Assembly (NCBI RefSeq): GCF_004339015.1
Contig: NZ_SMFQ01000004.1
Coordinates: 805,901-869,900 of the forward strand
From: Cocleimonas flava
GTDB taxonomy: Bacteria; Pseudomonadota; Gammaproteobacteria; Thiotrichales; Thiotrichaceae
Reading direction: 5' to 3'
DNA: 64,000 nucleotides
Positions 1 to 64,000 of the stretch are shown here, in pieces. The translations under genes and the position numbers were made by a program. Positions within the stretch are counted from its first letter, which is position 1. Every line of letters begins with the position of its first letter. A model generated the notes under the pieces. The model worked only from the letters and a program-made list of their open reading frames with translations, had not been told where the DNA came from and did not search any database.

Positions 1-156
1 TAGCCCTAATTCTTCACGAATTGCATCAAAGTCATGCTGCGCTATGGTTAAGGTGCCGTCCATATCAAACACCCAGTAAGGTTTTTTCATGATTGCCTGA
101 TATGACGAACGTGACTTGTTTTGACCAGATGAAGATGAACCGTTTTGATAAGACAT
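1..156 (-). CDS. HAD-superfamily hydrolase, N-terminal part (cut by window edge)
   Basis: The reading frame runs off the left edge of the window, so only about 52 N-terminal residues are visible. It contains WVFDMDGTLT, the first HAD motif with the nucleophilic Asp and the second Asp. This predicts a Mg-dependent phosphatase of the phosphoglycolate-phosphatase type. The first ATG (position 156) gives a Ser-rich leader of 22 residues; the ATG at position 90, directly before KKPYWVFDMDG, is an equally plausible start. Substrate cannot be inferred. Confidence 0.75.
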   Translation of the reverse strand, partial: MSYQNGSSSSGQNKSRSSYQAIMKKPYWVFDMDGTLTIAQHDFDAIREELGL

Positions 157-296
157 AAAAGGCCTGCTTTGATAATATGCCCCCTATATTACAGTTTCTT
201 AAAGACGATGAGACCTTTTCCTACGAGTAAGCTCAGAAATTAGATAGCTGTCACACGAGAAACGCGTCATAACATGAAAATAAAAGGTTAAGTTGC

Positions 297-437
297 ATGA
301 ATGAAGAACAACGAAAAATACTGGAAAACGAATTTCGTAAAGATAAAATAAAAAAAGTACTGATAATATCAACCGGTATTATTGTGTTTATTGGCGCAGC
401 CATTTTAATACTTTACGGTAAAGTGGGCCATTTATAA
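297..437 (+). CDS. Small single-pass membrane protein, 46 aa
   Basis: This short frame begins MNEEQRKILENEFRKDK, a charged, probably cytoplasmic helix. One hydrophobic segment follows (about residues 21-40, VLIISTGIIVFIGAAILILY), then a short GKVGHL tail. A purine-rich stretch (aaaaggttaag) precedes the ATG at a suitable distance. It is too short for routine gene calling. The layout fits a small inner-membrane protein, but I recognise no family and cannot assign a role. Confidence 0.5.
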   Translation: MNEEQRKILENEFRKDKIKKVLIISTGIIVFIGAAILILYGKVGHL

Positions 438-482
438 TCATCAATACACGTATAAGCAGCAGAAAAAACAAATAACAGCACC

Positions 483-827
483 ATGGAAATTTTAGGCTCG
501 GATATACCCTTAAAAGATAACTTATTATTTTCGTTAAAAAGATATCGCGTTTGGTGGGCAATACTCATAGTCACCATCATTTTTGATTATCTCACCACCT
601 TGTATTTCGTGAGTAAATTAAGCTCAGATGCAGAAGCGAATAACGTAGTCGCATGGTTGATCGATAATCTTGGACTATACATCGGTGTTTTCATTGGTAA
701 GTTTTTGCAATTAATCGCGGTAGTCCTGATCGTCTCACTGAGTAAAAAAGTAGGTAATTTATTTTTACTGATTATCATTGTCTTAAACTGCTGGGCAGTG
801 GTTATGAATACCATCCCCAATTATTAA
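483..827 (+). CDS. Small integral membrane protein with FDYLTT motif (DUF5658-like)
   Basis: The 114-residue protein has three or four hydrophobic segments, near residues 24-45, 65-85 and 90-108. The first contains FDYLTTLYFV and is followed by an acidic AEANNVVAWLI segment. This pattern resembles the DUF5658 type of small membrane proteins, which keep an Asp-Tyr-x-Thr-Thr motif and a Glu/Asn-rich loop. Function is unknown. It lies on the same strand as the carbonic anhydrase gene but is separated from it by about 120 bp. Confidence 0.6.
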   Translation: MEILGSDIPLKDNLLFSLKRYRVWWAILIVTIIFDYLTTLYFVSKLSSDAEANNVVAWLIDNLGLYIGVFIGKFLQLIAVVLIVSLSKKVGNLFLLIIIVLNCWAVVMNTIPNY

Positions 828-946
828 ATTTCACTAAACAATCAATAAAATATAACCCTAAACAATAAAAGTTCAATTCGCTTCAGTGAAAAAAACCACT
901 ATATTAGGGGCCAATTAAAACCAACTAAAACACGGTAATATTTCAA

Positions 947-1555
947 TTGAAAAATCTAGATCACTTATTTGAAAACAACTTGAAATGGGCAAACTCTATC
1001 AAGAGAAAAGACCCTGAATTTTTCTCTTCCCTATCTAAGCAACAAGCACCGGAAATTCTTTGGATAGGTTGTTCAGACAGTCGTGTTCCGGCGAATGAGA
1101 TTATCAATCTTCCTCCCGGAGAAGTTTTTGTTCATCGAAATATTGCCAATGTCGTGGTACATACTGATTTGAATTGTTTATCAGTCATCCAGTTCGCTGT
1201 TGATGTACTCAAGGTAAAGCATATTATTGTGGTGGGCCATTATGGCTGTGGTGGAATTAAAGCAGCGATGGATGATGAGAGCTATGGTCTGATTGATAAC
1301 TGGTTACGTCATATTGAAGACGTGCAGCGATTTCATGAAGGTGAACTAGATCATCTGGATGAGCATGAAAAAGTAGATCGTCTTTGTGAATTAAATGTCA
1401 TTGAGCAAGTAAAGAATGTATCGAACACCACCATTGTTAAAAGAGCATGGAAAAATGGTGCTGATTTAACGGTTCACGGTTGGGTTTATGGTATCGAAGA
1501 CGGTATCGTCAAAGATTTAGACACATCTATTTCTGCCACTGAGGATGCTAAGTAA
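947..1555 (+). CDS. can: Beta-class carbonic anhydrase
   Basis: This enzyme interconverts CO2 and bicarbonate in the cytoplasm. The 202-residue protein carries the beta-class zinc site: Cys42, Asp44 and Arg46 in CSDSRVP, and His98 and Cys101 in GHYGCGG. Length and motifs match the E. coli Can type. The start is TTG at 947; no upstream ATG or GTG lies in frame before it, and translation from here gives the usual N-terminal helix. The gene is followed after 8 bp by a small DUF6868-like membrane protein, suggesting co-transcription. Confidence 0.95.
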   Translation: MKNLDHLFENNLKWANSIKRKDPEFFSSLSKQQAPEILWIGCSDSRVPANEIINLPPGEVFVHRNIANVVVHTDLNCLSVIQFAVDVLKVKHIIVVGHYGCGGIKAAMDDESYGLIDNWLRHIEDVQRFHEGELDHLDEHEKVDRLCELNVIEQVKNVSNTTIVKRAWKNGADLTVHGWVYGIEDGIVKDLDTSISATEDAK

Positions 1556-1563
1556 CAGCCATT

Positions 1564-1809
1564 ATGGACAACCCGGAACAATTAATAGCGTTCTTCGGCT
1601 GGTGCTCAGTGATCAATATGGGTCTTTTGGTTTTTTCCACGATATTACTTATCGTTCTAAAAGACCCTATTAGCACTATACACAGTCGTCTTCTGGGTAT
1701 GGATAAAGAGAAGCTTCAAGGCTTGTATATGCATTACCTCGCCTATTATAAAATTGCGATAATCATGCTAAATATAACACCCTACTTTGCCTTGAAATTA
1801 ATCACATAA
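1564..1809 (+). CDS. DUF6868-like small membrane protein
   Basis: The 81-residue protein starts MDNPEQLIAFFGWCSVIN and has two hydrophobic helices (about 9-31 and 60-78). Between them is a loop with HSRLLGMDKEKLQGLYMHYLAYYKI. The FGWCSVINMG start and the YYKI..NI.PYFAL end match my recollection of the DUF6868 family. It follows the carbonic anhydrase stop by 8 bp, so the two are probably one transcript. No biochemical role is known. Confidence 0.7.
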   Translation: MDNPEQLIAFFGWCSVINMGLLVFSTILLIVLKDPISTIHSRLLGMDKEKLQGLYMHYLAYYKIAIIMLNITPYFALKLIT

Positions 1810-1873
1810 TATTTATTTAGCAGAGAATTAGAAAGAACTAGAAACAACTAGAAACAGTTAAAGAGAACGAAAT

Positions 1874-2503
1874 ATGATTATCCCCTTTGATACATTACTA
1901 CTTTTCTTTCTCACAACATTTGTTGTCGTACTCTCCCCCGGGCCGGCAGCCATTGCCGTTACTGCCGAAGCGGCATCCAATGGCTTCAAACGTTCACTGT
2001 TTGTAATTCTTGGCATTGCCGCAGCCAATATCGTCTATTTTGTGTTATCCGCTACAGGTATCGCGGCCCTGATAGTTGCCTCCAGCACTTTATTTTCAGT
2101 GATTAAATGGATCGGTGTAGCGTATTTGTTATATCTAGGTCTCAGCGCATTACTAAGTCGTTCAGGGCCACTTTCTATCAAGCCAGAAGAAAAACAGGTA
2201 GGACGTCATCACCGAGTATTTTTTCGGGGATTTATCATTGAGTTCTCAAACCCTAAAGCACTGCTTTATTTCTCGGCATTGCTTCCGCAGTTTATCAATA
2301 TTGAGCAAGCCATCATTCCTCAACTACTGATTTTATGTGCAATCACATTCCTCCTGGATATAGTCTGTTATAGCCTTTACGCCTATCTGGGATGGAAATC
2401 CATGAGTGTTGGCCTGAAACCGCTAGCGATAAAAATCATCAACAAATCAGCCGGAGCCATGCTTATATTTGCCGGTTTAAAAATGGCTAGCGTGGAACGA
2501 TAA
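1874..2503 (+). CDS. LysE/RhtB-family amino acid exporter
   Basis: This is a 209-residue inner-membrane protein with about six hydrophobic segments. The N-terminal signature SPGPAAIAVTAEAASNGFKRSL contains the conserved SPGP and the Gly-rich turn typical of the LysE/RhtB/RhtC family. A second family signature, FSNPKALLYFSALLPQF, is near residues 124-140. Such proteins export amino acids or derivatives using the proton gradient. The substrate cannot be told from sequence, and neighbours give no strong hint. Confidence 0.9.
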   Translation: MIIPFDTLLLFFLTTFVVVLSPGPAAIAVTAEAASNGFKRSLFVILGIAAANIVYFVLSATGIAALIVASSTLFSVIKWIGVAYLLYLGLSALLSRSGPLSIKPEEKQVGRHHRVFFRGFIIEFSNPKALLYFSALLPQFINIEQAIIPQLLILCAITFLLDIVCYSLYAYLGWKSMSVGLKPLAIKIINKSAGAMLIFAGLKMASVER

Positions 2504-2517
2504 TAGTTTTACTTTAA

Positions 2518-2555
2518 CTTTAGATGTAGATGTAGATGTAGATGTATATCTAAAG
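2518..2555 (+). repeat. Hexamer tandem repeat inside a short inverted repeat
   Basis: Four copies of TAGATG are flanked by the inverted repeat CTTTAGAT / ATCTAAAG, so the array sits between hairpin arms. It lies downstream of the LysE gene and 40 bp before phhB. No T-run follows, so it is a weak terminator candidate. The copy number may vary between strains. Confidence 0.6.
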
Positions 2556-2594
2556 CCTCTCCCCAATACTATATAACGTTTTTAAGGAGTTATT

Positions 2595-2888
2595 ATGAGC
2601 ACCAGCAAAGCAATAGAACAACAGATACAGGAATTTCTAGCGAGTCATAATCAATGGCAGATCAAAGAACAGAAACTCCACCGTGAATTTGTTTTTAAAA
2701 ACTTCATTCAGGCTTTTGGGTTTATGACTCAGGCAGCCATTATTGCCGAGCGAGATAACCATCACCCAGAATGGTTTAATGTGTACAAAACAGTGAAAGT
2801 AGATTTAACGACCCATGATGCTGGCGGCATTACTGAAAAAGATTTTGCACTGGCTAAAGCGATGGACGATATCGCAGCTTCAATATAG
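2595..2888 (+). CDS. phhB: 4a-hydroxytetrahydrobiopterin dehydratase
   Basis: The protein (97 aa) is a pterin-4a-carbinolamine dehydratase, which dehydrates the 4a-hydroxy pterin produced by aromatic amino acid hydroxylases. The family signature is present as [26 protein letters not shown], with the conserved His-His-Pro-Glu-Trp and the later His. A good Shine-Dalgarno (aaggag) precedes the ATG. No phenylalanine hydroxylase gene is nearby, so the partner must lie elsewhere or the protein may serve another pterin enzyme. Confidence 0.93.
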
Positions 2889-2921
2889 ATAAAATCTTAA
2901 CTTACGGGATACACCAGCAAA

Positions 2922-4589
2922 ATGTCGATGCACGAAATTGAAGGGTTGGTCGAAGACAGTATTATTCTGCTGAATCAATCTAAGAAAAAACAACAAGCAA
3001 AACGCGAACTCATCTATAACCTTTATCGATTTCAAGCATTATTCGATACGGGATTCACCCACTTTAGAGTCAAAGAGATTTTGATCGAAACCGGCTATTT
3101 GTATCAAATCCCCTTAAAAGATTACCCACCCTTTAAAGAGAAACCAGAACAACTTGTCGATATTGAGAAAACTTTAGAGCAACAAAGAGGCACATGGGTT
3201 GATCAGTATTACGCCGAAAAAGACAGTGTTTCTGGTGCACCAATACTGTATTTTGATTACGGGTCAGAGCTTTGGGATCAACTGGTAAAAAACAAAACAC
3301 TGACTGATTCAGCAACGCCCCCCAGTCGATTAAGCATCACTCAACTTGCCTATATTATTATGCAGGAAGCGGCAGAACAGAAAAACAAAGTTCTGACCCT
3401 TCAATGGTATGTAATGACATCGAATTGTTTCGCTGAAGAATATATTGATGAAAACGCGTATAAAGATTTTCCCGCTTTTATAACCGATTCAAACGTCATT
3501 GAAAGCAAGGCTTTAGCCATTGATGCAGGCATAAAAACCTATAAAGAAAGAGATGGTTATTTAACTTTACAGCAATGGGATGACGTCAAAGACAATATCC
3601 AGCCGGATAAGCTAGATACCTTATTCATCCTTCGTTTCTGGCTGGACTTTGAAACCAGTAATGATGATTTGCTCAGTGCGTATAACATCGAATCAGCCAA
3701 GCTTAAACAGCTTAATAAAGATGGAAACAAGCAAAAGAAAATAAACCTGATAGCAGATGAATTGAACAAGGTCCTAACCAAGGAAAATGGCTGGACGCAC
3801 GAACGCCTTAGTGACACAGAACATGCCGTGGAATGGCTCTGGTACGCAGATAACAAAGAATATGACGAAAAGACGGATGACCTCAATGATGACTTTTATC
3901 GCCAGTCTATCAAAGTAAAGTTTGAGCGAGAAGACCAAGCGATACATTGCGATTTAGGCTTACAACATGGGAAAATTCTACGCTGGCAAAAACAAAAACC
4001 CAATACACATCCTGCATTTTGGCATTTTTATACCAACCTCATGATTAACTCTGATGAGGTAATGGATCAAAGCATCGCTAAATATAAAAACCGATTAGAT
4101 GTATTGGGCTTGTGGAAATTCCGCTTAAGCCAATCGAATAAAAAACTCACTGAGTCGATCCACGCCTTTACCGATTATTTACTGTTGGAAGGTGAAAAGA
4201 TTTTTCAGACCAACCTCACCGAATTTAATCAAAACCTATTCAATCGTGATAGCGACAAGCTCATGTACATTATGGAATATGGTGAGAATGACTCTGGAAT
4301 CATTCCTGATTATGTCATATTCAATTCAGGGATAATGATCCCGTTAACCTTTCTATTCAATGCCATCGATCAGGTACCCGAAGGTTCTGATATAAGTAAC
4401 AATAAAATGGTTAAAAAGCATTATCAACAGTACAAGAATTCCTATGATGAACTCCACCCCAAAGGTGCCAGCAAAATCTATTTAGAACCATTGCAGTCAT
4501 TTAAAGACCTTACGCAAAACGGCATGCCATTGATGATTCATTTTTATTTTATTAACTATTTTAAAGATCACATGAGTAAACCAACTTAA
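2922..4589 (+). CDS. Uncharacterised cytoplasmic protein, 555 aa
   Basis: I do not recognise this protein. It begins MSMHEIEGLVEDSIILLNQSKKKQQAKRELIY and has no signal peptide or membrane helix. It is rich in charged residues, Trp, Tyr and Asn and looks largely helical. It follows phhB by 33 bp on the same strand. The long single frame with ordinary codon use argues for a real gene. Nothing visible points to a catalytic motif. Confidence 0.7.
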   Translation: MSMHEIEGLVEDSIILLNQSKKKQQAKRELIYNLYRFQALFDTGFTHFRVKEILIETGYLYQIPLKDYPPFKEKPEQLVDIEKTLEQQRGTWVDQYYAEKDSVSGAPILYFDYGSELWDQLVKNKTLTDSATPPSRLSITQLAYIIMQEAAEQKNKVLTLQWYVMTSNCFAEEYIDENAYKDFPAFITDSNVIESKALAIDAGIKTYKERDGYLTLQQWDDVKDNIQPDKLDTLFILRFWLDFETSNDDLLSAYNIESAKLKQLNKDGNKQKKINLIADELNKVLTKENGWTHERLSDTEHAVEWLWYADNKEYDEKTDDLNDDFYRQSIKVKFEREDQAIHCDLGLQHGKILRWQKQKPNTHPAFWHFYTNLMINSDEVMDQSIAKYKNRLDVLGLWKFRLSQSNKKLTESIHAFTDYLLLEGEKIFQTNLTEFNQNLFNRDSDKLMYIMEYGENDSGIIPDYVIFNSGIMIPLTFLFNAIDQVPEGSDISNNKMVKKHYQQYKNSYDELHPKGASKIYLEPLQSFKDLTQNGMPLMIHFYFINYFKDHMSKPT

Positions 4590-4713
4590 TTAATCGCGGT
4601 CTAAAACGCATGATTGTTGACTTAAGTCTTATACATTTTTGAACATTGAAACTATAGTAAAGTCATAGAGATAAGTAATTTAGTCGTTTTAAATTCAGTG
4701 GGAGGATTACAAA

Positions 4714-5343
4714 ATGGACAGCATAGAACTACAAGACAAACTTCAAAAAGCATACAAGAGCATGCTAAAACATGTTGAAGAGCTCGTTAATGAAGAAAAA
4801 AAACCTTTAAAAGAAGCTTTTCAGGAAGCCGAAGAAAAAATCAGCGAATGGAGTGAGTTAAGCCGCGAAGAAGTCGATAAAGTCAGCGACGAATTAAAAA
4901 ACAATCTCAGTGAATGGGGTGATGCTTCTAATCGTCTTAATCAAAGTCTTAAAGAAACCTTCGCCTTTGATAAAGCCTATCTGGTTGAGAATATCTGGAA
5001 TTCATTATCAAAAGTTGCGGATAAAACCATTGTAGACTTTAACGAGTTTACTGAAGACTTACAAAAGCACATGGCAACCGATGCCAGTAAATTTTCTGAA
5101 CAGCAACAAATCTGGTTTAACGACGCCATGCAATGGCAAGGTGATTATGAAAAAGCCTTAAAACAACTGGATGAGTTAAGAGCTGGTGTAAGAAAGCAAA
5201 TTACCAGAACCAACCGTTACAGCAAAAATGTAAGTAAAGACCTGGGCGATCAGGACGAGCATGATTTACTAGCTCAAATGAATCAGGAAATCACCGCTTC
5301 AGTGGATGAGTTATACCAAAAACTAATTGGAGATAAGTCATGA
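4714..5343 (+). CDS. Coiled-coil protein resembling the DUF1451 (YbeL) N-terminus
   Basis: The 209-residue, charged helical protein begins with a segment like the N-terminal helix of YbeL/DUF1451 proteins: AYKSMLKHVEEL, then a heptad-rich stretch to SREEVDKVSDELKNNL. The zinc ribbon found at the end of that family is absent. A strong Shine-Dalgarno (gggagg) precedes the ATG. Its stop overlaps the start of the next gene by 4 bp (ATGA), so the two are translationally coupled. A stress-related cytoplasmic role is inferred from the universal-stress partner. Confidence 0.65.
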   Translation: MDSIELQDKLQKAYKSMLKHVEELVNEEKKPLKEAFQEAEEKISEWSELSREEVDKVSDELKNNLSEWGDASNRLNQSLKETFAFDKAYLVENIWNSLSKVADKTIVDFNEFTEDLQKHMATDASKFSEQQQIWFNDAMQWQGDYEKALKQLDELRAGVRKQITRTNRYSKNVSKDLGDQDEHDLLAQMNQEITASVDELYQKLIGDKS

Positions 5344-6167
5344 TTAAAGAGATTCCCCTAAACGAACCCCATATTTATGCTTTTCAAATTAGTGGCAAAC
5401 TGGTCGAGGAAGATTATTCAGTTTTTCGCCCTAAACTAGAGCGAATCCTAAAAAAAGAAAGCCCGCTGTCTTTACTCATCAAGGTTGAGGATTTTGAAGG
5501 CTGGTCAGCGAAAGCTGCGTGGGAAGATTTGAAGATTGGACTGAATCACGGAGAAGACTTCCTGCGAATCGCATTTGTCGGAGAAAGCCTCTGGGAAAAA
5601 GTCATGATCGAACTCGGTAATCTATTTATGAAGGCCGAAGTTCACTTTTTTGATAATGATTCAGATGCAATCAACTGGCTCAAAGAAGTCGATAACAAAG
5701 CCGAGGAAAATGAATACGTGGGATACCGACACATTTTAGTCGCGACTGATTTTTCTAAATACGCTGATATCGCGCTGAAAAAAGCGCTTGAACTGGCCAA
5801 GCCTTTTTCCGCAAAAGTATCTTTGGTGCATGCGGCTGAAACACTTTCTGCGGAGCTTTACCCCAGCATTGGCGAGTTGGCTGTACCGGTGTTAATCAAT
5901 AACCCGGAACAAGAAGAAAAGCACATAGCCAACATCGAGAAACAATTAACAGAACACATCGAAAAACTCGGTTTTGCTGATAAAAATATTGATGTGCATG
6001 TTTTATCCGGTCATCGCGTCGACGAAATTGTAGAGTACGCGGGTAAAAATAATGTAGATTTAATCGTGATGGGTTCTCACGGACGTCGCGGTTTAGCGCG
6101 TTTGGTAGGATCATCAACCAATGGTGTGATTAATCATGCGCCTTGTGATGTATTAACCGTAGTCTAA
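5340..6167 (+). CDS. SpoIIAA-like (STAS-type) domain fused to a universal stress protein
   Basis: The 275-residue protein has two parts. Residues 1 to about 118 resemble SpoIIAA-like/DUF3478 domains, with VEDFEGWSAKAAWEDLKIG and a terminal AINWL. Residues from about 127 form a UspA domain starting YRHILVATDFS. The ATP-binding signature GSHGRRGLARLVGSSTNGVI is intact, so this is probably an ATP-binding Usp. It is coupled by ATGA overlap to the preceding coiled-coil gene and ends at a terminator element at 6191. Confidence 0.85.
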   Translation: MIKEIPLNEPHIYAFQISGKLVEEDYSVFRPKLERILKKESPLSLLIKVEDFEGWSAKAAWEDLKIGLNHGEDFLRIAFVGESLWEKVMIELGNLFMKAEVHFFDNDSDAINWLKEVDNKAEENEYVGYRHILVATDFSKYADIALKKALELAKPFSAKVSLVHAAETLSAELYPSIGELAVPVLINNPEQEEKHIANIEKQLTEHIEKLGFADKNIDVHVLSGHRVDEIVEYAGKNNVDLIVMGSHGRRGLARLVGSSTNGVINHAPCDVLTVV

Positions 6168-6190
6168 TAACCCGTTATACGATTTATAAA

Positions 6191-6221
6191 AGCCCCCCCC
6201 CCTACTTTAGTGGCCTTTTTT
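6191..6221 (+). terminator. C6-core terminator element, copy 1
   Basis: The sequence holds a long C-run, then CTACTTTAGTGGCC and a T-run, 24 bp after the stop of the + strand Usp gene. It fits an intrinsic terminator whose loop carries the repeat core CCCCCCTACTTT. It faces an oppositely oriented copy at 6293. Confidence 0.75.
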
Positions 6222-6292
6222 GGTATGTTTTGTCAGCTAAAAGCCATTGCCATAAGATCAAAATCTGGTGATTGCTCTCCTGCCTCCCATAT

Positions 6293-6326
6293 AAAAAAGT
6301 GCCTATAAGTAGGGGGGTGGCTTTTT
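6293..6326 (-). terminator. C6-core terminator element, copy 2 (minus strand)
   Basis: Read on the minus strand this is GCCACCCCCCTACTTATAGGC followed by CTTTTTT, with GCC pairing GGC around the conserved loop. It lies 37 bp beyond the end of the - strand hemoglobin gene, as expected for its terminator. Confidence 0.75.
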
Positions 6327-6362
6327 CAATTTTATCTGGGTTCTACTTAGGTTTGTTGCGGC

Positions 6363-6785
6363 TTATTTCTGTTTCTTCTCGCGCATCATCACGCTAACTT
6401 CCCTGATTCTCTCTGCCGGTCTGCCTAACTGAATAATTAAGTATTCAATTAAGTCTTCAGGGTAATTTTGTTTGATTAAGGCTTCTGTCATGCAGCTTAG
6501 CCACATATCACGCTCCAGCTCATCGATGGCTAAATGACTATGCGCACCAGGAATACTCATTGGACCGTATTTTTTCGAGTACTCACTCTTGCCGCCCATC
6601 CAGCCAGTTAAAAACACCAACAACTTATCGGTGGTTACGTCTAAATCTTTCGGGTGCATATCACGGATTTTTTTATAATCTGGAGACTCATGCATGATTT
6701 TATAAAAGTCATTAACCAGAGCCGTTAAACCCTTCTCGCCACCAACTGCATTATAGGTTGCAGCACCTTCACCATAGTTTGCCAT
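6363..6785 (-). CDS. Group II truncated hemoglobin
   Basis: The 140-residue globin carries the trHbII pattern: a GGEKGLTALVNDFYKIM helix, the IRDMHP turn, FLTGWMGGKSEYSKKYG, a proximal His in HSHLAID, and a Trp/Cys helix DMWLSCM. Such proteins bind O2 or NO and are linked to oxidative or nitrosative stress. No reductase partner is adjacent. A terminator element of the window's repeat family follows the stop. Confidence 0.9.
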   Translation of the reverse strand: MANYGEGAATYNAVGGEKGLTALVNDFYKIMHESPDYKKIRDMHPKDLDVTTDKLLVFLTGWMGGKSEYSKKYGPMSIPGAHSHLAIDELERDMWLSCMTEALIKQNYPEDLIEYLIIQLGRPAERIREVSVMMREKKQK

Positions 6786-6890
6786 TTGAATTGTCTATTT
6801 AAGTTATCTGTTTTGATCGTTAAGTTCTTTTTGATCGTTAAGTGCTGAGAATTGTAAACGATTAGCAGCCAATGCATGAAATTTTCACAC

Positions 6891-6921
6891 AAAAAAAGGC
6901 AGTCATTACGACTGCCTTTTT
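6891..6921 (-). terminator. Intrinsic terminator of the hsp20 gene
   Basis: The hairpin GGCAGTC-attac-GACTGCC is flanked by A and T runs on both sides, so it can terminate on either strand. It sits about 85 bp past the - strand Hsp20 stop and about 105 bp upstream of the - strand globin start. It is an ordinary terminator without the C6 core. Confidence 0.8.
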
Positions 6922-7006
6922 CACCGTCTTTAGTGAATTGAGTTAAACCTCAGTTAAACCTGAATAAAACGTAAGTAAAAACAAAAGTTAAACTCAATGT
7001 TGCTAA

Positions 7007-7600
7007 TTAAGCAGCTTGCCCTTTAGATGCTTCGTTGAGGTAACTTTCAGAAGCATTATTGGCTGGGTTACTATTAGCTGGTGCATTGTTTTCAACAACT
7101 TTATTCTCGACAACCTTGTTTTCGAGAGTACTGTTGTTTTGATTAGCGACCTTATCTTCAACCGAAAGGGTATCGCCAGCGTTACTGTTAATCGCAATCT
7201 TCTTTGGCTTCATGGCCTCTGGAATTTCGCGTAACAGATGAATCGTCAACAGCCCTTTATCGAGCGATGCACCACTGACTTCTACATAATCAGCAAGGTT
7301 AAACTTACGCTCGAATGAACGGTTAGCGATGCCTTGATGCAGGTAATTTGCCTTTTCATTTTTGGTTTCTTTTTTGCCTTTTACGGTCAATACACCTTTC
7401 TCAGTCTGGATATCAATTTCCGAATCATCAAAACCTGCTAGGGCAAGTGTGATTGCATATTGACTCTCTCCAACGACCTCGATGTTGTAAGGTGGATAAC
7501 CAGCTGATTGCTCTGAACGCATTGCAGAATCAATCAAAGACCCTAAACGGTCGAAACCTACACTACTGCGGTAAAATGGGGTTAAATCTATAGTATTCAT
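7007..7600 (-). CDS. Small heat shock protein Hsp20 (IbpA-like) with extended Asn-rich tail
   Basis: This is an ATP-independent holdase chaperone. The alpha-crystallin domain starts at PPYNIEVVGESQYAITLALAGF (about residue 36) and ends with the C-terminal IxI motif as KKIAIN near residue 145. IbpA-type proteins usually stop soon after this motif; here about 55 more residues follow, rich in Asn, Val and Glu and including a repeated ENKVV unit. A strong Shine-Dalgarno (aggag) precedes the ATG, and a sigma-32-like promoter is visible upstream. Confidence 0.92.
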   Translation of the reverse strand: MNTIDLTPFYRSSVGFDRLGSLIDSAMRSEQSAGYPPYNIEVVGESQYAITLALAGFDDSEIDIQTEKGVLTVKGKKETKNEKANYLHQGIANRSFERKFNLADYVEVSGASLDKGLLTIHLLREIPEAMKPKKIAINSNAGDTLSVEDKVANQNNSTLENKVVENKVVENNAPANSNPANNASESYLNEASKGQAA

Positions 7601-7682
7601 TTTTTATTCTCCTAAGAAGCAATAAATTAATTAATAAAGTTATAAGTCATAATCGGCTAGCGACTTATGTCTTACACTTACA

Positions 7683-7711
7683 ATAGTGTGGTTCTTTAAA
7701 TACTTTTCAAG
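7683..7711 (-). promoter_or_regulatory. Sigma-32-type heat shock promoter of hsp20
   Basis: On the minus strand the sequence reads CTTGAAA, 13 bp, CCACACTAT. The enterobacterial RpoH consensus is CTTGAAA with an 11-16 bp spacer and CCCCATNT. The -35 hexamer is exact and the -10 is close. It lies about 85 bp upstream of the hsp20 start. An inverted repeat (ATAAGTC/GACTTAT) in the leader between 7640 and 7672 could form a hairpin. Confidence 0.75.
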
Positions 7712-7798
7712 AGAATTTTATACATTTATTTATCAGTAACTTAGGTGATTTTTACGATTTTTTTAACAATCTATAATCAACGAAAAAGTAGGTAAACA

Positions 7799-8224
7799 AT
7801 GAAGATTTCGGAACAAATAAAACAAAACTCACTCGCTATCATTAGCCTGTTGGTCGCTTTTTCTGCGTTGGGATACAACACCTGGAGAAATGAGAAAAGT
7901 GAGTCTAATAGAAACATCCGTACCGCAGGTTTTGAGATAATCATTCACGTGGGTGAATTGCAGAAAATAGCCTATTTATCGCACTTCGAAAAAGATAATT
8001 ATCAGGGAAGCCCCAGAGGCGGCTGGACCGAAGTATTGTTGATTAAAGATTTGAGTCATTTGATGTCTGACATCACTTTAGAAAAATCAGAAAAATTAGT
8101 CACTACCTGGGGTGAAAACTGGCAAAAACTCGGTAAAGATAATGAATTCAGTGTGGCTGAAATAGATGGCGCTCTGCATGAATTACGAACAACTGTATTA
8201 GAAAATATGAAGCAACTTGATTAG
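7799..8224 (+). CDS. Membrane-anchored protein of unknown function, 141 aa
   Basis: An N-terminal hydrophobic anchor (about residues 12-28, SLAIISLLVAFSALGYNTW) is followed by RNE..ESNRNIRTAGFEII and a helical, soluble domain. Hypothetical proteins with this N-terminal pattern occur in marine gammaproteobacteria, as far as I recall. Function is unknown. It is an isolated gene between the divergent hsp20 and the convergent ggt. Confidence 0.7.
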   Translation: MKISEQIKQNSLAIISLLVAFSALGYNTWRNEKSESNRNIRTAGFEIIIHVGELQKIAYLSHFEKDNYQGSPRGGWTEVLLIKDLSHLMSDITLEKSEKLVTTWGENWQKLGKDNEFSVAEIDGALHELRTTVLENMKQLD

Positions 8225-8230
8225 TTGCTG

Positions 8231-8264
8231 AAAAAAAACGGTCCATAAGTAGGGGGGTGCCTTT
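8231..8264 (-). terminator. C6-core terminator element, copy 3 (minus strand)
   Basis: On the minus strand it reads GGCACCCCCCTACTTATGG and then ACCG plus T8. It is 3' of the - strand ggt gene and starts only 7 bp after the stop of the convergent + strand gene at 7799. Confidence 0.7.
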
Positions 8265-8289
8265 AGAATAAAATGAGGACGTTCTAAAA

Positions 8290-8313
8290 TGAGGACGCCC
8301 TGAAGCGCCCTCA
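8290..8313 (-). terminator. Hairpin downstream of ggt
   Basis: Imperfect inverted repeat TGAGG.CGC / GCG.CCTCA. On the minus strand it is followed by TTTTAGAACG. It lies between the ggt stop and copy 3 of the C6 element, so ggt has two terminator-like structures in a row. The plus-strand text also holds a direct repeat AAATGAGGACG at 8274 and 8286. Confidence 0.5.
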
Positions 8314-8339
8314 CCTGAGATTTTAACAATAAGCTAAAA

Positions 8340-10376
8340 CTATCTTCCGCCTACCGTTCCATCTCTACGGTAATCACCACCACCGACTAAAGTAGTACGA
8401 TAATGATTTCTCCAGTGTCTTTTGGAGTAATCGTGTTTTCCACGATTTTTAGAAGCACCTTTAGCTGACACTTTGGCTGAAACATTATCTGTCAACGTAT
8501 CTTCTGGCAACTCTTCTGTTTCTACCAGTTCATCCACTTCATCGATCACTTCCTGCATCACCTCATCGTAAACTTCCTCTTCCTCTTCATCACCATAGTT
8601 ATTGTGATGATGTCCGTGACCTCTAGACTTTCTTACGACCTGAATGATCGATAGTCCACTGGTTTGGGCAATGACACCCACAGAGCGATCTTCCAGAGGC
8701 ACACCTGGATCACTATGCCCTAATTCTTTCAGTGATAGGGCAAGTGCCTCGGCATCATAATCCAGCGTTACATCAACAATAGGTATTTCTACATCCGTTC
8801 GACCATTACGATTCATATAGTGCGGAACGTTAATCGCTTCCTGAGGATCAAGTCCAAAATCAATGATATTCATGATTGATTGTGCGGTATAACCAATAAT
8901 TCTTGATCCACCCGGTGATCCAGTCACGATTTCTAATCGACCATCTTCATCAAACACGATGGTAGGTGACATGGAACTACGAGGACGTTTATTCGCTTCG
9001 ACGCGATTAGCTATCGGAACACCTTCGCTATCTTCTGCGGAAAATGAGAAGTCTGTTAACTCATTATTTAATAAGAATCCATGCACCATCACGCCATTAC
9101 CGAAGGAACTCTCGATAGTGGTCGTCATTGATAAGGCATTTCCCCATTGATCCACAATAGAAACATGACTGGTACCGCTATTTTTTGCGGTCACATCAGC
9201 GGCTGCTAATTCGATAACCCCGGGAGGTACACCCGGAGATGCCGTGCCCATATCCATCTCAGGATCAATCAGCGCTGCGCGTGTTGCCAGGTAATCTTTA
9301 TTTAACATGCCATCGACAGGGACTTCGACAAAATCGCTATCAGCCACATATTTTCCGCGATCGGCAAAGGCTAATCTGCCTGCCTGCGTAAACAGATGGA
9401 CGTTTTCAACTGCCAATGGATCTCCAGAGACATCGAAGTTTTCTAAAATACCGAGGATTTGTCCAACAGCAAGCGCACCTGAAGAAGGTGGGCCCATGCC
9501 ACACACATTATGACCACGATAATCGAGGCAGACTGGCTCACGTTCAACCACATTGTAGTTAGCAAGATCTTCAACCGTCATATCACCTGCAATGGCTAAA
9601 TCACCTTGTGTCGCTGCCGCAATGGCTTCAGCGATATCGCCAGAATAGAATCCATCTGCGCCTTTTTTACGCAATTTTTTGAGCGTATCGGCGTAAGGTT
9701 GATTGAACATCATGGTTCCCTCAGCTTTTGCCGTACAATCAGCATTTGCAAAATATTCGAAAGCGGTGGGGTCACGGAAATAAAGTCGATCATCACACGC
9801 TGCATTTCGGCTTAGCAGACCTTGAACCTGTTCACTGGTTCGTCCCGTCAATGGGTAACCTTTTTGTGCCAGTTTTATCGCTGGTTTAAAGAGTTTTCGC
9901 CATGGTAAACGACCATACTTATCATGCACGTATTCCATCATTCTGGGAGTACCTGGCACACCTACGGACAAACCACTTTGCCAGGCTTCAACAAAACCTA
10001 GCCCTGCAAAACGATCGCCAGTGGCTGATGCGGGTGCTTTTTCTCTGGCATCGAAGGTGGTTAATTTGCCTTTTCGGGCATCGTAATAAACCACAAAAGC
10101 TCCGCCACCCAAACCACTCGACTGTGGTTCAACCAAACCAAGTACGGTTTGCACCGCGACCATGGCATCGGCAGCCGTACCTCCATTCCTCAGTATTTTT
10201 TCACCCGCAGCTGTCGCAAGCGGGTTTGTCGTAACCACCATTTCTTTTTTAGTGGTGACAGCTTCGGGGAGGTCTGCAAAGGCAGGAGGAGAAGAGAGTA
10301 ATAAGGAGAATAAAGCAGAAAATAACAAGGTATAAAAGGAGAAAACAAAAAATTTAAATCTTGTACGAATTATCAT
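8340..10376 (-). CDS. ggt: Gamma-glutamyltransferase with acidic/His-rich C-terminal insertion
   Basis: This is a periplasmic enzyme that cleaves glutathione and other gamma-glutamyl compounds. It has a signal peptide (residues 1 to about 34). The autocatalytic processing site is Thr402 in NSGTSHVSIVDQWGNALS, and GSPGGSRII is in the small subunit. At 678 aa it is about 90 residues longer than usual. After IIQVVRKS (about residue 583) comes an insertion with GHGHHH, a DEEEEE run and an acidic coiled segment. The normal C-terminal motif then appears near the very end as GGDYRRDGTVGG. The start codon is adjacent to a leader motif shared with 22041. Confidence 0.93.
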   Translation of the reverse strand: MIIRTRFKFFVFSFYTLLFSALFSLLLSSPPAFADLPEAVTTKKEMVVTTNPLATAAGEKILRNGGTAADAMVAVQTVLGLVEPQSSGLGGGAFVVYYDARKGKLTTFDAREKAPASATGDRFAGLGFVEAWQSGLSVGVPGTPRMMEYVHDKYGRLPWRKLFKPAIKLAQKGYPLTGRTSEQVQGLLSRNAACDDRLYFRDPTAFEYFANADCTAKAEGTMMFNQPYADTLKKLRKKGADGFYSGDIAEAIAAATQGDLAIAGDMTVEDLANYNVVEREPVCLDYRGHNVCGMGPPSSGALAVGQILGILENFDVSGDPLAVENVHLFTQAGRLAFADRGKYVADSDFVEVPVDGMLNKDYLATRAALIDPEMDMGTASPGVPPGVIELAAADVTAKNSGTSHVSIVDQWGNALSMTTTIESSFGNGVMVHGFLLNNELTDFSFSAEDSEGVPIANRVEANKRPRSSMSPTIVFDEDGRLEIVTGSPGGSRIIGYTAQSIMNIIDFGLDPQEAINVPHYMNRNGRTDVEIPIVDVTLDYDAEALALSLKELGHSDPGVPLEDRSVGVIAQTSGLSIIQVVRKSRGHGHHHNNYGDEEEEEVYDEVMQEVIDEVDELVETEELPEDTLTDNVSAKVSAKGASKNRGKHDYSKRHWRNHYRTTLVGGGDYRRDGTVGGR

Positions 10377-10380
10377 AGTG

Positions 10381-10404
10381 TATCCCTCACATTGAACCCG
10401 AAAT
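10381..10404 (-). repeat. Leader motif shared with 22041-22064
   Basis: The minus-strand sequence CGGGTTCAATGTGAGGGATA lies immediately upstream of the ggt ATG and includes its Shine-Dalgarno (gaggga). An almost identical stretch (GGGCTCAATGTGAGGGTATA) occurs at 22041-22064 upstream of a possible small gene. About 15 bases, TCAATGTGAGGG plus flanks, are conserved. Confidence 0.5.
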
Positions 10405-10565
10405 AGAATAATCTCGGGTAACGGGGTTAGACCACAAAAACATAAATAAGTTTATATGGGCAACAGTAATTCTAATGTGCTTTTAGCGCGTAATTTTCAG
10501 CCTTTTATTACAAAGCGTTTTTAAGGTTTTGTTCTTGCTTAAAAACTAAACAGAAGAAATTAATA

Positions 10566-10596
10566 GCCACCCCCCTACTTTGAGGCGTTTTTTTTT
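10566..10596 (+). repeat. C6-core element, copy 4 (antisense to flanking genes)
   Basis: GCCACCCCCCTACTTTGAGGC followed by a long T-run, in + orientation, although both neighbouring genes are on the - strand. It lies 20 bp past the 3' end of the fructosamine kinase gene. It would terminate transcription coming from the left on the + strand, that is, antisense transcription. Confidence 0.75.
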
Positions 10597-10615
10597 CATA
10601 TTTTTTTAAACATTT

Positions 10616-11512
10616 TTAACATTCGTACAATAAATTGTTAATCATAGTCTTTGCTTGAGAGGCATAAGCGCCGCCAAATAAGTTGAAATGGTTGAGAATA
10701 TGATAGAGGTTATATAATGTTTTACGCGTCGAATAGCCCTCATCTACTGGATAGCAATCCTTATAGGCGGAATAGAATTGTGCGCTGAATCCACCAAATA
10801 ATTCAGTCATTGCCAAATCCGCTTCGCGATCCCCGTAATACACAGCAGGGTCGAAAATAACAGGATTCCCCATGTCATCCTGTGACTGATTGCCTCCCCA
10901 TAAATCGCCGTGTAACAAAGATGCTTGTGGCTCATAAGTGTCGAAGAAAACGCCTAGGCTCTCCGTTAAACGCACGCCAGACTCGTAATCGTTTTTAGAA
11001 AACCCTTTGTTTCTGGCTAGTTCTAGCTGTGGGAGTAAACGCTGGCTTTTCCAGAACTCAATCCATGAGGAATACTGTTTATTTGGCTGTGGAGTGGTGC
11101 CGATATAATTATCCCTAAACCAACCAAATTCAGGCATAACATGTCGATGCATCTGCGCTAATTGTTCGCCAGTCCTGGCATTCGCGCTGACAGAAGATAG
11201 TTCAATATATTCCATCACCAGGTAAGCACTTTGTTGTGTCTTTCCATGGCAATACACTTCTGGAACTCTAATCGTTTTGCTGGATTGAATCTCTGCCAGA
11301 CCATCGGCTTCGGCGGCAAACATCTCTAGATATGTGGGATGGTTTTCTTTGAGTAACCAGTCACTCCCGTTGCTATCAGTGAGTCTGGATATCTGGTTGA
11401 TACAGCCGCCACCGATGGATTCTGACCTTACAAACTCAACGTCTCTATCTACGACAGAACTTAGTTGCTGCGCTATTTCTGTAAAGTATGGTGTGTTGTT
11501 AGATATCATCAT
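10616..11512 (-). CDS. Fructosamine kinase family protein
   Basis: The 298-residue protein belongs to the fructosamine-3-kinase/YniA family, which phosphorylates sugar adducts on proteins or related ketosamines. Visible kinase-like motifs are WLLKENHP (ATP-lysine), SAYLVMEYIE (hinge), LLHGDLWGGN (catalytic loop) and VIFDPAVYYGDREADLAM (metal-binding Asp and family signature). Two adjacent Met codons exist; the second gives the more typical start. The gene stands alone, with a degenerate C6-element copy upstream. Confidence 0.9.
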   Translation of the reverse strand: MMISNNTPYFTEIAQQLSSVVDRDVEFVRSESIGGGCINQISRLTDSNGSDWLLKENHPTYLEMFAAEADGLAEIQSSKTIRVPEVYCHGKTQQSAYLVMEYIELSSVSANARTGEQLAQMHRHVMPEFGWFRDNYIGTTPQPNKQYSSWIEFWKSQRLLPQLELARNKGFSKNDYESGVRLTESLGVFFDTYEPQASLLHGDLWGGNQSQDDMGNPVIFDPAVYYGDREADLAMTELFGGFSAQFYSAYKDCYPVDEGYSTRKTLYNLYHILNHFNLFGGAYASQAKTMINNLLYEC

Positions 11513-11547
11513 TGGGTTGAGAATATCATGATTGAAAAAGTATCTGT

Positions 11548-11566
11548 TAATAGGGAGGTGGCTTTA
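11548..11566 (-). repeat. Degenerate C6-core element
   Basis: The minus strand reads AAAGCCACCTCCCTATTA, a decayed version of the repeat core with one T inside the C-run and no pairing GGC. It sits in the gap between the FMN oxidase 3' end and the fructosamine kinase start, on the coding-strand orientation of both. Confidence 0.4.
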
Positions 11567-11661
11567 ATCTTTGCCTCTGATCTTTCTCTATCAAACCAAA
11601 ATACTAACAATTCTATTAAATGCTAATTATATAAAAAATCAATTAATCACTAAAAACCAGA

Positions 11662-12807
11662 TCACTCCAGATACTGATGCATTAACTCGGGTTTAGCACA
11701 ATGCACCTGAGACATGACTTGCTCCAACTCATCTCTTAATAAATCGATGGTATGTTCTGCGCCCTGCTCTCCATGCGCTGCAACGCCATATAAAAAAGCT
11801 CTTCCGGCAAATACCGCTTCAGCACCAAGTGCTAAATATCTGGCGATATCTACCCCGGTTTCCACACCACTATCTGCCATCACAGTTAGATCAGCGCCCA
11901 CAGCATCGATAATTTCTTCTAAGGTTTCTGCTGGCGGTAAAGAGGCATCCAACTGACGACCACCGTGATTTGAAACGATAATGCCATCAGCACCAATTTC
12001 TTTTACCGTGAGTGCATCATCGACATGGCTAATGCCTTTGACGATTAAATTACCCTGCCATTTATCCCGAAGGTTTCTTAAGCTACTTTCATCAACGACA
12101 TCGCGCAGGGTGACACGAATAAACGTGGCAATGTCTTCAATATTTTTGGCATCTTTAATGTAGGGTCGAAGCGTGGCGAATTGCGGTAAACCAGCTCTTA
12201 CCGTGGCCAATGACCAAAATGGTCGAATGGTACTTTCAAACACACTTTTCACAGTGATTTTAGGCGGTACTGCCAAACCACTTTTAATCGCACTGATGCG
12301 ACGACTAGGTGTTGGCACATCAACCGTGACGACTAGATTCTGACAACCAACGTCAAGCAATCGCTTGAGCATATCATCGAGGATTTCTTCATCTGCAGGT
12401 GGGTATAATTGAAACCAGAAATTATCTTCTGCGTTCTTCGCTGCATCTTCAATTGAGATTGTAGAAACCGTGCTAAGAACAAATGGAATATTGGCTTTGA
12501 GCGCTGCTCGCGCATGCATTGCTGAGGCATCCGGCCAGACCAAACCTGACAAACCTAAGGGTGCAATCCCGAAGGGTGAGGCATACTGTTTGCCAAATAA
12601 CGTCGTACCTAATTCCGGTGTTTGGTATTTCTGTAAATACTCGGGTCTAAGGAAAATATCATCTAATGCTGTTCTGTTATTGCTTAAGGCTAGCTCACTG
12701 TTACAGCCACCTTCAATATAATCGAATGCAAATTTGGGGATACGCCGCTTCGCTCTTTTTTTAAGATCAGCAACACAGGCAGATTTTCTGATTAGTGCTT
12801 GTACCAT
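11662..12807 (-). CDS. FMN-dependent alpha-hydroxyacid oxidase/dehydrogenase
   Basis: The 381-residue protein is of the lactate dehydrogenase (LldD)/glycolate oxidase family. It shows FDYIEGG near the N-terminus, PLGLSGLVWPD, the FMN/active-site segment IVSNHGGRQLD (catalytic His), and the phosphate-binding MADSGVETG...ALGAEAVFAGRAFLYG. It is last in the sulfonate module. There it could oxidise 3-sulfolactate to sulfopyruvate, the step between HpsN and ComDE. This substrate is inferred from position only; L-lactate is the alternative. Confidence 0.88.
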   Translation of the reverse strand: MVQALIRKSACVADLKKRAKRRIPKFAFDYIEGGCNSELALSNNRTALDDIFLRPEYLQKYQTPELGTTLFGKQYASPFGIAPLGLSGLVWPDASAMHARAALKANIPFVLSTVSTISIEDAAKNAEDNFWFQLYPPADEEILDDMLKRLLDVGCQNLVVTVDVPTPSRRISAIKSGLAVPPKITVKSVFESTIRPFWSLATVRAGLPQFATLRPYIKDAKNIEDIATFIRVTLRDVVDESSLRNLRDKWQGNLIVKGISHVDDALTVKEIGADGIIVSNHGGRQLDASLPPAETLEEIIDAVGADLTVMADSGVETGVDIARYLALGAEAVFAGRAFLYGVAAHGEQGAEHTIDLLRDELEQVMSQVHCAKPELMHQYLE

Positions 12808-12870
12808 TTGTCTCTAACAGCCTCTTTTATTTTAAGAACTTGGCATTTGAATAATACTTTCTGACTATGC

Positions 12871-12890
12871 AGCCACCCTTCCCCAGTTTA
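12871..12890 (+). repeat. Degenerate C6-core element inside the sulfonate module
   Basis: AGCCACCCTTCCCCAGTTTA resembles a decayed copy of the repeat core, without a T-run. It lies in the 188 bp gap between the ComDE and FMN oxidase genes. Confidence 0.35.
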
Positions 12891-12995
12891 GTATACGCTC
12901 GAACGAGTTTCTCATTTTTACCATGAAAAACTCATTCGAAGTATCACTCTGTATTTGGGGACGTTCTATTTTTACCGTTAAGTTTAACGTTATGT

Positions 12996-14114
12996 TTAAC
13001 GAATAGACTTCATAAAACGGTCTTTAATCTCAATGGCTTTCATGGGGATTTCACCACCGACTTTATCATTACCCGCATTGATCATGTAATGTAAGAAACG
13101 TGTTTTATCTTTCATCGCTTGTGCCATTTCATCGACATCATCCGTCATCACGCTAGATTCGATACCCATAGAACGAACCACGGCAGATAAATTATAACCC
13201 TGCGAACTCAATGTTGGTTGATTACCGGTCGACCCCCAACTGCCATTATCCAGACAAATAATTGTAAGATTCGATGGGTTATACGCCACCAGATCAAACA
13301 GTTGATTCGGGTTAAAGAAGAACGAACCATCGCCATCGATAACGTAGACGTGTTTACCTTCAATTGATTTTGCCAACCCGATGCCCACTTCAGTGGCAGA
13401 ACCTAATGCACCCAACATATAGAAATTGTTATCTCTGTCTTTCGTGTTGTAAACCTCTTTTGAGGGGAAACCGATTTGGGACAGTACGATGTCATTATCA
13501 TCAACCACTTCCATAATCTGCTCTATCGCACCGATTCGGTTTACCGAAGGAGATCCGTCGTACGCTGGTGCTTCAACCTGAATCGCATTGATTTTAGGCT
13601 CACCAAACTGATGGTAATCCGGCAGGTTTTCTTCCCATAATTCAGGAGAGAGTAGATATACTTTTACTTTGTTCTCGCTAAAACAAGTCGCAACGTCCTC
13701 ATTTAAACCGACAAGATCATCGGCAGTTGCGAGAATTTTATATTCAACGTCGATTGCTGTGAGCAAGTCTTCTACCTTATCACCAAAAATAATCTGTGCT
13801 TCGATAGGCTCTTTGTAATGCCCACGCCACGAAACAAAAATAGGCAATGCGGTTTGATACAGTTTTTGCATGGTATACAGGTCTGTGACCAGATTGCCCA
13901 AACCGGTATTTTGAATCATCATTGCAGTGCGCTTATCCGCCAGACTACGACCAAAACATAAACCCAAGCCTGCTGATTCTTTGGTGATATCCCAAACATC
14001 AAACTCATCTGGCTTGTATTTCATAACATTATTTAATTTATTACAGGGCAAATATGCAACAGTATCTACTGAGTTATGTGATAAAGCTGCCCAGATTTTT
14101 TGAGGGTTGTTCAT
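12996..14114 (-). CDS. comDE: Sulfopyruvate decarboxylase, ComD-ComE fusion
   Basis: This is a thiamine-diphosphate enzyme turning sulfopyruvate into sulfoacetaldehyde and CO2. The N-terminal part (to about 165) matches ComD: VAYLPCNKLNNVM, an SAGLGLCFGRSLA segment with the catalytic region, and MIQNTGLGNLV. The C-terminal part matches ComE: KDRDNNFYMLGALG, and the ThDP/Mg motif GDGSFFFNPNQL...DNGSWGSTGNQ. ComD and ComE are often separate subunits; here they form one 372-aa chain. Phosphonopyruvate decarboxylase is the closest alternative, but the GSTGNQ block and the neighbours favour sulfopyruvate. Confidence 0.85.
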   Translation of the reverse strand: MNNPQKIWAALSHNSVDTVAYLPCNKLNNVMKYKPDEFDVWDITKESAGLGLCFGRSLADKRTAMMIQNTGLGNLVTDLYTMQKLYQTALPIFVSWRGHYKEPIEAQIIFGDKVEDLLTAIDVEYKILATADDLVGLNEDVATCFSENKVKVYLLSPELWEENLPDYHQFGEPKINAIQVEAPAYDGSPSVNRIGAIEQIMEVVDDNDIVLSQIGFPSKEVYNTKDRDNNFYMLGALGSATEVGIGLAKSIEGKHVYVIDGDGSFFFNPNQLFDLVAYNPSNLTIICLDNGSWGSTGNQPTLSSQGYNLSAVVRSMGIESSVMTDDVDEMAQAMKDKTRFLHYMINAGNDKVGGEIPMKAIEIKDRFMKSIR

Positions 14115-14183
14115 AGTAAATCCTTAATCATTTTCTTCTTAAACAAGGTAGTTCTAATTTCGCGATCTAAAATTACTCGATCA

Positions 14184-15191
14184 CTAATTAATGAGATGAT
14201 CAGGTTGCAGTACGATTTTGGCTGCAGCAACTCGCCCGTTATGTAAATCATCAAATGCTTGTCCGCCTGCAGACATCGGACGCACATCAATCCAATTTAA
14301 ATTTCCTAGTCTTTCTTGATAAAGCATGTCGATTGACGCTTTCATATCCGCCGTGGTGTAACAGTAATTACCTAACACTGTAACTTCTTGAAGTGTAATT
14401 TTGCGGCTATCAAAACCACCTTTACTGTCTTGCAATCCGACGTGTGAAATGATGCCACCTGGTCTTACGGCTTCGCATGACACATTGCGGGTAATGCCAG
14501 AACCAACGCAGTCTAAAACCACATCGTAATCTCCCGAATGCGGTGGTTGCTCTTTGATTGGGTCATAGGTTGTCGCGCAATGTTGTTCGTCTATACTTGC
14601 GCGTCTTAATGCATTGGTTTCTCCAAGGTCTATTTGTGACGCGCCTTTCGCTTTCAGCACCAGTGCCGCCAACAAACCGATAGCACCGCCACCTAAAACC
14701 AGACACTTCATTTCTGACAACGGTCTATAAGCAATTCTTTCAACTAAAGCTATCGCGTGTAATGCGGTAGCGGTTGGCTCTGTAATTGACGCACTGATAG
14801 GGCTCATATCATCAGGGATTTCCAATAAGTTGCGCTCTTCAATCGCGACTTGATCAGCGAATGCGCCTTGCAGGTACATGCCAATTAATTCCCGTTTGGT
14901 ACAAAGATTACTGCGTCCACTCAAACAGTCATGACAAACCCCACAGGTCATCAATGGATTGATAACCATGCGCTTACCTGCGTGTTTACCATCTATAACT
15001 GTGCCACAGACTTCGTGACCTAAAATCAATGGAGGAACTCGGCGTTCATCATGCCCATGATACGCATGCATATCAGAACCGCATATTGCTGCAGCAGACA
15101 CATTCATCACAACATCGCCTACTCTTGGGCTCGGTTGTGGTTCGTCACGGTAAGTGATTTCTTGCGTATCTGTGTAAACGAGTGCTTTCAT
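14184..15191 (-). CDS. hpsP: Zinc-dependent alcohol dehydrogenase, HpsP-like
   Basis: The 335-residue medium-chain dehydrogenase has the catalytic zinc site CGSDMHAYHG and GHEVCG. Its structural zinc Cys cluster is CGVCHDCLSGRSNLC, and the nucleotide-binding turn is LVLGGGAIGLLAALVL. In DHPS catabolism HpsP oxidises one enantiomer of 2,3-dihydroxypropane-1-sulfonate at C2. The assignment here rests on its place between an HpsN-like and a ComDE gene; sequence alone only shows a polyol/threonine-dehydrogenase-type MDR. Confidence 0.8.
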   Translation of the reverse strand: MKALVYTDTQEITYRDEPQPSPRVGDVVMNVSAAAICGSDMHAYHGHDERRVPPLILGHEVCGTVIDGKHAGKRMVINPLMTCGVCHDCLSGRSNLCTKRELIGMYLQGAFADQVAIEERNLLEIPDDMSPISASITEPTATALHAIALVERIAYRPLSEMKCLVLGGGAIGLLAALVLKAKGASQIDLGETNALRRASIDEQHCATTYDPIKEQPPHSGDYDVVLDCVGSGITRNVSCEAVRPGGIISHVGLQDSKGGFDSRKITLQEVTVLGNYCYTTADMKASIDMLYQERLGNLNWIDVRPMSAGGQAFDDLHNGRVAAAKIVLQPDHLIN

Positions 15192-15312
15192 CTTATCCTC
15201 CTGTTTTTAGTTAAATCTCTCTGATATTTCTCTTATTTTTTTCTGATTTTTTCCTGCGTTATGCATTATTCCTTCGTTGTAAAAGAATCGGTGCATACTT
15301 GTTTTAAGCTAA

Positions 15313-15342
15313 TGGCACCCCCCTACTTTGAGCAGGTTTTTT
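15313..15342 (+). repeat. C6-core element, copy 7, antisense inside the sulfonate module
   Basis: GGCACCCCCCTACTTTGAG then CAGG and TTTTTTGGGGG, + orientation, in the 178 bp gap between the SDR gene and the HpsP-like gene (both - strand). On the transcribed strand it gives CCCCC...GGGGG, which can pair, so it might act as an intercistronic structure. Confidence 0.7.
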
Positions 15343-15369
15343 GGGGGATACCCAGAAGGTGTAAAAGCC

Positions 15370-17476
<2,107 letters not shown>

Positions 17477-17621
17477 TTAGTAATCGAAATGATTCTTGTC
17501 AATTTATTACGCGATAAAATTACAATTAATTTGTCACAAAAAAGTTAAGCTATTGAAAACAGGTACTATTAAATTAGACCTGTAGGTAATTTATTTTTTC
17601 GCTGTTACACTTGAACCCCAT

Positions 17622-18644
17622 ATGCAAAAGAAAAAACCGACCCTACAAGATGTTGCCACTAAAGCTAATGTGTCTACTGCGACTGTTTCACGTTGCCTGA
17701 ATGCCCCCGATAAGGTTCGCACTGAAGTCCAACAGAAAATTAATCAGGCGATTGATGAATTAGGATATGTGCCTGACGGCGCGGCTAGAGCGCTTGCATC
17801 TCGACGTACAAATACGGTAGGGGTAATCGTTCCTACGATTGATAACAGTATCTTCTCTAAAGCCCTTCAATATTTACAAACAGGTTTAAACAAAGCCAAC
17901 TACACCCTGCTGTTAACCAACAATAGCTTTTCTGAAGAAATAGAATTACGCGAAGTACAAACGTTATTATCCAGAGGCATTGATGGGATAGTGATGGTAG
18001 GTGCTCAACATCATCCCGAAATTTACAAGGCCATCAATCGTTATCAGATCCCTATTGTTAATCTGTGGATTTATGATCCTGATTCAGAATACAGCTGTAT
18101 TGGTTTTGATCATATTAAGGCGGGCAAACAAATCACTACACATTTGCTTGAATTAGGTCATGAAAGTTTTGGTGTCATTTCTGGTACCCGAGAAAACAAT
18201 GACCGTGCGGAAGAAAGATTTAAAGGACTGAAACAACAACTGGATGAAGCCGGAATTACACTAGAGGACGACCGAGTAATTGACTGTCGCTTCAGCGTAG
18301 AAAATGGTAGCAAATCTTTCCATAAATTACTGGATAGGCACCCGGATATTACCGCGGTCATTTGCGGTAATGATGTTCTCGCGATTGGTGCATTACATGG
18401 CGCACAGGAAAGAGGCATAAGAGTTCCTGAAGATTTATCGATTACGGGTTTTGATAATATAGAGATATTGCCTTTCTTAAAGCCATCACTAACGACCATA
18501 AATTCCCCCTCTAGACGCATGGGCGAAAAAGCGGCTGATTACATTTTGCAGCAGATAAAAGATAAGACTAATATTATTGAGCGTATTGAGTTAGAAGCAG
18601 AATTAATTGTAAGAGAAACTACAGGACCTGCTCCGAAAAGATAA
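17622..18644 (+). CDS. LacI-family transcriptional regulator of the sulfonate module
   Basis: The 340-residue protein has an N-terminal HTH and hinge (PTLQDVATKANVSTATVSRCLNAPDKV, then AARALASRRTNTVGVI). A periplasmic-binding-like effector domain follows with GIDGIVMVG, HESFGVISG, CGNDVLAIGALHGAQERGIRVPEDLSITGFDN and PSLTTI. It is GntR/IdnR-like in overall form. It is divergent from hpsN, with a matching operator between. The effector is probably a pathway intermediate such as sulfolactate or DHPS (inferred). Confidence 0.93.
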   Translation: MQKKKPTLQDVATKANVSTATVSRCLNAPDKVRTEVQQKINQAIDELGYVPDGAARALASRRTNTVGVIVPTIDNSIFSKALQYLQTGLNKANYTLLLTNNSFSEEIELREVQTLLSRGIDGIVMVGAQHHPEIYKAINRYQIPIVNLWIYDPDSEYSCIGFDHIKAGKQITTHLLELGHESFGVISGTRENNDRAEERFKGLKQQLDEAGITLEDDRVIDCRFSVENGSKSFHKLLDRHPDITAVICGNDVLAIGALHGAQERGIRVPEDLSITGFDNIEILPFLKPSLTTINSPSRRMGEKAADYILQQIKDKTNIIERIELEAELIVRETTGPAPKR

Positions 18645-18860
18645 AGCCCTCTTTCTCAGTGAATTATAGAACGTTATGAGGATTTCTTTGATTTAACTTT
18701 GATAACGCTTGTTGGCTTAAATAGTTGAATAAGCTTTCTGAAGCTGACATATCAACAATAGATTGCTCGATCACCACAATGAACTTAAGGTAGATAGACA
18801 TCATTTAAGCATTTTTATTACTATATTTTTACTCAGTTTTACGACACAGGAAAACGATAA

Positions 18861-19724
18861 ATGCCATGCATTCTGCTCATTGATAATGGATCTCTTCGTG
18901 CCAATGCCACTTTACAACTTCGAAATTTGGCAGAAATACTAAGCATAGAATCCGGATTTAAAATTCACCCCGTATCCTGCAAGCACTCCAATCGAATTCC
19001 CGAGAGCGAATTAAATGGCAGACCAGCATATACCTTTAGCTATTTCATGGAACAACAGCTATCCAAAGGAGAGAAAGAGTTTATTCTGCTACCCCTGTTC
19101 TTTGGGAATAGTAGAGCACTGACCTCTTTCATTCCAGACGAGGTTGTTACTCTGGAAGAAACCTTCGGACCAATTACGATAAAAATTGCCGACACCATCT
19201 ATCCGCTTCCTCAGGGGGAAGAGGAACTGAGTACGATCATATATGATCATATTATCGCTACAGCATTAAAGGTTTTTAACGATTCTGATCGATCTAAAAA
19301 CTATGCTGACCTTAAAAATGTGGTACTTGTAGACCACGGCTCGCCGGTTCCCAGAGTTACCGCAGTAAGGCAACATTTGGCGAATCGTGTTAGAGAAAAG
19401 TTAGCTGAAAACGGAGCAAATCCTGCTGCGTTAGAAGAAGCGGTAATGGAACGCCGCGAAGGGAAAGAATATGATTTTAATGGTGATCTTTTAGAAGACT
19501 GGTTAATACATAAAGCAGAGGCAGGTGAAACACAGGCTTCGGTTATATTGATGTTTTTTCTTCCGGGAAGTCATGCGGGTGAAGGCGGTGATATTATCGA
19601 AATTTGTGATAACGTGATGAAAAAATACCCTGCGTTTAAGATTTCGATCAGCCCATTGATCAGCGAGCATCCTAAGCTGGTTTCAATCTTGTACGAGCGT
19701 TTAACACACATTCTTCAAAACTAA
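18861..19724 (+). CDS. Two-domain CbiX/SirB-like chelatase protein
   Basis: The 287-residue protein is a tandem CbiX-type protein. Both halves start with the family strand-turn: LLIDNGSLRANA (residues 5-16) and VLVDHGSPVPRV (155-166). The metal-binding His of the HGS motif is kept in the second half (His159) but is Asn9 in the first. A further motif, LFFLPGSHAGEGGDI, resembles the second chelatase His block. It may insert or bind a metal for sirohydrochlorin or act as a metal chaperone; no cobalamin genes are adjacent. Confidence 0.78.
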   Translation: MPCILLIDNGSLRANATLQLRNLAEILSIESGFKIHPVSCKHSNRIPESELNGRPAYTFSYFMEQQLSKGEKEFILLPLFFGNSRALTSFIPDEVVTLEETFGPITIKIADTIYPLPQGEEELSTIIYDHIIATALKVFNDSDRSKNYADLKNVVLVDHGSPVPRVTAVRQHLANRVREKLAENGANPAALEEAVMERREGKEYDFNGDLLEDWLIHKAEAGETQASVILMFFLPGSHAGEGGDIIEICDNVMKKYPAFKISISPLISEHPKLVSILYERLTHILQN

Positions 19725-19725
19725 A

Positions 19726-19754
19726 TGTCACCCCCCTACTTTGGGGCCTTTTTT
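19726..19754 (+). terminator. C6-core terminator element, copy 8
   Basis: TCACCCCCCTACTTTGGGGCC with a T-run begins 2 bp after the CbiX-like stop codon, so this copy is the gene's own terminator. It also sits 24 bp from the end of the convergent PhnD-like gene. Confidence 0.8.
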
Positions 19755-19777
19755 ACAAGATAGACGCAGAGATATAA

Positions 19778-20641
19778 TTACTGCTTGGCCGGGGCCACAT
19801 TGTTCAGGAAAAAGAATGCATTATTTTCTATCGATGCTCTGAGGCTTTTAAAATTACTATCCTTACTTTCGATAAAACCATCTCTATTCTTGATGATGAA
19901 TACTTCTTTAGGCGTGTTTAACAAACCTTTCTTAAGACCTTTTAGATAAACGGGGTCCAACCCTTCACGAGCAACCCAGGATTGTGTCGGCGCTTTAAAT
20001 CTTGCTAATGCTCTTATTCTTTTACTGAAGTTTTTATTTCTAAGAATATCTTCTTTAAAAGCCCCGGCATCGTACACTTCACGAATAATCGCTATGGCGA
20101 CATTATCGTGTCGTCCCAAGTAGTTATAACCCGCCAAATCATCTGCGCTGATACCATTTTCAAATAAGAATTTTTGAGATAAATATCTGCCTATCGTGGA
20201 TGATTTATTGCCAAAGGCAAAACTCTTACCTTTCAGATCTTCCAACTTTTTTATAGGACTATCTTTAAGTACGCCGATTACCCCATCATAATAAGGTTGG
20301 CCTTTATTGGATTCTGCCGCAAGGATTGAGACATTTGGACTTCTACGTTTGACTTCAACGTATGAAGCACCGCCTAAACGTGAGAAATCAATTTTTTTAT
20401 TCACAAGCGCATCGACGGCATCTTTGTAGGCAGGAAAAAAGACGACATTAATTTCTACTTTTTGATTAAGCTGCTCACCCAGATTTTTTTCAAGATTTTT
20501 CAGAATGGGGGCATTTTGATCATCCACCCAGTTACGCCGTTCAGAACCATAAACCCCAAAGTTTAGTTTTACGGTTTCCGCGTATACAGGTACTGATAGT
20601 TGAGCAAAAAGTATTGTTATAAATAATAGTTTTTTAATCAT
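19778..20641 (-). CDS. PhnD-like periplasmic substrate-binding protein
   Basis: The 287-residue protein has a signal peptide ending near VPVYA. Its fold markers are those of phosphate/phosphonate-type binding proteins: LNFGVYG at the start, DAVDALVNKKIDFSRLGGASYVE, ILAAESNKGQPYYDGVIGV, LKGKSFAFGNKSSTIGRYL and DAGAFKEDIL. No ABC permease or ATPase is adjacent, so it may be an orphan receptor or may serve a distant transporter. The ligand is unknown. Confidence 0.85.
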   Translation of the reverse strand: MIKKLLFITILFAQLSVPVYAETVKLNFGVYGSERRNWVDDQNAPILKNLEKNLGEQLNQKVEINVVFFPAYKDAVDALVNKKIDFSRLGGASYVEVKRRSPNVSILAAESNKGQPYYDGVIGVLKDSPIKKLEDLKGKSFAFGNKSSTIGRYLSQKFLFENGISADDLAGYNYLGRHDNVAIAIIREVYDAGAFKEDILRNKNFSKRIRALARFKAPTQSWVAREGLDPVYLKGLKKGLLNTPKEVFIIKNRDGFIESKDSNFKSLRASIENNAFFFLNNVAPAKQ

Positions 20642-20900
20642 TGCATTGGCTTTTCAAATTAATAAAAAGTCTCCCCCAAAGCAACTTGGATCTCACTAGC
20701 CACATATCTGTTATTTACCTCTTATTTTTACTATGCAACCGTCAATAAACGTTATTTGCAGACAACCTTATCGCATCTAACATTTAATATATATTGATAA
20801 ATATCATTTATTTAAGTTGTGCACAATTATTTGATTATACAAGACTCTTAATTGGTCGAGCAATTTTTAAAATTAATCCACCCGATAAAAAAGCCATTCT

Positions 20901-21749
20901 TTAAAACCCATAGATAATACTTAGAGTGTCCTGATCACGAACGACCACCAAATCAATGTTACGGGAATGAGTTAATTCATTGATGATAAATTGTTGCATG
21001 CCCGGTCCTTCAAAAGTTTGACCATTGAGGCTGGTTAAAATATCACCGCTTTGAAAGCCTAGTCGAATAAACTGATCTGCATTTCCACCTGGCATAATTT
21101 TATACCCAAGAAACTGTCCCTGTTCATAAACGGCATAAGGCCGCCTGATCATTAATAAGCGAATTGGGTTTCTACGTTTATCCTGTTCCAGCATAACTCG
21201 TTGTTGAAAAATATCTTCATCAGCGCCCTTCACATCATTAAAAATCTCATTCAAATATTGCACCTTAGTTTGACTTCCATAGCCCCCCATTTCTAACACA
21301 TGCTTTTCGCCATAATAGTTAACCACTACTTTATCCCTAGTGATTTCATCGACAATCGCTCTTTGGTAGATCATTGATTTTATTTGATAAACCTCCTGCA
21401 CTCCTCCATGCTGAGAGATCAATGCATAACTGCTATTATCGCCTTTGTAAACAATGCCATGTAGCCTGAAATTTAAATCTGCAAAAGGAATAGAAGGTTT
21501 CAAGTCTGCGAGAATAATAGGAAGCTTGTTAGTATCGACCTGCTTATTTAATTTCTGTATTACATGAAAAAGCTCAGAGAAGAAACTTTGTTCGTTTGCT
21601 GAATCGGTGTTTTTCCTGGTTGATATGCTACTTTGGGGATGATCTATACGCTTGGTATTCATCGCAATAAATGCCAAAAGAATACTTAGAATGACAATAA
21701 TAGTCGTTCTACTGGTGAAAAATATTGTGGAAGATTTACTATAAGTCAC
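20901..21749 (-). CDS. GspC-like protein (HR and PDZ domains), orphan
   Basis: The 282-residue protein has one N-terminal membrane segment (about residues 15-31). Around residues 85-165 lies a type II secretion GspC homology region (FRLHGIVYKGDNSSYALISQHGGVQEVYQIKS...). A C-terminal PDZ-like domain (about 200-280) follows, with GYKIMPGGNADQFIRLGFQSGDILTSLNGQ. GspC links the inner-membrane platform to the secretin. No other gsp gene is in the window, so it is either displaced from its operon or a recruited PDZ anchor. Confidence 0.8.
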   Translation of the reverse strand: MTYSKSSTIFFTSRTTIIVILSILLAFIAMNTKRIDHPQSSISTRKNTDSANEQSFFSELFHVIQKLNKQVDTNKLPIILADLKPSIPFADLNFRLHGIVYKGDNSSYALISQHGGVQEVYQIKSMIYQRAIVDEITRDKVVVNYYGEKHVLEMGGYGSQTKVQYLNEIFNDVKGADEDIFQQRVMLEQDKRRNPIRLLMIRRPYAVYEQGQFLGYKIMPGGNADQFIRLGFQSGDILTSLNGQTFEGPGMQQFIINELTHSRNIDLVVVRDQDTLSIIYGF

Positions 21750-21905
21750 TAAGCTCCTTATACCAAACGCTGATAATTTACCAAAACCTGAGAATTATTG
21801 CTCAGCAGCTTTACTAATTATAGTCTATTTAATAACAATGTATTTAAGCCCAATAACTCAATGGCTTAGATGAACTTTCAAAATTATAGATAAATATGAG
21901 AGACA

Positions 21906-21933
21906 AAAAAAAGCGGACCGGAGTCCGCTTTAT
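21906..21933 (-). terminator. Strong minus-strand intrinsic terminator
   Basis: AAAGCGGAC-cgga-GTCCGCTTT is a perfect 9-bp stem, followed on the minus strand by T8. It lies about 570 bp past the nitroreductase stop and about 155 bp before the GspC-like start, so it more likely ends a separate short transcript. Confidence 0.85.
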
Positions 21934-21949
21934 ATAATGGATTTAAGAT

Positions 21950-22027
21950 TTAATTGATCGTCTCACCAAACCATAATGAGATTAATAACCAACTAATCGA
22001 TAGTAGACAATGAAATAAAACCACCAA
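21950..22027 (-). CDS. Possible 25-residue hydrophobic peptide
   Basis: A TTG (or GTG, one codon later) start opens a frame with LFHCLLSISWLLISLWF in the middle and the tail GETIN, ending 17 bp before the strong terminator. A purine stretch (aagaga) is about 8 bp upstream. The composition would suit a single membrane helix. Evidence is only position and composition; the transcript could equally be a non-coding RNA. Confidence 0.3.
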   Translation of the reverse strand: MVVLFHCLLSISWLLISLWFGETIN

Positions 22028-22040
22028 CGATTATTCTCTT

Positions 22041-22064
22041 ATACCCTCACATTGAGCCCAAATG
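22041..22064 (-). repeat. Second copy of the ggt leader motif
   Basis: The minus strand carries GGGCTCAATGTGAGGGTATA, nearly identical to the sequence just before the ggt ATG (10381-10404). It lies 14 bp upstream of the possible small frame ending at 21950. Confidence 0.5.
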
Positions 22065-22500
22065 ATACTTAAGTTCTCTTCCTTAAGACTCAATTCTTGA
22101 TCGAAAAACGTTATAAAAAACACTTTTCAAAATGACTTGTTGTAAGTTAATTTTTTCGGATTTCTGATAATTATTACTGACTATTTAAGAACAACTATTC
22201 TTTCGCTTTATTCTTCAGTTATATAAATATGAATCAATCAGAATACGTGTTGTTTTCCCTCTCTTAAGCGTTTTGTGCTTTTAATTATTATTAACTTACT
22301 TAACGTAGGTTTAAATTTACTCGCAATTATCTTGTTAGTAAAGTATTTTATTTGCACACTATTAAAATAGTTGACTTAAATCAATCTCAGCCTTGTTGAT
22401 GGATTTAATACGAGAGTCATCAAGAGATTGTTTTTATTTGATATTTAGAAATAAATATCATACTCCTTTAGATAAAAGGAGCATGGCAAAGGATGTGAAA

Positions 22501-23253
22501 TTATTTAATCAGTAATCCGCGATTGTTTAAAAAAGATCGCATATGCTCGCGCTTTTTATCCTGAACGGCTTTCGCTGTTTGCTCTGACCAATTAGAAACA
22601 CGTGTTTTACCTGAACGAGATTGGTAATAAGCTTCCATCTGTGCGTCATAAGACTCAATTTGAGATTCCACTTTTTCAGCTGCGTAATGGTCATGATGCA
22701 AAATAGTTGTTACTGGAAAGCGAGGTTTAACATCAGGGTCTATCGAAGGCCAACCTAAACACATGCCAAATACCGGATAAACCTCATCGGGTAATCCGAG
22801 TAAATCAGACACCAATTGCGGATTATTGCGAATCCCCCCTATAAAAACTCCACCCATACCCATCGATTCAGCGGCCAGCAGGACATTCTGAGCCATTAAA
22901 GCTACATCAACACTAGCTGCCAAAAAGTGCTCGGTGTTTCCCTCTAGCTTACCTGCCCCCTGTTCGATGCAGGCTACTTCGATACGTTTTAAATCTGCAC
23001 AAAACACTAAAAACTCAGGGGCATCTTCTACCCAGGTTTGCCCACCTGCGGCTTCTGCAATCTGACGTCGCGTATCACTATTGGTAACACGAATCACTGA
23101 ATAAGCCTGAATAAAACTGGATGATGCCGCTGCCTGCCCACATTCAATGATTGTTTCCAGTGTTTCGGTATCTATGGATTTATCTTGAAATTTCCGAATC
23201 GAACGATGACTCAGCATCGTCTCTATCACTTTATTATTTGTTTGATCTAACAT
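22501..23253 (-). CDS. nfsA: Oxygen-insensitive NAD(P)H nitroreductase, NfsA-like
   Basis: The 250-residue flavoprotein has the nitroreductase FMN-binding start MLSHRSIRKFQDKSID, SSSFIQAYSVIRV, the central helix DVALMAQNVLLAAESMGMGGVFIGGIRNN, and the NfsA-type C-terminal LGWPSIDPDVKPRFP followed by a long helical tail. It reduces nitroaromatics and quinones in the cytoplasm. The family's physiological substrate is usually unclear. It is immediately downstream of, but not overlapping, the TRAP permease gene on the same strand. Confidence 0.9.
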   Translation of the reverse strand: MLDQTNNKVIETMLSHRSIRKFQDKSIDTETLETIIECGQAAASSSFIQAYSVIRVTNSDTRRQIAEAAGGQTWVEDAPEFLVFCADLKRIEVACIEQGAGKLEGNTEHFLAASVDVALMAQNVLLAAESMGMGGVFIGGIRNNPQLVSDLLGLPDEVYPVFGMCLGWPSIDPDVKPRFPVTTILHHDHYAAEKVESQIESYDAQMEAYYQSRSGKTRVSNWSEQTAKAVQDKKREHMRSFLNNRGLLIK

Positions 23254-23331
23254 AATCCTGTATCAACTTGGTGTTTGTTTAATCTATACAATGCGTATAA
23301 AAACGCGCATTAAAACAATTGTCTCGTTAAT

Positions 23332-25572
23332 TTATGCTGCGCTTTCAGTGAGGCTTTCTTTCAATAAACCTTTATGTGTCAACACTACGACAAGGGTAAT
23401 CAACGCTGCACCCACTATATTCGCCATAATATTTAAAGGTAGGAAAGCACCAATAATGCCTAATATTAATAGCGGGTAATGCCAGATTTTCAAGGGGCCT
23501 TCAGCGTAATTCTGTACCAAACAATTCAGTGCATAAATGCCAAATAGCCCAAAGAAACCAATCTGAATAATTTCCATCCAGCTGCCACTAATCAGAGGTG
23601 TATAAGCAAACATCAAAGGCACAATATATAAACCTTTTGCGATTTTCCATGCTTGGAAACCGGTCGCCATAGGCGGTGATTTTGCAATACCCGCAGCGGT
23701 AAATGCGGCTAAACACACTGGTGGAGTAACATTACTGTCCTGACTCAGCCAGAACACGATTAAATGTGCAATCAGTAAGTACATGGTTAATTGTTCAGCA
23801 TCGACCAATACTGGACGAAGCGTTATAGCCACTTCAAACGGAATAGCAGACATTAACTCTAGCGCTTCGGGTCGAGTCATCCCTGTGGCTATCGACGCTA
23901 CATGTGGACTGTCGACTAACATAAACATAGCCGACTTACCTGGATCAGCTATCCCTTGAACCAATTGATCAACGATTACACCATCCGCTAATATCCCAGC
24001 CAAAGCAGGAGCACTCAAAATAGCGAGAATAATATAAGCAGCAGTAACTGGTAGCCCCATGCCCAAGACCAATGATGCTAATCCTATGAGTATGATGGCA
24101 ACTACCATCGACCCCTGAGACCATTGCGCGATCATCAACGAGAAGCTATTACCGATGCCACTGGTAACAATCGCATTATTCATAATGCCGATAGCCACCA
24201 ACAAAACACCGGTCAAAATTGATGCTCGAATACCAAACATAAAGGCTTCAGCAATGCGCGAGAGGCCCATCACCGTAGGTTTAAAATCATCGCGGTTTAA
24301 TATTTTGCCAATCACTAACGTTGCCCAGGATACCAACACCAATGCTGCAATCGCCCATGACGCTGCATAACTCGGGGTTACACCTGTCATTAGCAACCAG
24401 ATCATCACCGTTAAAGGAAGGATGAAGGTTAAGCCACCAGAGATGATTTTACCTTTATCAATAACCAAGTCCTGATCATCACCTACTTTGTATTTAACCG
24501 CTTCGATACGCACGATAAATGCAACAGAAAGGAAATAAAGAATCGCAGGTACAACCGAAACCGCCACAATGGTCGAATACGGAATAGACGTGTAACTCGC
24601 CATAACAAAGGCACCAGCACCCATTATTGGTGGCATTAACTGCCCACCGGTAGATGCCGCCGCTTCAACACCGCCTGCGAACCTGCCACGAAAACCATTA
24701 GACTTCATCAATGGAATCGTAATAACGCCTGTAGACGCTGTATTGGCTATCGCTGAACCACTAATCGTGCCTGTTAAGGCAGATGATAGAACCGCAACAA
24801 ATGCAGCACCACCACGGATACGCCCTGCAACTAATTTTGAACTTTCGATAACAAAATCACTGGCGCCTGAGACCACCAGAAAACCACCAAAAATCATGAA
24901 CAAGGTAATATTTGTGGATGAGATGCTCGCCAAAATTCCGAACATACCTTCGTCGTTAAACAAAGAGCGGAACATGATGTCATTGAGTGGCAAACTAGCC
25001 GAACGAAAAACACCCGGTAACTGTTCGCCTAAAAACATAATATAGGACAGCGACAACAGGATGAGTATTGGAATTACCCAACCAGATACTCTTCGGGATA
25101 AATCCAGCGCAGCAAATAGTAGTATTCCGCCTGCTAACCAATCCACAGGACTAAACTGCCAAGACTGGCCGGTAACCGCTAAAGTATCATCATAAATTCG
25201 CGATTCTGATGCGGCCACCCAGAGCGCAGATGCAGCAACGAGTAAACCATAAAAGAGATCAAGCTTAATCGCCCAGGGTTTGTGTTTATTCTTGCCAAAA
25301 GCGCTATAAATAGTAGAAGCTAAAAAAGCAAAGCCTGCAAAATGAATCGCATTTTGCCAAAGCCCCGGCTCATTAAGAAAAATATTAGTGAGGATATGCC
25401 AAACACCAAAGGCTACCGCTAATGCTGCAATAAACCATTCCAAAGGCGTTTTAGATTCTCCCCTTTTAATATCTTCAAGCATCAACCACTCATCACGGAG
25501 ATTTTGAGAGGCGAGTAGTTCAAGCTCAGTGTCGTTGTCTGCTGCTTCGTTATTTTGTGTTTTATTATTCAT
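23332..25572 (-). CDS. TRAP transporter fused permease (DctQ-DctM type, TAXI class)
   Basis: The 746-residue membrane protein has a charged N-terminus, a four-helix DctQ-like region, and then a large DctM-like region. DctM family signatures are GRIRGGAAFVAVLSSALTGTISGSAIANTASTGVITIPLMK, GQLMPPIMGAGAFVMASYT and GLPVTAAYIILAI. Such fusions usually work with a TAXI-type binding protein, which is not adjacent here. The substrate is unknown. The 151-aa exported protein upstream (25590) may be co-transcribed. Confidence 0.9.
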   Translation of the reverse strand: MNNKTQNNEAADNDTELELLASQNLRDEWLMLEDIKRGESKTPLEWFIAALAVAFGVWHILTNIFLNEPGLWQNAIHFAGFAFLASTIYSAFGKNKHKPWAIKLDLFYGLLVAASALWVAASESRIYDDTLAVTGQSWQFSPVDWLAGGILLFAALDLSRRVSGWVIPILILLSLSYIMFLGEQLPGVFRSASLPLNDIMFRSLFNDEGMFGILASISSTNITLFMIFGGFLVVSGASDFVIESSKLVAGRIRGGAAFVAVLSSALTGTISGSAIANTASTGVITIPLMKSNGFRGRFAGGVEAAASTGGQLMPPIMGAGAFVMASYTSIPYSTIVAVSVVPAILYFLSVAFIVRIEAVKYKVGDDQDLVIDKGKIISGGLTFILPLTVMIWLLMTGVTPSYAASWAIAALVLVSWATLVIGKILNRDDFKPTVMGLSRIAEAFMFGIRASILTGVLLVAIGIMNNAIVTSGIGNSFSLMIAQWSQGSMVVAIILIGLASLVLGMGLPVTAAYIILAILSAPALAGILADGVIVDQLVQGIADPGKSAMFMLVDSPHVASIATGMTRPEALELMSAIPFEVAITLRPVLVDAEQLTMYLLIAHLIVFWLSQDSNVTPPVCLAAFTAAGIAKSPPMATGFQAWKIAKGLYIVPLMFAYTPLISGSWMEIIQIGFFGLFGIYALNCLVQNYAEGPLKIWHYPLLILGIIGAFLPLNIMANIVGAALITLVVVLTHKGLLKESLTESAA

Positions 25573-25589
25573 AGTTGATTAGTAATCGT

Positions 25590-26045
25590 TTATTTGTACA
25601 GAATGTCCAGGTTATCTTTAAAGCTAACGCCATTCACAACCCAGTTTTTCTCGGGCTTATAAAACGTTATCTTCCAGTAAATAGCGTGATTATTAAATTT
25701 ATGTAGATAGTAATAACGTAAAAATGAATCTCCTATTTTTTCTTTACTCACCATTTCCAAACCGACAGCCTGACCAAATCGCTGATCAACAATGGGCCAC
25801 TGCTTTTCTATGGTTTTAATAAGATTATCAAGCTCAACTTTAGGTAAAGGCCAATGTGGCTTAGCTACTGCCATTCCCTCAGTAAATTCTTTTTTGATGA
25901 AATGACCAACCATCTTATCCGCTAGTGCTTTTGTATCAATTTGGTTTTTAAGTTCTTTGGCGTGAATAACCCCTGATGCGAAAGAGAGAAAGAATAGGAA
26001 AAACACACTGAGAAGAAAGGGCAATCGCAACTTCATCATTAACAC
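25590..26045 (-). CDS. Small exported protein, possibly DUF4019-like
   Basis: The 151-residue protein has a clear signal peptide (hydrophobic LPFLLSVFFLFFLSFASG, then IHA). The mature part contains WPIVDQRFGQAVGLEMVSKEKIGDSFLRYYYLHKF and ends in a strand-rich segment WKITFYKPEKNWVVNGVSF, resembling small alpha+beta DUF4019/NTF2-like proteins. It ends 17 bp before the TRAP permease start and could modulate it, but this is inference. Several Met codons at the start make the exact N-terminus uncertain. Confidence 0.7.
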   Translation of the reverse strand: MLMMKLRLPFLLSVFFLFFLSFASGVIHAKELKNQIDTKALADKMVGHFIKKEFTEGMAVAKPHWPLPKVELDNLIKTIEKQWPIVDQRFGQAVGLEMVSKEKIGDSFLRYYYLHKFNNHAIYWKITFYKPEKNWVVNGVSFKDNLDILYK

Positions 26046-26077
26046 TCTAGGTAAAAGTAAGAGTATAGAATAATAAA

Positions 26078-26109
26078 GTACACCCCCCCACTTTTATGGC
26101 ATTTTTTTG
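26078..26109 (+). repeat. C6-core element, variant copy 9, between divergent genes
   Basis: ACACCCCCCCACTTTTATGGC then a T-run. Unlike the other copies this one lies between two divergent 5' ends (25590 gene and FIST gene), so it cannot be the terminator of either. It could block read-through antisense to the small exported protein. Confidence 0.65.
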
Positions 26110-26330
26110 TAATTCTTCTGGAATAAATACTCGAATATCAAAACTTTACTTCTATTCAAAAATAGTTTTCATAGAAAAGAATTTTTTATACAAACCTTTT
26201 ATCCGAAGTTTTTACCACTACAGTTATTATTAGCTATTATGTTAATAATAATTATTCAGTATTTCTGGGCTTATTCCTCGAAATTTTAATCGTAACAAAA
26301 AAATATAATAAAAATAAACTCATCCACTTT

Positions 26331-27464
26331 ATGCATAAAAACCATTTCTCAGTCAGTTTTGATAATCAAATAAGAACCACAGAACATATTTCAAATTTGA
26401 TAAACAATGCCATGGAATCAGGCGCAAAAGGCGTTACCCTGATTATAGCGGCAGACTATATGCCTGAAATGGATTCTTTAAGCGCGTATTTAAAGACAAT
26501 TGACATCACAGTGTCTGGAGCAATATTCCCAGAAATAATTCATGATGACAGCTATTACAACGATGGGGCTGTCGTTATTGCATGGAACCACCCAATTCAG
26601 GTTAAGACATTTCTGGAAATAAGCAATACGCAGTCAGAACTGTATACCGAATCAAATTCAGACAGCAAACCACCCGATGTCGAAGGTTGTCTAATTTTTA
26701 TCGATGCTAAAGCAAAATGCTTAGAAGAAGCATTAGATGCCCTCTACTACCGAAATGAATTCGATTATAGATTTGCAGGTGGCGGTGCCGGCTACCTAAA
26801 GGACAATAAAAGACCTTGTATTTTTACCAATGACGGCATTCTTGAGGATGCCTTACAAACGATTAACTTACCTTTTTATCAAGACAATAAAATTTGTCAT
26901 GGTTGGTCAGCCTTATCTGGTCCGCACCTGGTTACCGAGGCATCAGGCTACCGTTTAAAAGCGTTAGATTACCTGCCCATTAAAGAGCAATATCGTAAGT
27001 TTATTCAAGACAATGTAGAAGAGGATATTTCTGACAAATCCATCGAAGAGCTATTAGGCCAACACCCCATCGGAATAAAGTATTACGACGAAGAACTCAT
27101 CGTACGTGATGCATTTCGTTATAGTGATGGTGCCATCGAATTTATGGGTGATATCCCAGAGTTTTCTAATATATACATTCTTGCGGGTGAGCCAAAATCC
27201 TTACTCAATTATGTTGATCAAAACCTGAATAATCTAATCATTGAAAACAAACCAGATCATAACTTATCGCTAATCTTTAGTTGTGTCGGTAGACGCGCGC
27301 ACATGGGGTCTGTCAGTGATACAGAACTTTCTCGAATTTCAAACGCATTAAAACCCACAGAATCAATTATTGGCACCGCTTCCCTAGGGGAACTGGTAAC
27401 CAACGAAGCGGGCTTATTACGTTTGCATAATATGTCACTTGTGGTATCCAGGATGTACAAATGA
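26331..27464 (+). CDS. FIST-domain signalling protein
   Basis: The 377-residue protein carries a FIST N domain (residues about 30-200) and a FIST C domain (about 215-360). Characteristic parts are GVTLIIAADY, VSGAIFPEII, FAGGGAGYLKDNKRPCIFTNDGI, HGWSALSGPHLVTEASGYRLKALD and the C-terminal LIFSCVGRRAHMG. FIST proteins are sensory; some (NosP) bind heme and NO and sit beside c-di-GMP enzymes. Its stop overlaps the GGDEF/EAL gene by 4 bp, so it very probably feeds a signal to that enzyme. Confidence 0.88.
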   Translation: MHKNHFSVSFDNQIRTTEHISNLINNAMESGAKGVTLIIAADYMPEMDSLSAYLKTIDITVSGAIFPEIIHDDSYYNDGAVVIAWNHPIQVKTFLEISNTQSELYTESNSDSKPPDVEGCLIFIDAKAKCLEEALDALYYRNEFDYRFAGGGAGYLKDNKRPCIFTNDGILEDALQTINLPFYQDNKICHGWSALSGPHLVTEASGYRLKALDYLPIKEQYRKFIQDNVEEDISDKSIEELLGQHPIGIKYYDEELIVRDAFRYSDGAIEFMGDIPEFSNIYILAGEPKSLLNYVDQNLNNLIIENKPDHNLSLIFSCVGRRAHMGSVSDTELSRISNALKPTESIIGTASLGELVTNEAGLLRLHNMSLVVSRMYK

Positions 27465-29650
27465 TTCATTGTGAAGCACAAAGCTTAATTTCGTTACAAC
27501 ACGAATTACTGTTATCAATCGGTACTCATACAAGCCCTGAAGCGTTGCTAAAAGAATTTTCTTTTAAAGCAATCAAGACGCTTAATTTGAAGCGAATTCA
27601 TTTCTTTCAGAAAAGCAATAAACTCGTTGGCATTCGTAAAAAGTCATTTTGTATTCCATTATCTGCAAAAGATATTATTTCTGAAAACCAGAAACTTGCG
27701 CGTTATTACTTTAACCCTTTACCGACAGAAAATAGTTATATCGAAGAAATCGAACACAACGGCAGTTTCTTCTATAGTTTTGGCATCAAAAATTTCGGCT
27801 ATATTTTATTAGAGAGACGATTAAAAGCTTTCGATAAAAGTTTAATACAGGCTTTAATTCCACCTGTACTTCGATTTTCTATAGCCTATCTTAGCCGTAA
27901 ACAGTTTGAATTAAATACCAAACAACGAAATAGAATCCATGAAATATCAAGTGCATTACGACTTGATAAACAAAAATTTGAAACAATTTTGGGCGCGATT
28001 AAAGATGGCGTGATTGCGATCAACTTTAACAAAAAAATCTTTTATGCGAATGACTCTGCGCGCATTTACATGGATGTAGAAAGTCATATCGATATTGATA
28101 AAAAGTACTATGAATACTTTCGCCTATTAAACATAGACCAAACTGAAGATATCACCCAGAAATTAGAACGAATTGCGTCAAAAAACACAACCTGGTCGCC
28201 CAAGGAACCTATCGTTTTTAAAACACAAAGCGGAAAAACCAGCGTTTGTGAAATTAATGTACAAAAAATAAAAGATAAGCGACAAAATCATACAGGGAGT
28301 AATTACTATTTTGTGATTACTTTCCATGACATCACAGAAACCTATGAAATGGAACAAACACTGGCGTGGCAGGCAACCCATGACCATTTAACAGAGTGCT
28401 TAAACCGCAGTGGTTTCGAAAAGATCCTCGATCATATTGTAATTAAAAACACATCGCACAATCATGCGTTGATTTACATGGATCTTGATCGTTTTAAGTA
28501 TGTCAATGACCTAGGCGGACATTTGGCGGGCGATGCTCTTTTAAAACAAGTTGCAGAGATCATGCAGCAGGAAATACGAGAATCAGACCATCTGGCCAGA
28601 ATTGGCGGTGATGAGTTTTGTATCATCACCAAACGCTGCGAAATAGAATATGCCGTAGAACTTTCTCATAGAATCAGGGAAAAAGTGGAACGTTTAAGAT
28701 TTCAGTGGAAAGACAACGTCTTTACCATCGGAATCAGCATAGGCGTAACATCGATTAAGCCCGAAGATAAAGATGCTGATATGGTATTTTTTAAAGCAGA
28801 TGATGCCTGTATGCTCTCCAAAAATAACGGGCGTAATCAGGTTACATTAGCTCAGGAAAACGCACTAAACACGTCTAAAAAGGACCCTACCAGACAAATT
28901 AATTACATTAATCACGTCAACAAGTCCTTATCAAGTATTGATGATTCATATAATTTTGTACTCTATCAGCAACAAATCATGGCGATTGCAGAAGAAGAAA
29001 AAGACCACATAGAAATTCTTCTACGGATGGAACACAAAAACAATATCATCCTGCCGAATGCCTTTTTGCCTGCAGCTGAACGTTATGGAAAAATAGCCGC
29101 CATCGATTTATGGGTGGTGAAAAATTCTTTAGAATATATAAAGCACTGCAAAGACACCGATGTGAATGTAAACCTTTCTGGCATAACACTCAGTGATGAT
29201 TGTGCCAGAAAACAACTCTATCAGTTAATTTCAGAACACCCGGAAGAAGCAAAAAACCTGTGTCTTGAAATCACAGAAACGGTAGCGATTACCAATCTCA
29301 ACAAATGCATCCGCTTTATGAATAATGCCTCACAATATGGCGTGAGTTTTGCTCTGGATGATTTTGGCACCGGCGTCTCTTCATTCGGCTACCTGAAAAA
29401 CTTACCCGTAAAATACCTGAAGATTGATGGTTCTTTCATCCGTGACATTTGTACCAATGAAATCGACCAGATCGTAGTCAGGTCTATTACAGAAGCCGCA
29501 AAAGCTATGTCTATTCAAACGGTTGCAGAATTTGTTGAAGATGCAGAAATCTTAAGAAAAATCTCAGAGATTGGCGTGGATTTCGCCCAGGGTTATCATC
29601 TGAACAAGCCAGAAAGGCTTGCAACATACCCTTTACCAATACTCCATTAA
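27461..29650 (+). CDS. PAS-GGDEF-EAL cyclic-di-GMP enzyme
   Basis: The 729-residue cytoplasmic protein has an N-terminal region, a PAS-like segment (about 175-300, KFETILGAIKDGVIAINF), and a GGDEF domain with LARIGGDEFCII. An EAL domain follows: IEILLRMEH in place of ExLxR with the Glu and Arg kept, NVNLSG, LEITET, and LDDFGTGVSSFGYLKNLPVKYLKIDG. The metal-binding acids of EAL are present, so phosphodiesterase activity is likely, and the GGDEF site looks intact. It is coupled to the FIST gene by ATGA overlap and ends at a C6-core terminator. Confidence 0.93.
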   Translation: MIHCEAQSLISLQHELLLSIGTHTSPEALLKEFSFKAIKTLNLKRIHFFQKSNKLVGIRKKSFCIPLSAKDIISENQKLARYYFNPLPTENSYIEEIEHNGSFFYSFGIKNFGYILLERRLKAFDKSLIQALIPPVLRFSIAYLSRKQFELNTKQRNRIHEISSALRLDKQKFETILGAIKDGVIAINFNKKIFYANDSARIYMDVESHIDIDKKYYEYFRLLNIDQTEDITQKLERIASKNTTWSPKEPIVFKTQSGKTSVCEINVQKIKDKRQNHTGSNYYFVITFHDITETYEMEQTLAWQATHDHLTECLNRSGFEKILDHIVIKNTSHNHALIYMDLDRFKYVNDLGGHLAGDALLKQVAEIMQQEIRESDHLARIGGDEFCIITKRCEIEYAVELSHRIREKVERLRFQWKDNVFTIGISIGVTSIKPEDKDADMVFFKADDACMLSKNNGRNQVTLAQENALNTSKKDPTRQINYINHVNKSLSSIDDSYNFVLYQQQIMAIAEEEKDHIEILLRMEHKNNIILPNAFLPAAERYGKIAAIDLWVVKNSLEYIKHCKDTDVNVNLSGITLSDDCARKQLYQLISEHPEEAKNLCLEITETVAITNLNKCIRFMNNASQYGVSFALDDFGTGVSSFGYLKNLPVKYLKIDGSFIRDICTNEIDQIVVRSITEAAKAMSIQTVAEFVEDAEILRKISEIGVDFAQGYHLNKPERLATYPLPILH

Positions 29651-29665
29651 TCGAAATTTAAGCGA

Positions 29666-29695
29666 AGCCACCCCCCTACTTTGGAGGCTTTTTTT
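29666..29695 (+). terminator. C6-core terminator element, copy 10
   Basis: AAGCCACCCCCCTACTTTGG then AGGCTTTTTTT, 16 bp after the GGDEF/EAL stop. AAGCC pairs GGCTT around the conserved loop; a textbook intrinsic terminator. Confidence 0.85.
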
Positions 29696-29714
29696 AAGCC
29701 TTGTAAAGGCTATG

Positions 29715-30011
29715 TTACGCCAAGGCTTTTGCCTTAAACACAAACGTACCAAATGGAATAAATGAGGCAGCAAAACCAAGCAGTGTATTTATAATCCCTA
29801 ATTCTCTTTTTACTGCATGCAAAAACAATAAAACGATAAACGACAAAAATAAAACACCGTGCAGGGGACCAATTATTCTTACCGCTTCCGCCATCCCAGC
29901 ATAATATTTCAATGGCATTGCAACAAACAATAGAAGTAACAATGATGATCCTTCTAATAGAGCCGCCCAACGTAAGATAGTGAAGTCAGTTTTCGTATTA
30001 TTTTTATTCAT
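29715..30011 (-). CDS. DUF3817 integral membrane protein
   Basis: The 98-residue protein has three hydrophobic segments and the DUF3817 pattern: LRWAALLEGSSLLLLLFVAMPLKY, GPLHGVLFLSFIVLL, and the C-terminal AASFIPFGTFVFKAKAL. Members include YdzA of Bacillus; their role is unknown. It is a single gene convergent with the GGDEF/EAL gene. Confidence 0.88.
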   Translation of the reverse strand: MNKNNTKTDFTILRWAALLEGSSLLLLLFVAMPLKYYAGMAEAVRIIGPLHGVLFLSFIVLLFLHAVKRELGIINTLLGFAASFIPFGTFVFKAKALA

Positions 30012-30140
30012 GAGTATTTGCTGCGCTTTAATATTTAGGTTGCTTTAATATCTGGATAGCTTAAATCTATCGGTAAACAGCGAGTATATTTCACGCTGAA
30101 TTAATACAAAGTGAATAAGCCGTTTTATCCCATGAATTAA

Positions 30141-30171
30141 GTCCCCCCCCCCTAGTTTGGGGCACTTTTTT
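30141..30171 (+). repeat. C6-core element, variant copy 11 (antisense)
   Basis: C10 followed by TAGTTTGGGGCAC and a T-run, in + orientation, lying 3' of the - strand binding protein gene that ends at 30230. The C-run is expanded compared with other copies. Confidence 0.65.
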
Positions 30172-30208
30172 GTCTACAAATGAATCGATTATTACAGAGA
30201 GTATTCTT

Positions 30209-30235
30209 GGTCTAATAGGTCTAATAGGTCTAATG
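30209..30235 (-). repeat. 9-bp tandem repeat that triplicates the stop codon
   Basis: Three copies of the 9-mer GGTCTAATA/G lie at the 3' end of the gene ending at 30230. On the coding strand the array reads CAT-TAG-ACC-TAT-TAG-ACC-TAT-TAG, so each unit supplies an in-frame TAG. Confidence 0.8.
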
Positions 30236-30976
30236 AACAATGATATTTTTTAACACACCTTCTTCTTTCAGCTGCTTCATTGCGTCGCTAAACTTTTTTG
30301 CAAGTAGCTCATGATTAATCCCGCTGGTCTTGGAGAAACCTATAAATAATGGCGCATTGTTTGGGACATATTCGAGCTTTCTAAAGTTCGCTCTTTTAAT
30401 CTTTCCCGTTTTGATATAATTACTCACGATAGTATCGAACACTAATTCATTAATGATAATCGCATCTATTCTATTCTTGGCATTTAGTTGTAGCACCAAA
30501 CGTTCGTTATTAGTTGCCTCAAGACGCTCAATATCCTGATACTCATCAAATGTTTCCCCATAAGAGTTTTCAGCCGCTACACCAATACCCCAACCCTTAA
30601 TATCTTCAATGGTTTTCGCTGTTCTCTTGCTATCTCCACTAACCACTAAAATATTTTTTTCGTAACTCAAAGGTTCGGTTGGATACTCCAAAAACACGTT
30701 TCTCTCTTTCGTTTTAAATAAGGGAAATATTGCATCAGATTCACCACTTTTTACTTCTGCTAAAGCTCTTGCCCATGGTCTTAATTTGAATAATGGTTTG
30801 ATACCTAACTTTTTAAACACTGTTCTGATGGTATCAACATCAATGCCTTTAAACTCATCATTTTCTATATAAGAATGCGGAGGATAGAAATTACCCACAA
30901 TGGTAAGCTGCCTCTCTTTTGCATAGGCATCCGTCATCGCGAAGATCACAAGAAATGATAGTAAAAGTAATTTCAT
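30230..30976 (-). CDS. Periplasmic amino-acid-type substrate-binding protein (paralogue 1)
   Basis: The 248-residue protein has a signal peptide (to about residue 19, DAYA) and belongs to the SBP family 3 fold: LTIVGNFYPPHSYIENDEFKGIDVDTIRTVF, FKLRPWARALAEVKSGESDAIFPLFKT, IEDIKGWGIGVAAENSYGE and AIIINELVFDTIV. No ABC permease is nearby. A close paralogue follows upstream at 31343, so this is a tandem duplication. The ligand is unknown; it may be a polar amino acid or a related solute. Confidence 0.85.
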   Translation of the reverse strand: MKLLLLSFLVIFAMTDAYAKERQLTIVGNFYPPHSYIENDEFKGIDVDTIRTVFKKLGIKPLFKLRPWARALAEVKSGESDAIFPLFKTKERNVFLEYPTEPLSYEKNILVVSGDSKRTAKTIEDIKGWGIGVAAENSYGETFDEYQDIERLEATNNERLVLQLNAKNRIDAIIINELVFDTIVSNYIKTGKIKRANFRKLEYVPNNAPLFIGFSKTSGINHELLAKKFSDAMKQLKEEGVLKNIIVH

Positions 30977-31281
30977 ATTTTTATTTTTAAATTAAAATTG
31001 TTTTCTAACATATTAGAACAGACTTTTTATCTCCACAAGACCGCTTATTCGCAATAAAGTACCGTACATACTGTAATTGACTATAATATTTTTATATTTA
31101 CTGATAATTCACATTTATCAGCCAATATCTAACTAATCAGCTTTCCAGATTGATAGAAGATTTAGTCGCCAGTTTTAAAGCGTTTAATGGTCTTGCGCCT
31201 CTTTTAGCAATGTATTTTTTAGGCTTGCGTAGGTTATGAAAGTGCTTATTTCGCTACTACTCCCTTACTATATTACCAATA
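30977..31281. other. Spacer with a possible coding remnant
   Basis: No complete gene lies here. On the minus strand, 31140-31248 reads without a stop as about 36 residues, HFHNLRKPKKYIAKRGARPL followed by NALKLATKSSINLES and a stop, but stops immediately precede it and no good start exists. It may be a decayed C-terminus of a lost gene. The remainder is AT-rich. Confidence 0.35.
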
Positions 31282-31311
31282 TACACCCCCCTACTTTGGA
31301 GGCGTTTTTTT
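31282..31311 (+). repeat. C6-core element, copy 12 (antisense)
   Basis: ACACCCCCCTACTTTGGAGGC, then GTTTTTTT, + orientation, 32 bp past the 3' end of the - strand gene at 31343. Its transcript-sense strand for that gene carries the G6 version. Confidence 0.75.
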
Positions 31312-31342
31312 GATTAATTCTTTACTTATTCTGTAACAGTGC

Positions 31343-32143
31343 CTATTCAGTAACAGTTGTTTCTTTCATTGTGGTCTGATTCGAATACTGATTCATGATT
31401 TTATCAACCACGCCTTCGTTATTTAAAGCAAACAAGGCATCACTAAACCTTTCAACGATATCCTTGTGTTCACTAAGGCTCTTTTTTGAGAAACCCATAT
31501 ACAACGGTGCATTATTAGGAACATATTCCAGCTTTCTGAAAGCGGGATTTTTGATATCACCTTTCGCGACAAAACGATTAACAATCGTGTCGAATAATAA
31601 TTCGTTGATAATAATCGCATCAAAACGCTTTTTAGCGTCAAGTTGCAGCACCAGAAGTTCATTACTTATGCTTTCAACGCGATACACATCCTTATATTCA
31701 TCAAAGGATTTTCCGTATGAGTTTTCAGTGACTACTCCGATTCTCCAGCCCTTGATATCCTCTAATGATTTAGCCGTTTTATCGCTGTCATCATTAACCA
31801 CGAGAATATTCTTTTCGTAGCTCAAAGGCATCACTGGGTAAGTGAGATAGGCCTCTCGTTCCTTAGTGCGAAATAGAGAATAAATAGCATCGGACCTTCC
31901 ACTTTTTACCTCTGCTATGGCTCTGGCCCATGGTCTGAATTTAAATAAGGGTTTAATCTTGAGTCTTTCAAAAACCGCTTTGATGATATCTACATCAGTG
32001 CCTTTGAATTCGTTGTTTTCAATGTAGGAATAAGGGGGATAAGAGTCACCGACAATGACAAATTGCTTCTCTGCAGCAAATACATTGATTCCCGAAAACA
32101 GCGCGACAACAACTGCAAATATAGCGAAGATGATATTTTTCAT
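31343..32143 (-). CDS. Periplasmic amino-acid-type substrate-binding protein (paralogue 2)
   Basis: This is a close relative of the protein at 30230: VIVGDSYPPYSYIENNEFKG, LFKFRPWARAIAEVKSGRSDAI and IKGWRIGVVTENSYGKSFDEY align nearly residue for residue. I place the start at the Met of MKNIIFAIFAVVVALFSGINVFAA (position 32143), which gives a normal signal peptide. An upstream in-frame ATG would add 25 residues and an extra hydrophobic stretch. The end is extended by about 20 residues relative to paralogue 1. Confidence 0.85.
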   Translation of the reverse strand: MKNIIFAIFAVVVALFSGINVFAAEKQFVIVGDSYPPYSYIENNEFKGTDVDIIKAVFERLKIKPLFKFRPWARAIAEVKSGRSDAIYSLFRTKEREAYLTYPVMPLSYEKNILVVNDDSDKTAKSLEDIKGWRIGVVTENSYGKSFDEYKDVYRVESISNELLVLQLDAKKRFDAIIINELLFDTIVNRFVAKGDIKNPAFRKLEYVPNNAPLYMGFSKKSLSEHKDIVERFSDALFALNNEGVVDKIMNQYSNQTTMKETTVTE

Positions 32144-32312
32144 TTTTCTGTTTAAAACAATTTTCCAATTAATATATAAAAATATCACAACACACAAAGC
32201 TAAATTATTGCACAGCAATATCTTATATTGACGGCATTATAAAGGGTATTAAATGACGGTTCTCACAATAAAATTCACCAATAATCAAATGATCAATCGG
32301 TAAAACTTTTAT

Positions 32313-32975
32313 TTACTGTTTAGACTTCTTACGACTAAACACCATTTCCTGTTGTTTCAAATTATCTTTCTCGCCCACCCAGGCATACAGTAATAACGCA
32401 GGTTCTCGTTTTGAGACAGTAATTCGATGCGTATGTGCAGGCGGATTAAAAATCATTGATCCAGGCGAATAAACACCCTGATTGTTTTCCGAAACCGACC
32501 CTGAAAGACATATATAACTTTCTGTAATACCGTCATGAGCATGCGACGGATAGATACAACCCGGTGCAAATAAAACCACACCTAAAATCACTTCTTCAGA
32601 GACAACAGGCCCACTGGGTCCACAGATTTCGGCATACGCGTATTTATGCTCTAGCCCTCTCGGCATTTTTTCATAGCCGTATTGCCAATTGAGTTGTTCC
32701 TGAATCGATTCGAAACAACGAATCATCGAAACATGAGCCTGACTTTTGCCTTCATCCATCGCACGTTTTAGGTGTTTGGTCACCGGCTTATCAGCTATAA
32801 CGTCAATAGATATTTCTGGGTTCACTTTCATCGAACGACTAATGGCTTCACGCACCTTGCGCTGATGCGATCGGATAACATCACTTCCACCAGAATCCAG
32901 GTGCCGATAAAGCTCATAGCACTCTAACAGTAAGTATCTCCAGTCTGGACAGTCATTTAAGTGGTTTTCATTCAT
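32313..32975 (-). CDS. dddL: DMSP lyase DddL (cupin)
   Basis: This enzyme cleaves dimethylsulfoniopropionate to dimethyl sulfide and acrylate. The 220-residue protein matches DddL throughout: LNDCPDWRYLLLECYELYR, GGSDVIRSHQRKVREAISR, YGYEKMPRGLEHKYAYAEICGP, and a cupin with likely metal ligands His145, His147, Glu152 (SHAHDGITESY) and His183 (HTHRIT). The frame stays open upstream to a TTG at 33113, but DddL proteins start at about this Met. No acrylate-use genes are adjacent. Two binding proteins lie downstream on the same strand. Confidence 0.9.
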   Translation of the reverse strand: MNENHLNDCPDWRYLLLECYELYRHLDSGGSDVIRSHQRKVREAISRSMKVNPEISIDVIADKPVTKHLKRAMDEGKSQAHVSMIRCFESIQEQLNWQYGYEKMPRGLEHKYAYAEICGPSGPVVSEEVILGVVLFAPGCIYPSHAHDGITESYICLSGSVSENNQGVYSPGSMIFNPPAHTHRITVSKREPALLLYAWVGEKDNLKQQEMVFSRKKSKQ

Positions 32976-33340
32976 ATCTAAACACAATATAGACAAGCAA
33001 TAGATACGCTGTTTATCGACTCTCTCTAGCATATATGTTAATACGTAGAGATAAGATAATGATAAATAGGCGTTGTAAGATGCGATATTAGACCGATCGT
33101 CTAGAACAAGCAATATAAATAACGTTATGATTGTTTATTATTTGAGAAAGCTGAAGAGCATTGAATTGACACCCCCCTACTTATAGGCCTTTTTTAGTTA
33201 GCCCGAAGTGTTTGTTAGGAGCTTAGTTAGGAACTAGCTAGGTTCTTGTTAGCTCTTTGATTTGACTTTGAAATTGTTTTTAGAATTGGCCAAACAACAA
33301 ACTTTGTGAATTCCTTCTATTATCTAAGCATTGCAAGTAT
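32976..33340. other. Spacer between dddL and zur
   Basis: Apart from the C6-core element at 33168 and an imperfect hairpin near 33219-33256 (GAGCT...GGAAC / GGTTC...AGCTC), I see no feature. The dddL frame is open to 33113 but looks unlike the family there. Confidence 0.5.
33168..33195 (+). repeat. C6-core element, copy 13 (antisense)
   Basis: GACACCCCCCTACTTATAGG then CCTTTTTT, + orientation, in the spacer 3' of zur and 5' of dddL, both on the - strand. Confidence 0.75.
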
Positions 33341-33799
33341 CTAAGCACTGCAAGATTGACAAGCACCCAGAATTTCAAGCGAAACAGATTCCCTGGTGAA
33401 TGAATTTTCTTTGGTAGTAATATCAATAGCCTTACCAAGCTCTGTGGTGCAACATTCCGTTACTTTTTCGCAGTGTGTGCAGATCATAAAAAAACATTGA
33501 TTATGCAAGCCAGGGTGAGAACAACCGACGAATGCATTGAGACTGTTAATTCTATGCACTAACCCATTTTGCAACAAAAAATCCAGGGCACGATAAACAG
33601 TCGGTGGCACGGGAGCACCGTCCTCTTTAGCCAGCTTTTCCAGAATATCATACGCTTTTGCAGGCTTGTGAGTCTCCCACACCAGTTCTAATACTTTGCG
33701 TCTTATCGCGGTAAATTTAAGACCCTTTTCATTGCATATCTCTTCGCCCTGTTTGATTGCCGTCGATATACAGTGATTATGTTTTTCACAATGAATCAT
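33341..33799 (-). CDS. zur: Zinc uptake regulator Zur (Fur family)
   Basis: This zinc-responsive repressor has 152 residues. It has the Fur-family winged helix (FTAIRRKVLELVWETHKPAKAYDILEKL...PPTVYRALDFLLQNGLVHRINSLNAF), HNQCFFMICTHCEKV with a zinc Cys pair, and a C-terminal CQSC pair. I take the ATG at 33799 (MIHCEKHNHC). The longer frame to 33868 would overlap the Zur box. Zur probably controls itself and the divergent zinc-uptake operon. Confidence 0.93.
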   Translation of the reverse strand: MIHCEKHNHCISTAIKQGEEICNEKGLKFTAIRRKVLELVWETHKPAKAYDILEKLAKEDGAPVPPTVYRALDFLLQNGLVHRINSLNAFVGCSHPGLHNQCFFMICTHCEKVTECCTTELGKAIDITTKENSFTRESVSLEILGACQSCSA

Positions 33800-33840
33800 A
33801 AGATGCTTTAACTCGATTAAAATAGTAGTCGTAAATTTAA

Positions 33841-33857
33841 ATGATATAATATAACAT
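33841..33857. promoter_or_regulatory. Zur box between zur and zrgA
   Basis: ATGATATAATATAACAT differs by one base from the core of the enterobacterial Zur box (ATGTTATAATATAACAT). It lies in the divergent promoter region 42 bp upstream of the zur start and 115 bp before zrgA. Zinc-bound Zur is predicted to repress both directions. Confidence 0.8.
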
Positions 33858-33971
33858 AACTTTAACATTACAATGATGATAACAAGATTATCATATCTTT
33901 TTACTATCGGTAGCAGCTTCTTACCCTGCTACTTTTCTTTGATTGACAGAAATTTTTAAGGATTTTTTAAG

Positions 33972-34646
33972 ATGAAAACTAATGCCGCCTCTTCTCTAAC
34001 TTCTGTGGTTTTATCTTCTATGGCTTTAACAGCAGCAATTTCAACTTCTGCGATTGCAAGCGAAGACGAACATCGCGAGCACGGTGCGCATCAACATGGA
34101 AAGGCACAGCTCAATGTTATTCAAGAAAAAAGTGAGCTAGCTATCATGCTGGAAACTCCGGCAATGAATGTGTTTGGCTTTGAACATGAGCCAAAAAACA
34201 GTGAACAAAAAGAAATTGTCGAGCATGCCGTTAAAGACCTTAAAAAGCTTTCAACGCTTATAGAAATGGACAAAAACGCTGCGTGTGAAATCGTTAAAGT
34301 CGATGTGGATCAGCCATTTGGGAATCATGATGAGGATGAAGACGAACATGAGCATGAACACGAAGAAAAAGATGAGCATGATCATGACGACGAACACAAA
34401 GCAAAGAATGAACACGACGAGAAACATGAAGAACATGAAGAACACGAAGAATCAACTCACTCCGATATTGATGTAGAAGTTGTTTACAACTGCAAAAATG
34501 CAACTAAACTCACGCAATTGGATCTAAGCAATTTCTTCAAACGTTTCTCAGGATTTGAAGACATCGATGCACAAATCATCGTAAACGGCCAACAATCAGC
34601 GACTGAGTTAAGTAAAAAACAACCTATTTTAACATTGAAAAAGTAA
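33972..34646 (+). CDS. zrgA: ZrgA-like zinc-binding periplasmic protein (DUF2796)
   Basis: The 224-residue protein has a signal peptide ending near AIAS and the DUF2796 core REHGAHQHGKAQLNVIQEKSELAIMLETPAMNVFGFEHEP. A low-complexity His/Asp/Glu loop spans about residues 118-165. A typical DUF2796 ending follows: VVYNCKNATKLTQLDLSNFFKRFSGFEDIDAQIIVNGQQSATEL. In Vibrio cholerae ZrgA is the zinc-capturing component of the Zrg ABC system. It is the first gene of a four-gene operon behind a Zur box. Confidence 0.9.
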   Translation: MKTNAASSLTSVVLSSMALTAAISTSAIASEDEHREHGAHQHGKAQLNVIQEKSELAIMLETPAMNVFGFEHEPKNSEQKEIVEHAVKDLKKLSTLIEMDKNAACEIVKVDVDQPFGNHDEDEDEHEHEHEEKDEHDHDDEHKAKNEHDEKHEEHEEHEESTHSDIDVEVVYNCKNATKLTQLDLSNFFKRFSGFEDIDAQIIVNGQQSATELSKKQPILTLKK

Positions 34647-35368
34647 TGATCATTCGTTTAAAGAACGTAAGCTACTGCTGGCCAGGTCAACAGCAGCCTA
34701 CGCTTAACATTCCATCGTTAGAAGTAGAAAAAGGTGAACACCTTTTTCTACACGGCCCTAGCGGCAGTGGTAAAACAACCCTGCTCAATTTACTCACTGG
34801 CATCAATACTCCCCAATCTGGACAGCTGGAAATACTCGAAACTGATATTGCCAAGCTCTCAGAATCCAAAAGAGATCGTTTTCGCGCCGATCATTTGGGT
34901 GTGATCTTCCAGCAATTTAATCTACTGCCTTATTTATCGGTGTTAGATAATGTTTTGCTGTCTTGCGACTTTTCAAAAACGCGTCTTGAAAAAGCCGGAA
35001 ATGCCGTTGAAACGGCCAAACAATTATTGCTTGATATGGAAATTTCAGGCGATCTATTACACAGCAAAGTTTCCAGCTTAAGTATGGGACAACAACAACG
35101 TGTAGCGGTTGCCAGAGCCTTAATTGGCAACCCGGAAGTAATCATTGCCGATGAACCAACATCGGCTCTAGATACCGACAATCGAGATCGTTTTTTAGAC
35201 TTACTCTTTACGGAATCGGATAAACACGGCTCCACCTTGATATTCGTCAGCCACGACACCCAAATTCAACATCGTTTTAATAGAATGGTGAGTCTCGCGA
35301 CGATTAATAACGTAGATAACGCGTCAGACAATAATCAGATAAACCACAATCAAGCAGATGCAAAATAA
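34646..35368 (+). CDS. zrgB: ABC transporter ATPase (ZrgB, LolD-like)
   Basis: The 240-residue ATPase has a Walker A (HGPSGSGKTTLLNLLTG), a Q-loop, the ABC signature SSLSMGQQQRVAVARAL and Walker B VIIADEPTSALD with the downstream switch His (FVSHD). It is most like MacB/LolD-type ATPases. Its ATG overlaps the zrgA stop by one base. Together with the FtsX-like permease it forms the transporter part of the zinc system. Confidence 0.93.
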   Translation: MIIRLKNVSYCWPGQQQPTLNIPSLEVEKGEHLFLHGPSGSGKTTLLNLLTGINTPQSGQLEILETDIAKLSESKRDRFRADHLGVIFQQFNLLPYLSVLDNVLLSCDFSKTRLEKAGNAVETAKQLLLDMEISGDLLHSKVSSLSMGQQQRVAVARALIGNPEVIIADEPTSALDTDNRDRFLDLLFTESDKHGSTLIFVSHDTQIQHRFNRMVSLATINNVDNASDNNQINHNQADAK

Positions 35369-35370
35369 AC

Positions 35371-36627
35371 ATGAAGCTCCTCAAAATAGCCTTCAAAAGC
35401 GCGGCAAATAGAAAAACAGGGTTGATACTGGCAAGTGTTTCGATCGCCTTGAGCATTATGTTATTGCTGGTTGTCGACACCATTCGTAAACAAGGCAAAA
35501 GCAGTTTTGTGAACACGATTTCTCAAACCGATTTAGTCGTTGGCGCACGCAGTGGTCCACTTAATCTATTGATGTACAGCGTGTTCCGCATCGGCAATGC
35601 CACCAACAACGTGTCATGGAAATCTTATCAAGAAATTGCCGCATTTCCAGAAACAGACTGGACAGTGCCGTTATCACTCGGTGATTCCCACAAAGGCTTT
35701 CGGGTTCTGGGCACCAATCAGGATTACTTTAAATATTACCGCTTTGCAGGGGGTAAAAACCTCGCCTTCGCCAAAGGAAAGCAATTTGATGATTTATATG
35801 ACGCGGTTCTTGGTAGCGAGGTCGCGAAAAAGCTGTCGTACAAACTCGGCGATAAAATCACCTTGGCGCATGGTTTAACCTCTACAAAATTTGCCGAGCA
35901 TGGCGATAAGCCTTTTCGTGTTTCGGGTATTTTAGAACGAACCGGCACACCCGTAGATCAAACCGTGCATGTGTCTTTACAAGCCATAGAAGCGATTCAC
36001 GTAGATTGGTTGTCAGGCTCTCCTTCTCCCATCAAAATATCTGCGGAGAAAGCACGAGAGATGAAACTCAACCCCAAAACCATCACCGCATTCATGCTTG
36101 GTCTTAAAAACCGCACCGCCACGTTTCGCATGCAGCGCAAAATCAATCAATACAGAGCCGAACCACTATTAGCCATTTTACCCGGCTCAACGCTGGCTAT
36201 TTTGTGGAATACGTTGGGTAACTTTGAAAAAATATTAGTCGCGATCGCCTTTCTGGTTTTACTCAGCGGCCTACTTGGCATGTTAACCACATTATTATCC
36301 ACTTTAAATGAACGAAGGCGCGAAATGGCGATCTTACGAACAGTGGGTGCGCACGCCTGGCATATTATTGCGTTGTTTTTACTTGAAGCGTTTATGGTTG
36401 TTTTAGGCGGCTGTATTTTAGGACTTATTGCAAGCTATGTTGTGCAATTAGTCGCTCAGCCACTCTTGGTACAGTTATACGGAATCCATATCGATATTAT
36501 GTTCCCCGATGCCGAACAGTGGGCTATTATCGGCGGCGCATTATTGTTAGGATTATTTTTCAGCTTATTGCCAGGCCTCATCGCTTACCGACGATCGTTA
36601 CAAGACGGTTTGGTGCTAAAGGTCTAA
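35371..36627 (+). CDS. zrgC: FtsX-like ABC permease (ZrgC)
   Basis: The 418-residue protein has an N-terminal membrane helix (about residues 17-36) and a MacB-type periplasmic domain (to about 270). A cluster of three helices (about 278-410) follows with the FtsX signature NERRREMAILRTVGA and a final LIAYRRSLQDGLVLKV. It follows zrgB after 2 bp. In the Zrg system this type of permease partners the ATPase; whether it imports zinc itself or drives a shape change in a periplasmic carrier is not settled by sequence. Confidence 0.9.
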   Translation: MKLLKIAFKSAANRKTGLILASVSIALSIMLLLVVDTIRKQGKSSFVNTISQTDLVVGARSGPLNLLMYSVFRIGNATNNVSWKSYQEIAAFPETDWTVPLSLGDSHKGFRVLGTNQDYFKYYRFAGGKNLAFAKGKQFDDLYDAVLGSEVAKKLSYKLGDKITLAHGLTSTKFAEHGDKPFRVSGILERTGTPVDQTVHVSLQAIEAIHVDWLSGSPSPIKISAEKAREMKLNPKTITAFMLGLKNRTATFRMQRKINQYRAEPLLAILPGSTLAILWNTLGNFEKILVAIAFLVLLSGLLGMLTTLLSTLNERRREMAILRTVGAHAWHIIALFLLEAFMVVLGGCILGLIASYVVQLVAQPLLVQLYGIHIDIMFPDAEQWAIIGGALLLGLFFSLLPGLIAYRRSLQDGLVLKV

Positions 36628-36659
36628 ATTGATTTTAAAGGATTTATAAAATAAAACTC

Positions 36660-37415
36660 ATGTTCAAAAACAATCAATTATCATCCATATTAGCGGTTTC
36701 ATTTCTGACTTTATTGTTATCCGCTTGCGGTGAAGAAGCGGCTGATAGTGTTTCAAAAAATACGGAACAACAAACTACCAGTGCTGAATCAAAAGTAGAT
36801 ACCGCAAAAACTGCGGAAGCTAAAACCAAAGACAAAGATACAACGAAAGAAGAAACAATAGTTCCGCTTGTGGCCGATACCACTCCCGAAACCACTAATA
36901 AGTCGGACACTGAAGAAACAGCAAACGCGAAACAACAAGACAGCAATGCCGTTGAAACAATCAGTTGGGATAAGCTCATTCCAGAAAGCTATGACCCGAG
37001 TGTCATTATCGATAAATACAGTGAGGAATTAGAAAGCCTCACAGACGATGACCCAAAGGCGATGGAACTCTACGGTAAAATTCAGGCTGAACTGGATAAC
37101 GCACCAGTGAATATGTCACTAGATGGCAAGACCATTAAAATGCCGGGATTCATTGCCCCCTTAGAAAACAACAATGGCATCATCAGCGAGTTTCTATTGG
37201 TCCCTTATTTTGGCGCCTGTATTCATGTACCCGCACCACCGATTAACCAGACCGTAATGATCAAAGCAAAAAATGGCCAAGGGATTAAATCAGAAGAGTC
37301 ATCACTTCCCATCTGGATTACAGGAAAACTAAAAGCTGTAGAAGAAAGGACCAGTATTGGTGCAGCAGGCTATCGCATTGAAAATGCACAAATAGAGCCT
37401 TACACAGAAGAATAA
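36660..37415 (+). CDS. DUF3299 lipoprotein of the zinc operon
   Basis: The 251-residue protein has a lipobox (LLSAC, Cys at 22) and a long Thr/Glu/Lys linker to about residue 98. The C-terminal DUF3299 domain contains KMPGFIAPLENNNGIISEFLLVPYFGACIHVPAPPINQTV. The conserved Cys-Ile-His suggests metal binding. It is last in the zrg-type operon and is probably a membrane-anchored zinc-handling partner. A C6-core element starts 2 bp after its stop. Confidence 0.88.
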   Translation: MFKNNQLSSILAVSFLTLLLSACGEEAADSVSKNTEQQTTSAESKVDTAKTAEAKTKDKDTTKEETIVPLVADTTPETTNKSDTEETANAKQQDSNAVETISWDKLIPESYDPSVIIDKYSEELESLTDDDPKAMELYGKIQAELDNAPVNMSLDGKTIKMPGFIAPLENNNGIISEFLLVPYFGACIHVPAPPINQTVMIKAKNGQGIKSEESSLPIWITGKLKAVEERTSIGAAGYRIENAQIEPYTEE

Positions 37416-37417
37416 TT

Positions 37418-37444
37418 GGCACCCCCCTACTTTAAGTGACTTTT
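37418..37444 (+). repeat. C6-core element, copy 14, lacking its right half
   Basis: GGCACCCCCCTACTTTAAG is present, but the expected pairing GGC and T-run are missing. A GGGCGTTTTTTTAG, which would fit as the missing half, occurs about 185 bp later at 37623-37636. This suggests an insertion into the element. Confidence 0.6.
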
Positions 37445-37682
37445 ATGCGGCTGCGCCTTCCCTTTGGGTAAGCATTAAACAGCAATGCTTTTGTCTCGAT
37501 AAATCTCGGCTCATTCTGTTGTATGAAATGACTAAAGAAACTTATGCTTCGCGGAATAATATTGATGCGGCTTTAGATGACCCTTTAGGGTGAGGCGTAG
37601 CCGAATAATTTATGCTTTGCGAGGGCGTTTTTTTAGATAGTTTTAAACTAGTTTTAAGAACTAGATAAAACGCTTAGAAGCG

Positions 37683-37727
37683 TAGGCCAGATGAATGCAC
37701 TACATCACATTTCTATCCGGCCTAGCT
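37683..37727. repeat. REP-like inverted repeat
   Basis: GTAGGCCAGATGAATG and CTATCCGGCCTAGC form an imperfect hairpin (TAGGCC.GAT / ATC.GGCCTA). This resembles enterobacterial REP elements, whose arms contain GTAGGCCGGATAAG. A related inverted repeat lies at 46021-46110. Confidence 0.5.
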
Positions 37728-37832
37728 AACAATCTGGGCGATCAAACCACCCGACCTCCTACACTATCCGACTACACTACCCGACTTTGAAAAAGTCGGA
37801 TCTCCCATATCGTTGTTTCTGGTAAATCTAAT

Positions 37833-38204
37833 TTATCTATCTACCAGCACAGAACACGGTGAATGGCGCACAACTTTAGCAGCCGTCGAACCGAGTAAAT
37901 AATCTCCCAATCCAGGTTTATGCGAATTAATCAATATTAAGTCCGCATCGCTCTCTTTCGCGAATTGAATAATTTCGTGGTAAGAGGTTCTACCATCACG
38001 TATTTCCGGTTTAGCATCTACGCCAGACTTCTCTAGCCATTTAGCCATAGTTTCGCGTGTTACAGAAAGATCGTGTGGCACCTGTTCAAGTACATGCAAT
38101 AAGGTAATTTGAGGCTTTTCAGATAAGCTTGCCGCCTTCTTAAGTGAATCAAGCGTTGATGCCTCATTCAACAAGTCGGTAGGGACAATAATTTTGTTGT
38201 ACAT
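37833..38204 (-). CDS. Universal stress protein UspA-type
   Basis: The 123-residue protein begins MYNKIIVPTDLLNEAS, preceded by a strong Shine-Dalgarno (ggagg); an upstream ATG at 38270 lacks one. It contains ITLLHVLEQVP and a Usp ending SDADLILINSHKPGLGDYLLGSTAAKVVRHSPCSVLVDR, with the GxxxxxxxLGSTA-type nucleotide signature. It is shorter than the fused Usp at 5340 and stands alone. Confidence 0.88.
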   Translation of the reverse strand: MYNKIIVPTDLLNEASTLDSLKKAASLSEKPQITLLHVLEQVPHDLSVTRETMAKWLEKSGVDAKPEIRDGRTSYHEIIQFAKESDADLILINSHKPGLGDYLLGSTAAKVVRHSPCSVLVDR

Positions 38205-38425
38205 TTTAATACCTCCAGTAATTAATATGTTTACATCGTGTAAAACAACCGTTTTAAGGTATATCTTCAACTACGATTATCATAGTATTAATAGGATGTA
38301 GAGGAGTTGACGCTTATCAAGAGACCACGAATTAGGTTTTTAGCGTTTTAACGAAAGATAGCCTGTAGATTAAAAGATGCATTTACAATCACAGCCAACC
38401 ACAAGTAATAAGCATCAGGAAGACC

Positions 38426-38734
38426 ATGAAAATCAGCGAAATAATCCACGACAAGGAAAACAAACAACTCTATCTGGAAGTCAGTATGGATGAAGTAGAA
38501 ACACCCGTTCGCGCATTAGTTGATTAAATCATCAAAAAAGACAAAATGTACTTAACACACTCAGAAGTGCCTGTAGCACTCCGTGGGAATGGCATCGGAA
38601 AAATACTGATAGAAAAGACGCTAGAAAAGCTGGTAGAAGAAGGCTACGAACAAGAATATAAAATTATCGCTAAGTGCCCGTTCATTAAATACTTTATCGA
38701 GAAGAACGAAAAGTGGAGTGAGATTATTCATTAA
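38426..38734 (+). pseudogene. YjdJ-like GNAT acetyltransferase broken by one in-frame TAA
   Basis: Two same-frame pieces make one protein: 33 residues from ATG 38426 (MKISEIIHDKENKQLYLEVS ending LVD), a TAA at 38525-38527, then IIKKDKMYLTHSEVPVALRG through KCPFIKYFIEKNEKWSEII. Together they match the short GNAT family of about 95 aa with its acetyl-CoA loop (VPVALRGNGIGKILIE). Relatives often have Tyr at the stop position, so a TAT or TAC to TAA change is likely. The downstream piece alone (ATG 38546) lacks the first strands. Confidence 0.75.
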
Positions 38735-38823
38735 TATAAGCACAAAAATATTCACAATATATATTCACAATATATAGTCACTATCATCACTGAATGATTA
38801 GCCAATCACTTGAGGTAAATTAA

Positions 38824-39753
38824 ATGTTAAACGCTAGAGCACTCTATTACCTCAGCACCATCATTCGCCGAGGCTCGCTTCGCAGAGCGGCATCATTGAT
38901 TGGTATAGATGTATCATCAGTTAGCAGACAGATTCGCCAACTGGAAGAAAATCTCGATATAAAGTTATTAGAACGTCACGCTGACGGCTCCAAAATAACA
39001 GAAGCTGGGAGACTCCTGGTTGATCATTACCACAGCCAGCAAGCGGCAGAAGAAGCGACACTTTCGCATTTAGCAGAGCTTCAAGGAGTAGTCACCGGTA
39101 AGGTGCGGATTGCTGTTGGTGAAGGATTTATCGCAGATTTAATATCTGAGCCCATTCGCACTTTCATGATTGAACATCCACGTGTTGATCTCGAAGTAAC
39201 AATGTGTGGAGTCAATGACGCCACCATGCTAATCAAAGAGAGCGAGGTAGATCTGGCACTGCTCTATGCGCCACCTAAAGATAAACTCCTGCATTGTCAT
39301 GTCGAAACTAGGCAACCACTAGACCTGATCGTTCCCGCAGGACATCAATTCACAAAAAGTACCGGCCCTATTTCCTTTCAGGAAATCACCAAGTGGCCAA
39401 TAGGTTTGATGAACTCTTCATTCGGAATGAGGCAGATGGTGAATGCGGTCGCACATCAGGAAAGAGTTATTTTCGATGCGCGTCTGCATACGGATTCAGT
39501 CGCAGTATTAACAAACTTCGTACGCTCCGGAATCGGCATAACCTTCATGCCAGAACTCACTGTTTCCGAAGAAGTGAAAAGAGGCTCAATTGAAGTGATC
39601 CCTATGGAACACAGCGTTTTGAGTGGTGCTCGCGCCCAGATTGTTAGTTTTACAGGTAGAGAGATGACTGTAGCGACAAAAGCCTGTCTGGAACAACTAC
39701 ATAAAGGGATGCGTTTTTTCAATGCAGATGCGCCGCGATTGGTTAACTCCTAG
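38824..39753 (+). CDS. LysR-family transcriptional regulator
   Basis: The 309-residue protein has the LysR HTH (residues about 3-60, YYLSTIIRRGSLRRAASLIGIDVSSVSRQIRQLEENL). An effector-binding domain follows with GKVRIAVGEGFIADLI, LIVPAGHQF and FVRSGIGITFMPEL. It lies just upstream of, and on the same strand as, the TRAP operon, which it probably controls. A gap of 129 bp before dctP is enough for a promoter. Confidence 0.92.
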   Translation: MLNARALYYLSTIIRRGSLRRAASLIGIDVSSVSRQIRQLEENLDIKLLERHADGSKITEAGRLLVDHYHSQQAAEEATLSHLAELQGVVTGKVRIAVGEGFIADLISEPIRTFMIEHPRVDLEVTMCGVNDATMLIKESEVDLALLYAPPKDKLLHCHVETRQPLDLIVPAGHQFTKSTGPISFQEITKWPIGLMNSSFGMRQMVNAVAHQERVIFDARLHTDSVAVLTNFVRSGIGITFMPELTVSEEVKRGSIEVIPMEHSVLSGARAQIVSFTGREMTVATKACLEQLHKGMRFFNADAPRLVNS

Positions 39754-39882
39754 TGTTGACATAAATGCAACACAGGAAGTCTTGAATAGGCAACAGAGCA
39801 ACACTTATACTCACGTCAAGCCGAATATAAAAGTTGGCAAAACACGACATACCACAAAGACATATCACTAAAGGAGCACCAA

Positions 39883-40899
39883 ATGAAACTAAACCTTAAA
39901 ACTACGTTAGCAACTGCCTGTTTCGGCGCAATGCTTTTTGCTGGAAATGCAGTCGCTGCAACCTCTGTGAACTTGAGTTATAACGGAGCACCGGATGCTG
40001 AGAAAAATGCAGTCCATGTTTTCGCCTCAAACCTCAAGAAGTTAATCGAAGAGAAAACCGATGGTGAGATTAAACTAAAGCTTTACCCCAACAGCATGCT
40101 AGGTGAAGAACAGGAACGCATGGAACAGACAATCAGTACGCCAAGTCTGAATATTGCCTCTTTTGGTGGAGTTTCACCGTTAGTGCCAGAGGTTTTTGTT
40201 AGTGCAATGCCATTCCTATTTAAAGACTTTGCTTCAGCACGTAAATTTTTTGATGAAGGCGCATACTGGAAAGATGTTAAAGCTGCATTACGTAAGCGCG
40301 CTGGTTTAGAGCTATTAGCCGTAGTAGAAGAAGGTGGATTTCTCGCATTCACGAACAATAAAAAGCCAATTTCATCACCTGCTGATTTCTCAGGTCTACG
40401 TTTTCGCGCAATGGATCCGAGTCAGGTAGCTCTTTATGAAGCATTCGGCGCATCTGGAACGCCAATTCCCTGGTCAGAAGTTTACATGGGTCTGAAAACA
40501 GGCATCGCTGATGGTCAGATGAATCCACCGATGTACATCATTCTTGGTAGCCTTTATGAAGTACAAAAGTACCTGACACTTGCTAACATTCAGTATTCAG
40601 ATCAATTCCTTGTTGGCAACGCGGCATTCATTGACGGTTTAGATAAGGAAACTCGTAGCGAATTACTAGAAGCTGTCGCTGAAGCTAATGAAATGGCTCG
40701 CAAGCACAACGAAGAAAAAGTTGACGGTCGTATTGCATACCTGGAAAAAGAAGGAATGGTCGTGATTCGTCCTAATAAAGAAGAAATGGCAAAATTCCAG
40801 ACTATGGCTCAACCTGCTTATTTAAAATGGTTAAAGACTCAAAAAATCGATCAATCATATATCGATAAAGCGTTAAAAGACGCTGGAATGAGCAACTAA
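39883..40899 (+). CDS. dctP: TRAP transporter substrate-binding protein DctP
   Basis: The 338-residue periplasmic protein has a signal peptide (to about AVAA, residue 26) and the DctP fold. Markers are KNAVHVFASNLKKLIEEKTDGEIKLKLYPNSMLGEEQERMEQ, LLAVVEEGGFLAFTNNKKPISSPADFSGLRFRAMD with the carboxylate-binding Arg, and MGLKTGIADGQMNPP. It captures an organic anion for the DctQM permease encoded next. A stem-loop separates it from dctQ, consistent with higher binding-protein expression. Confidence 0.93.
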   Translation: MKLNLKTTLATACFGAMLFAGNAVAATSVNLSYNGAPDAEKNAVHVFASNLKKLIEEKTDGEIKLKLYPNSMLGEEQERMEQTISTPSLNIASFGGVSPLVPEVFVSAMPFLFKDFASARKFFDEGAYWKDVKAALRKRAGLELLAVVEEGGFLAFTNNKKPISSPADFSGLRFRAMDPSQVALYEAFGASGTPIPWSEVYMGLKTGIADGQMNPPMYIILGSLYEVQKYLTLANIQYSDQFLVGNAAFIDGLDKETRSELLEAVAEANEMARKHNEEKVDGRIAYLEKEGMVVIRPNKEEMAKFQTMAQPAYLKWLKTQKIDQSYIDKALKDAGMSN

Positions 40900-40931
40900 A
40901 TTACGATAAATCAACCCTGTTCCACGGGTTC

Positions 40932-40957
40932 AAACAGGGGCTTTTTAGCCCCTGTTT
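40932..40957 (+). promoter_or_regulatory. Intercistronic stem-loop between dctP and dctQ
   Basis: AAACAGGGGC-ttttta-GCCCCTGTTT is a perfect 10-bp stem without a T-run, placed between the dctP stop and dctQ. Such a structure could stabilise the dctP 3' end or cause partial termination, giving more binding protein than permease. Confidence 0.75.
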
Positions 40958-40975
40958 CTCAAAAAAGGATTAGTC

Positions 40976-41482
40976 ATGAGTAACTATGTCTCTCGCATAC
41001 TTGCCATCAGTGGGCCTTTGTCCATGAATATCGCTAGTTTTCTGCTTTTCTTAGATCTATTAATAATACTTTTTGGCGTTCTAATGCGATATGTCGTTGG
41101 CGGCGCTCCCATTTGGACTGATGAGCTTGCCAGATTTCTCATCATTGGCGGCGTAATGATTGCCGCAGGTGCCGTATGGATTGAAAGTGGTCACATGCGC
41201 ATAAATGTCATCGAAAATCTATTATCAGGACGATTACGCAAGATTGTAATTCTTTACCAGTGGTTAATAACCGTCGTAATCGCGACCGGAGCTGCTATTT
41301 TTAGCTACCGATATGCGATGTCTGTTTCTATATTCAGCACCCCTGGCCTCGAGGTATCAAGAACAATTCCGATGCTATCACTGCCTATTGGCTTTGCGTT
41401 ACTCGCTTTTCATGCCTTGCTTCAAGGACCGCAGACAGACGAACCCACAACAAAAGCACCAACAAATGAGGCACAACCATGA
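40976..41482 (+). CDS. dctQ: TRAP transporter small permease DctQ
   Basis: The 168-residue protein has four membrane helices and the DctQ signature GGAPIWTDELARFLIIGGVMIAAGAVWIESGHMRI. The end overlaps the dctM start by 4 bp (ATGA). It forms the inner-membrane complex with DctM. Confidence 0.92.
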   Translation: MSNYVSRILAISGPLSMNIASFLLFLDLLIILFGVLMRYVVGGAPIWTDELARFLIIGGVMIAAGAVWIESGHMRINVIENLLSGRLRKIVILYQWLITVVIATGAAIFSYRYAMSVSIFSTPGLEVSRTIPMLSLPIGFALLAFHALLQGPQTDEPTTKAPTNEAQP

Positions 41483-42756
41483 CTTTTGCAATGCTCGCGG
41501 TATTTTTGCTGCATGTTCTATTGGGCTTACCACTTTTCATTTCTCTGCTTGCTGCTGCGATTGTGGGCTTTATGTTTGTAGACCCAAGCATGATTCCACG
41601 CATGATGCCTCAACAGTTTTTTGCAGGGATTAACGTATTCTCCTTGATGGCTATCCCACTATTTATTTTGGCGGGTAATCTAATGAATGTGGCACGCCTG
41701 ACAGATAGACTGATGGCCTTTGCAAACTTGTTAGTAGGCCACCTTCGCGGAGGAATGGGTCATGTAAATGTAGTATCTAGTGTCTTTTTCGCAGGCGTCA
41801 ATGGCTCTGCTGTTGCGGATACCTCTGCACTAGGATCTCTCCTAATACCGACAATGCGAAAAGAAGGTTACTCAACCGCTTTTGCGGCAGGCTTAACCGC
41901 TGGAAGCTCCTTGATTGGTCCAATCATTCCTCCAAGTATTTTCATGATTCTTTATGCATCATTGACCAACACTTCGGTAGGCAGTTTGTTCTTAGCGGGT
42001 GTAATCCCCGGCCTATTACTAGGCGTAGCGTTTATGGGAATGAATGTTTGGTATGCATGGCGTAACGGGTTAGAAAGCCGCGGTCGATTACCAACATTCT
42101 CAGAACTTGTAACGACAGCAGTTGGTGCTCTCCCTGCAATTGTCGCCCCTTTCATAATCGTCGCTGGTATTGTTCTGGGTTTTGTAACACCCACTGAATC
42201 TGGCGCGCTAACAGTACTATATGTGGCATTGTGTGGTGTGGTCTTGGGCAACTTAAACTTTGCCTCATTCTGGAAAGCAGTGGTAGATACCACACGACTT
42301 ACTTCAGCCATCTTCCTTATTATGGCGGCATCTGCAACGGTTAGCTGGTTGCTTGCGTATGCTCAGGTTCCAAGCCAGTTTTTATCGTTATTAACACCCT
42401 ATGTTGATCAACCAATAGTAATCCTGCTACTTATCAGTGCCATCACCTTTGTCACCGGTATGTTCATGGAAGAAGTATCAGCGTTAATGCTACTAACTCC
42501 AATCGTTGTTCCTGTAGCAGCTATGGCTGGCGTAGATTTAGTTCACCTCGGTGTCATCATTACGCTAAACATCACTATCGCATTGATTACACCACCGATG
42601 GGAGCCTGTGTGTATGTTGCAGCGGCTGTTGCAGGTCTGGATATCGTATCCTTATTTAAAACGATTTGGCCTTTCGTACTGACAGCATTATTCGTGCTTC
42701 TTTTATTAATTATTTTCCCAGGTTTAACACTTTGGCTTCCGAGCATAATGGAATAA
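41479..42756 (+). CDS. dctM: TRAP transporter large permease DctM
   Basis: The 425-residue protein has about twelve membrane segments. DctM features are PLFILAGNLMNVARLTDRLMAFANLLVGHLRGGMGHVNVVSSVFFAGVNGSAVADTSALGSLLIP, GLTAGSSLIGPIIPPSIFMILYA and VTPTESGALTVLY. It is the sodium-coupled translocator of the operon. The following dipeptidase gene begins 5 bp later. Confidence 0.95.
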   Translation: MTFAMLAVFLLHVLLGLPLFISLLAAAIVGFMFVDPSMIPRMMPQQFFAGINVFSLMAIPLFILAGNLMNVARLTDRLMAFANLLVGHLRGGMGHVNVVSSVFFAGVNGSAVADTSALGSLLIPTMRKEGYSTAFAAGLTAGSSLIGPIIPPSIFMILYASLTNTSVGSLFLAGVIPGLLLGVAFMGMNVWYAWRNGLESRGRLPTFSELVTTAVGALPAIVAPFIIVAGIVLGFVTPTESGALTVLYVALCGVVLGNLNFASFWKAVVDTTRLTSAIFLIMAASATVSWLLAYAQVPSQFLSLLTPYVDQPIVILLLISAITFVTGMFMEEVSALMLLTPIVVPVAAMAGVDLVHLGVIITLNITIALITPPMGACVYVAAAVAGLDIVSLFKTIWPFVLTALFVLLLLIIFPGLTLWLPSIME

Positions 42757-42760
42757 CAAC

Positions 42761-43504
42761 GTGAACGCAGTTTCCCAACAAATGAATCTTTCACCCATCA
42801 ACGTCAAGTTGGATCTCGATTTTAACAAGGTCAGTCAAATCCTGATCGAAGAGAACGACGAGCCACTCGTGGAATTGAGTCAAACCGATTCACAGATTAA
42901 GGTAGTACCGGTTTATGCCGAACAAGGCATTCCCGGTGCGATTAGTCAGTGTTACGTTCGCCAAAGTGTCTATCTGCGCTTACTCAATGTAGCAAGCTCT
43001 TTACCCGCTTGCTACACACTCGTTGTACTGGATAGCTGGCGACCAACTCGCGTTCAGCAATACCTTTTTGATACCTTTAAAGAATCTATTCGTGCGAACA
43101 ACCCTCTCATTGGGGAGGCTGAACTGTTACAGAAAACGCAGGAGTTTGTTGCCAAACCGAGCAGCGATGTGAAGTCTCCCAGTTTTCATCTCACCGGTGG
43201 ATCTGTTGATGTAACGCTTAGCGATTCAGATGGTCAGATTTTAGACATGGGCTCATTATTCGACGAAGGCATTCCTGAGTCGCACACAGCGTTCTTAGAA
43301 ACCAAGCAAGAACTGACACACTCGGAATGCATGGCGCAAACTCATAGAAGATGCCTATATTGGGCAATGATAGATCAAGGGTTCACAAACCTGGATAGCG
43401 AATGGTGGCATTACGATTTTGGGAATCAGTTATGGGCTTATTACACCGGCAATAAACGCGCTATTTATGGTCCTACAAGTCCGAAAGGATACATAAGTGA
43501 ATAG
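42761..43504 (+). CDS. D-Ala-D-Ala dipeptidase-like (VanX/M15D) protein in a TRAP operon
   Basis: The 247-residue protein starts with GTG 5 bp after dctM. It has the M15 zinc site of VanX-type dipeptidases: LDSWRPTRVQ (Arg contact), SFHLTGGSVDVTL (SxHxxGxxxD with His and Asp ligands) and EWWHYDFG (catalytic Glu and His ligand). It lacks a signal peptide, so it would act in the cytoplasm. Coupling to a TRAP transporter suggests that it cleaves an imported dipeptide or amino-acid conjugate. Confidence 0.88.
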   Translation: MNAVSQQMNLSPINVKLDLDFNKVSQILIEENDEPLVELSQTDSQIKVVPVYAEQGIPGAISQCYVRQSVYLRLLNVASSLPACYTLVVLDSWRPTRVQQYLFDTFKESIRANNPLIGEAELLQKTQEFVAKPSSDVKSPSFHLTGGSVDVTLSDSDGQILDMGSLFDEGIPESHTAFLETKQELTHSECMAQTHRRCLYWAMIDQGFTNLDSEWWHYDFGNQLWAYYTGNKRAIYGPTSPKGYISE

Positions 43505-43697
43505 AACATTTTTGCTGAATCCACTAAAAGACGTTGATGCAATAATCGGCGCAATAACTGACGCAATAATTGACGCAAATAAAGGATCAATAAATTAATA
43601 CTTCGCCTATCCGTTAGTTGTTATGCTATTCACATATAATGCTAGCTTTAATTTATATAAAGAATAAGTAGCCACAACCATCAAGTCAGGAGAACGT

Positions 43698-44768
43698 ATG
43701 TACCAAAAGCGGAATACATTGATCATGGTATTTTCTGCTGTTGCCTTGATCGCTTGCGGAGGTGGTGGAAGTAAATCCGAAGAGCAAACGCAGCAGACAG
43801 GTGACGATAGTGGCTCTTCTGTTTCGACTACAACTCCTACAACTCCAGCAACAACTATTCCAGATACACCAACAACGCCAGCTACTAGCGAGCCACGTGT
43901 CATCGAAAATCTGGGTGCGGTTAGCAACGAAATACTTGATGAATACAACGGATATCAGGGTAGCGCCGCTGCTGGTGAATCTCGCTTTGTGTGTCATCCT
44001 GTTCGGATAGAGACTGTCGACCCTATTCTCAACCCAGGTGCTATCTCGAATCACGAACACATATTCTGGGGCAATGCGGCAACCAACCGCAACTCAACCT
44101 ACGATTCCCTAATCAACGAACCTGCTGGAGCGTCTTGTTCTGGTGGCGCCATCAACAAATCAGCCTACTGGATGCCTACCCTGCTCGACCCAGAAGGTAA
44201 TCCCGTTATTCCAGATGTCATATTCAACTATTACAAAACGGGCTATCAAGGACAAGATGCTAGCGCCATCATCTCAATGCCTGCAGGTCTGCAGATGATC
44301 TCGTCACAAAACCCGAACTACTTTGATGGAGCCTTCACCAACTGGTCAACGGGTCCTGATTTTCAAGGTGGCGATAATGAACAGCGATACCTACCCGATG
44401 AGGCTCCACAGTGGTTACGCGCAACGGTTGGCTTTCCTCAATGCTGGAACGGTGTCGAACTGACCTCAGCAAACGGCAAAGATCATGTCGCACACCATAA
44501 CGGTGGTCAGTGCCCCAGCACACATCCGGTGCTATTGCCCGAGCTGACTATTTCAGCATCATGGGAAATTGGTGGTTCGCTGGAAGGATATCAACTCTCT
44601 TCCGATGCAGCCAACGGCGCGCAACCAGGTGAACTACTGCATGCCGATTTCATGGATGCATGGGACCCTGCGTGGATGGATCTCATCGTCACGCGTTGTC
44701 TTAACGCAGAGATCGACTGTGGCACTCGACAGATTGGTCAGTTTGGATTAATCGATCCAAGCTTTTGA
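43698..44768 (+). CDS. DUF1996 lipoprotein
   Basis: The 356-residue protein has a lipobox (LIACG, Cys about 20) and a Thr/Pro-rich linker to about residue 68. A DUF1996 domain follows: FVCHPVRIETVDPILNPGAISNHEHIFWGN, YWMPTLLDPEGN, TVGFPQCWNGVELTSANGKDHVAHHNGGQCPSTHPVLLPEL. The conserved His/Asp/Cys pattern is like that of secreted DUF1996 proteins of bacteria and fungi, of unknown function. A C6-core terminator follows about 35 bp after the stop. Confidence 0.88.
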   Translation: MYQKRNTLIMVFSAVALIACGGGGSKSEEQTQQTGDDSGSSVSTTTPTTPATTIPDTPTTPATSEPRVIENLGAVSNEILDEYNGYQGSAAAGESRFVCHPVRIETVDPILNPGAISNHEHIFWGNAATNRNSTYDSLINEPAGASCSGGAINKSAYWMPTLLDPEGNPVIPDVIFNYYKTGYQGQDASAIISMPAGLQMISSQNPNYFDGAFTNWSTGPDFQGGDNEQRYLPDEAPQWLRATVGFPQCWNGVELTSANGKDHVAHHNGGQCPSTHPVLLPELTISASWEIGGSLEGYQLSSDAANGAQPGELLHADFMDAWDPAWMDLIVTRCLNAEIDCGTRQIGQFGLIDPSF

Positions 44769-44801
44769 GAACAACTAGCTTTTGAAAACAAATAGTCAAA
44801 A

Positions 44802-44832
44802 GGCACCCCCCTACTTTGGGGCGTTTTTTTTT
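44802..44832 (+). terminator. C6-core terminator element, copy 15
   Basis: GGCACCCCCCTACTTTGGGG then CGTTTTTTTTT, 33 bp after the DUF1996 stop on the same strand; a well-formed terminator. Confidence 0.8.
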
Positions 44833-44926
44833 CGATGTATTATTAGATCTACTGAATCCCTAATCGCCAGATGCTTTGGCTTAGTTTAGATTAGTTTAGC
44901 CGTACAAGCTGCTTTGTTACCATGGT

Positions 44927-45859
44927 TTACAATTCGTACAACAACCCCAGTAAGCCGCTTTTCTTCTGCTTTGGTGGTTTTTTAATATTGCGTAGTTCGC
45001 GGCTTTTCTTCACCAGTTCATGAATTATAGGCATCAAAATAATTTCCAGCGCATGCATCATCTGACTACCAGGAACGACCATGGTATTTCTACCAGACAT
45101 AAACGAATTCTTAATATGTTGCAAATAACGGGGGAAATCAGGATTATCAATTTTCTGAAAATTGATCACTAAATAACACTCTTCAAGCGTCGGCTCATCT
45201 CTGGCAGAAAACGGATCGGACGTATCCACGATCGGAATCATTTGTAGATTGATGTGAGTGCGCGAAAACTGCGGCGTGATGTGCTCCGCATAATCCCTCA
45301 TGCGATCAATAATCGTATCCTGAACTTCTTCGCGAGTGTAATTGCGCAGAGTATTGTCGCGCTTCATCTTACGAATCCATTCGAGATTGACGTTCGGCGC
45401 TACACCCACCAACAAATCAGGATACTGCGCCAGATTAATATCGCCCCACACCGCGGCGCCATGATGCCCACGATACAGCAACAGATCACTCTTTCGGGGT
45501 AGCTCCTTCCACGGAGTAAAGGTGCCCGACTCCTGTTCAAAACGATCCGCGAGTTTTTGCGTATGCAAATAATAACGCGACATTCCAGTACCAACAGCCG
45601 CATATTGAAAGAACAGAGATTCCAGTTTATCCAGATGATTACCTTCAGGACTGTAGTGACTTAAGACTTTACCCTCACCCTTGGCTTTTTCGATTTCAAC
45701 TCGCATTTGCTTGCGATCATAACGATGAAACGCATTGCCCTGAATATAAACCGCCTTAACGCGCTCGCGAAAAAAGATATTCTCAAACGCTTGCGTAACC
45801 GCAGCGCTACCAGCACCGGCCGAACTAACAAATGCAATAATCGGGTGTTCTGCAGACAT
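44927..45859 (-). CDS. Phosphoribulokinase paralogue lacking key catalytic residues
   Basis: The 310-residue protein aligns along its length with class I bacterial phosphoribulokinase (VKAVYIQGNAFHRYDRKQM, NLEWIRKMKRDNTLR, FSRTHINLQMIPIVDTSDPF, MVVPGSQMMHALEIILMPII). However, the P-loop reads SSAGAGSAAV where the enzyme has GSSGAGTSTV. The catalytic-base Asp42 is Asn42, and the Glu of YEGLHG is Arg129 (YRGHHG). The Arg-Asp at 168-169 of the Rhodobacter enzyme is kept (KRD). It is probably not an active PRK, yet the full-length frame is preserved. No RuBisCO genes are near. Confidence 0.85.
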   Translation of the reverse strand: MSAEHPIIAFVSSAGAGSAAVTQAFENIFFRERVKAVYIQGNAFHRYDRKQMRVEIEKAKGEGKVLSHYSPEGNHLDKLESLFFQYAAVGTGMSRYYLHTQKLADRFEQESGTFTPWKELPRKSDLLLYRGHHGAAVWGDINLAQYPDLLVGVAPNVNLEWIRKMKRDNTLRNYTREEVQDTIIDRMRDYAEHITPQFSRTHINLQMIPIVDTSDPFSARDEPTLEECYLVINFQKIDNPDFPRYLQHIKNSFMSGRNTMVVPGSQMMHALEIILMPIIHELVKKSRELRNIKKPPKQKKSGLLGLLYEL

Positions 45860-45976
45860 ACAACTTCCTGTGATTTGGAGTTAGGATTGACTGTAACTCA
45901 AGTCAGTTTAGTTGATGTATAAAACGAATCCCATACCACAAAAGGCATAAGCCAATGTGTGTTGAGCATACCTAAA

Positions 45977-46006
45977 GGTCACCCCCTATTTTGGGGCAGT
46001 TTTTTT
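45977..46006 (+). repeat. C6-core element, variant copy 16 (antisense)
   Basis: TCACCCCCTATTTTGGGGCAG with a T-run, a slightly diverged copy (C5 and TATTTT) in + orientation between two - strand genes. Confidence 0.65.
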
Positions 46007-46020
46007 AATGATATCCTATC

Positions 46021-46110
46021 CGTAAGTCGGATAAACGCACCGTCACCCGATATGAATATGTTCATTAACACACAAATATCGGATGGCGAGACTTATCCGA
46101 TCTCCGATAT
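46021..46110. repeat. REP-like imperfect palindrome
   Basis: TCGGATAA and CCCGATAT (left) pair with ATATCGG and TTATCCGA (right) around an AT-rich loop. The right arm CGGATGGCGAGACTTATCCG resembles an enterobacterial REP unit. It lies directly 3' of the reverse-transcriptase-tail/CTERM fusion gene. Confidence 0.55.
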
Positions 46111-46115
46111 GCGGG

Positions 46116-46808
46116 TTACCGCGTTTGTAAGCTTTTAAGTTTTATCGAACGACGACGTCCAAACCAAAGCAGACCACTAATCGTTGCTACTATACCTAGG
46201 GGAGTGAAAATTGGTACCGCTGTTGGATCGGCTATTGATCGCAACGTTGCAGTTATATCAACAGCAGTTGTTGCGGTATCAGTAATCGTAACTTGATAAG
46301 TGCAGCGAAGATCTCCACTGACTAAGTTTGCGTAAAACGGTATATTTGAAGTCATGATAAAAGGCGGAGTCCCTTCTAAACACGTGGTATCATCTAGGTC
46401 TGGAGCAGTAAGCGACTCGCATATTTGCGGGATGTTAAAATTAGTATCCCCCAACATATATGGCCCGTAAACAGCCCCCCCTCCACTCGGAAGTCGTAAA
46501 ATCAAATCAACGTCATCTATTACAGACGATTCGCAGTCGGTGGCGGGCTCAGCCGCATAAACTGTCGAACATACCGATATCAGCCCACACAAACTCCACC
46601 CCAACCACTGTCTAAGATACTGCCCACTGGGCTTATTATTCGCACCTTTCTCATAATGCCAGAGAACCTTTTTATTTCGACATGACACGTAAGTATTTGA
46701 TGCTTGAATACTGGTGGGAGTAATTCTAAACCCTAAAAAATCAAAGCTGTTTTTTGCTCGACCTAGCCATGTTTTATCAGGGTGACTCTCAACGTTAAGC
46801 GATTTCAT
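46116..46808 (-). CDS. Reverse-transcriptase C-terminal segment fused to an IPTL-CTERM-like exported protein
   Basis: The 230-residue chain has two unlike parts. Residues 1 to about 75 (HPDKTWLGRAKNSFDFLGFR ... GQYLRQWLGWSLCGL) match the C-terminal end of group II-like reverse transcriptases, without the catalytic domain. From about residue 60, QYLRQWLGWSLCGLISVCS plus TVYA can serve as a signal peptide. The rest is an exported domain (CESSVIDDVDLILRLPSGG) ending in a CTERM-type tail: TPLGIVATISGLLWFGRRR. The ATG has a plausible Shine-Dalgarno (aagg). The gene is intact. Confidence 0.65.
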   Translation of the reverse strand: MKSLNVESHPDKTWLGRAKNSFDFLGFRITPTSIQASNTYVSCRNKKVLWHYEKGANNKPSGQYLRQWLGWSLCGLISVCSTVYAAEPATDCESSVIDDVDLILRLPSGGGAVYGPYMLGDTNFNIPQICESLTAPDLDDTTCLEGTPPFIMTSNIPFYANLVSGDLRCTYQVTITDTATTAVDITATLRSIADPTAVPIFTPLGIVATISGLLWFGRRRSIKLKSLQTR

Positions 46809-47600
46809 AATACTGTATACCTTATAGATTGTTTAGGGTGATGGAGTTACGAGGGAATATGGGTAAAACGCGTAAGTTGATCATCATATTTAGACTATGA
46901 ACACGCGTTAATGCAAAAAAACTGTATGAGAGCGAATAGCGTTCTTTATAACTTTAGACATAATGGGGTAAGAGGGTATTTTTAAATTGATTTGATGTGT
47001 TGAATACGAGGCGCCAAACAACAAAAAAATCAAAAGTCAGACACACAGAAATGCACGTCGCAAAACGTGAGTTGATAAAAAACAATTGATTACTGAGCTT
47101 CCCTGCCTGCATTAAAGCCTCTACAACACGTTAAAACTAATAGGTCAGTAGGCATTTATTATTATGTTGAATTAGTGTTGCATCGAACGACAACGGTGCT
47201 TCCCTTGTAGCACTTATAGCACAAACAAATTCACTAACAAAGGTATGAAAAAATCTAATCTTTGATATTGCGACTGCACTATTCAGTAAACTACTGAAAC
47301 TGTTAAACATTATAAAAGACAAGAAATTGATAAGCGTTGAGACATTAGAAGAGAGCTTCTATCATGAAAGTTGCTCCTTAAGACTCACTAAGACTAAGTG
47401 GGGGAAGCATGGTGCAGTGCTGGTTGTAGCATGGGAAACATTTTATAGAGCCACCCCCCCTACTTTGGGGCGGTTTTTCTATATCGCAAAAAAAAGTAAA
47501 TCAAAAACACGTAGATAATAACGCAGGATTTTTGCTCCTGTTTGGCTTATATCGTAAGGCGCAAAGTCTATCCATGCGCCGAACGATATATTAAACAGTA
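46809..47600. other. Long AT-rich spacer
   Basis: About 790 bp between the fusion gene and pepN. Short frames exist (for example 47137-47322 minus and 47327-47518 plus) but none has a convincing start, composition or homology. I see no remnant of the missing reverse-transcriptase domain here. The only clear feature is the C6 element at 47450. Confidence 0.55.
47450..47478 (+). repeat. C6-core element, copy 17 (antisense to pepN)
   Basis: GCCACCCCCCCTACTTTGGG then GCGGTTTTT, + orientation, 3' of the - strand pepN gene. The C-run here has seven Cs. Confidence 0.75.
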
Positions 47601-50252
47601 CTATAGTGCTTTACTAACAATCTCAAAAACATCCCCTGATAACCCATCAATCGCCTTAATACGCTCTAACTGCGCACGCATTAACTCAGAACGTCCTGGC
47701 TCATATTGTCTCCAGTTCATTAGCGCACGAGCCATTCTTGAGGCAACTTGTGGGTTGAAGGCATCCAGTTCTATTACCCGGTCTGCGTGGAATTCGTAAC
47801 CTGAACCATCCGCGCTGTGGAAGTTTACTGGGTTGCCATTAGCGAATGCGCCAACCAGTGAACGGACTTTATTCGGGTTTTTCATGTCGAATAATTTATG
47901 GTCCATCAATACTTTAACATTGTCTAAGGTATCTGGCAGGCTTGATGTGGCTTGCATTACAAACCATTTATCCATCACCAAAGTGTCGTGTTCCCATTTC
48001 GCTTCAAAATCAGCGAAGGCTTGGTCGCGTTCTGGGCATTGCATGTCTGATAAACAACTTAGCGCTGCCAAGGTGTCTGTCATGTTGCCGCCCTCTTTTA
48101 ATGACTGAGAGAATTGCTGATAGATCAACGCGCCGACGGCAGGATCGTTGAGCTGGCTGATATAAGCCAGACAGGTATTTTTTAGACGTCGCTTGCCGAT
48201 GCTTACTGCATCTGGTGAATATTCTTCTGCGCTTAGTTGGTTGATTAAATGCCCATAGGTATTTTCTAGTGGAATACGTAAGCTCGATGCGATGGTTTTC
48301 AAGATCAGTTCGCGGACTTCGTGAATCGCTTCTGGATCGGCTTTGTGTTCTGTCGATGCCATCGCTTCCGCCAGGTCATTTTCTGATGGTAGCGTTAGTG
48401 CTTCTGCTTTCAGCGCATTATCTAAATCATCATCCATCAGGACTTGTTGATAGGCACTGATAACTTCAGGCTCTACTCCGATTGGTTTGCCCATTGCTTT
48501 GTCTTCGAGCATTTGCATCATCAGCGTTTTTGCGAGACGTTGACTGGCTTCCCAACGATTAAATTGGTCACTATCGTGTTGCATCAGGAAGATGGTTTCT
48601 TCAGTGGTGTAATCGTAGTTTAGCTTTACAGGCGCTGAGAAATCTCTAAGCAATGATGGCAATGGTTTTGCAGTAATGCCTTTAAATCGCACGCTTTGCG
48701 TTTGTTTGGTTAGCTGGATGGTTTCGCTCAATAGCTCTTTGCCCGGTTTGATGCTTGAAACATCAATCAAACCGATTTTGATGGGAATCAGGTATGGCTT
48801 TTTATCTTCTGCATTGGCTTCTGGCGTGGTGGTGTATGACTGCGTGAGGTTCAAGGTACAGCTATTTTCTTCTTCGTCGTAATCCATGGTTACGTCAACC
48901 GTTGGCGTACCGGCTTGATCGTACCAGTTCTGCATTTGGCTTAAATCCATGTCGTTGGCATCGGCCATTGCCGCGAGGAAGTCTTCGGTGGTAACCGCTT
49001 GACCATCGTGACGTTCGAAGTATAAATCCATGCCTTTACGGAAACCGTCTTGACCTAGCAGTGTGTTGTAAAGACGAACGATTTCAGCGCCCTTTTCATA
49101 CACAGTCAGGGTGTAGAAGTTATTGATTTCCATAAACGATGATGGACGAATCGGATGCGCCATTGGGCTTGCATCTTCAGCGAATTGCAGCGTTCTTAAA
49201 CTACGTACATCTTCGATACGTTTTACCGCACGCGAGTGTAAATCGGCAGTGAATTCCTGATCGCGGAAAACGGTTAACCCTTCTTTAAGGCTTAACTGGA
49301 ACCAATCGCGACAGGTGACGCGGTTACCTGTCCAGTTGTGGAAGTATTCGTGGCCGATGACTGCTTCGATATTGGTGTAATCATTATCTGTTGCGGTTTC
49401 TGGGCTAGCGAAAACCAACTTTGAGTTAAAGACATTCAAGCCTTTGTTTTCCATTGCGCCCATATTGAAATCATCAACGGCAACGACCATGTAGATATCT
49501 AGATCGTATTCAAGTCCGAAGCGATCTTCATCCCATTTCATCGCGCGTTTTAGCGATTGCATGGCGTGATCGCATTTGTCGATATTGTGCGCTTCGGTGT
49601 AAATTTCTAACTTTACGTCTTTGCCTGATGTGGTGGTGTAACTGTCTGTTACGTGCTCTAAATCACCCGCAACTAATGCGAAAAGATAGGCAGGCTTTTT
49701 GAACGGGTCTTCCCAGACTGCAAAGTGTTTACCCTCATCAAGATCTCCTGAATCAATTAGATTGCCGTTAGAAAGCATCACTGGGTATTTTGTTTTATCG
49801 GCACGAATCGTGGTGACGAATTTACCCATCACGTCAGGACGATCGAGGAAGTAAGTGATTTTGCGGAACCCTTGCGCTTCACACTGGGTGCAGAAGTTTC
49901 CGCTAGACTGATACAAACCTTCAAGAGACTTATTGTCTTGCGGATAAATTTTGGTGACGATTTCCAAGCTAAACTCATCTGCCAGGTTTGACAGAATCAG
50001 ACTTTCATCTTCTAGCGCATAATCCTTATCCGTCAATTCATAGCCATTTAAGGTAATCGATTGCAGCTCTAACTCGGCGCCAAACAATTCCAGTTCGGTT
50101 GCCGTGGCTTCTGCGTTTCGCAGATATTGTACTTTAGAGGTAACAATTGCGTGGTCATCAAACAAATCAAACGCCAGATCGACAGTATCAATCCAGAATG
50201 CAGGTTGTTGATAATCTTTGAGGTAAATAGTCTGTGCTTGAGCGTTTTTCAT
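47601..50252 (-). CDS. pepN: Aminopeptidase N
   Basis: This is a cytoplasmic M1-family zinc metallopeptidase removing N-terminal residues from peptides. The 883-residue protein contains the exopeptidase motif GAMENKGLNVF (about 261-271), the zinc site VIGHEYFHNWTGNRVTCRDWFQLSLKEGLTVFRDQEF (HEXXH plus downstream Glu), the catalytic Tyr in NFYTLTVYEKGAEIVR, and a long helical C-terminus as in E. coli PepN. Length matches the family (about 870). Confidence 0.97.
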   Translation of the reverse strand: MKNAQAQTIYLKDYQQPAFWIDTVDLAFDLFDDHAIVTSKVQYLRNAEATATELELFGAELELQSITLNGYELTDKDYALEDESLILSNLADEFSLEIVTKIYPQDNKSLEGLYQSSGNFCTQCEAQGFRKITYFLDRPDVMGKFVTTIRADKTKYPVMLSNGNLIDSGDLDEGKHFAVWEDPFKKPAYLFALVAGDLEHVTDSYTTTSGKDVKLEIYTEAHNIDKCDHAMQSLKRAMKWDEDRFGLEYDLDIYMVVAVDDFNMGAMENKGLNVFNSKLVFASPETATDNDYTNIEAVIGHEYFHNWTGNRVTCRDWFQLSLKEGLTVFRDQEFTADLHSRAVKRIEDVRSLRTLQFAEDASPMAHPIRPSSFMEINNFYTLTVYEKGAEIVRLYNTLLGQDGFRKGMDLYFERHDGQAVTTEDFLAAMADANDMDLSQMQNWYDQAGTPTVDVTMDYDEEENSCTLNLTQSYTTTPEANAEDKKPYLIPIKIGLIDVSSIKPGKELLSETIQLTKQTQSVRFKGITAKPLPSLLRDFSAPVKLNYDYTTEETIFLMQHDSDQFNRWEASQRLAKTLMMQMLEDKAMGKPIGVEPEVISAYQQVLMDDDLDNALKAEALTLPSENDLAEAMASTEHKADPEAIHEVRELILKTIASSLRIPLENTYGHLINQLSAEEYSPDAVSIGKRRLKNTCLAYISQLNDPAVGALIYQQFSQSLKEGGNMTDTLAALSCLSDMQCPERDQAFADFEAKWEHDTLVMDKWFVMQATSSLPDTLDNVKVLMDHKLFDMKNPNKVRSLVGAFANGNPVNFHSADGSGYEFHADRVIELDAFNPQVASRMARALMNWRQYEPGRSELMRAQLERIKAIDGLSGDVFEIVSKAL

Positions 50253-50522
50253 AATATTTTATGGCTTCGTTTAGATGATTAGTTAGGATTATTCGTTAGT
50301 CTATTTTGAGGTTAGTTTATTGCTCTGTTTTGATGCGTTTTTTGTTACTCGAGTTTTGATGTTCTATTATTAATCACAACAGTAATTAAAAGAGTAGTTG
50401 CTAATGATAGCCCAATTGTAAAAAACCTACAGGGTTTTCACCAGTGGGGATTAGGGTTATCGCGCATTCTATTTTTGCGTCATTTGATAGAAAATGACCT
50501 TATCTACTACATGGAGGGTAAA

Positions 50523-51065
50523 ATGAAAAAACCAAGAATAATTTCAAAAAAGACCTTAGTGATGAATAGCGTTGCCACTGTAATAGGCGCTGTAATAGTC
50601 ACTGCATTTGTCACACCTGCATTTGCAGATGAAGAAGATGCGCCTATGACCGTGCAAATCGCACGCTTGTCATCTGAAGCTGCAACCGCTGCCGCACAAG
50701 GCGCCATGCTGGATTGTCGTAAAAGAGGTTTTCAGGCAACCGCTACCGTGGTTGATAAAAACGGAATTGTTCAGGCAGTTGTGCGTGACACCTTGGCACC
50801 ACCTGTTTCTATCCCGATCAGTAAAGCAAAAGCTTATACCGCAGTGAATTTCAGTGCTGATACCTCAGCCATGGCAGATCGTGCAAATACTGCTGTGGGC
50901 ATGTTCGATGGCGTATTGATGTCTGCCGGTGGTGCGGTCATTAATATCGGTGGAAAAATCTACGGGGCGATTGGCGTGAGCGGCGCGCCCGGTGGAGATA
51001 TCGACGAAGCCTGCGCTAAAGCCGGCATCGAAGTAATTGCTGAAGATCTGGAAATGGCCGATTGA
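50523..51065 (+). CDS. HbpS/GlcG-family exported heme-binding-type protein
   Basis: The 180-residue protein starts at the Met after a perfect Shine-Dalgarno (ggaggg at 50514); an upstream in-frame ATG at 50475 is less likely. It has a signal peptide ending near TPAFA and the GlcG/HbpS fold: LSSEAATAAAQGAMLDCRKRGFQATATVVDKNGIVQAVVRDTLAPPVSIPISKAKAYTAVNF and the Gly-rich AVNI..GAIGVSGAPGGDIDEACAKAGI. Family members bind heme or cobalamin or act as oxidative-stress sensors. A C6-core element follows the stop. Confidence 0.88.
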   Translation: MKKPRIISKKTLVMNSVATVIGAVIVTAFVTPAFADEEDAPMTVQIARLSSEAATAAAQGAMLDCRKRGFQATATVVDKNGIVQAVVRDTLAPPVSIPISKAKAYTAVNFSADTSAMADRANTAVGMFDGVLMSAGGAVINIGGKIYGAIGVSGAPGGDIDEACAKAGIEVIAEDLEMAD

Positions 51066-51101
51066 TGACCTATTAGCAAGCATCTACATAATTAGATGTT
51101 T

Positions 51102-51130
51102 GACACCCCCCTACTTATGGGCACTTTTTT
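51102..51130 (+). terminator. C6-core terminator element, copy 18a
   Basis: GACACCCCCCTACTTATGGG then CACTTTTTT, 36 bp after the HbpS-like stop. It forms the left arm of a 28-bp palindrome with copy 18b. Confidence 0.85.
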
Positions 51131-51140
51131 ATTATCATTC

Positions 51141-51170
51141 AAAAAAAGTGCCCGTAAGTAGGGGGGTGTG
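51141..51170 (-). terminator. C6-core terminator element, copy 18b (minus strand)
   Basis: The minus strand reads ACACCCCCCTACTTACGGGC then ACTTTTTTT, 15 bp past the end of the - strand LuxR gene. With copy 18a it forms arms of about 28 bp with one mismatch around a 10-bp loop. Confidence 0.85.
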
Positions 51171-51185
51171 TTTTAACGTTTCGAT

Positions 51186-51692
51186 TTACAATAAGTCTTC
51201 AAAGAACCACGCAGATAATTCATGTCGGCCGCCCAATCCTGATTTTTCATAGATCGCTGAGGCTTGTTTTCTTACCGTCTTTTCGTGCGTATTTCGAGAT
51301 GCAGAGATTTCTTTAACACTCAAACCTTTGAGCATCAGCAAAGCGACTTCTTGCTCGCTGGGCGACAATCCCCATTCGCTAAATTGCCACTGAATGACTT
51401 TCTGGTATTCTTTTTTGCCATCCTGCAAACGTATGTTTGAGCTTTCTAACTGCTTTCTCACATCGGCTAAATTATCTTTCAGCTTGATCTTTTCTTTGGC
51501 TTGTACGGCAATGATATAGGCAAAATAGAGTAAACCTGCGAGCGACATAATCACAATGCCAATTTCTACCCAGGCTTGGGCTAATGATTCCCCATCTGAA
51601 AAATCAGTAAGCTCCTCAAAGACCTCATAAGCGCTGTAGAGAGCGAAGACAATGAAAAACAGGGTAAGTATGATTTTTTGTATTGATGTCAT
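51186..51692 (-). CDS. Membrane-anchored LuxR-type HTH regulator
   Basis: From the Met at 51692 the protein has 168 residues; an earlier ATG at 51713 adds MLECAQS. Two hydrophobic helices (about 5-22 and 42-62) and a coiled-coil (KEKIKLKDNLADVRKQLESS) lead to a C-terminal LuxR HTH: LSPSEQEVALLMLKGLSVKEISASRNTHEKTVRKQASAIYEKSGL. There is no receiver domain, so it may sense a membrane or periplasmic state. It is divergent from eptA, which it could regulate. Confidence 0.85.
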   Translation of the reverse strand: MTSIQKIILTLFFIVFALYSAYEVFEELTDFSDGESLAQAWVEIGIVIMSLAGLLYFAYIIAVQAKEKIKLKDNLADVRKQLESSNIRLQDGKKEYQKVIQWQFSEWGLSPSEQEVALLMLKGLSVKEISASRNTHEKTVRKQASAIYEKSGLGGRHELSAWFFEDLL

Positions 51693-51898
51693 AGATTGCG
51701 CGCATTCTAACAACTAAATACTCTTAAAAATAGAACAAATACGGCATGGGTCATTCGACCCAATTGCCGATTTATGGGGCACTTGCCCATTATCTCCGGC
51801 ACATAGTTTCAATAAGCTCGGCAAATACTCTTGAGGTTGAAGACGTCAGTTTCACTAACTTCGCTCATCTCAAGATTTCCAACCCAGAGCATTTTTCT

Positions 51899-53599
51899 AT
51901 GACATTTAAATTATCACTGTGGAAAGTCACTTTACTGATTTCCTTATATTTAACGTTATTCACTAACTATTCTTTCTGGTCAAAAATATTAAGCCTGCAA
52001 CCACTGTCAGAATCTCCCGTTATTGGAATTTCCTTCTTTTTGATATTAGTCACCGTGTTTAATATTTTGCTGACTTTATTCAGCTTTAAACCCATTTTTA
52101 AACCGATCGTAATCATCATTCTGTTGTGCTCTGCTTCTGCTGCATACTTTATGGATAACTATGCGATCATGATTGATAAAAGCATGATTCGTAATATTTT
52201 TGCGACTGATGTGCATGAGGCGACCGATCTATTTAGTTATAAATTAGTGATGACGCTACTGTTACTGGGCGTGGTTCCAGCATGGTTATTGTATAAAACC
52301 GAAATCAACTACCAACCCTTCTTCAAAGGTCTGGCTGCTAAAGGCTTAGTCATTCTAATCAGTTCTGCCGTATTGGGCGGCACCTTGTACAGCAATTACA
52401 AAGAGCTTTCGTTCTTCGGTAGAAATAACCGTGAAGCGCGTCATCTAATTAATCCGATTAACTATATTGGCTCAATTAAATCGATTGTTGCCAAAGATTT
52501 AAGAAAAAGAAATTACAAACTAAAGCCGATTGAAGATGATGCGCAACTGGTACTGAGCGATGTTCATGCTGTGAATGGCATTCCGCGTAAACCTTCGCTA
52601 GTTATTCTGGTATTGGGTGAAACCGCTAGAGCGATGAATTTCTCTTTAAATGGTTATCAACGCAACACCAATCCGCTATTAGCGAAACAGGATATTATCA
52701 ATTTTAGTGACGTGACTTCTTGCGGAACGGCGACCGCGGTATCTGTGCCGTGTATGTTTTCTAAATTTACCCGCGATGAATTTAACTTTGATAAAGGCAG
52801 AGAGTACGAGAACTTATTCGATGTGATCTCGCATGCGGGTTACAAAGTTTTATGGAGAGATAATAATACCGGCTGCCAACACAGTTGTGACCGCATTGCA
52901 TACGAGCACATGCTGGATAAGCTTAATCCTAAATTTTGCGAAACGGGCAACTGCGTGGATGAAGTATTAATTGATGATTTACAACACATTGTGGATGCCA
53001 GTAACACCGACACTGCACCCAATGAACAACTCACTAAAGTGAATGCGGTGATTGAAAGCCCGCGAGGTGACCGTGTCATTATTCTGCATAAAAAAGGCAA
53101 TCACGGCCCTACCTACAGCAAGCGCTATCCAGCAGAATTTGAGAAATTCACGCCAGTGTGTAAAACCAATCAACTGGTTTCATGTTCTCAGGAAGAAATT
53201 GTAAACGCTTATGACAATGCGATTCTTTACACGGATTTTTTTCTGGATAAATCAATTAACTTTTTAAAGAAGAATTCAGAACAATTTGATACGGCGATGG
53301 TCTATATCTCTGATCATGGCGAATCTTTAGGGGAAAATAATCTGTATTTGCACGGTTTACCCTATATGATCGCGCCAGATTACCAAAAGAAAGTTCCATT
53401 TATGCTTTGGTTGTCTAAGGGCTATGAAAAAACACACAGTATCAATAAGGACTGTGTCGCGAGTAAATCTGCAACAGCACTTTCACATGATAATTTATTC
53501 AGCTCCATACTCGGGATGCTGTCTATTGAAACAAAGGTTCACGATAAGCAATTAGATATTTTTTCTTCTTGCAAAAGCACTCAAATAGTCAAAAAATAG
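51899..53599 (+). CDS. eptA: Phosphoethanolamine lipid A transferase, EptA/MCR family
   Basis: The 566-residue inner-membrane enzyme (start at MTFKLSLWKV; an upstream frame to 51746 looks unlike the family) has five N-terminal helices and a periplasmic alkaline-phosphatase-like domain. Catalytic parts are LVILVLGETARAMNFSLNGYQRNTNP (metal Glu), SCGTATAVSVPCMFS (nucleophilic Thr), LWRDNNTGCQHSCDR and YISDHGESLGENNLYLHG. It modifies lipid A and lowers affinity for cationic peptides. An outer-membrane protein gene begins 4 bp after its stop, indicating an operon. Confidence 0.93.
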   Translation: MTFKLSLWKVTLLISLYLTLFTNYSFWSKILSLQPLSESPVIGISFFLILVTVFNILLTLFSFKPIFKPIVIIILLCSASAAYFMDNYAIMIDKSMIRNIFATDVHEATDLFSYKLVMTLLLLGVVPAWLLYKTEINYQPFFKGLAAKGLVILISSAVLGGTLYSNYKELSFFGRNNREARHLINPINYIGSIKSIVAKDLRKRNYKLKPIEDDAQLVLSDVHAVNGIPRKPSLVILVLGETARAMNFSLNGYQRNTNPLLAKQDIINFSDVTSCGTATAVSVPCMFSKFTRDEFNFDKGREYENLFDVISHAGYKVLWRDNNTGCQHSCDRIAYEHMLDKLNPKFCETGNCVDEVLIDDLQHIVDASNTDTAPNEQLTKVNAVIESPRGDRVIILHKKGNHGPTYSKRYPAEFEKFTPVCKTNQLVSCSQEEIVNAYDNAILYTDFFLDKSINFLKKNSEQFDTAMVYISDHGESLGENNLYLHGLPYMIAPDYQKKVPFMLWLSKGYEKTHSINKDCVASKSATALSHDNLFSSILGMLSIETKVHDKQLDIFSSCKSTQIVKK

Positions 53600-53602
53600 A
53601 CC

Positions 53603-55291
53603 ATGGGCATAACTATAAAAACAAAAGAAAATATTATCTTAAAAAATACAGTCAAAAACGCTTGTAACTGCAAGCCAAACAACAAACTGCTTTTATGTTG
53701 CTGTTTACTTTTGCCATTTTCAGCGGTATCTCCAGCATTTGCAGATGAAAGCTGTATCGCGTGGACGGATGACTTTAAAAACAAGCCTAATCTTATCGTA
53801 GGCAAGGTCGAGATTAATGCGGCAGATGTGTTTGATTTAAACAATCCGAAAGAATCAAAGACGATTCACAGGGTTGCCAATAATCTGCATGTGAGCACTA
53901 AACCGGTTGTTATTCGTCGCCAGTTACTGTTTAAAGAAGGCGAAATATTCCAGCCGCGCAAACTATCAGAATCAGAACGTATCGTTCGTAGTAATCGCTA
54001 TATTCAAGATGCAGATATTATGCCTTCTGAGTTGTGCGGTAATCGCGTCAACATACAGGTAAATACCACGGATAAATGGACGCTGTCACCCGGCGTTTCA
54101 TTTAGCCAATCTGGCGGCAATAGCAAAACTGGTTTCGAAATACAGGAACATAACCTCTTGGGTTCGGGTAAAGGCCTTGTGGTCGGCTATAAAAGCGATG
54201 AAGAGCGTGATGAAACCTTTTTAAGCTATACCAATTCACTCTTTTTAGGCACCCGACAAAAATTATATGCCTCGGTACAAGACAACTCCGATGGCAAAGG
54301 ACACGAGGTTGATTTATCCCTGCCGTTTTTCGAGCTGGATAGCCGCAAAGCGTGGGGGCTATCGACATCAAGCCTGAGTGAAGAAACCTCCCTTTATGAC
54401 AAGGGCGACGTGAGCAGTAAAGTCTCGGTAAAAAAATCAGAACATTCGGCTTACTGGGGCTGGTCTGATGGTCTTGAATCTGATGATACTGATACAGATG
54501 ACTCTGCAAAGAACGAAGTCACCCGTTACAAGGTCGGCTGGAAATACACGGAATCAGATTATAAAGATTACTATTCCCTGACAGAATCTTACCCCTGGTT
54601 TGAATACGAACACGACAGTGAAAGCTATACCACTCGTACCAATTTCAAAAGTATGGGCGAAGTGGAAGACATTACCTTGGGAACCAACTACACCCTCGGA
54701 GTCGGCTTACTGCGAGAAGAATTTGGTTCTACCGATAATCAACTTAACCTGAATGCGTCTTTTGAAAAAGGTTATGAATTCGAAAACAGTCTGGCGTTTA
54801 TCAATATGGAAGCCAACTCCTATATCGGTTCTGGTGAGTTAGAAGGAGACAGCCTGAACTTGCAGGCAGAATGGTATTTATTTGACGAGCACGGTAGTGA
54901 TATTTACTTGTCTGGTACGTTTAAATACCAATCGAATCTACAACCTGACGAGCAACTTTTATTAGGTGGAGATACCGGTTTACGCGCCTACCCTAAAGGT
55001 TATGAAAGTGGCGATAAGTCTCTGGTTTTCACCGCAGAAAAACGCTATCACTTTGACTGGTACCCACTCCATTTAGCAAAATTTGGGGCGGCAGTTTTCG
55101 CCGATGTTGGCAGCGCCTGGGGTGATGGCAAAGACCTGGATGTGTTAGCCGATGTTGGGGTCGGACTGCGCATGATTCCTACCCGTAGCAGTATTACCAA
55201 AGCAATCCACATTGATTTGGCATTTCCTCTGAATGGCGATAGTGATGTCGACGATGTGCAACTGAGCGTCAACACTGAGAATTCATTCTAA
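53603..55291 (+). CDS. BamA/TamA-like outer-membrane protein
   Basis: The 562-residue protein has a signal peptide (hydrophobic LLLCCCLLLPFSAVSPAFA), one POTRA-like segment (about 85-150, VIRRQLLFKEGEIFQPRKLSESERIVRSNRYIQDADI), and a beta-barrel ending in LLLGGDTGLRAYPKGYESGDKSLVFTAEKRYHF and a terminal Phe. This layout resembles Omp85 proteins with a reduced POTRA set. It follows eptA after a few bp, so it may work on the envelope in the same response. A C6-core terminator follows. Confidence 0.8.
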   Translation: MGITIKTKENIILKNTVKNACNCKPNNKLLLCCCLLLPFSAVSPAFADESCIAWTDDFKNKPNLIVGKVEINAADVFDLNNPKESKTIHRVANNLHVSTKPVVIRRQLLFKEGEIFQPRKLSESERIVRSNRYIQDADIMPSELCGNRVNIQVNTTDKWTLSPGVSFSQSGGNSKTGFEIQEHNLLGSGKGLVVGYKSDEERDETFLSYTNSLFLGTRQKLYASVQDNSDGKGHEVDLSLPFFELDSRKAWGLSTSSLSEETSLYDKGDVSSKVSVKKSEHSAYWGWSDGLESDDTDTDDSAKNEVTRYKVGWKYTESDYKDYYSLTESYPWFEYEHDSESYTTRTNFKSMGEVEDITLGTNYTLGVGLLREEFGSTDNQLNLNASFEKGYEFENSLAFINMEANSYIGSGELEGDSLNLQAEWYLFDEHGSDIYLSGTFKYQSNLQPDEQLLLGGDTGLRAYPKGYESGDKSLVFTAEKRYHFDWYPLHLAKFGAAVFADVGSAWGDGKDLDVLADVGVGLRMIPTRSSITKAIHIDLAFPLNGDSDVDDVQLSVNTENSF

Positions 55292-55331
55292 TTCTAATAA
55301 AATATACTCTTTGTTAAGTTGTAAAAAAATT

Positions 55332-55360
55332 GGTCACCCCCCTACTTTAAGGCTTTTTTT
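55332..55360 (+). terminator. C6-core terminator element, copy 19
   Basis: GGTCACCCCCCTACTTTAAG then GCTTTTTTT, about 40 bp after the outer-membrane protein stop on the same strand. Confidence 0.75.
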
Positions 55361-55564
55361 ATTTCGTCGTTCGTTATAGATAAATAAAGAAAAAATGAAA
55401 TGCTGATGTGTTTAATATTATTTAGTACAAATGCCTGAATCCTAGCTACAGTAATAACTAGCAACAGTAATAAAGACACAGTATAAGTTTCTCCCCCGTT
55501 TTTACTGTTTTATCAAGACAGCTATGTTTAATTGACCTGGTTGTTTTATTAATAGGAGCATCAT

Positions 55565-56707
55565 TTGAAATATACATACGCTAACTATTACCAGAATCCA
55601 AAACAAAGCAACGCCATGCATGAAGTGGCCGATGATTTGTTTCCAACCGGAATCTGTGAAACTGCTTATCAATCAATTACCCAGTGGCCTGATTACAAGC
55701 AAACTGACTTAATTGCATTAGATGATTTCGCCAAACAAATGGGCGTAAAAAAGGTTCTGTATAAAGATGAATCAACACGGTTAAATTTAGGCTCATTCAA
55801 AGCATTGGGCGGCGCTTATGCCGTGCAGACTGTTTTGGAAGCGCGAGAAAAAACCGGAGATGCGTCTGCACTTACAGTATGTACAGCGACCGATGGTAAT
55901 CATGGCCGCTCCGTTTCCTGGGGAGCACAGCAAAAGAATATCCCTTGTCATATCTTTATCCATGCGGGAGTCAGTGAAGCCCGCGCAAAAAGCTTAGCGG
56001 AATATGGCGCAACGGTGCATCGAGTCAATGGTAATTATGATGATTCTATCGCCGAATGCATCAAAATGGCTGATGCGAATGGTTGGCAAATTGTTTCGGA
56101 CACATCGTGGGAAGGTTATCGCGAAATACCCACACAAGTGATGGCAGGCTATACCGTATTAGCCGCTGAAGTCATCGAGCAAATAGAGCAGCAAAAAGAG
56201 TCGTTAACACATATTATTCTTCAAGCCGGTTGCGGTGGTATGGCAGGCGCGTTAATCGCCTACTTCTGGAAGCACTGGCGCGATAATTTACCTGAAATCA
56301 TCATCATGGAATCTCGCATGTCTGATTGTGTTTTAGAAAGCATGCAACGCGATCAAATCTATTTAGTGGATATCGTCGATGAAACACTGATGGCGGGCTT
56401 ATCCTGCGGTGAAGTATCCGAATTGGCCTGGCCGATACTGCGACACGGTGCAAGCCATGTAATCACGGTGAGTGATGAAGGCGTAAAACCCATGATGCGT
56501 TATCTGGCAAAATCGGAAGGTGACCGACCGGATATTGTCGGTGGTGAATGTTCGGCTTCGGGTTTGATTACCTTGAAAACCATCATGGATAATCCAGAAC
56601 TCAAAGAATCTATCCATATCGATGAAAATTCGGTGATTTTCATGCTGGGTACCGAAGGTGCGACGGATCCTGATCTGTACAAGGAAATCATAGGAAACAA
56701 GCAATAG
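55565..56707 (+). CDS. Diaminopropionate ammonia-lyase-like PLP enzyme
   Basis: The 380-residue protein starts with TTG after a good Shine-Dalgarno (aggag). It shows the fold-type II PLP lysine in RLNLGSFKALGGAYAV and CTATDGNHGRSVSWGAQ. Diaminopropionate ammonia-lyase features are DTSWEGYREIPTQVMAGYTV, ILQAGCGGMAGAL and DRPDIVGGECSASGL. That family turns 2,3-diaminopropionate into pyruvate and ammonia. The next two genes (EutA-like and M24) suggest a role in catabolism of a cyclic or acylated diamino acid; the actual substrate is not certain. Confidence 0.85.
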   Translation: MKYTYANYYQNPKQSNAMHEVADDLFPTGICETAYQSITQWPDYKQTDLIALDDFAKQMGVKKVLYKDESTRLNLGSFKALGGAYAVQTVLEAREKTGDASALTVCTATDGNHGRSVSWGAQQKNIPCHIFIHAGVSEARAKSLAEYGATVHRVNGNYDDSIAECIKMADANGWQIVSDTSWEGYREIPTQVMAGYTVLAAEVIEQIEQQKESLTHIILQAGCGGMAGALIAYFWKHWRDNLPEIIIMESRMSDCVLESMQRDQIYLVDIVDETLMAGLSCGEVSELAWPILRHGASHVITVSDEGVKPMMRYLAKSEGDRPDIVGGECSASGLITLKTIMDNPELKESIHIDENSVIFMLGTEGATDPDLYKEIIGNKQ

Positions 56708-56721
56708 GTTAATGCATCGAA

Positions 56722-57486
56722 ATGGATACCTTAAAATACGATTTATTAGCCAAAGAAACTGTTAAACAGCTAGGTTTAATCGTATTGCAGTCGGATGTCA
56801 CTATTGAAGATGAGTTTCGTTTTTACTTTGCGAATCAAAATATTAGTCTGTTTGTGAATCGTATTCCGTTTGAGAATGAAGTCACTAAAGAATTACTCCA
56901 GCAAATGGAAAATCATCTTGGCGATACCATGTCGCAGTTTCCGATTGAAGCTGAATTCGATGCACTGGGTTACGCCTGCACATCTGGTGCCTTACTCATC
57001 GGAGCAGACAGAATATCCGAATTAGTTGCTGAGAAGCGCCCCTGTAAAATGGTGACGAATCCATTAACCGCCACACTCTCAGCTTTACAATCGATTAACG
57101 CCAAAAAAATAGCTTATCTCGCGCCCTATAGCGAAAGCGTATGTGCTGAAATGATTCAATACTTTGAATCCAATGGTATTCAGGTAATTGCATCTGCTAC
57201 CTATGATGAAGCAGAAGATCGCTTTGTTGGCCGAATTTCCCCTGCCACCCTTCAACGCGATGCGATTAACTTAGCGAAAAATAATCCAGACATTGATGCC
57301 GTTTTTATGGCTTGTACCAATTTAAAGTGCGCGCATATTCTTGCTGAAGTAGAAGCACAAACGGGGATTACGGCTTTATCGAGCAATCAGGTTTTAGCAT
57401 GGGACTTAGCCAGACATGCAGGACTGGATTTGACCTATAACTCATCTGACAACTTCACATCAAACAAAGGAAATCTGTTCAAATGA
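56722..57486 (+). CDS. EutA-like Asp/Glu racemase-superfamily protein
   Basis: The 254-residue protein is of the aspartate racemase/maleate isomerase superfamily. Two catalytic Cys positions are visible: GYACTSGALLIG (about residue 86) and VFMACTNLKCAHIL (about 196). The overall pattern resembles ectoine utilization protein EutA. It lies 14 bp after the diaminopropionate lyase gene and its stop overlaps the next gene start. It probably racemises or isomerises an intermediate of that pathway (inferred). Confidence 0.8.
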   Translation: MDTLKYDLLAKETVKQLGLIVLQSDVTIEDEFRFYFANQNISLFVNRIPFENEVTKELLQQMENHLGDTMSQFPIEAEFDALGYACTSGALLIGADRISELVAEKRPCKMVTNPLTATLSALQSINAKKIAYLAPYSESVCAEMIQYFESNGIQVIASATYDEAEDRFVGRISPATLQRDAINLAKNNPDIDAVFMACTNLKCAHILAEVEAQTGITALSSNQVLAWDLARHAGLDLTYNSSDNFTSNKGNLFK

Positions 57487-58691
57487 CACAGACTTTGCAT
57501 CAGCCAGAACGCGGTTTTGCGAACGAAGAATTCGAACAGCGCTTTGAGCTTGTTCAAAACAAAATGCGTGAGCAACAACTGGCTGCAATTCTGTTGACCA
57601 CCGAACACGATATTAATTATTACACCGGCTATCTTACCCAATTCTGGCAAAGCCCAACGCGTCCCTGGTATCTGGTTTTACCCAGCGAAGGTTTGCCCAT
57701 AGCGGTTATTCCAACTATCGGCGTGGAGTGTATGGCAAAGGGATGGATGAGTGATATTCGACACTGGTCATCGCCCCACCCAACAGATGATGGCATTAGC
57801 CTACTCACGGAAGCTTTGGTTGAAGCAGTGACGCGTGCCGCATCAAACAGTGGTTTTAAACACATCGGTATTAGTGCGGGAAAAGAGTCGCACATGCGTA
57901 TGCCGTTATGCGATCTGGATCAGATCAAGGCTAATTTGAAAAAGCATGATAATCGAGTCGACTTTGTAGATGCGACACACATCATGCGTCGTCAGCGGAT
58001 GGTTAAATCTCCCAAAGAAATCGAGAAACTGCGCTATGTGGCACAAACGGTTTCCTCCGTTTTCGAGCGACTGTTTGAGTTTGTGCACCCCGGAATGAGT
58101 GACAGCGAGATATTTCGTGCATTCAAAATTCAATGTCTGACTGAAGGCGTTGATGATGTGGCTTATCTGGTCGGCGGCGCTGATCAAGGTGGCTATAACG
58201 ATATTATTTCACCTGCAGGCGCGCGTATTCTTCGAGATGGCGATGTTTTGATACTCGATACCGGCTGTACCTTCGATGGCTACTACTGTGATTTCGACCG
58301 CAACTATGGTTTCGGCAAAGTAGATAAAAGCGCGCTTGATGCCTATGAGGCTGTCTGGGAAGCAACCGAACAAGGCTTCCTAGCAACGAAACCGGGCAAC
58401 ACGCCAGCCCATTTATTTCACGCAATGAACAATGTCCTGCAAAAAGCAGGTGCTTTGGGAGATTCAGTGGGTCGCTACGGACATGGTTTAGGTTTGCAAC
58501 TGACTGAGCCACCTTCGAATACTCCCTGGGATAATGAAGTGTTTGAAGTAGGAACGGTGATGACACTCGAACCAGGCATGGAGTTTGCCCCAGGGAAACT
58601 CATGGTGCATGAAGAAAATATTGTGATCACAGAAAACGGCGCTGAATATTTAAGTCGTCGGGCGTTGCCGCAACTCCCAATTTATTCTTAG
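57483..58691 (+). CDS. M24-family peptidase (Xaa-Pro aminopeptidase/creatinase-like)
   Basis: The 402-residue protein has a creatinase N-domain (about 17-165, LAAILLTTEHDINYYTGY) and the pita-bread catalytic domain with metal ligands: VLILDTGCTFDGYYCDFDRN (two Asp), RYGHGLGLQLTEPP (His), TLEPGMEF (Glu) and MVHEENIVI (Glu). Relatives include Xaa-Pro peptidases and ectoine hydrolase DoeA, though the GYDGWSF stretch I expect for DoeA is not visible. It closes the three-gene operon with the lyase and EutA-like genes. Confidence 0.87.
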   Translation: MTQTLHQPERGFANEEFEQRFELVQNKMREQQLAAILLTTEHDINYYTGYLTQFWQSPTRPWYLVLPSEGLPIAVIPTIGVECMAKGWMSDIRHWSSPHPTDDGISLLTEALVEAVTRAASNSGFKHIGISAGKESHMRMPLCDLDQIKANLKKHDNRVDFVDATHIMRRQRMVKSPKEIEKLRYVAQTVSSVFERLFEFVHPGMSDSEIFRAFKIQCLTEGVDDVAYLVGGADQGGYNDIISPAGARILRDGDVLILDTGCTFDGYYCDFDRNYGFGKVDKSALDAYEAVWEATEQGFLATKPGNTPAHLFHAMNNVLQKAGALGDSVGRYGHGLGLQLTEPPSNTPWDNEVFEVGTVMTLEPGMEFAPGKLMVHEENIVITENGAEYLSRRALPQLPIYS

Positions 58692-58701
58692 TTTTTATTA
58701 A

Positions 58702-58731
58702 TGGCACCCCCCTACTTTAGAGGCTTTTTTT
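58702..58731 (+). terminator. C6-core terminator element, copy 20
   Basis: TGGCACCCCCCTACTTTAGA then GGCTTTTTTT, 10 bp after the M24 stop on the same strand. Confidence 0.82.
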
Positions 58732-58736
58732 AGAAC

Positions 58737-58771
58737 AAAAAAAAGCCCATGATTTCACTCACGGGCTTTTT
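58737..58771. terminator. Bidirectional terminator between convergent genes
   Basis: AAAGCCC.TGA / TCA.GGGCTTT is an imperfect hairpin flanked by A8 on the left and T5 on the right. It serves as a second terminator for the M24 operon and the terminator of the - strand lipoprotein at 58790. Confidence 0.75.
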
Positions 58772-58789
58772 GATTGTTTATTCTTGTGT

Positions 58790-59227
58790 TTAGTAACAAG
58801 CACCTGATGGATCAACATTGATTCCGATCAGCTTATTACCACCGCCGCCGAATACGTTTCCACCGTTATACGTTAAGCAACCTTCGCCATCGTATAAGGC
58901 CTGCATACGCTGTACGTCACTACCATAGTAGAAAGGGATCCAACGCTTACCAGTTTCATGACGCTTTAGGTCGTTTGGTCCACCAATTGTAGAATTAACG
59001 CGAGCCATACTCATGCCCAGTTTAATTTTTGAGAACTTGCTGCCCGGTCTGATTGTTCCTGTGATTTTGCTACCACGAGGTTTTGTCGCTGCAGGTTTTG
59101 CTGGCTTAGCCGCCATTTTCTTTTCTGGCTTACTACCAGAAGCTGTAGAACTACTATCTGATCCGCCTGAACACGCAGAAATCAAAACCGCAGTTGCAAT
59201 GATTAACCCCATTTTACTTATTGTCAT
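58790..59227 (-). CDS. Small lipoprotein with BamE/SmpA-like domain
   Basis: The 145-residue protein has a lipobox (LISAC, Cys about 19) and a Ser/Lys/Pro/Ala-rich linker. The C-terminal domain KFSKIKLGMSMARVNSTIGGPNDLKRHETGKRWIPFYYG resembles the BamE/SmpA/OmlA fold (GM...V...lG.P). It contains a Cys pair (CLTYNGGNVFGGGGNKL..GAC) that may form a disulfide. It is monocistronic, and its role is unknown. Confidence 0.75.
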   Translation of the reverse strand: MTISKMGLIIATAVLISACSGGSDSSSTASGSKPEKKMAAKPAKPAATKPRGSKITGTIRPGSKFSKIKLGMSMARVNSTIGGPNDLKRHETGKRWIPFYYGSDVQRMQALYDGEGCLTYNGGNVFGGGGNKLIGINVDPSGACY

Positions 59228-59335
59228 TCTTAACTCCCTTGCATATAAAAAATTTTATAGGAAAGGAGTATAGAATTTATCAAATAGTGAATAAAGTTAT
59301 TTAGCAGATAAATTATTCTTTTCAGAAAAACGAAA

Positions 59336-59357
59336 GGTACCCCCCTCTCTTCTTTAA
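59336..59357 (+). repeat. Degenerate C6-core element
   Basis: GGTACCCCCCTCTCTTC is a decayed copy without a pairing GGC or T-run, between arfB (3' end at 59368) and the lipoprotein start. Confidence 0.35.
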
Positions 59358-59367
59358 GCAAGAATTT

Positions 59368-59784
59368 CTAATCTCTATCCACTTTCTTCCGTAAGGCTTT
59401 GGTTTTACCGCGTTGTGTTTTCTTATCCACACGTTTAATTTGTGAATTTCGACTGGGCTTAGTTGGCCTGCGCGCTTTACGGACTAAGGAGACACTTTTA
59501 ATCAGTAACTGAAGTCGCTCTAACGCATCTTTGCGATTCTTCTCCTGAGTACGGTGAGTTTGTGCTTTGATAATGATCACGCCATCTTTGCTGATGCGGC
59601 TGTCACTCAACGCCAGCAAGCGTTCTTTGTAGAACTCAGGAAGTGATGAGTCGGCAATATCAAAACGTAAATGAATCGCAGATGAAACCTTGTTGACGTT
59701 TTGCCCACCCGAACCTTGCGCACGAATTGCTGATATTTCGATTTCATCATCGGGAATGGATACAGCTTGAGAGATAATGAGCAT
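59368..59784 (-). CDS. arfB: Alternative ribosome-rescue factor ArfB (peptidyl-tRNA hydrolase)
   Basis: This protein rescues stalled ribosomes by hydrolysing peptidyl-tRNA. The 138-residue protein has the catalytic GGQ in [23 protein letters not shown], the conserved [24 protein letters not shown], and a Lys/Arg-rich tail ([18 protein letters not shown]) that binds in the mRNA channel. Length is close to E. coli ArfB (140). Confidence 0.96.
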
Positions 59785-59849
59785 GTTCAGTAAATTTCCA
59801 TCAATTTGCAGTCAGGTCTAATCAGTCCTAAATTATATTCTAGTGACAA

Positions 59850-61769
59850 CTAAAGCAGATTCATACGCAACATAATCAGCGGGATTGCATGTTGCCCGCT
59901 CCTAAGCATTAGATCTGAATTCTGCTTAATGTTGTTAAAACGCGAGTTCAACGTGAAAGTTGCCGTTTTGATTTTATTATCGCCCAAAGTTTCGAGATTT
60001 TGACTTACGCCTTCTGCGACCTCAATACTCAGCGATGTTTTTACGGTGTCTTTAAAAATAGCTTTTACTTCAACGTCGCAACCATCCTGACAGCGTATTT
60101 CTGCCAATTTATCATTAACATCAAAGCTGAATATTTTGGCTTCGCGGGCAAAATATTCGTAATCAATACCTTCGGGTAAATAGAACCCCTGATACCAGTA
60201 ATTTTCAGATTTAGGCATACTCACCTTGAGTGCTGGACGATTTTCAACTTGCGTATTTTGAGGGCTTTCCTGTAACCATTGACCAAAAGACCTGACGGTT
60301 ACTTTTTGCTTATCTCGCTTAACACAATCCGCATCCATCTGATCAGCCAAGCGATAAGGCGCGATATAACGTTCTCCCATCAAAACGAAAGCATCTGGTG
60401 TATTTTCTTTGGTTTTACCCAGCACTCGGCTTAAATACACCAGAAATTCCTGAGTTTTATAATCAGGGTGATCAGTCTTGTCCATGCTAGTCGTGATAGA
60501 CATAAAATTACGACGCATTTGCAAAGTTCGTAACGAAGTAATCAAAAAACGATACGGACCATTTTCAATGGGACCAACATCTGAAATCACATAAGAGCTA
60601 TCGCCATAGAATTCATTTTCAGTACCCCAGTAACGTCCTTCAATTTTATCTGCAAAATCTTCATTAAAATCCATTCGGCAACTACCATCAGTGAAACTGC
60701 TGAATACCATGCCATAGACTTTATCGGTGTAACTCATCCAGCGCTCGATGGCGCCATCTCTATTCCCTAAACCCTTGTCTATCACATAGTGAGCGATGTT
60801 TTTTAGCTTTTGATTATAAGCATCAGAACCTTCGCCATAAGTAAACAAGGTACCAATATTGGTGAATGCCAGTTTATTTTTGTGTTTGCCGAATGCCTTG
60901 GCATAGAGGTCTATATTAGCGATCGTTCCCTGTTCAAAAGTTTCTGGGGTAAAACCAAAAGACTGCTCGGCCTCCTGACGCTCGGGAGGCGACATCCAGA
61001 ATTCGCCCCAGCCATTTTTATTGTCGTAGTCTTTGCAGGAATCCGCCGCTTTACCAAATTCCCCATCTGCCAACCCCAGTTGAACACCGATTATTTGCGG
61101 GTTTGCAGCATAGCGCTTGGCGAACGCCTGAATAAAGGGGCGTGTGGTATCCAAATAGGCTTTATCCCAAAATATCAGGGACTTGTCTGAGGTTTGCTGC
61201 ATTTGCTTTAGTGCCCAATCAGGCGCTTCACAAGATGAGTTAACTTCTAATCTGACTAGAGCTCTTTGAGGGGCGATGCTTTTTAATTTTTTTTCGAATG
61301 CTGAGAAATCAAACACACCTGGTTGTGGATTCGCCTGATTCCATAACACCATTAAAAAGCGATTTTTAACGGCCTTATTGGTAGATTTCCGTTCTGTGGT
61401 TAACCCTGAATACTTTGCTTCACCCGCATAACTTGGAAGCGACCAATCAAAACCTCGCTGTAAGTGGGGGGGTGCCTTTGATTCAAGTTGGGGTAATGCA
61501 GTGCTACCCTTCTGGTCTATTTTATTACCAGAAGCTTTGCTCTGGATAGCGCTAACAGCTTGCGTATCTTTTGCAACATCAAGCTTTTGCGAATTATTTT
61601 TTGTTGTTGAATTGGTAACTGAACTGGTAGTTGAATTAATAGCTGAATTGGTAGTTGAAAAATCAGATGAATCAGCAGACGCATTGTACTGATCATAAAA
61701 ATAATCCCCACCCACCACGGCAGCAATAGCAAAGATCACAAAAAGTACGATGTATATAAGAATTTTCAT
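59850..61769 (-). CDS. Membrane-anchored glycoside-hydrolase-like protein with a repeat element in its linker
   Basis: From the Met at 61769 (MKILIYIV) the protein has 639 residues: an N-terminal anchor (about 3-20) and a low-complexity Ser/Thr/Asn linker (about 30-95). The remainder resembles TIM-barrel glycoside hydrolases of the GH42-like type (FLMVLWNQANPQPGVFDFSAFEKKL, LVRLEVNSSCEAPDW, QIIGVQLGLADGEFG). The active-site acids were not identified. The linker codes APPHLQ from a C6-core copy (61458). A 6-residue earlier Met gives an alternative start. Confidence 0.65.
   Translation of the reverse strand: MKILIYIVLFVIFAIAAVVGGDYFYDQYNASADSSDFSTTNSAINSTTSSVTNSTTKNNSQKLDVAKDTQAVSAIQSKASGNKIDQKGSTALPQLESKAPPHLQRGFDWSLPSYAGEAKYSGLTTERKSTNKAVKNRFLMVLWNQANPQPGVFDFSAFEKKLKSIAPQRALVRLEVNSSCEAPDWALKQMQQTSDKSLIFWDKAYLDTTRPFIQAFAKRYAANPQIIGVQLGLADGEFGKAADSCKDYDNKNGWGEFWMSPPERQEAEQSFGFTPETFEQGTIANIDLYAKAFGKHKNKLAFTNIGTLFTYGEGSDAYNQKLKNIAHYVIDKGLGNRDGAIERWMSYTDKVYGMVFSSFTDGSCRMDFNEDFADKIEGRYWGTENEFYGDSSYVISDVGPIENGPYRFLITSLRTLQMRRNFMSITTSMDKTDHPDYKTQEFLVYLSRVLGKTKENTPDAFVLMGERYIAPYRLADQMDADCVKRDKQKVTVRSFGQWLQESPQNTQVENRPALKVSMPKSENYWYQGFYLPEGIDYEYFAREAKIFSFDVNDKLAEIRCQDGCDVEVKAIFKDTVKTSLSIEVAEGVSQNLETLGDNKIKTATFTLNSRFNNIKQNSDLMLRSGQHAIPLIMLRMNLL
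61458..61480 (-). repeat. C6-core element copy 22, inside a coding region
   Basis: The minus (coding) strand reads AAAGGCACCCCCCCACTTAC, a near-match of the repeat core, in frame as KAPPHLQ in the linker of the protein at 59850. It is the only copy of the family found inside a gene. Confidence 0.7.
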
Positions 61770-61890
61770 GAATCTATCAACAGCCATTTAGTAACATAAC
61801 AGTGCAATATTCTATCAGATACTTAATCGACTATTTAATGTATAACATTCACGACTTCTTTAACTGATTTGCGACGAACACACTACCTTT

Positions 61891-62457
61891 ATGAACAACG
61901 CTACAGCCTATTTAAATAACATACCTGTGATTGTCGTGATGGGCGTATCCGGTTGCGGTAAGTCCACGATCGGTAAAGCATTATCATCAGAGTTAGGACT
62001 GCCTTTTTTAGAAGGCGATGACTTCCACCCACCGGCAAACATAGAAAAAATGTCAAATGCCATTGGCTTAACCGATGACGATCGCTGGCCGTGGCTTGAT
62101 GCCCTAGGTGCTGCCATTCATGAAAAATGTAATGCCGAAAAGGATAAAAACAAAGTAGTACCCAACGGCGTTATCGTCAGCTGCTCTGCGCTAAAACATA
62201 ATTATCGCCAACGCCTGTTGAATGCTTCAGGAGAACAAATACTGTTTGTTTATCTCGATGGAAGTTGTGACACCCTGTTATCAAGAATGCAGTCCCGAAC
62301 AGAGCATTACATGCCTGCCAGCCTGCTGGATAGCCAGTTAGAAACGTTAGAAAAACCGACAAATGATGAGCTGGCAATAACGGTTTCCATAGAACAATCA
62401 GTCGATAAAATAGTTGATGAGATACTCGATAAAATCAACCATGAAGCCATCGATTAG
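61891..62457 (+). CDS. gntK: Gluconokinase
   Basis: This enzyme phosphorylates gluconate to 6-phosphogluconate in the cytoplasm. The 188-residue protein has the Walker A VMGVSGCGKSTIGKALSSELG, FLEGDDFHPPANIEKMSNAIGLTDDDRWPWL and VSCSALKHNYRQRL, all typical of GntK, followed by MPASLLDSQLETLEKP. No gluconate transporter or dehydratase is adjacent within the window. Confidence 0.95.
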   Translation: MNNATAYLNNIPVIVVMGVSGCGKSTIGKALSSELGLPFLEGDDFHPPANIEKMSNAIGLTDDDRWPWLDALGAAIHEKCNAEKDKNKVVPNGVIVSCSALKHNYRQRLLNASGEQILFVYLDGSCDTLLSRMQSRTEHYMPASLLDSQLETLEKPTNDELAITVSIEQSVDKIVDEILDKINHEAID

Positions 62458-62585
62458 CTAAGCAAAAAGCCTATCCGCTTAGTATTTAGTGTATCTGGTG
62501 TAATTTGCGTCTATTATTGGTGCGCTCAATTCAACACTAAAGTGTGTTTCAGCAAAAACACAGCATAAAACAGCAGAAACGATGT

Positions 62586-63482
62586 ATGACAAATAAAACC
62601 GATCACCCCTTTAAAAGCACAAATATGCCTTTCACAATGAAGGCATTTTTTAGTTTAACCACGTTTGTTTTCAAAATTGTCGGCGCTATTTCACCCACTC
62701 TGGCGGGCAAATTAGCCTTACGACTGTTTATGACGCCTCCCAAAGTCATTATTCCTCGGCGCGAAAAACCCATTCGTGAAAGTGCCAAGTTGCACTTCAT
62801 AAACATCAAAGACCGACAGATTTCTGTGCGTAGCTGGGGAGAAGGCCCAACAATTCTGCTAGCGCATGGCTGGGGCGGTAGAAGTTCTCAGCTAATGGGA
62901 TTCATCGAACCCTTGGTTGCAGCAGGTTATCGCGTTGTTGGCTTCGAGATCCCGGGTCATGGTGACTCAACGGGCAAACACTCAAACATGCTGGATGGCG
63001 CGTCGATAATTGCCGAAGTCATTAAGCAGGAAGGCCCAGTAGAGGCGATTATCGCTCACTCTTTTGGTACCGGCACCACACTATTATCGATAGATAAGTT
63101 TGGTGTTAAAACGCCCAAAGTGGTATTGATAAGTACATTCTCTGGCGTAGAATTTATCCTCGAAATCTTTGGCGATCTTTTCTCTTTAAGGCAATCCACT
63201 CTGGATGCCATGCAACAAGTCGCATTAAAAAAGTTTGCCCATGAATATCATGTCGGATGGGACTGGAATGAAATTTCTCCACTAGAAACCATCAAAAGTT
63301 GCGACAGTGAACTACTATTGATCCATGACGATCAAGATCACGAAGTTCCGATAGAGGAAGTGTTACCGCTGCACAACAGTCAACCACAGGCAAAAAAGCT
63401 CATCACGTCTGGATTTGGTCATCGTAAAATTTTACTCAACAAAGAAGTCATCGACACGACTATAGATTTTATTACGCAGTAA
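62586..63482 (+). CDS. Alpha/beta hydrolase
   Basis: From the Met of MTNKTDHPFK (62586) the protein has 298 residues; the frame is open to 62544. It has the oxyanion region ILLAHGWGGRSSQLMGF, the nucleophile elbow IAHSFGTGTT (Ser), and a terminal acid and His (LLIHDDQDHEVP and SGFGHRKIL). The substrate is unknown. Its first dozen residues resemble those of the next gene (MPNSKTDHPLK), which is odd for unrelated proteins. Confidence 0.85.
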   Translation: MTNKTDHPFKSTNMPFTMKAFFSLTTFVFKIVGAISPTLAGKLALRLFMTPPKVIIPRREKPIRESAKLHFINIKDRQISVRSWGEGPTILLAHGWGGRSSQLMGFIEPLVAAGYRVVGFEIPGHGDSTGKHSNMLDGASIIAEVIKQEGPVEAIIAHSFGTGTTLLSIDKFGVKTPKVVLISTFSGVEFILEIFGDLFSLRQSTLDAMQQVALKKFAHEYHVGWDWNEISPLETIKSCDSELLLIHDDQDHEVPIEEVLPLHNSQPQAKKLITSGFGHRKILLNKEVIDTTIDFITQ

Positions 63483-63540
63483 TTATTCGTTTAAAAATCT
63501 ACAAAAAAACCAAACCTGCGACAGGAATCCCCTTTCTAAT

Positions 63541-64000
63541 ATGCCAAATAGTAAAACAGATCATCCGTTAAAAGTGATGTTTGCGGGGCTATTTAGCCTT
63601 ATTTTAGCGATGGGTATTTCGCGTTTTTCATACACGCCCTTGTTGCCGGTGATGATCAATGAGACGTATTTGAATGATGCCAGCGGTGGCTGGCTCGCCA
63701 CCATTAACTATCTGGGTTATATGCTGGGGGCAATTATCGCTGCCTCAATCAGTGACCTGAAACTCAAAGACGTACTTTATCGCGTGGGTTTGATTGTCGC
63801 AGTCCTCTCAACTGTAGGCATGGGAGTGACCGACAATTACATCGTCTGGTCAATTATGCGTTTTATTGGTGGTTTGAGTAGTGCGGCGTGCTTACTGGTG
63901 GGAACCGGTTTGATTCTTAACTGGATGATCCGCCACGGACACAAGCCCGAACTGGGCATACATTTCGCTGGCATCGGTTTAGGCATAAGCCTTACCGCGA
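63541..64000 (+). CDS. YbfB/YjiJ-type MFS transporter, N-terminal part (cut by window edge)
   Basis: The frame from ATG 63541 is open to the window end. Visible residues run from a short polar N-terminus into several helices: VMFAGLFSLILAMGISRFSYTPLLPVM, GGWLATINYLGYMLGAIIAAS, YIVWSIMRFIGGLSSAACLLVGTGLIL. The GISRFSYTPLLPVM start and Gly-Tyr helices are typical of the YbfB/YjiJ family. Substrate unknown. It is 58 bp after the alpha/beta hydrolase on the same strand. Confidence 0.85.
   Translation, partial: MPNSKTDHPLKVMFAGLFSLILAMGISRFSYTPLLPVMINETYLNDASGGWLATINYLGYMLGAIIAASISDLKLKDVLYRVGLIVAVLSTVGMGVTDNYIVWSIMRFIGGLSSAACLLVGTGLILNWMIRHGHKPELGIHFAGIGLGISLTA

Follow-up and report, generated by a model that had tools for sequence, protein, structure and literature searches.

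In the window, by which we mean the whole 64,000-nucleotide stretch of Cocleimonas flava DNA analyzed here, an ORF of 230 aa on the minus strand (46116-46808) begins with what resembles the end of a reverse transcriptase (RT) and continues as a predicted exported protein. How an RT end came to precede such a protein, and whether it has a role there, are the questions that this locus raises. Comparison with relatives makes it likely that the gene is an RT-less descendant of fusions that join a UG4 RT, by way of a signal peptide, to a surface protein that is exported and anchored at its C-terminus.

Identity of the RT tail

A tblastn search of a 7 kb stretch with the RT L078, from f33, another family of the same class, aligned window positions 46832-46596 at 44% identity (E 1.2e-16), with RT homology beginning about 8 codons upstream of the ORF's ATG (window 46832). 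The tail thus delimited by tblastn and profile (46596-46832, minus strand) comprises these 8 codons and residues 1-71, in which HPDKT and FDFLGF motifs are followed by a basic QYLRQWLGW helix. A profile of 21 UG4-type RTs, from which the window's genus was excluded, was run against all stop-to-stop window segments of at least 20 aa. The ORF was the sole match among 1848 segments (E 1.2e-19), over model positions 240-318 of 327 only, and the polymerase core and YMDD are missing from it, as the first-pass annotation had stated.

The RT end of about 75 residues described there as group II-like is thus recovered nearly in full, but its class is UG4. In a scan with class models UG4 was the best model for all five RT relatives (L078, 9.7e-84; L156, 3.2e-91; L169, 1.3e-135; L172, 1.1e-131; L014, 2.9e-98), the next specific class for L078 being UG17 (1.1e-32); the window tail itself is assigned through our own UG4 profile and these class-scanned relatives. 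For the window protein the group II model gave no better than E 0.028, and a group II intron RT was rejected. Rfam at the gathering score found neither group II intron RNA nor any other known ncRNA at eight loci. Six UG4-type RTs searched against Pfam matched RVT_1, with a single further match, to RdRP_1, that stayed below its cut-off; none showed a maturase domain.

Window 43000-50000 yielded no other RT remnant, in line with the reported lack of one upstream, except that homology extends the 8 codons beyond the ATG and that the congener G003 keeps remnants of the RT palm. An RT gene with the same end had been proposed as something to seek in the window's own genome (G000, 4.49 Mb in 10 contigs); PF00078, the RT family, has no match there at E≤1.

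Layout of the gene and its C-terminus

The ORF has an ATG start and no internal stops, and its frame and homologues divide it into four parts: RT-tail leader, signal-peptide core, cargo and CTERM-like end. A putative Shine-Dalgarno (SD) sequence, TAAGG (46820-46824, minus strand), lies 11 nt 5' of the ATG, where the sequence is homologous to RT codons K-V-Y. A similar layout (AAGG or GAGG, then ATTATG) is present in L015, L016 and L018. The predicted hydrophobic core with a candidate VYA cleavage motif occupies residues 72-85 (46554-46595, minus strand; hydropathy and charge script). It is followed by the presumed exported cargo, residues 86-195 (46224-46553, minus strand), which contains cysteines and is related to the cargos of G003. 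The cargo has no Pfam match at E≤1, and an AlphaFold2 model from a two-row alignment was useless (mean pLDDT 33). A run of seven G on the gene strand within the cargo (46475-46481, minus strand) was picked up by the run scan and is a putative slippage site.

The C-terminus, TAVPIFTPLGIVATISGLLWFGRRR (46149-46223, minus strand), had been called CTERM-like. Its motif VPIFTPLG...GRRR recurs in four other ORFs from three genomes of the same family, and a curated IPTL-CTERM is present in the relative L004 (28.1 bits, cut-off 20.5), which upholds the likeness; at E≤1 the window protein is itself unmatched by curated CTERM models, TIGR04174 included. TIGR04174 matches four proteins of the window genome, the window gene not among them, and exosortase H is encoded there (TIGR04177, 170.6 bits, cut-off 86). 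Like the substrates of the IPTL-CTERM/XrtH system, the window protein combines a predicted signal peptide and cargo with a short motif, a hydrophobic segment and a basic tail, in a genome with XrtH. It differs in that its C-terminus is unmatched by TIGR04174 and its leader is an RT fragment.

A palindrome-rich stretch lies at the gene's 3' end (46021-46126, minus strand) and partially matches the pepN-PRK spacer of the congener G007 (L184 6346-6464, 70.6% over 119 columns). We take this stretch to be a REP, and an ORF in the G007 spacer to be a RAYT-like transposase. Outside the main ORFs, a terminator-like motif consisting of a C-run, TACTTTGGGG or a variant, and a T-run occurs at window 6193, 30143, 44806 and 47454. 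A CCCCC form is found near 45982, and the C-runs reach 10 at two sites.

The junction in the genus and class

The junction of RT tail and cargo is found in three of 12 genomes of the genus: the window's own, G003 and G007. Of three copies in G003, two have the tail, both with RT palm remnants upstream, and one (G003c) is strongly degenerate, most of its tail being lost. The protein of L015, from a Cocleimonas MAG, is the same as that on contig C196 of G003. The G007 tail precedes a cargo that is rich in glycine and carries a curated IPTL-CTERM; the cargos behind the same junction thus differ between G003 and G007. The DNA shared by the genus copies starts near the SD-like AAGG, in a stretch homologous to RT codons, and this site and the ATG are conserved in three lineages. 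Between same-genus copies, nucleotide identity is 69-90% in the RT tail against 35-46% in the cargo. That homologues begin at the signal peptide, a case that had been raised against the fusion, is not borne out; they share the 71-residue tail, which is better conserved than the cargo.

At the level of the order, two of 63 other genomes matched (G029 and G048), both with complete RTs of another type. In the class sample the tail profile matched 16 of 369 genomes, and among the matches listed all were plain RTs except G091 and the window. Searching for the same junction, as the first-pass annotation had advised, therefore recovered it in G003, G007 and, as described below, 10 of 42 genomes of f33, the family of G091.

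Full-length fusions and tail-only genes in f33

The tail profile matches 17 of 57 relatives of G091, and a leader profile matches 13 of 42 f33 genomes. By inspection, RT-derived leaders or fusions are present in 10 of the 42 (G459, G463, G464, G448, G091, G465, G461, G447, G437 and G435, the last missed by the leader profile), a count that covers the matches opened and leaves out four leader-profile matches in G466 and several weak ones. In G433, G442 and G446 the matches inspected proved to be RT ends lacking a signal core.

About 24 junction genes were found in f33, seven of them full-length RT fusions and some 17 tail-only. In the seven, the RT, a signal-peptide-like segment and the cargo are in a single ORF (L078, 516 aa from stop to stop; L079, 562; L154, 504; L155, 495; L156, 505; L157, 527; L081, 1246). 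The RT part is about 340 aa long, and several have a C-terminal hydrophobic segment and basic tail. The catalytic MDD is kept in six of the seven; L081 (G435) has MDE, with insertions. An eighth, broken fusion in G091 (L003) has an RT with an internal loss and its cargo in another frame. In the tree, 21 UG4-type RTs group together against six other RTs (100/99), and the fused RTs form two clades (100/100 and 100/98); the forks between these are unresolved, with a long-branch warning. The RT fusions of f33 may thus have had one origin or two.

The tail-only genes seem, to judge from their sequences, to be RT-cargo fusions minus the RT core. The core is lost by 5' truncation or internal deletion, yet the final ~20-90 residues of the RT still read in frame into the cargo. 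In L158, L161, L080 and the L083 tandem pair the deletion is in frame, and about 20-60 N-terminal RT residues are kept as well as the tail; in the remaining f33 tail-only genes just the tail is left. Tail and cargo are in one open frame in 17 of 17 f33 and 5 of 5 same-genus tail-only genes listed, with the qualification that leader genes were detected as open frames, which favors in-frame cases. Four of the f33 tail-only genes exceed 1000 aa. Domains common in surface proteins are present in four of the five large f33 leader proteins scanned: L163 (Laminin_G_3, TSP_3), L077 (Calx-beta, LTD, Big_13), L082 (Calx-beta, fn3) and L085 (Big_5, Ig-like). L083 has Flg_new_2 only, a divergent InlB B-repeat.

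Two accounts had been offered for the window gene, namely capture of a retroelement fragment and a family in which RT tails go with CTERM cargo. A single capture is not the best account and is rejected, given the repeated junction and the existence of full fusions; the same recurrence, together with the full-length fusions of f33, supports the pairing.

The tail as a probable secretion leader

The tail was originally proposed to serve as the signal peptide itself. What it would provide is an n-region of basic character, directly followed by the hydrophobic core and the candidate cleavage motif; export of the cargo is predicted on this basis. By a crude script, the window leader has a net charge of +2 before the core, a best 10-mer hydropathy of 1.9 and the VYA motif, so that a basic n-region, a hydrophobic core and an AXA-type site are all present in the ORF. 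Over 28 leaders, a set that leaves out L081 (G435) and the broken G091 fusion, net charge before the W motif is at least +2 in 25, and 10-mer hydropathy after it is at least 1.5 in 18. Charge, hydropathy and cleavage motif are passed together by 15 of the 28, and 13 fail at least one of these crude criteria. L079 (G459b) fails at the W motif, with a hydrophobic stretch further downstream. Among unfused UG4-type tails with the anchor, a hydrophobic core follows in one of 11, two being too short to score; two further unfused tails had no anchor.

It could be argued that the protein really starts near residue 60-70, and that the upstream RT match is an unexpressed, chance in-frame extension. A TTG within the WLGW codons could provide such a start, and n-regions as long as that of the window leader are unusual. 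A start at this TTG would, however, leave no basic residue before the core, while the whole tail and the upstream SD and ATG are common to homologues, and in-frame full-length RT fusions exist. We regard this reading as very improbable, and it was rejected on the grounds that homologues carry the tail and the SD/ATG.

The RT tail probably acts, then, as a secretion leader. Translation would start at an ATG inside former RT sequence, from a ribosome site built of RT codons. The basic RT helix would form the n-region of an extended signal peptide and the next ~14 residues its h-region, with signal peptidase I cutting after VYA (residue 85). The cargo would cross the membrane by Sec, with its C-terminus then retained there or processed; exosortase H is a plausible agent. 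A full fusion would leave its RT on the cytosolic side of the inner membrane and have its cargo exported, coupling the RT to its surface protein.

Conserved N-terminal extensions upstream of a Sec signal core are known from ESPR in type V secretion and YSIRK/GXXS in Gram-positive surface proteins. By analogy with these, the window leader may work like other extended signal peptides on surface proteins. It differs from them in being derived from an enzyme and unrelated in sequence (no Pfam match at E≤1).

Mosaic structure and selection

Four comparisons (L156/L157, L154/L155, L154/L078 and the L083 tandem) show where the modules meet. In 20-codon windows, nucleotide identity of the RT or leader is mostly 0.83-0.98, lower over the first ~60-80 codons in some, and drops to about 0.24-0.53 directly past the RT end. 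Toward the C-terminus of L156/L157 it recovers to 0.74-0.83. Overall, the RT part of related pairs has ~90% DNA identity and the cargo is unalignable. This boundary in DNA identity at the RT end indicates that the RT module and the cargo have different histories, which insertion, gene conversion or copying by the RT could have brought about. Between the window's genus and f33, blastp linked the cargos of G003a and L078 (2e-5) and of the window and L078 (0.001). A cargo profile test between the two groups listed only shuffled sequences and no real one, and cargo homology, at first considered likely, is unsupported against these shuffled controls.

The RT parts of three fused pairs (five genes of one clade) have dN/dS of 0.16, 0.19 and 0.20 (P 8.5e-11 to 8.1e-18). 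By this measure the fused RT is kept as a protein under strong purifying selection, and it is probably an active enzyme. For tail-only leaders, six same-genus pairs give dN/dS of 0.37-0.63 (binomial P 0.029-0.15 each, uncorrected and from pairs that are not independent), and two f33 pairs give 0.40 and 0.43 (P 0.038 and 0.06). Since selection on the tail-only leaders is weak, the tail might be slowly decaying.

Such decay would fit a dying gene, in which an RT-cargo fusion has become a pseudogene and the RT tail that remains is tolerated as a passive extension of the N-terminus. Besides these dN/dS values of 0.37-0.63, the loss of most of the tail in G003c, the restriction of the junction to three of 12 genomes of the genus and the missing gene in the orthologous pepN-PRK spacer of G007 agree with it. 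The ORF is nevertheless intact, its SD-like site and ATG are conserved in three lineages, and the same last RT residues are repeatedly kept in frame in ~17 f33 genes, four of them over 1000 aa, so that a dying gene is distinctly unlikely.

Alternatively, the tail may be kept as nucleic acid. The 5' region and tail would be recognized or copied by a UG4 RT, tail-only genes would be non-autonomous retrocassettes, and the coding of the tail would be incidental; this is not strictly exclusive of a leader role. L159 and L165, which have different cargos, share 287 bp with 91% identity, of which ~180 bp precede the ORF, the leader dN/dS is only moderately below 1, and same-genus copies are without the RT 5' part. 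On the other hand, the tail is intact and in frame in a window genome without an RT match. The single open frame in 17 f33 and 5 same-genus tail-only genes, internal deletions included, to which L003 of G091 with its cargo in another frame is an exception, and the lack of any Rfam match at gathering score (0 of 8 loci) also speak against retention as nucleic acid, which seems unlikely.

With selection on the tail alone so weak, the leader role is only inferred, mainly from in-frame retention of the tail and its place before the signal core.

Poly-G tracts and the genomic site

A scan of 33 f33 regions, picked for holding RT ends (253,044 bases), found five G/C runs of at least 8, four of them within the RT-tail genes L159, L160, L162 and L164. 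Poly-G tracts 7-10 long are at the same leader position in L159, L162, L164 and L165 (seven in L165), and the L160 tract is in the cargo. At the run length assembled in L159, L164 and L165, a long upstream ATG frame is out of phase, a point against the leader reading. These tracts hint at on/off switching as in phase-variable contingency loci; they could also reflect homopolymer assembly error.

In G007 the pepN and PRK flanks of the window gene are conserved (87% and 83% DNA identity), and the spacer holds other ORFs and not the window gene, which is thus accessory at this site. Direct repeats flanking some f33 genes look like dispersed palindromic elements and were set aside.

UG4 RTs and surface proteins

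According to myRT, fimbrial domains are near 66% of UG4 RTs (PMC8934634), and UG4 is limited to Proteobacteria in an earlier survey (PMC4244168). Our plasmid search matched 175 records, many annotated as group II introns, and 12 regions were chosen by hand among the best 20 of these; two of the 12 RTs were class-modeled as UG4 and the rest taken by similarity to L078. Eight have the RT among fimbrial genes or no more than a few kb from them, two have it beside inverse-autotransporter genes, and two near neither (one of these unannotated). The gene directly 3' of the RT, on either strand, is an exported or surface ORF in 7 of 12, is not in three and is unclear in two. In G279 an exported ORF is convergent with the RT across a 27 bp gap. 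Given this arrangement of neighbors, the f33 fusion looks like its joined form. Convergent pairs of a UG4-type RT and an exported or surface gene were seen with overlapping ends (L169, L170), 27 bp apart (L031) and a few bases apart (L186).

The f33 and window genes share with other UG4 RTs the sequence class of the RT and the company of surface-protein genes. They differ in that RT and exported protein form one in-frame fusion in f33, and that the window has the tail only, in a genome in which no RT was found. A phage or plasmid origin of the fusion was rejected: tblastn found no match to the window protein in plasmids and phages, and the leader alignment found no relative among viral contigs. 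The RT alignment hit at least 80 loci in viral contigs, the best being L193, which is UG4-like, unfused and 40% identical to L078. L193 (IMGVR_UViG_3300021392_000010, on a contig listed as viral) is convergent with other ORFs, which presumably encode proteins resembling contractile-injection baseplate proteins.

Coupling of an RT to variable exported proteins recalls diversity-generating retroelements, but the RT class is another, and the cargo changes by replacement of whole segments, not by point changes. In 17 f33 regions compared, no pair of template and variable repeats stood out, apart from repeats inside two large cargos and the tandem pair of L083. More tentatively, UG4 RTs could be diversifiers of surface proteins, with reverse transcription or cDNA recombination swapping or copying cargo behind a constant RT/leader module; we think this doubtful. 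In the same doubtful scheme, the RT would be tied to the exported protein by operon or convergence in enterobacteria and by a shared polypeptide in f33. If it were true, tail-only genes including that of the window would be its products, and the poly-G tracts of the leaders would add on/off switching.

In the open-access literature searched, with subscription papers and preprints outside its scope, we found no assigned function for UG4 RTs, no fusion of one to an exported protein and no reuse of its tail as a leader. The position of UG4 RTs beside fimbrial genes is known; what the present analysis adds is their fusion to exported proteins and the probable reuse of the tail as a leader. A single polypeptide of RT and exported protein ties UG4 to surface proteins more directly than does neighborhood, and the window gene is a candidate case of an enzyme C-terminus reused as a secretion leader.
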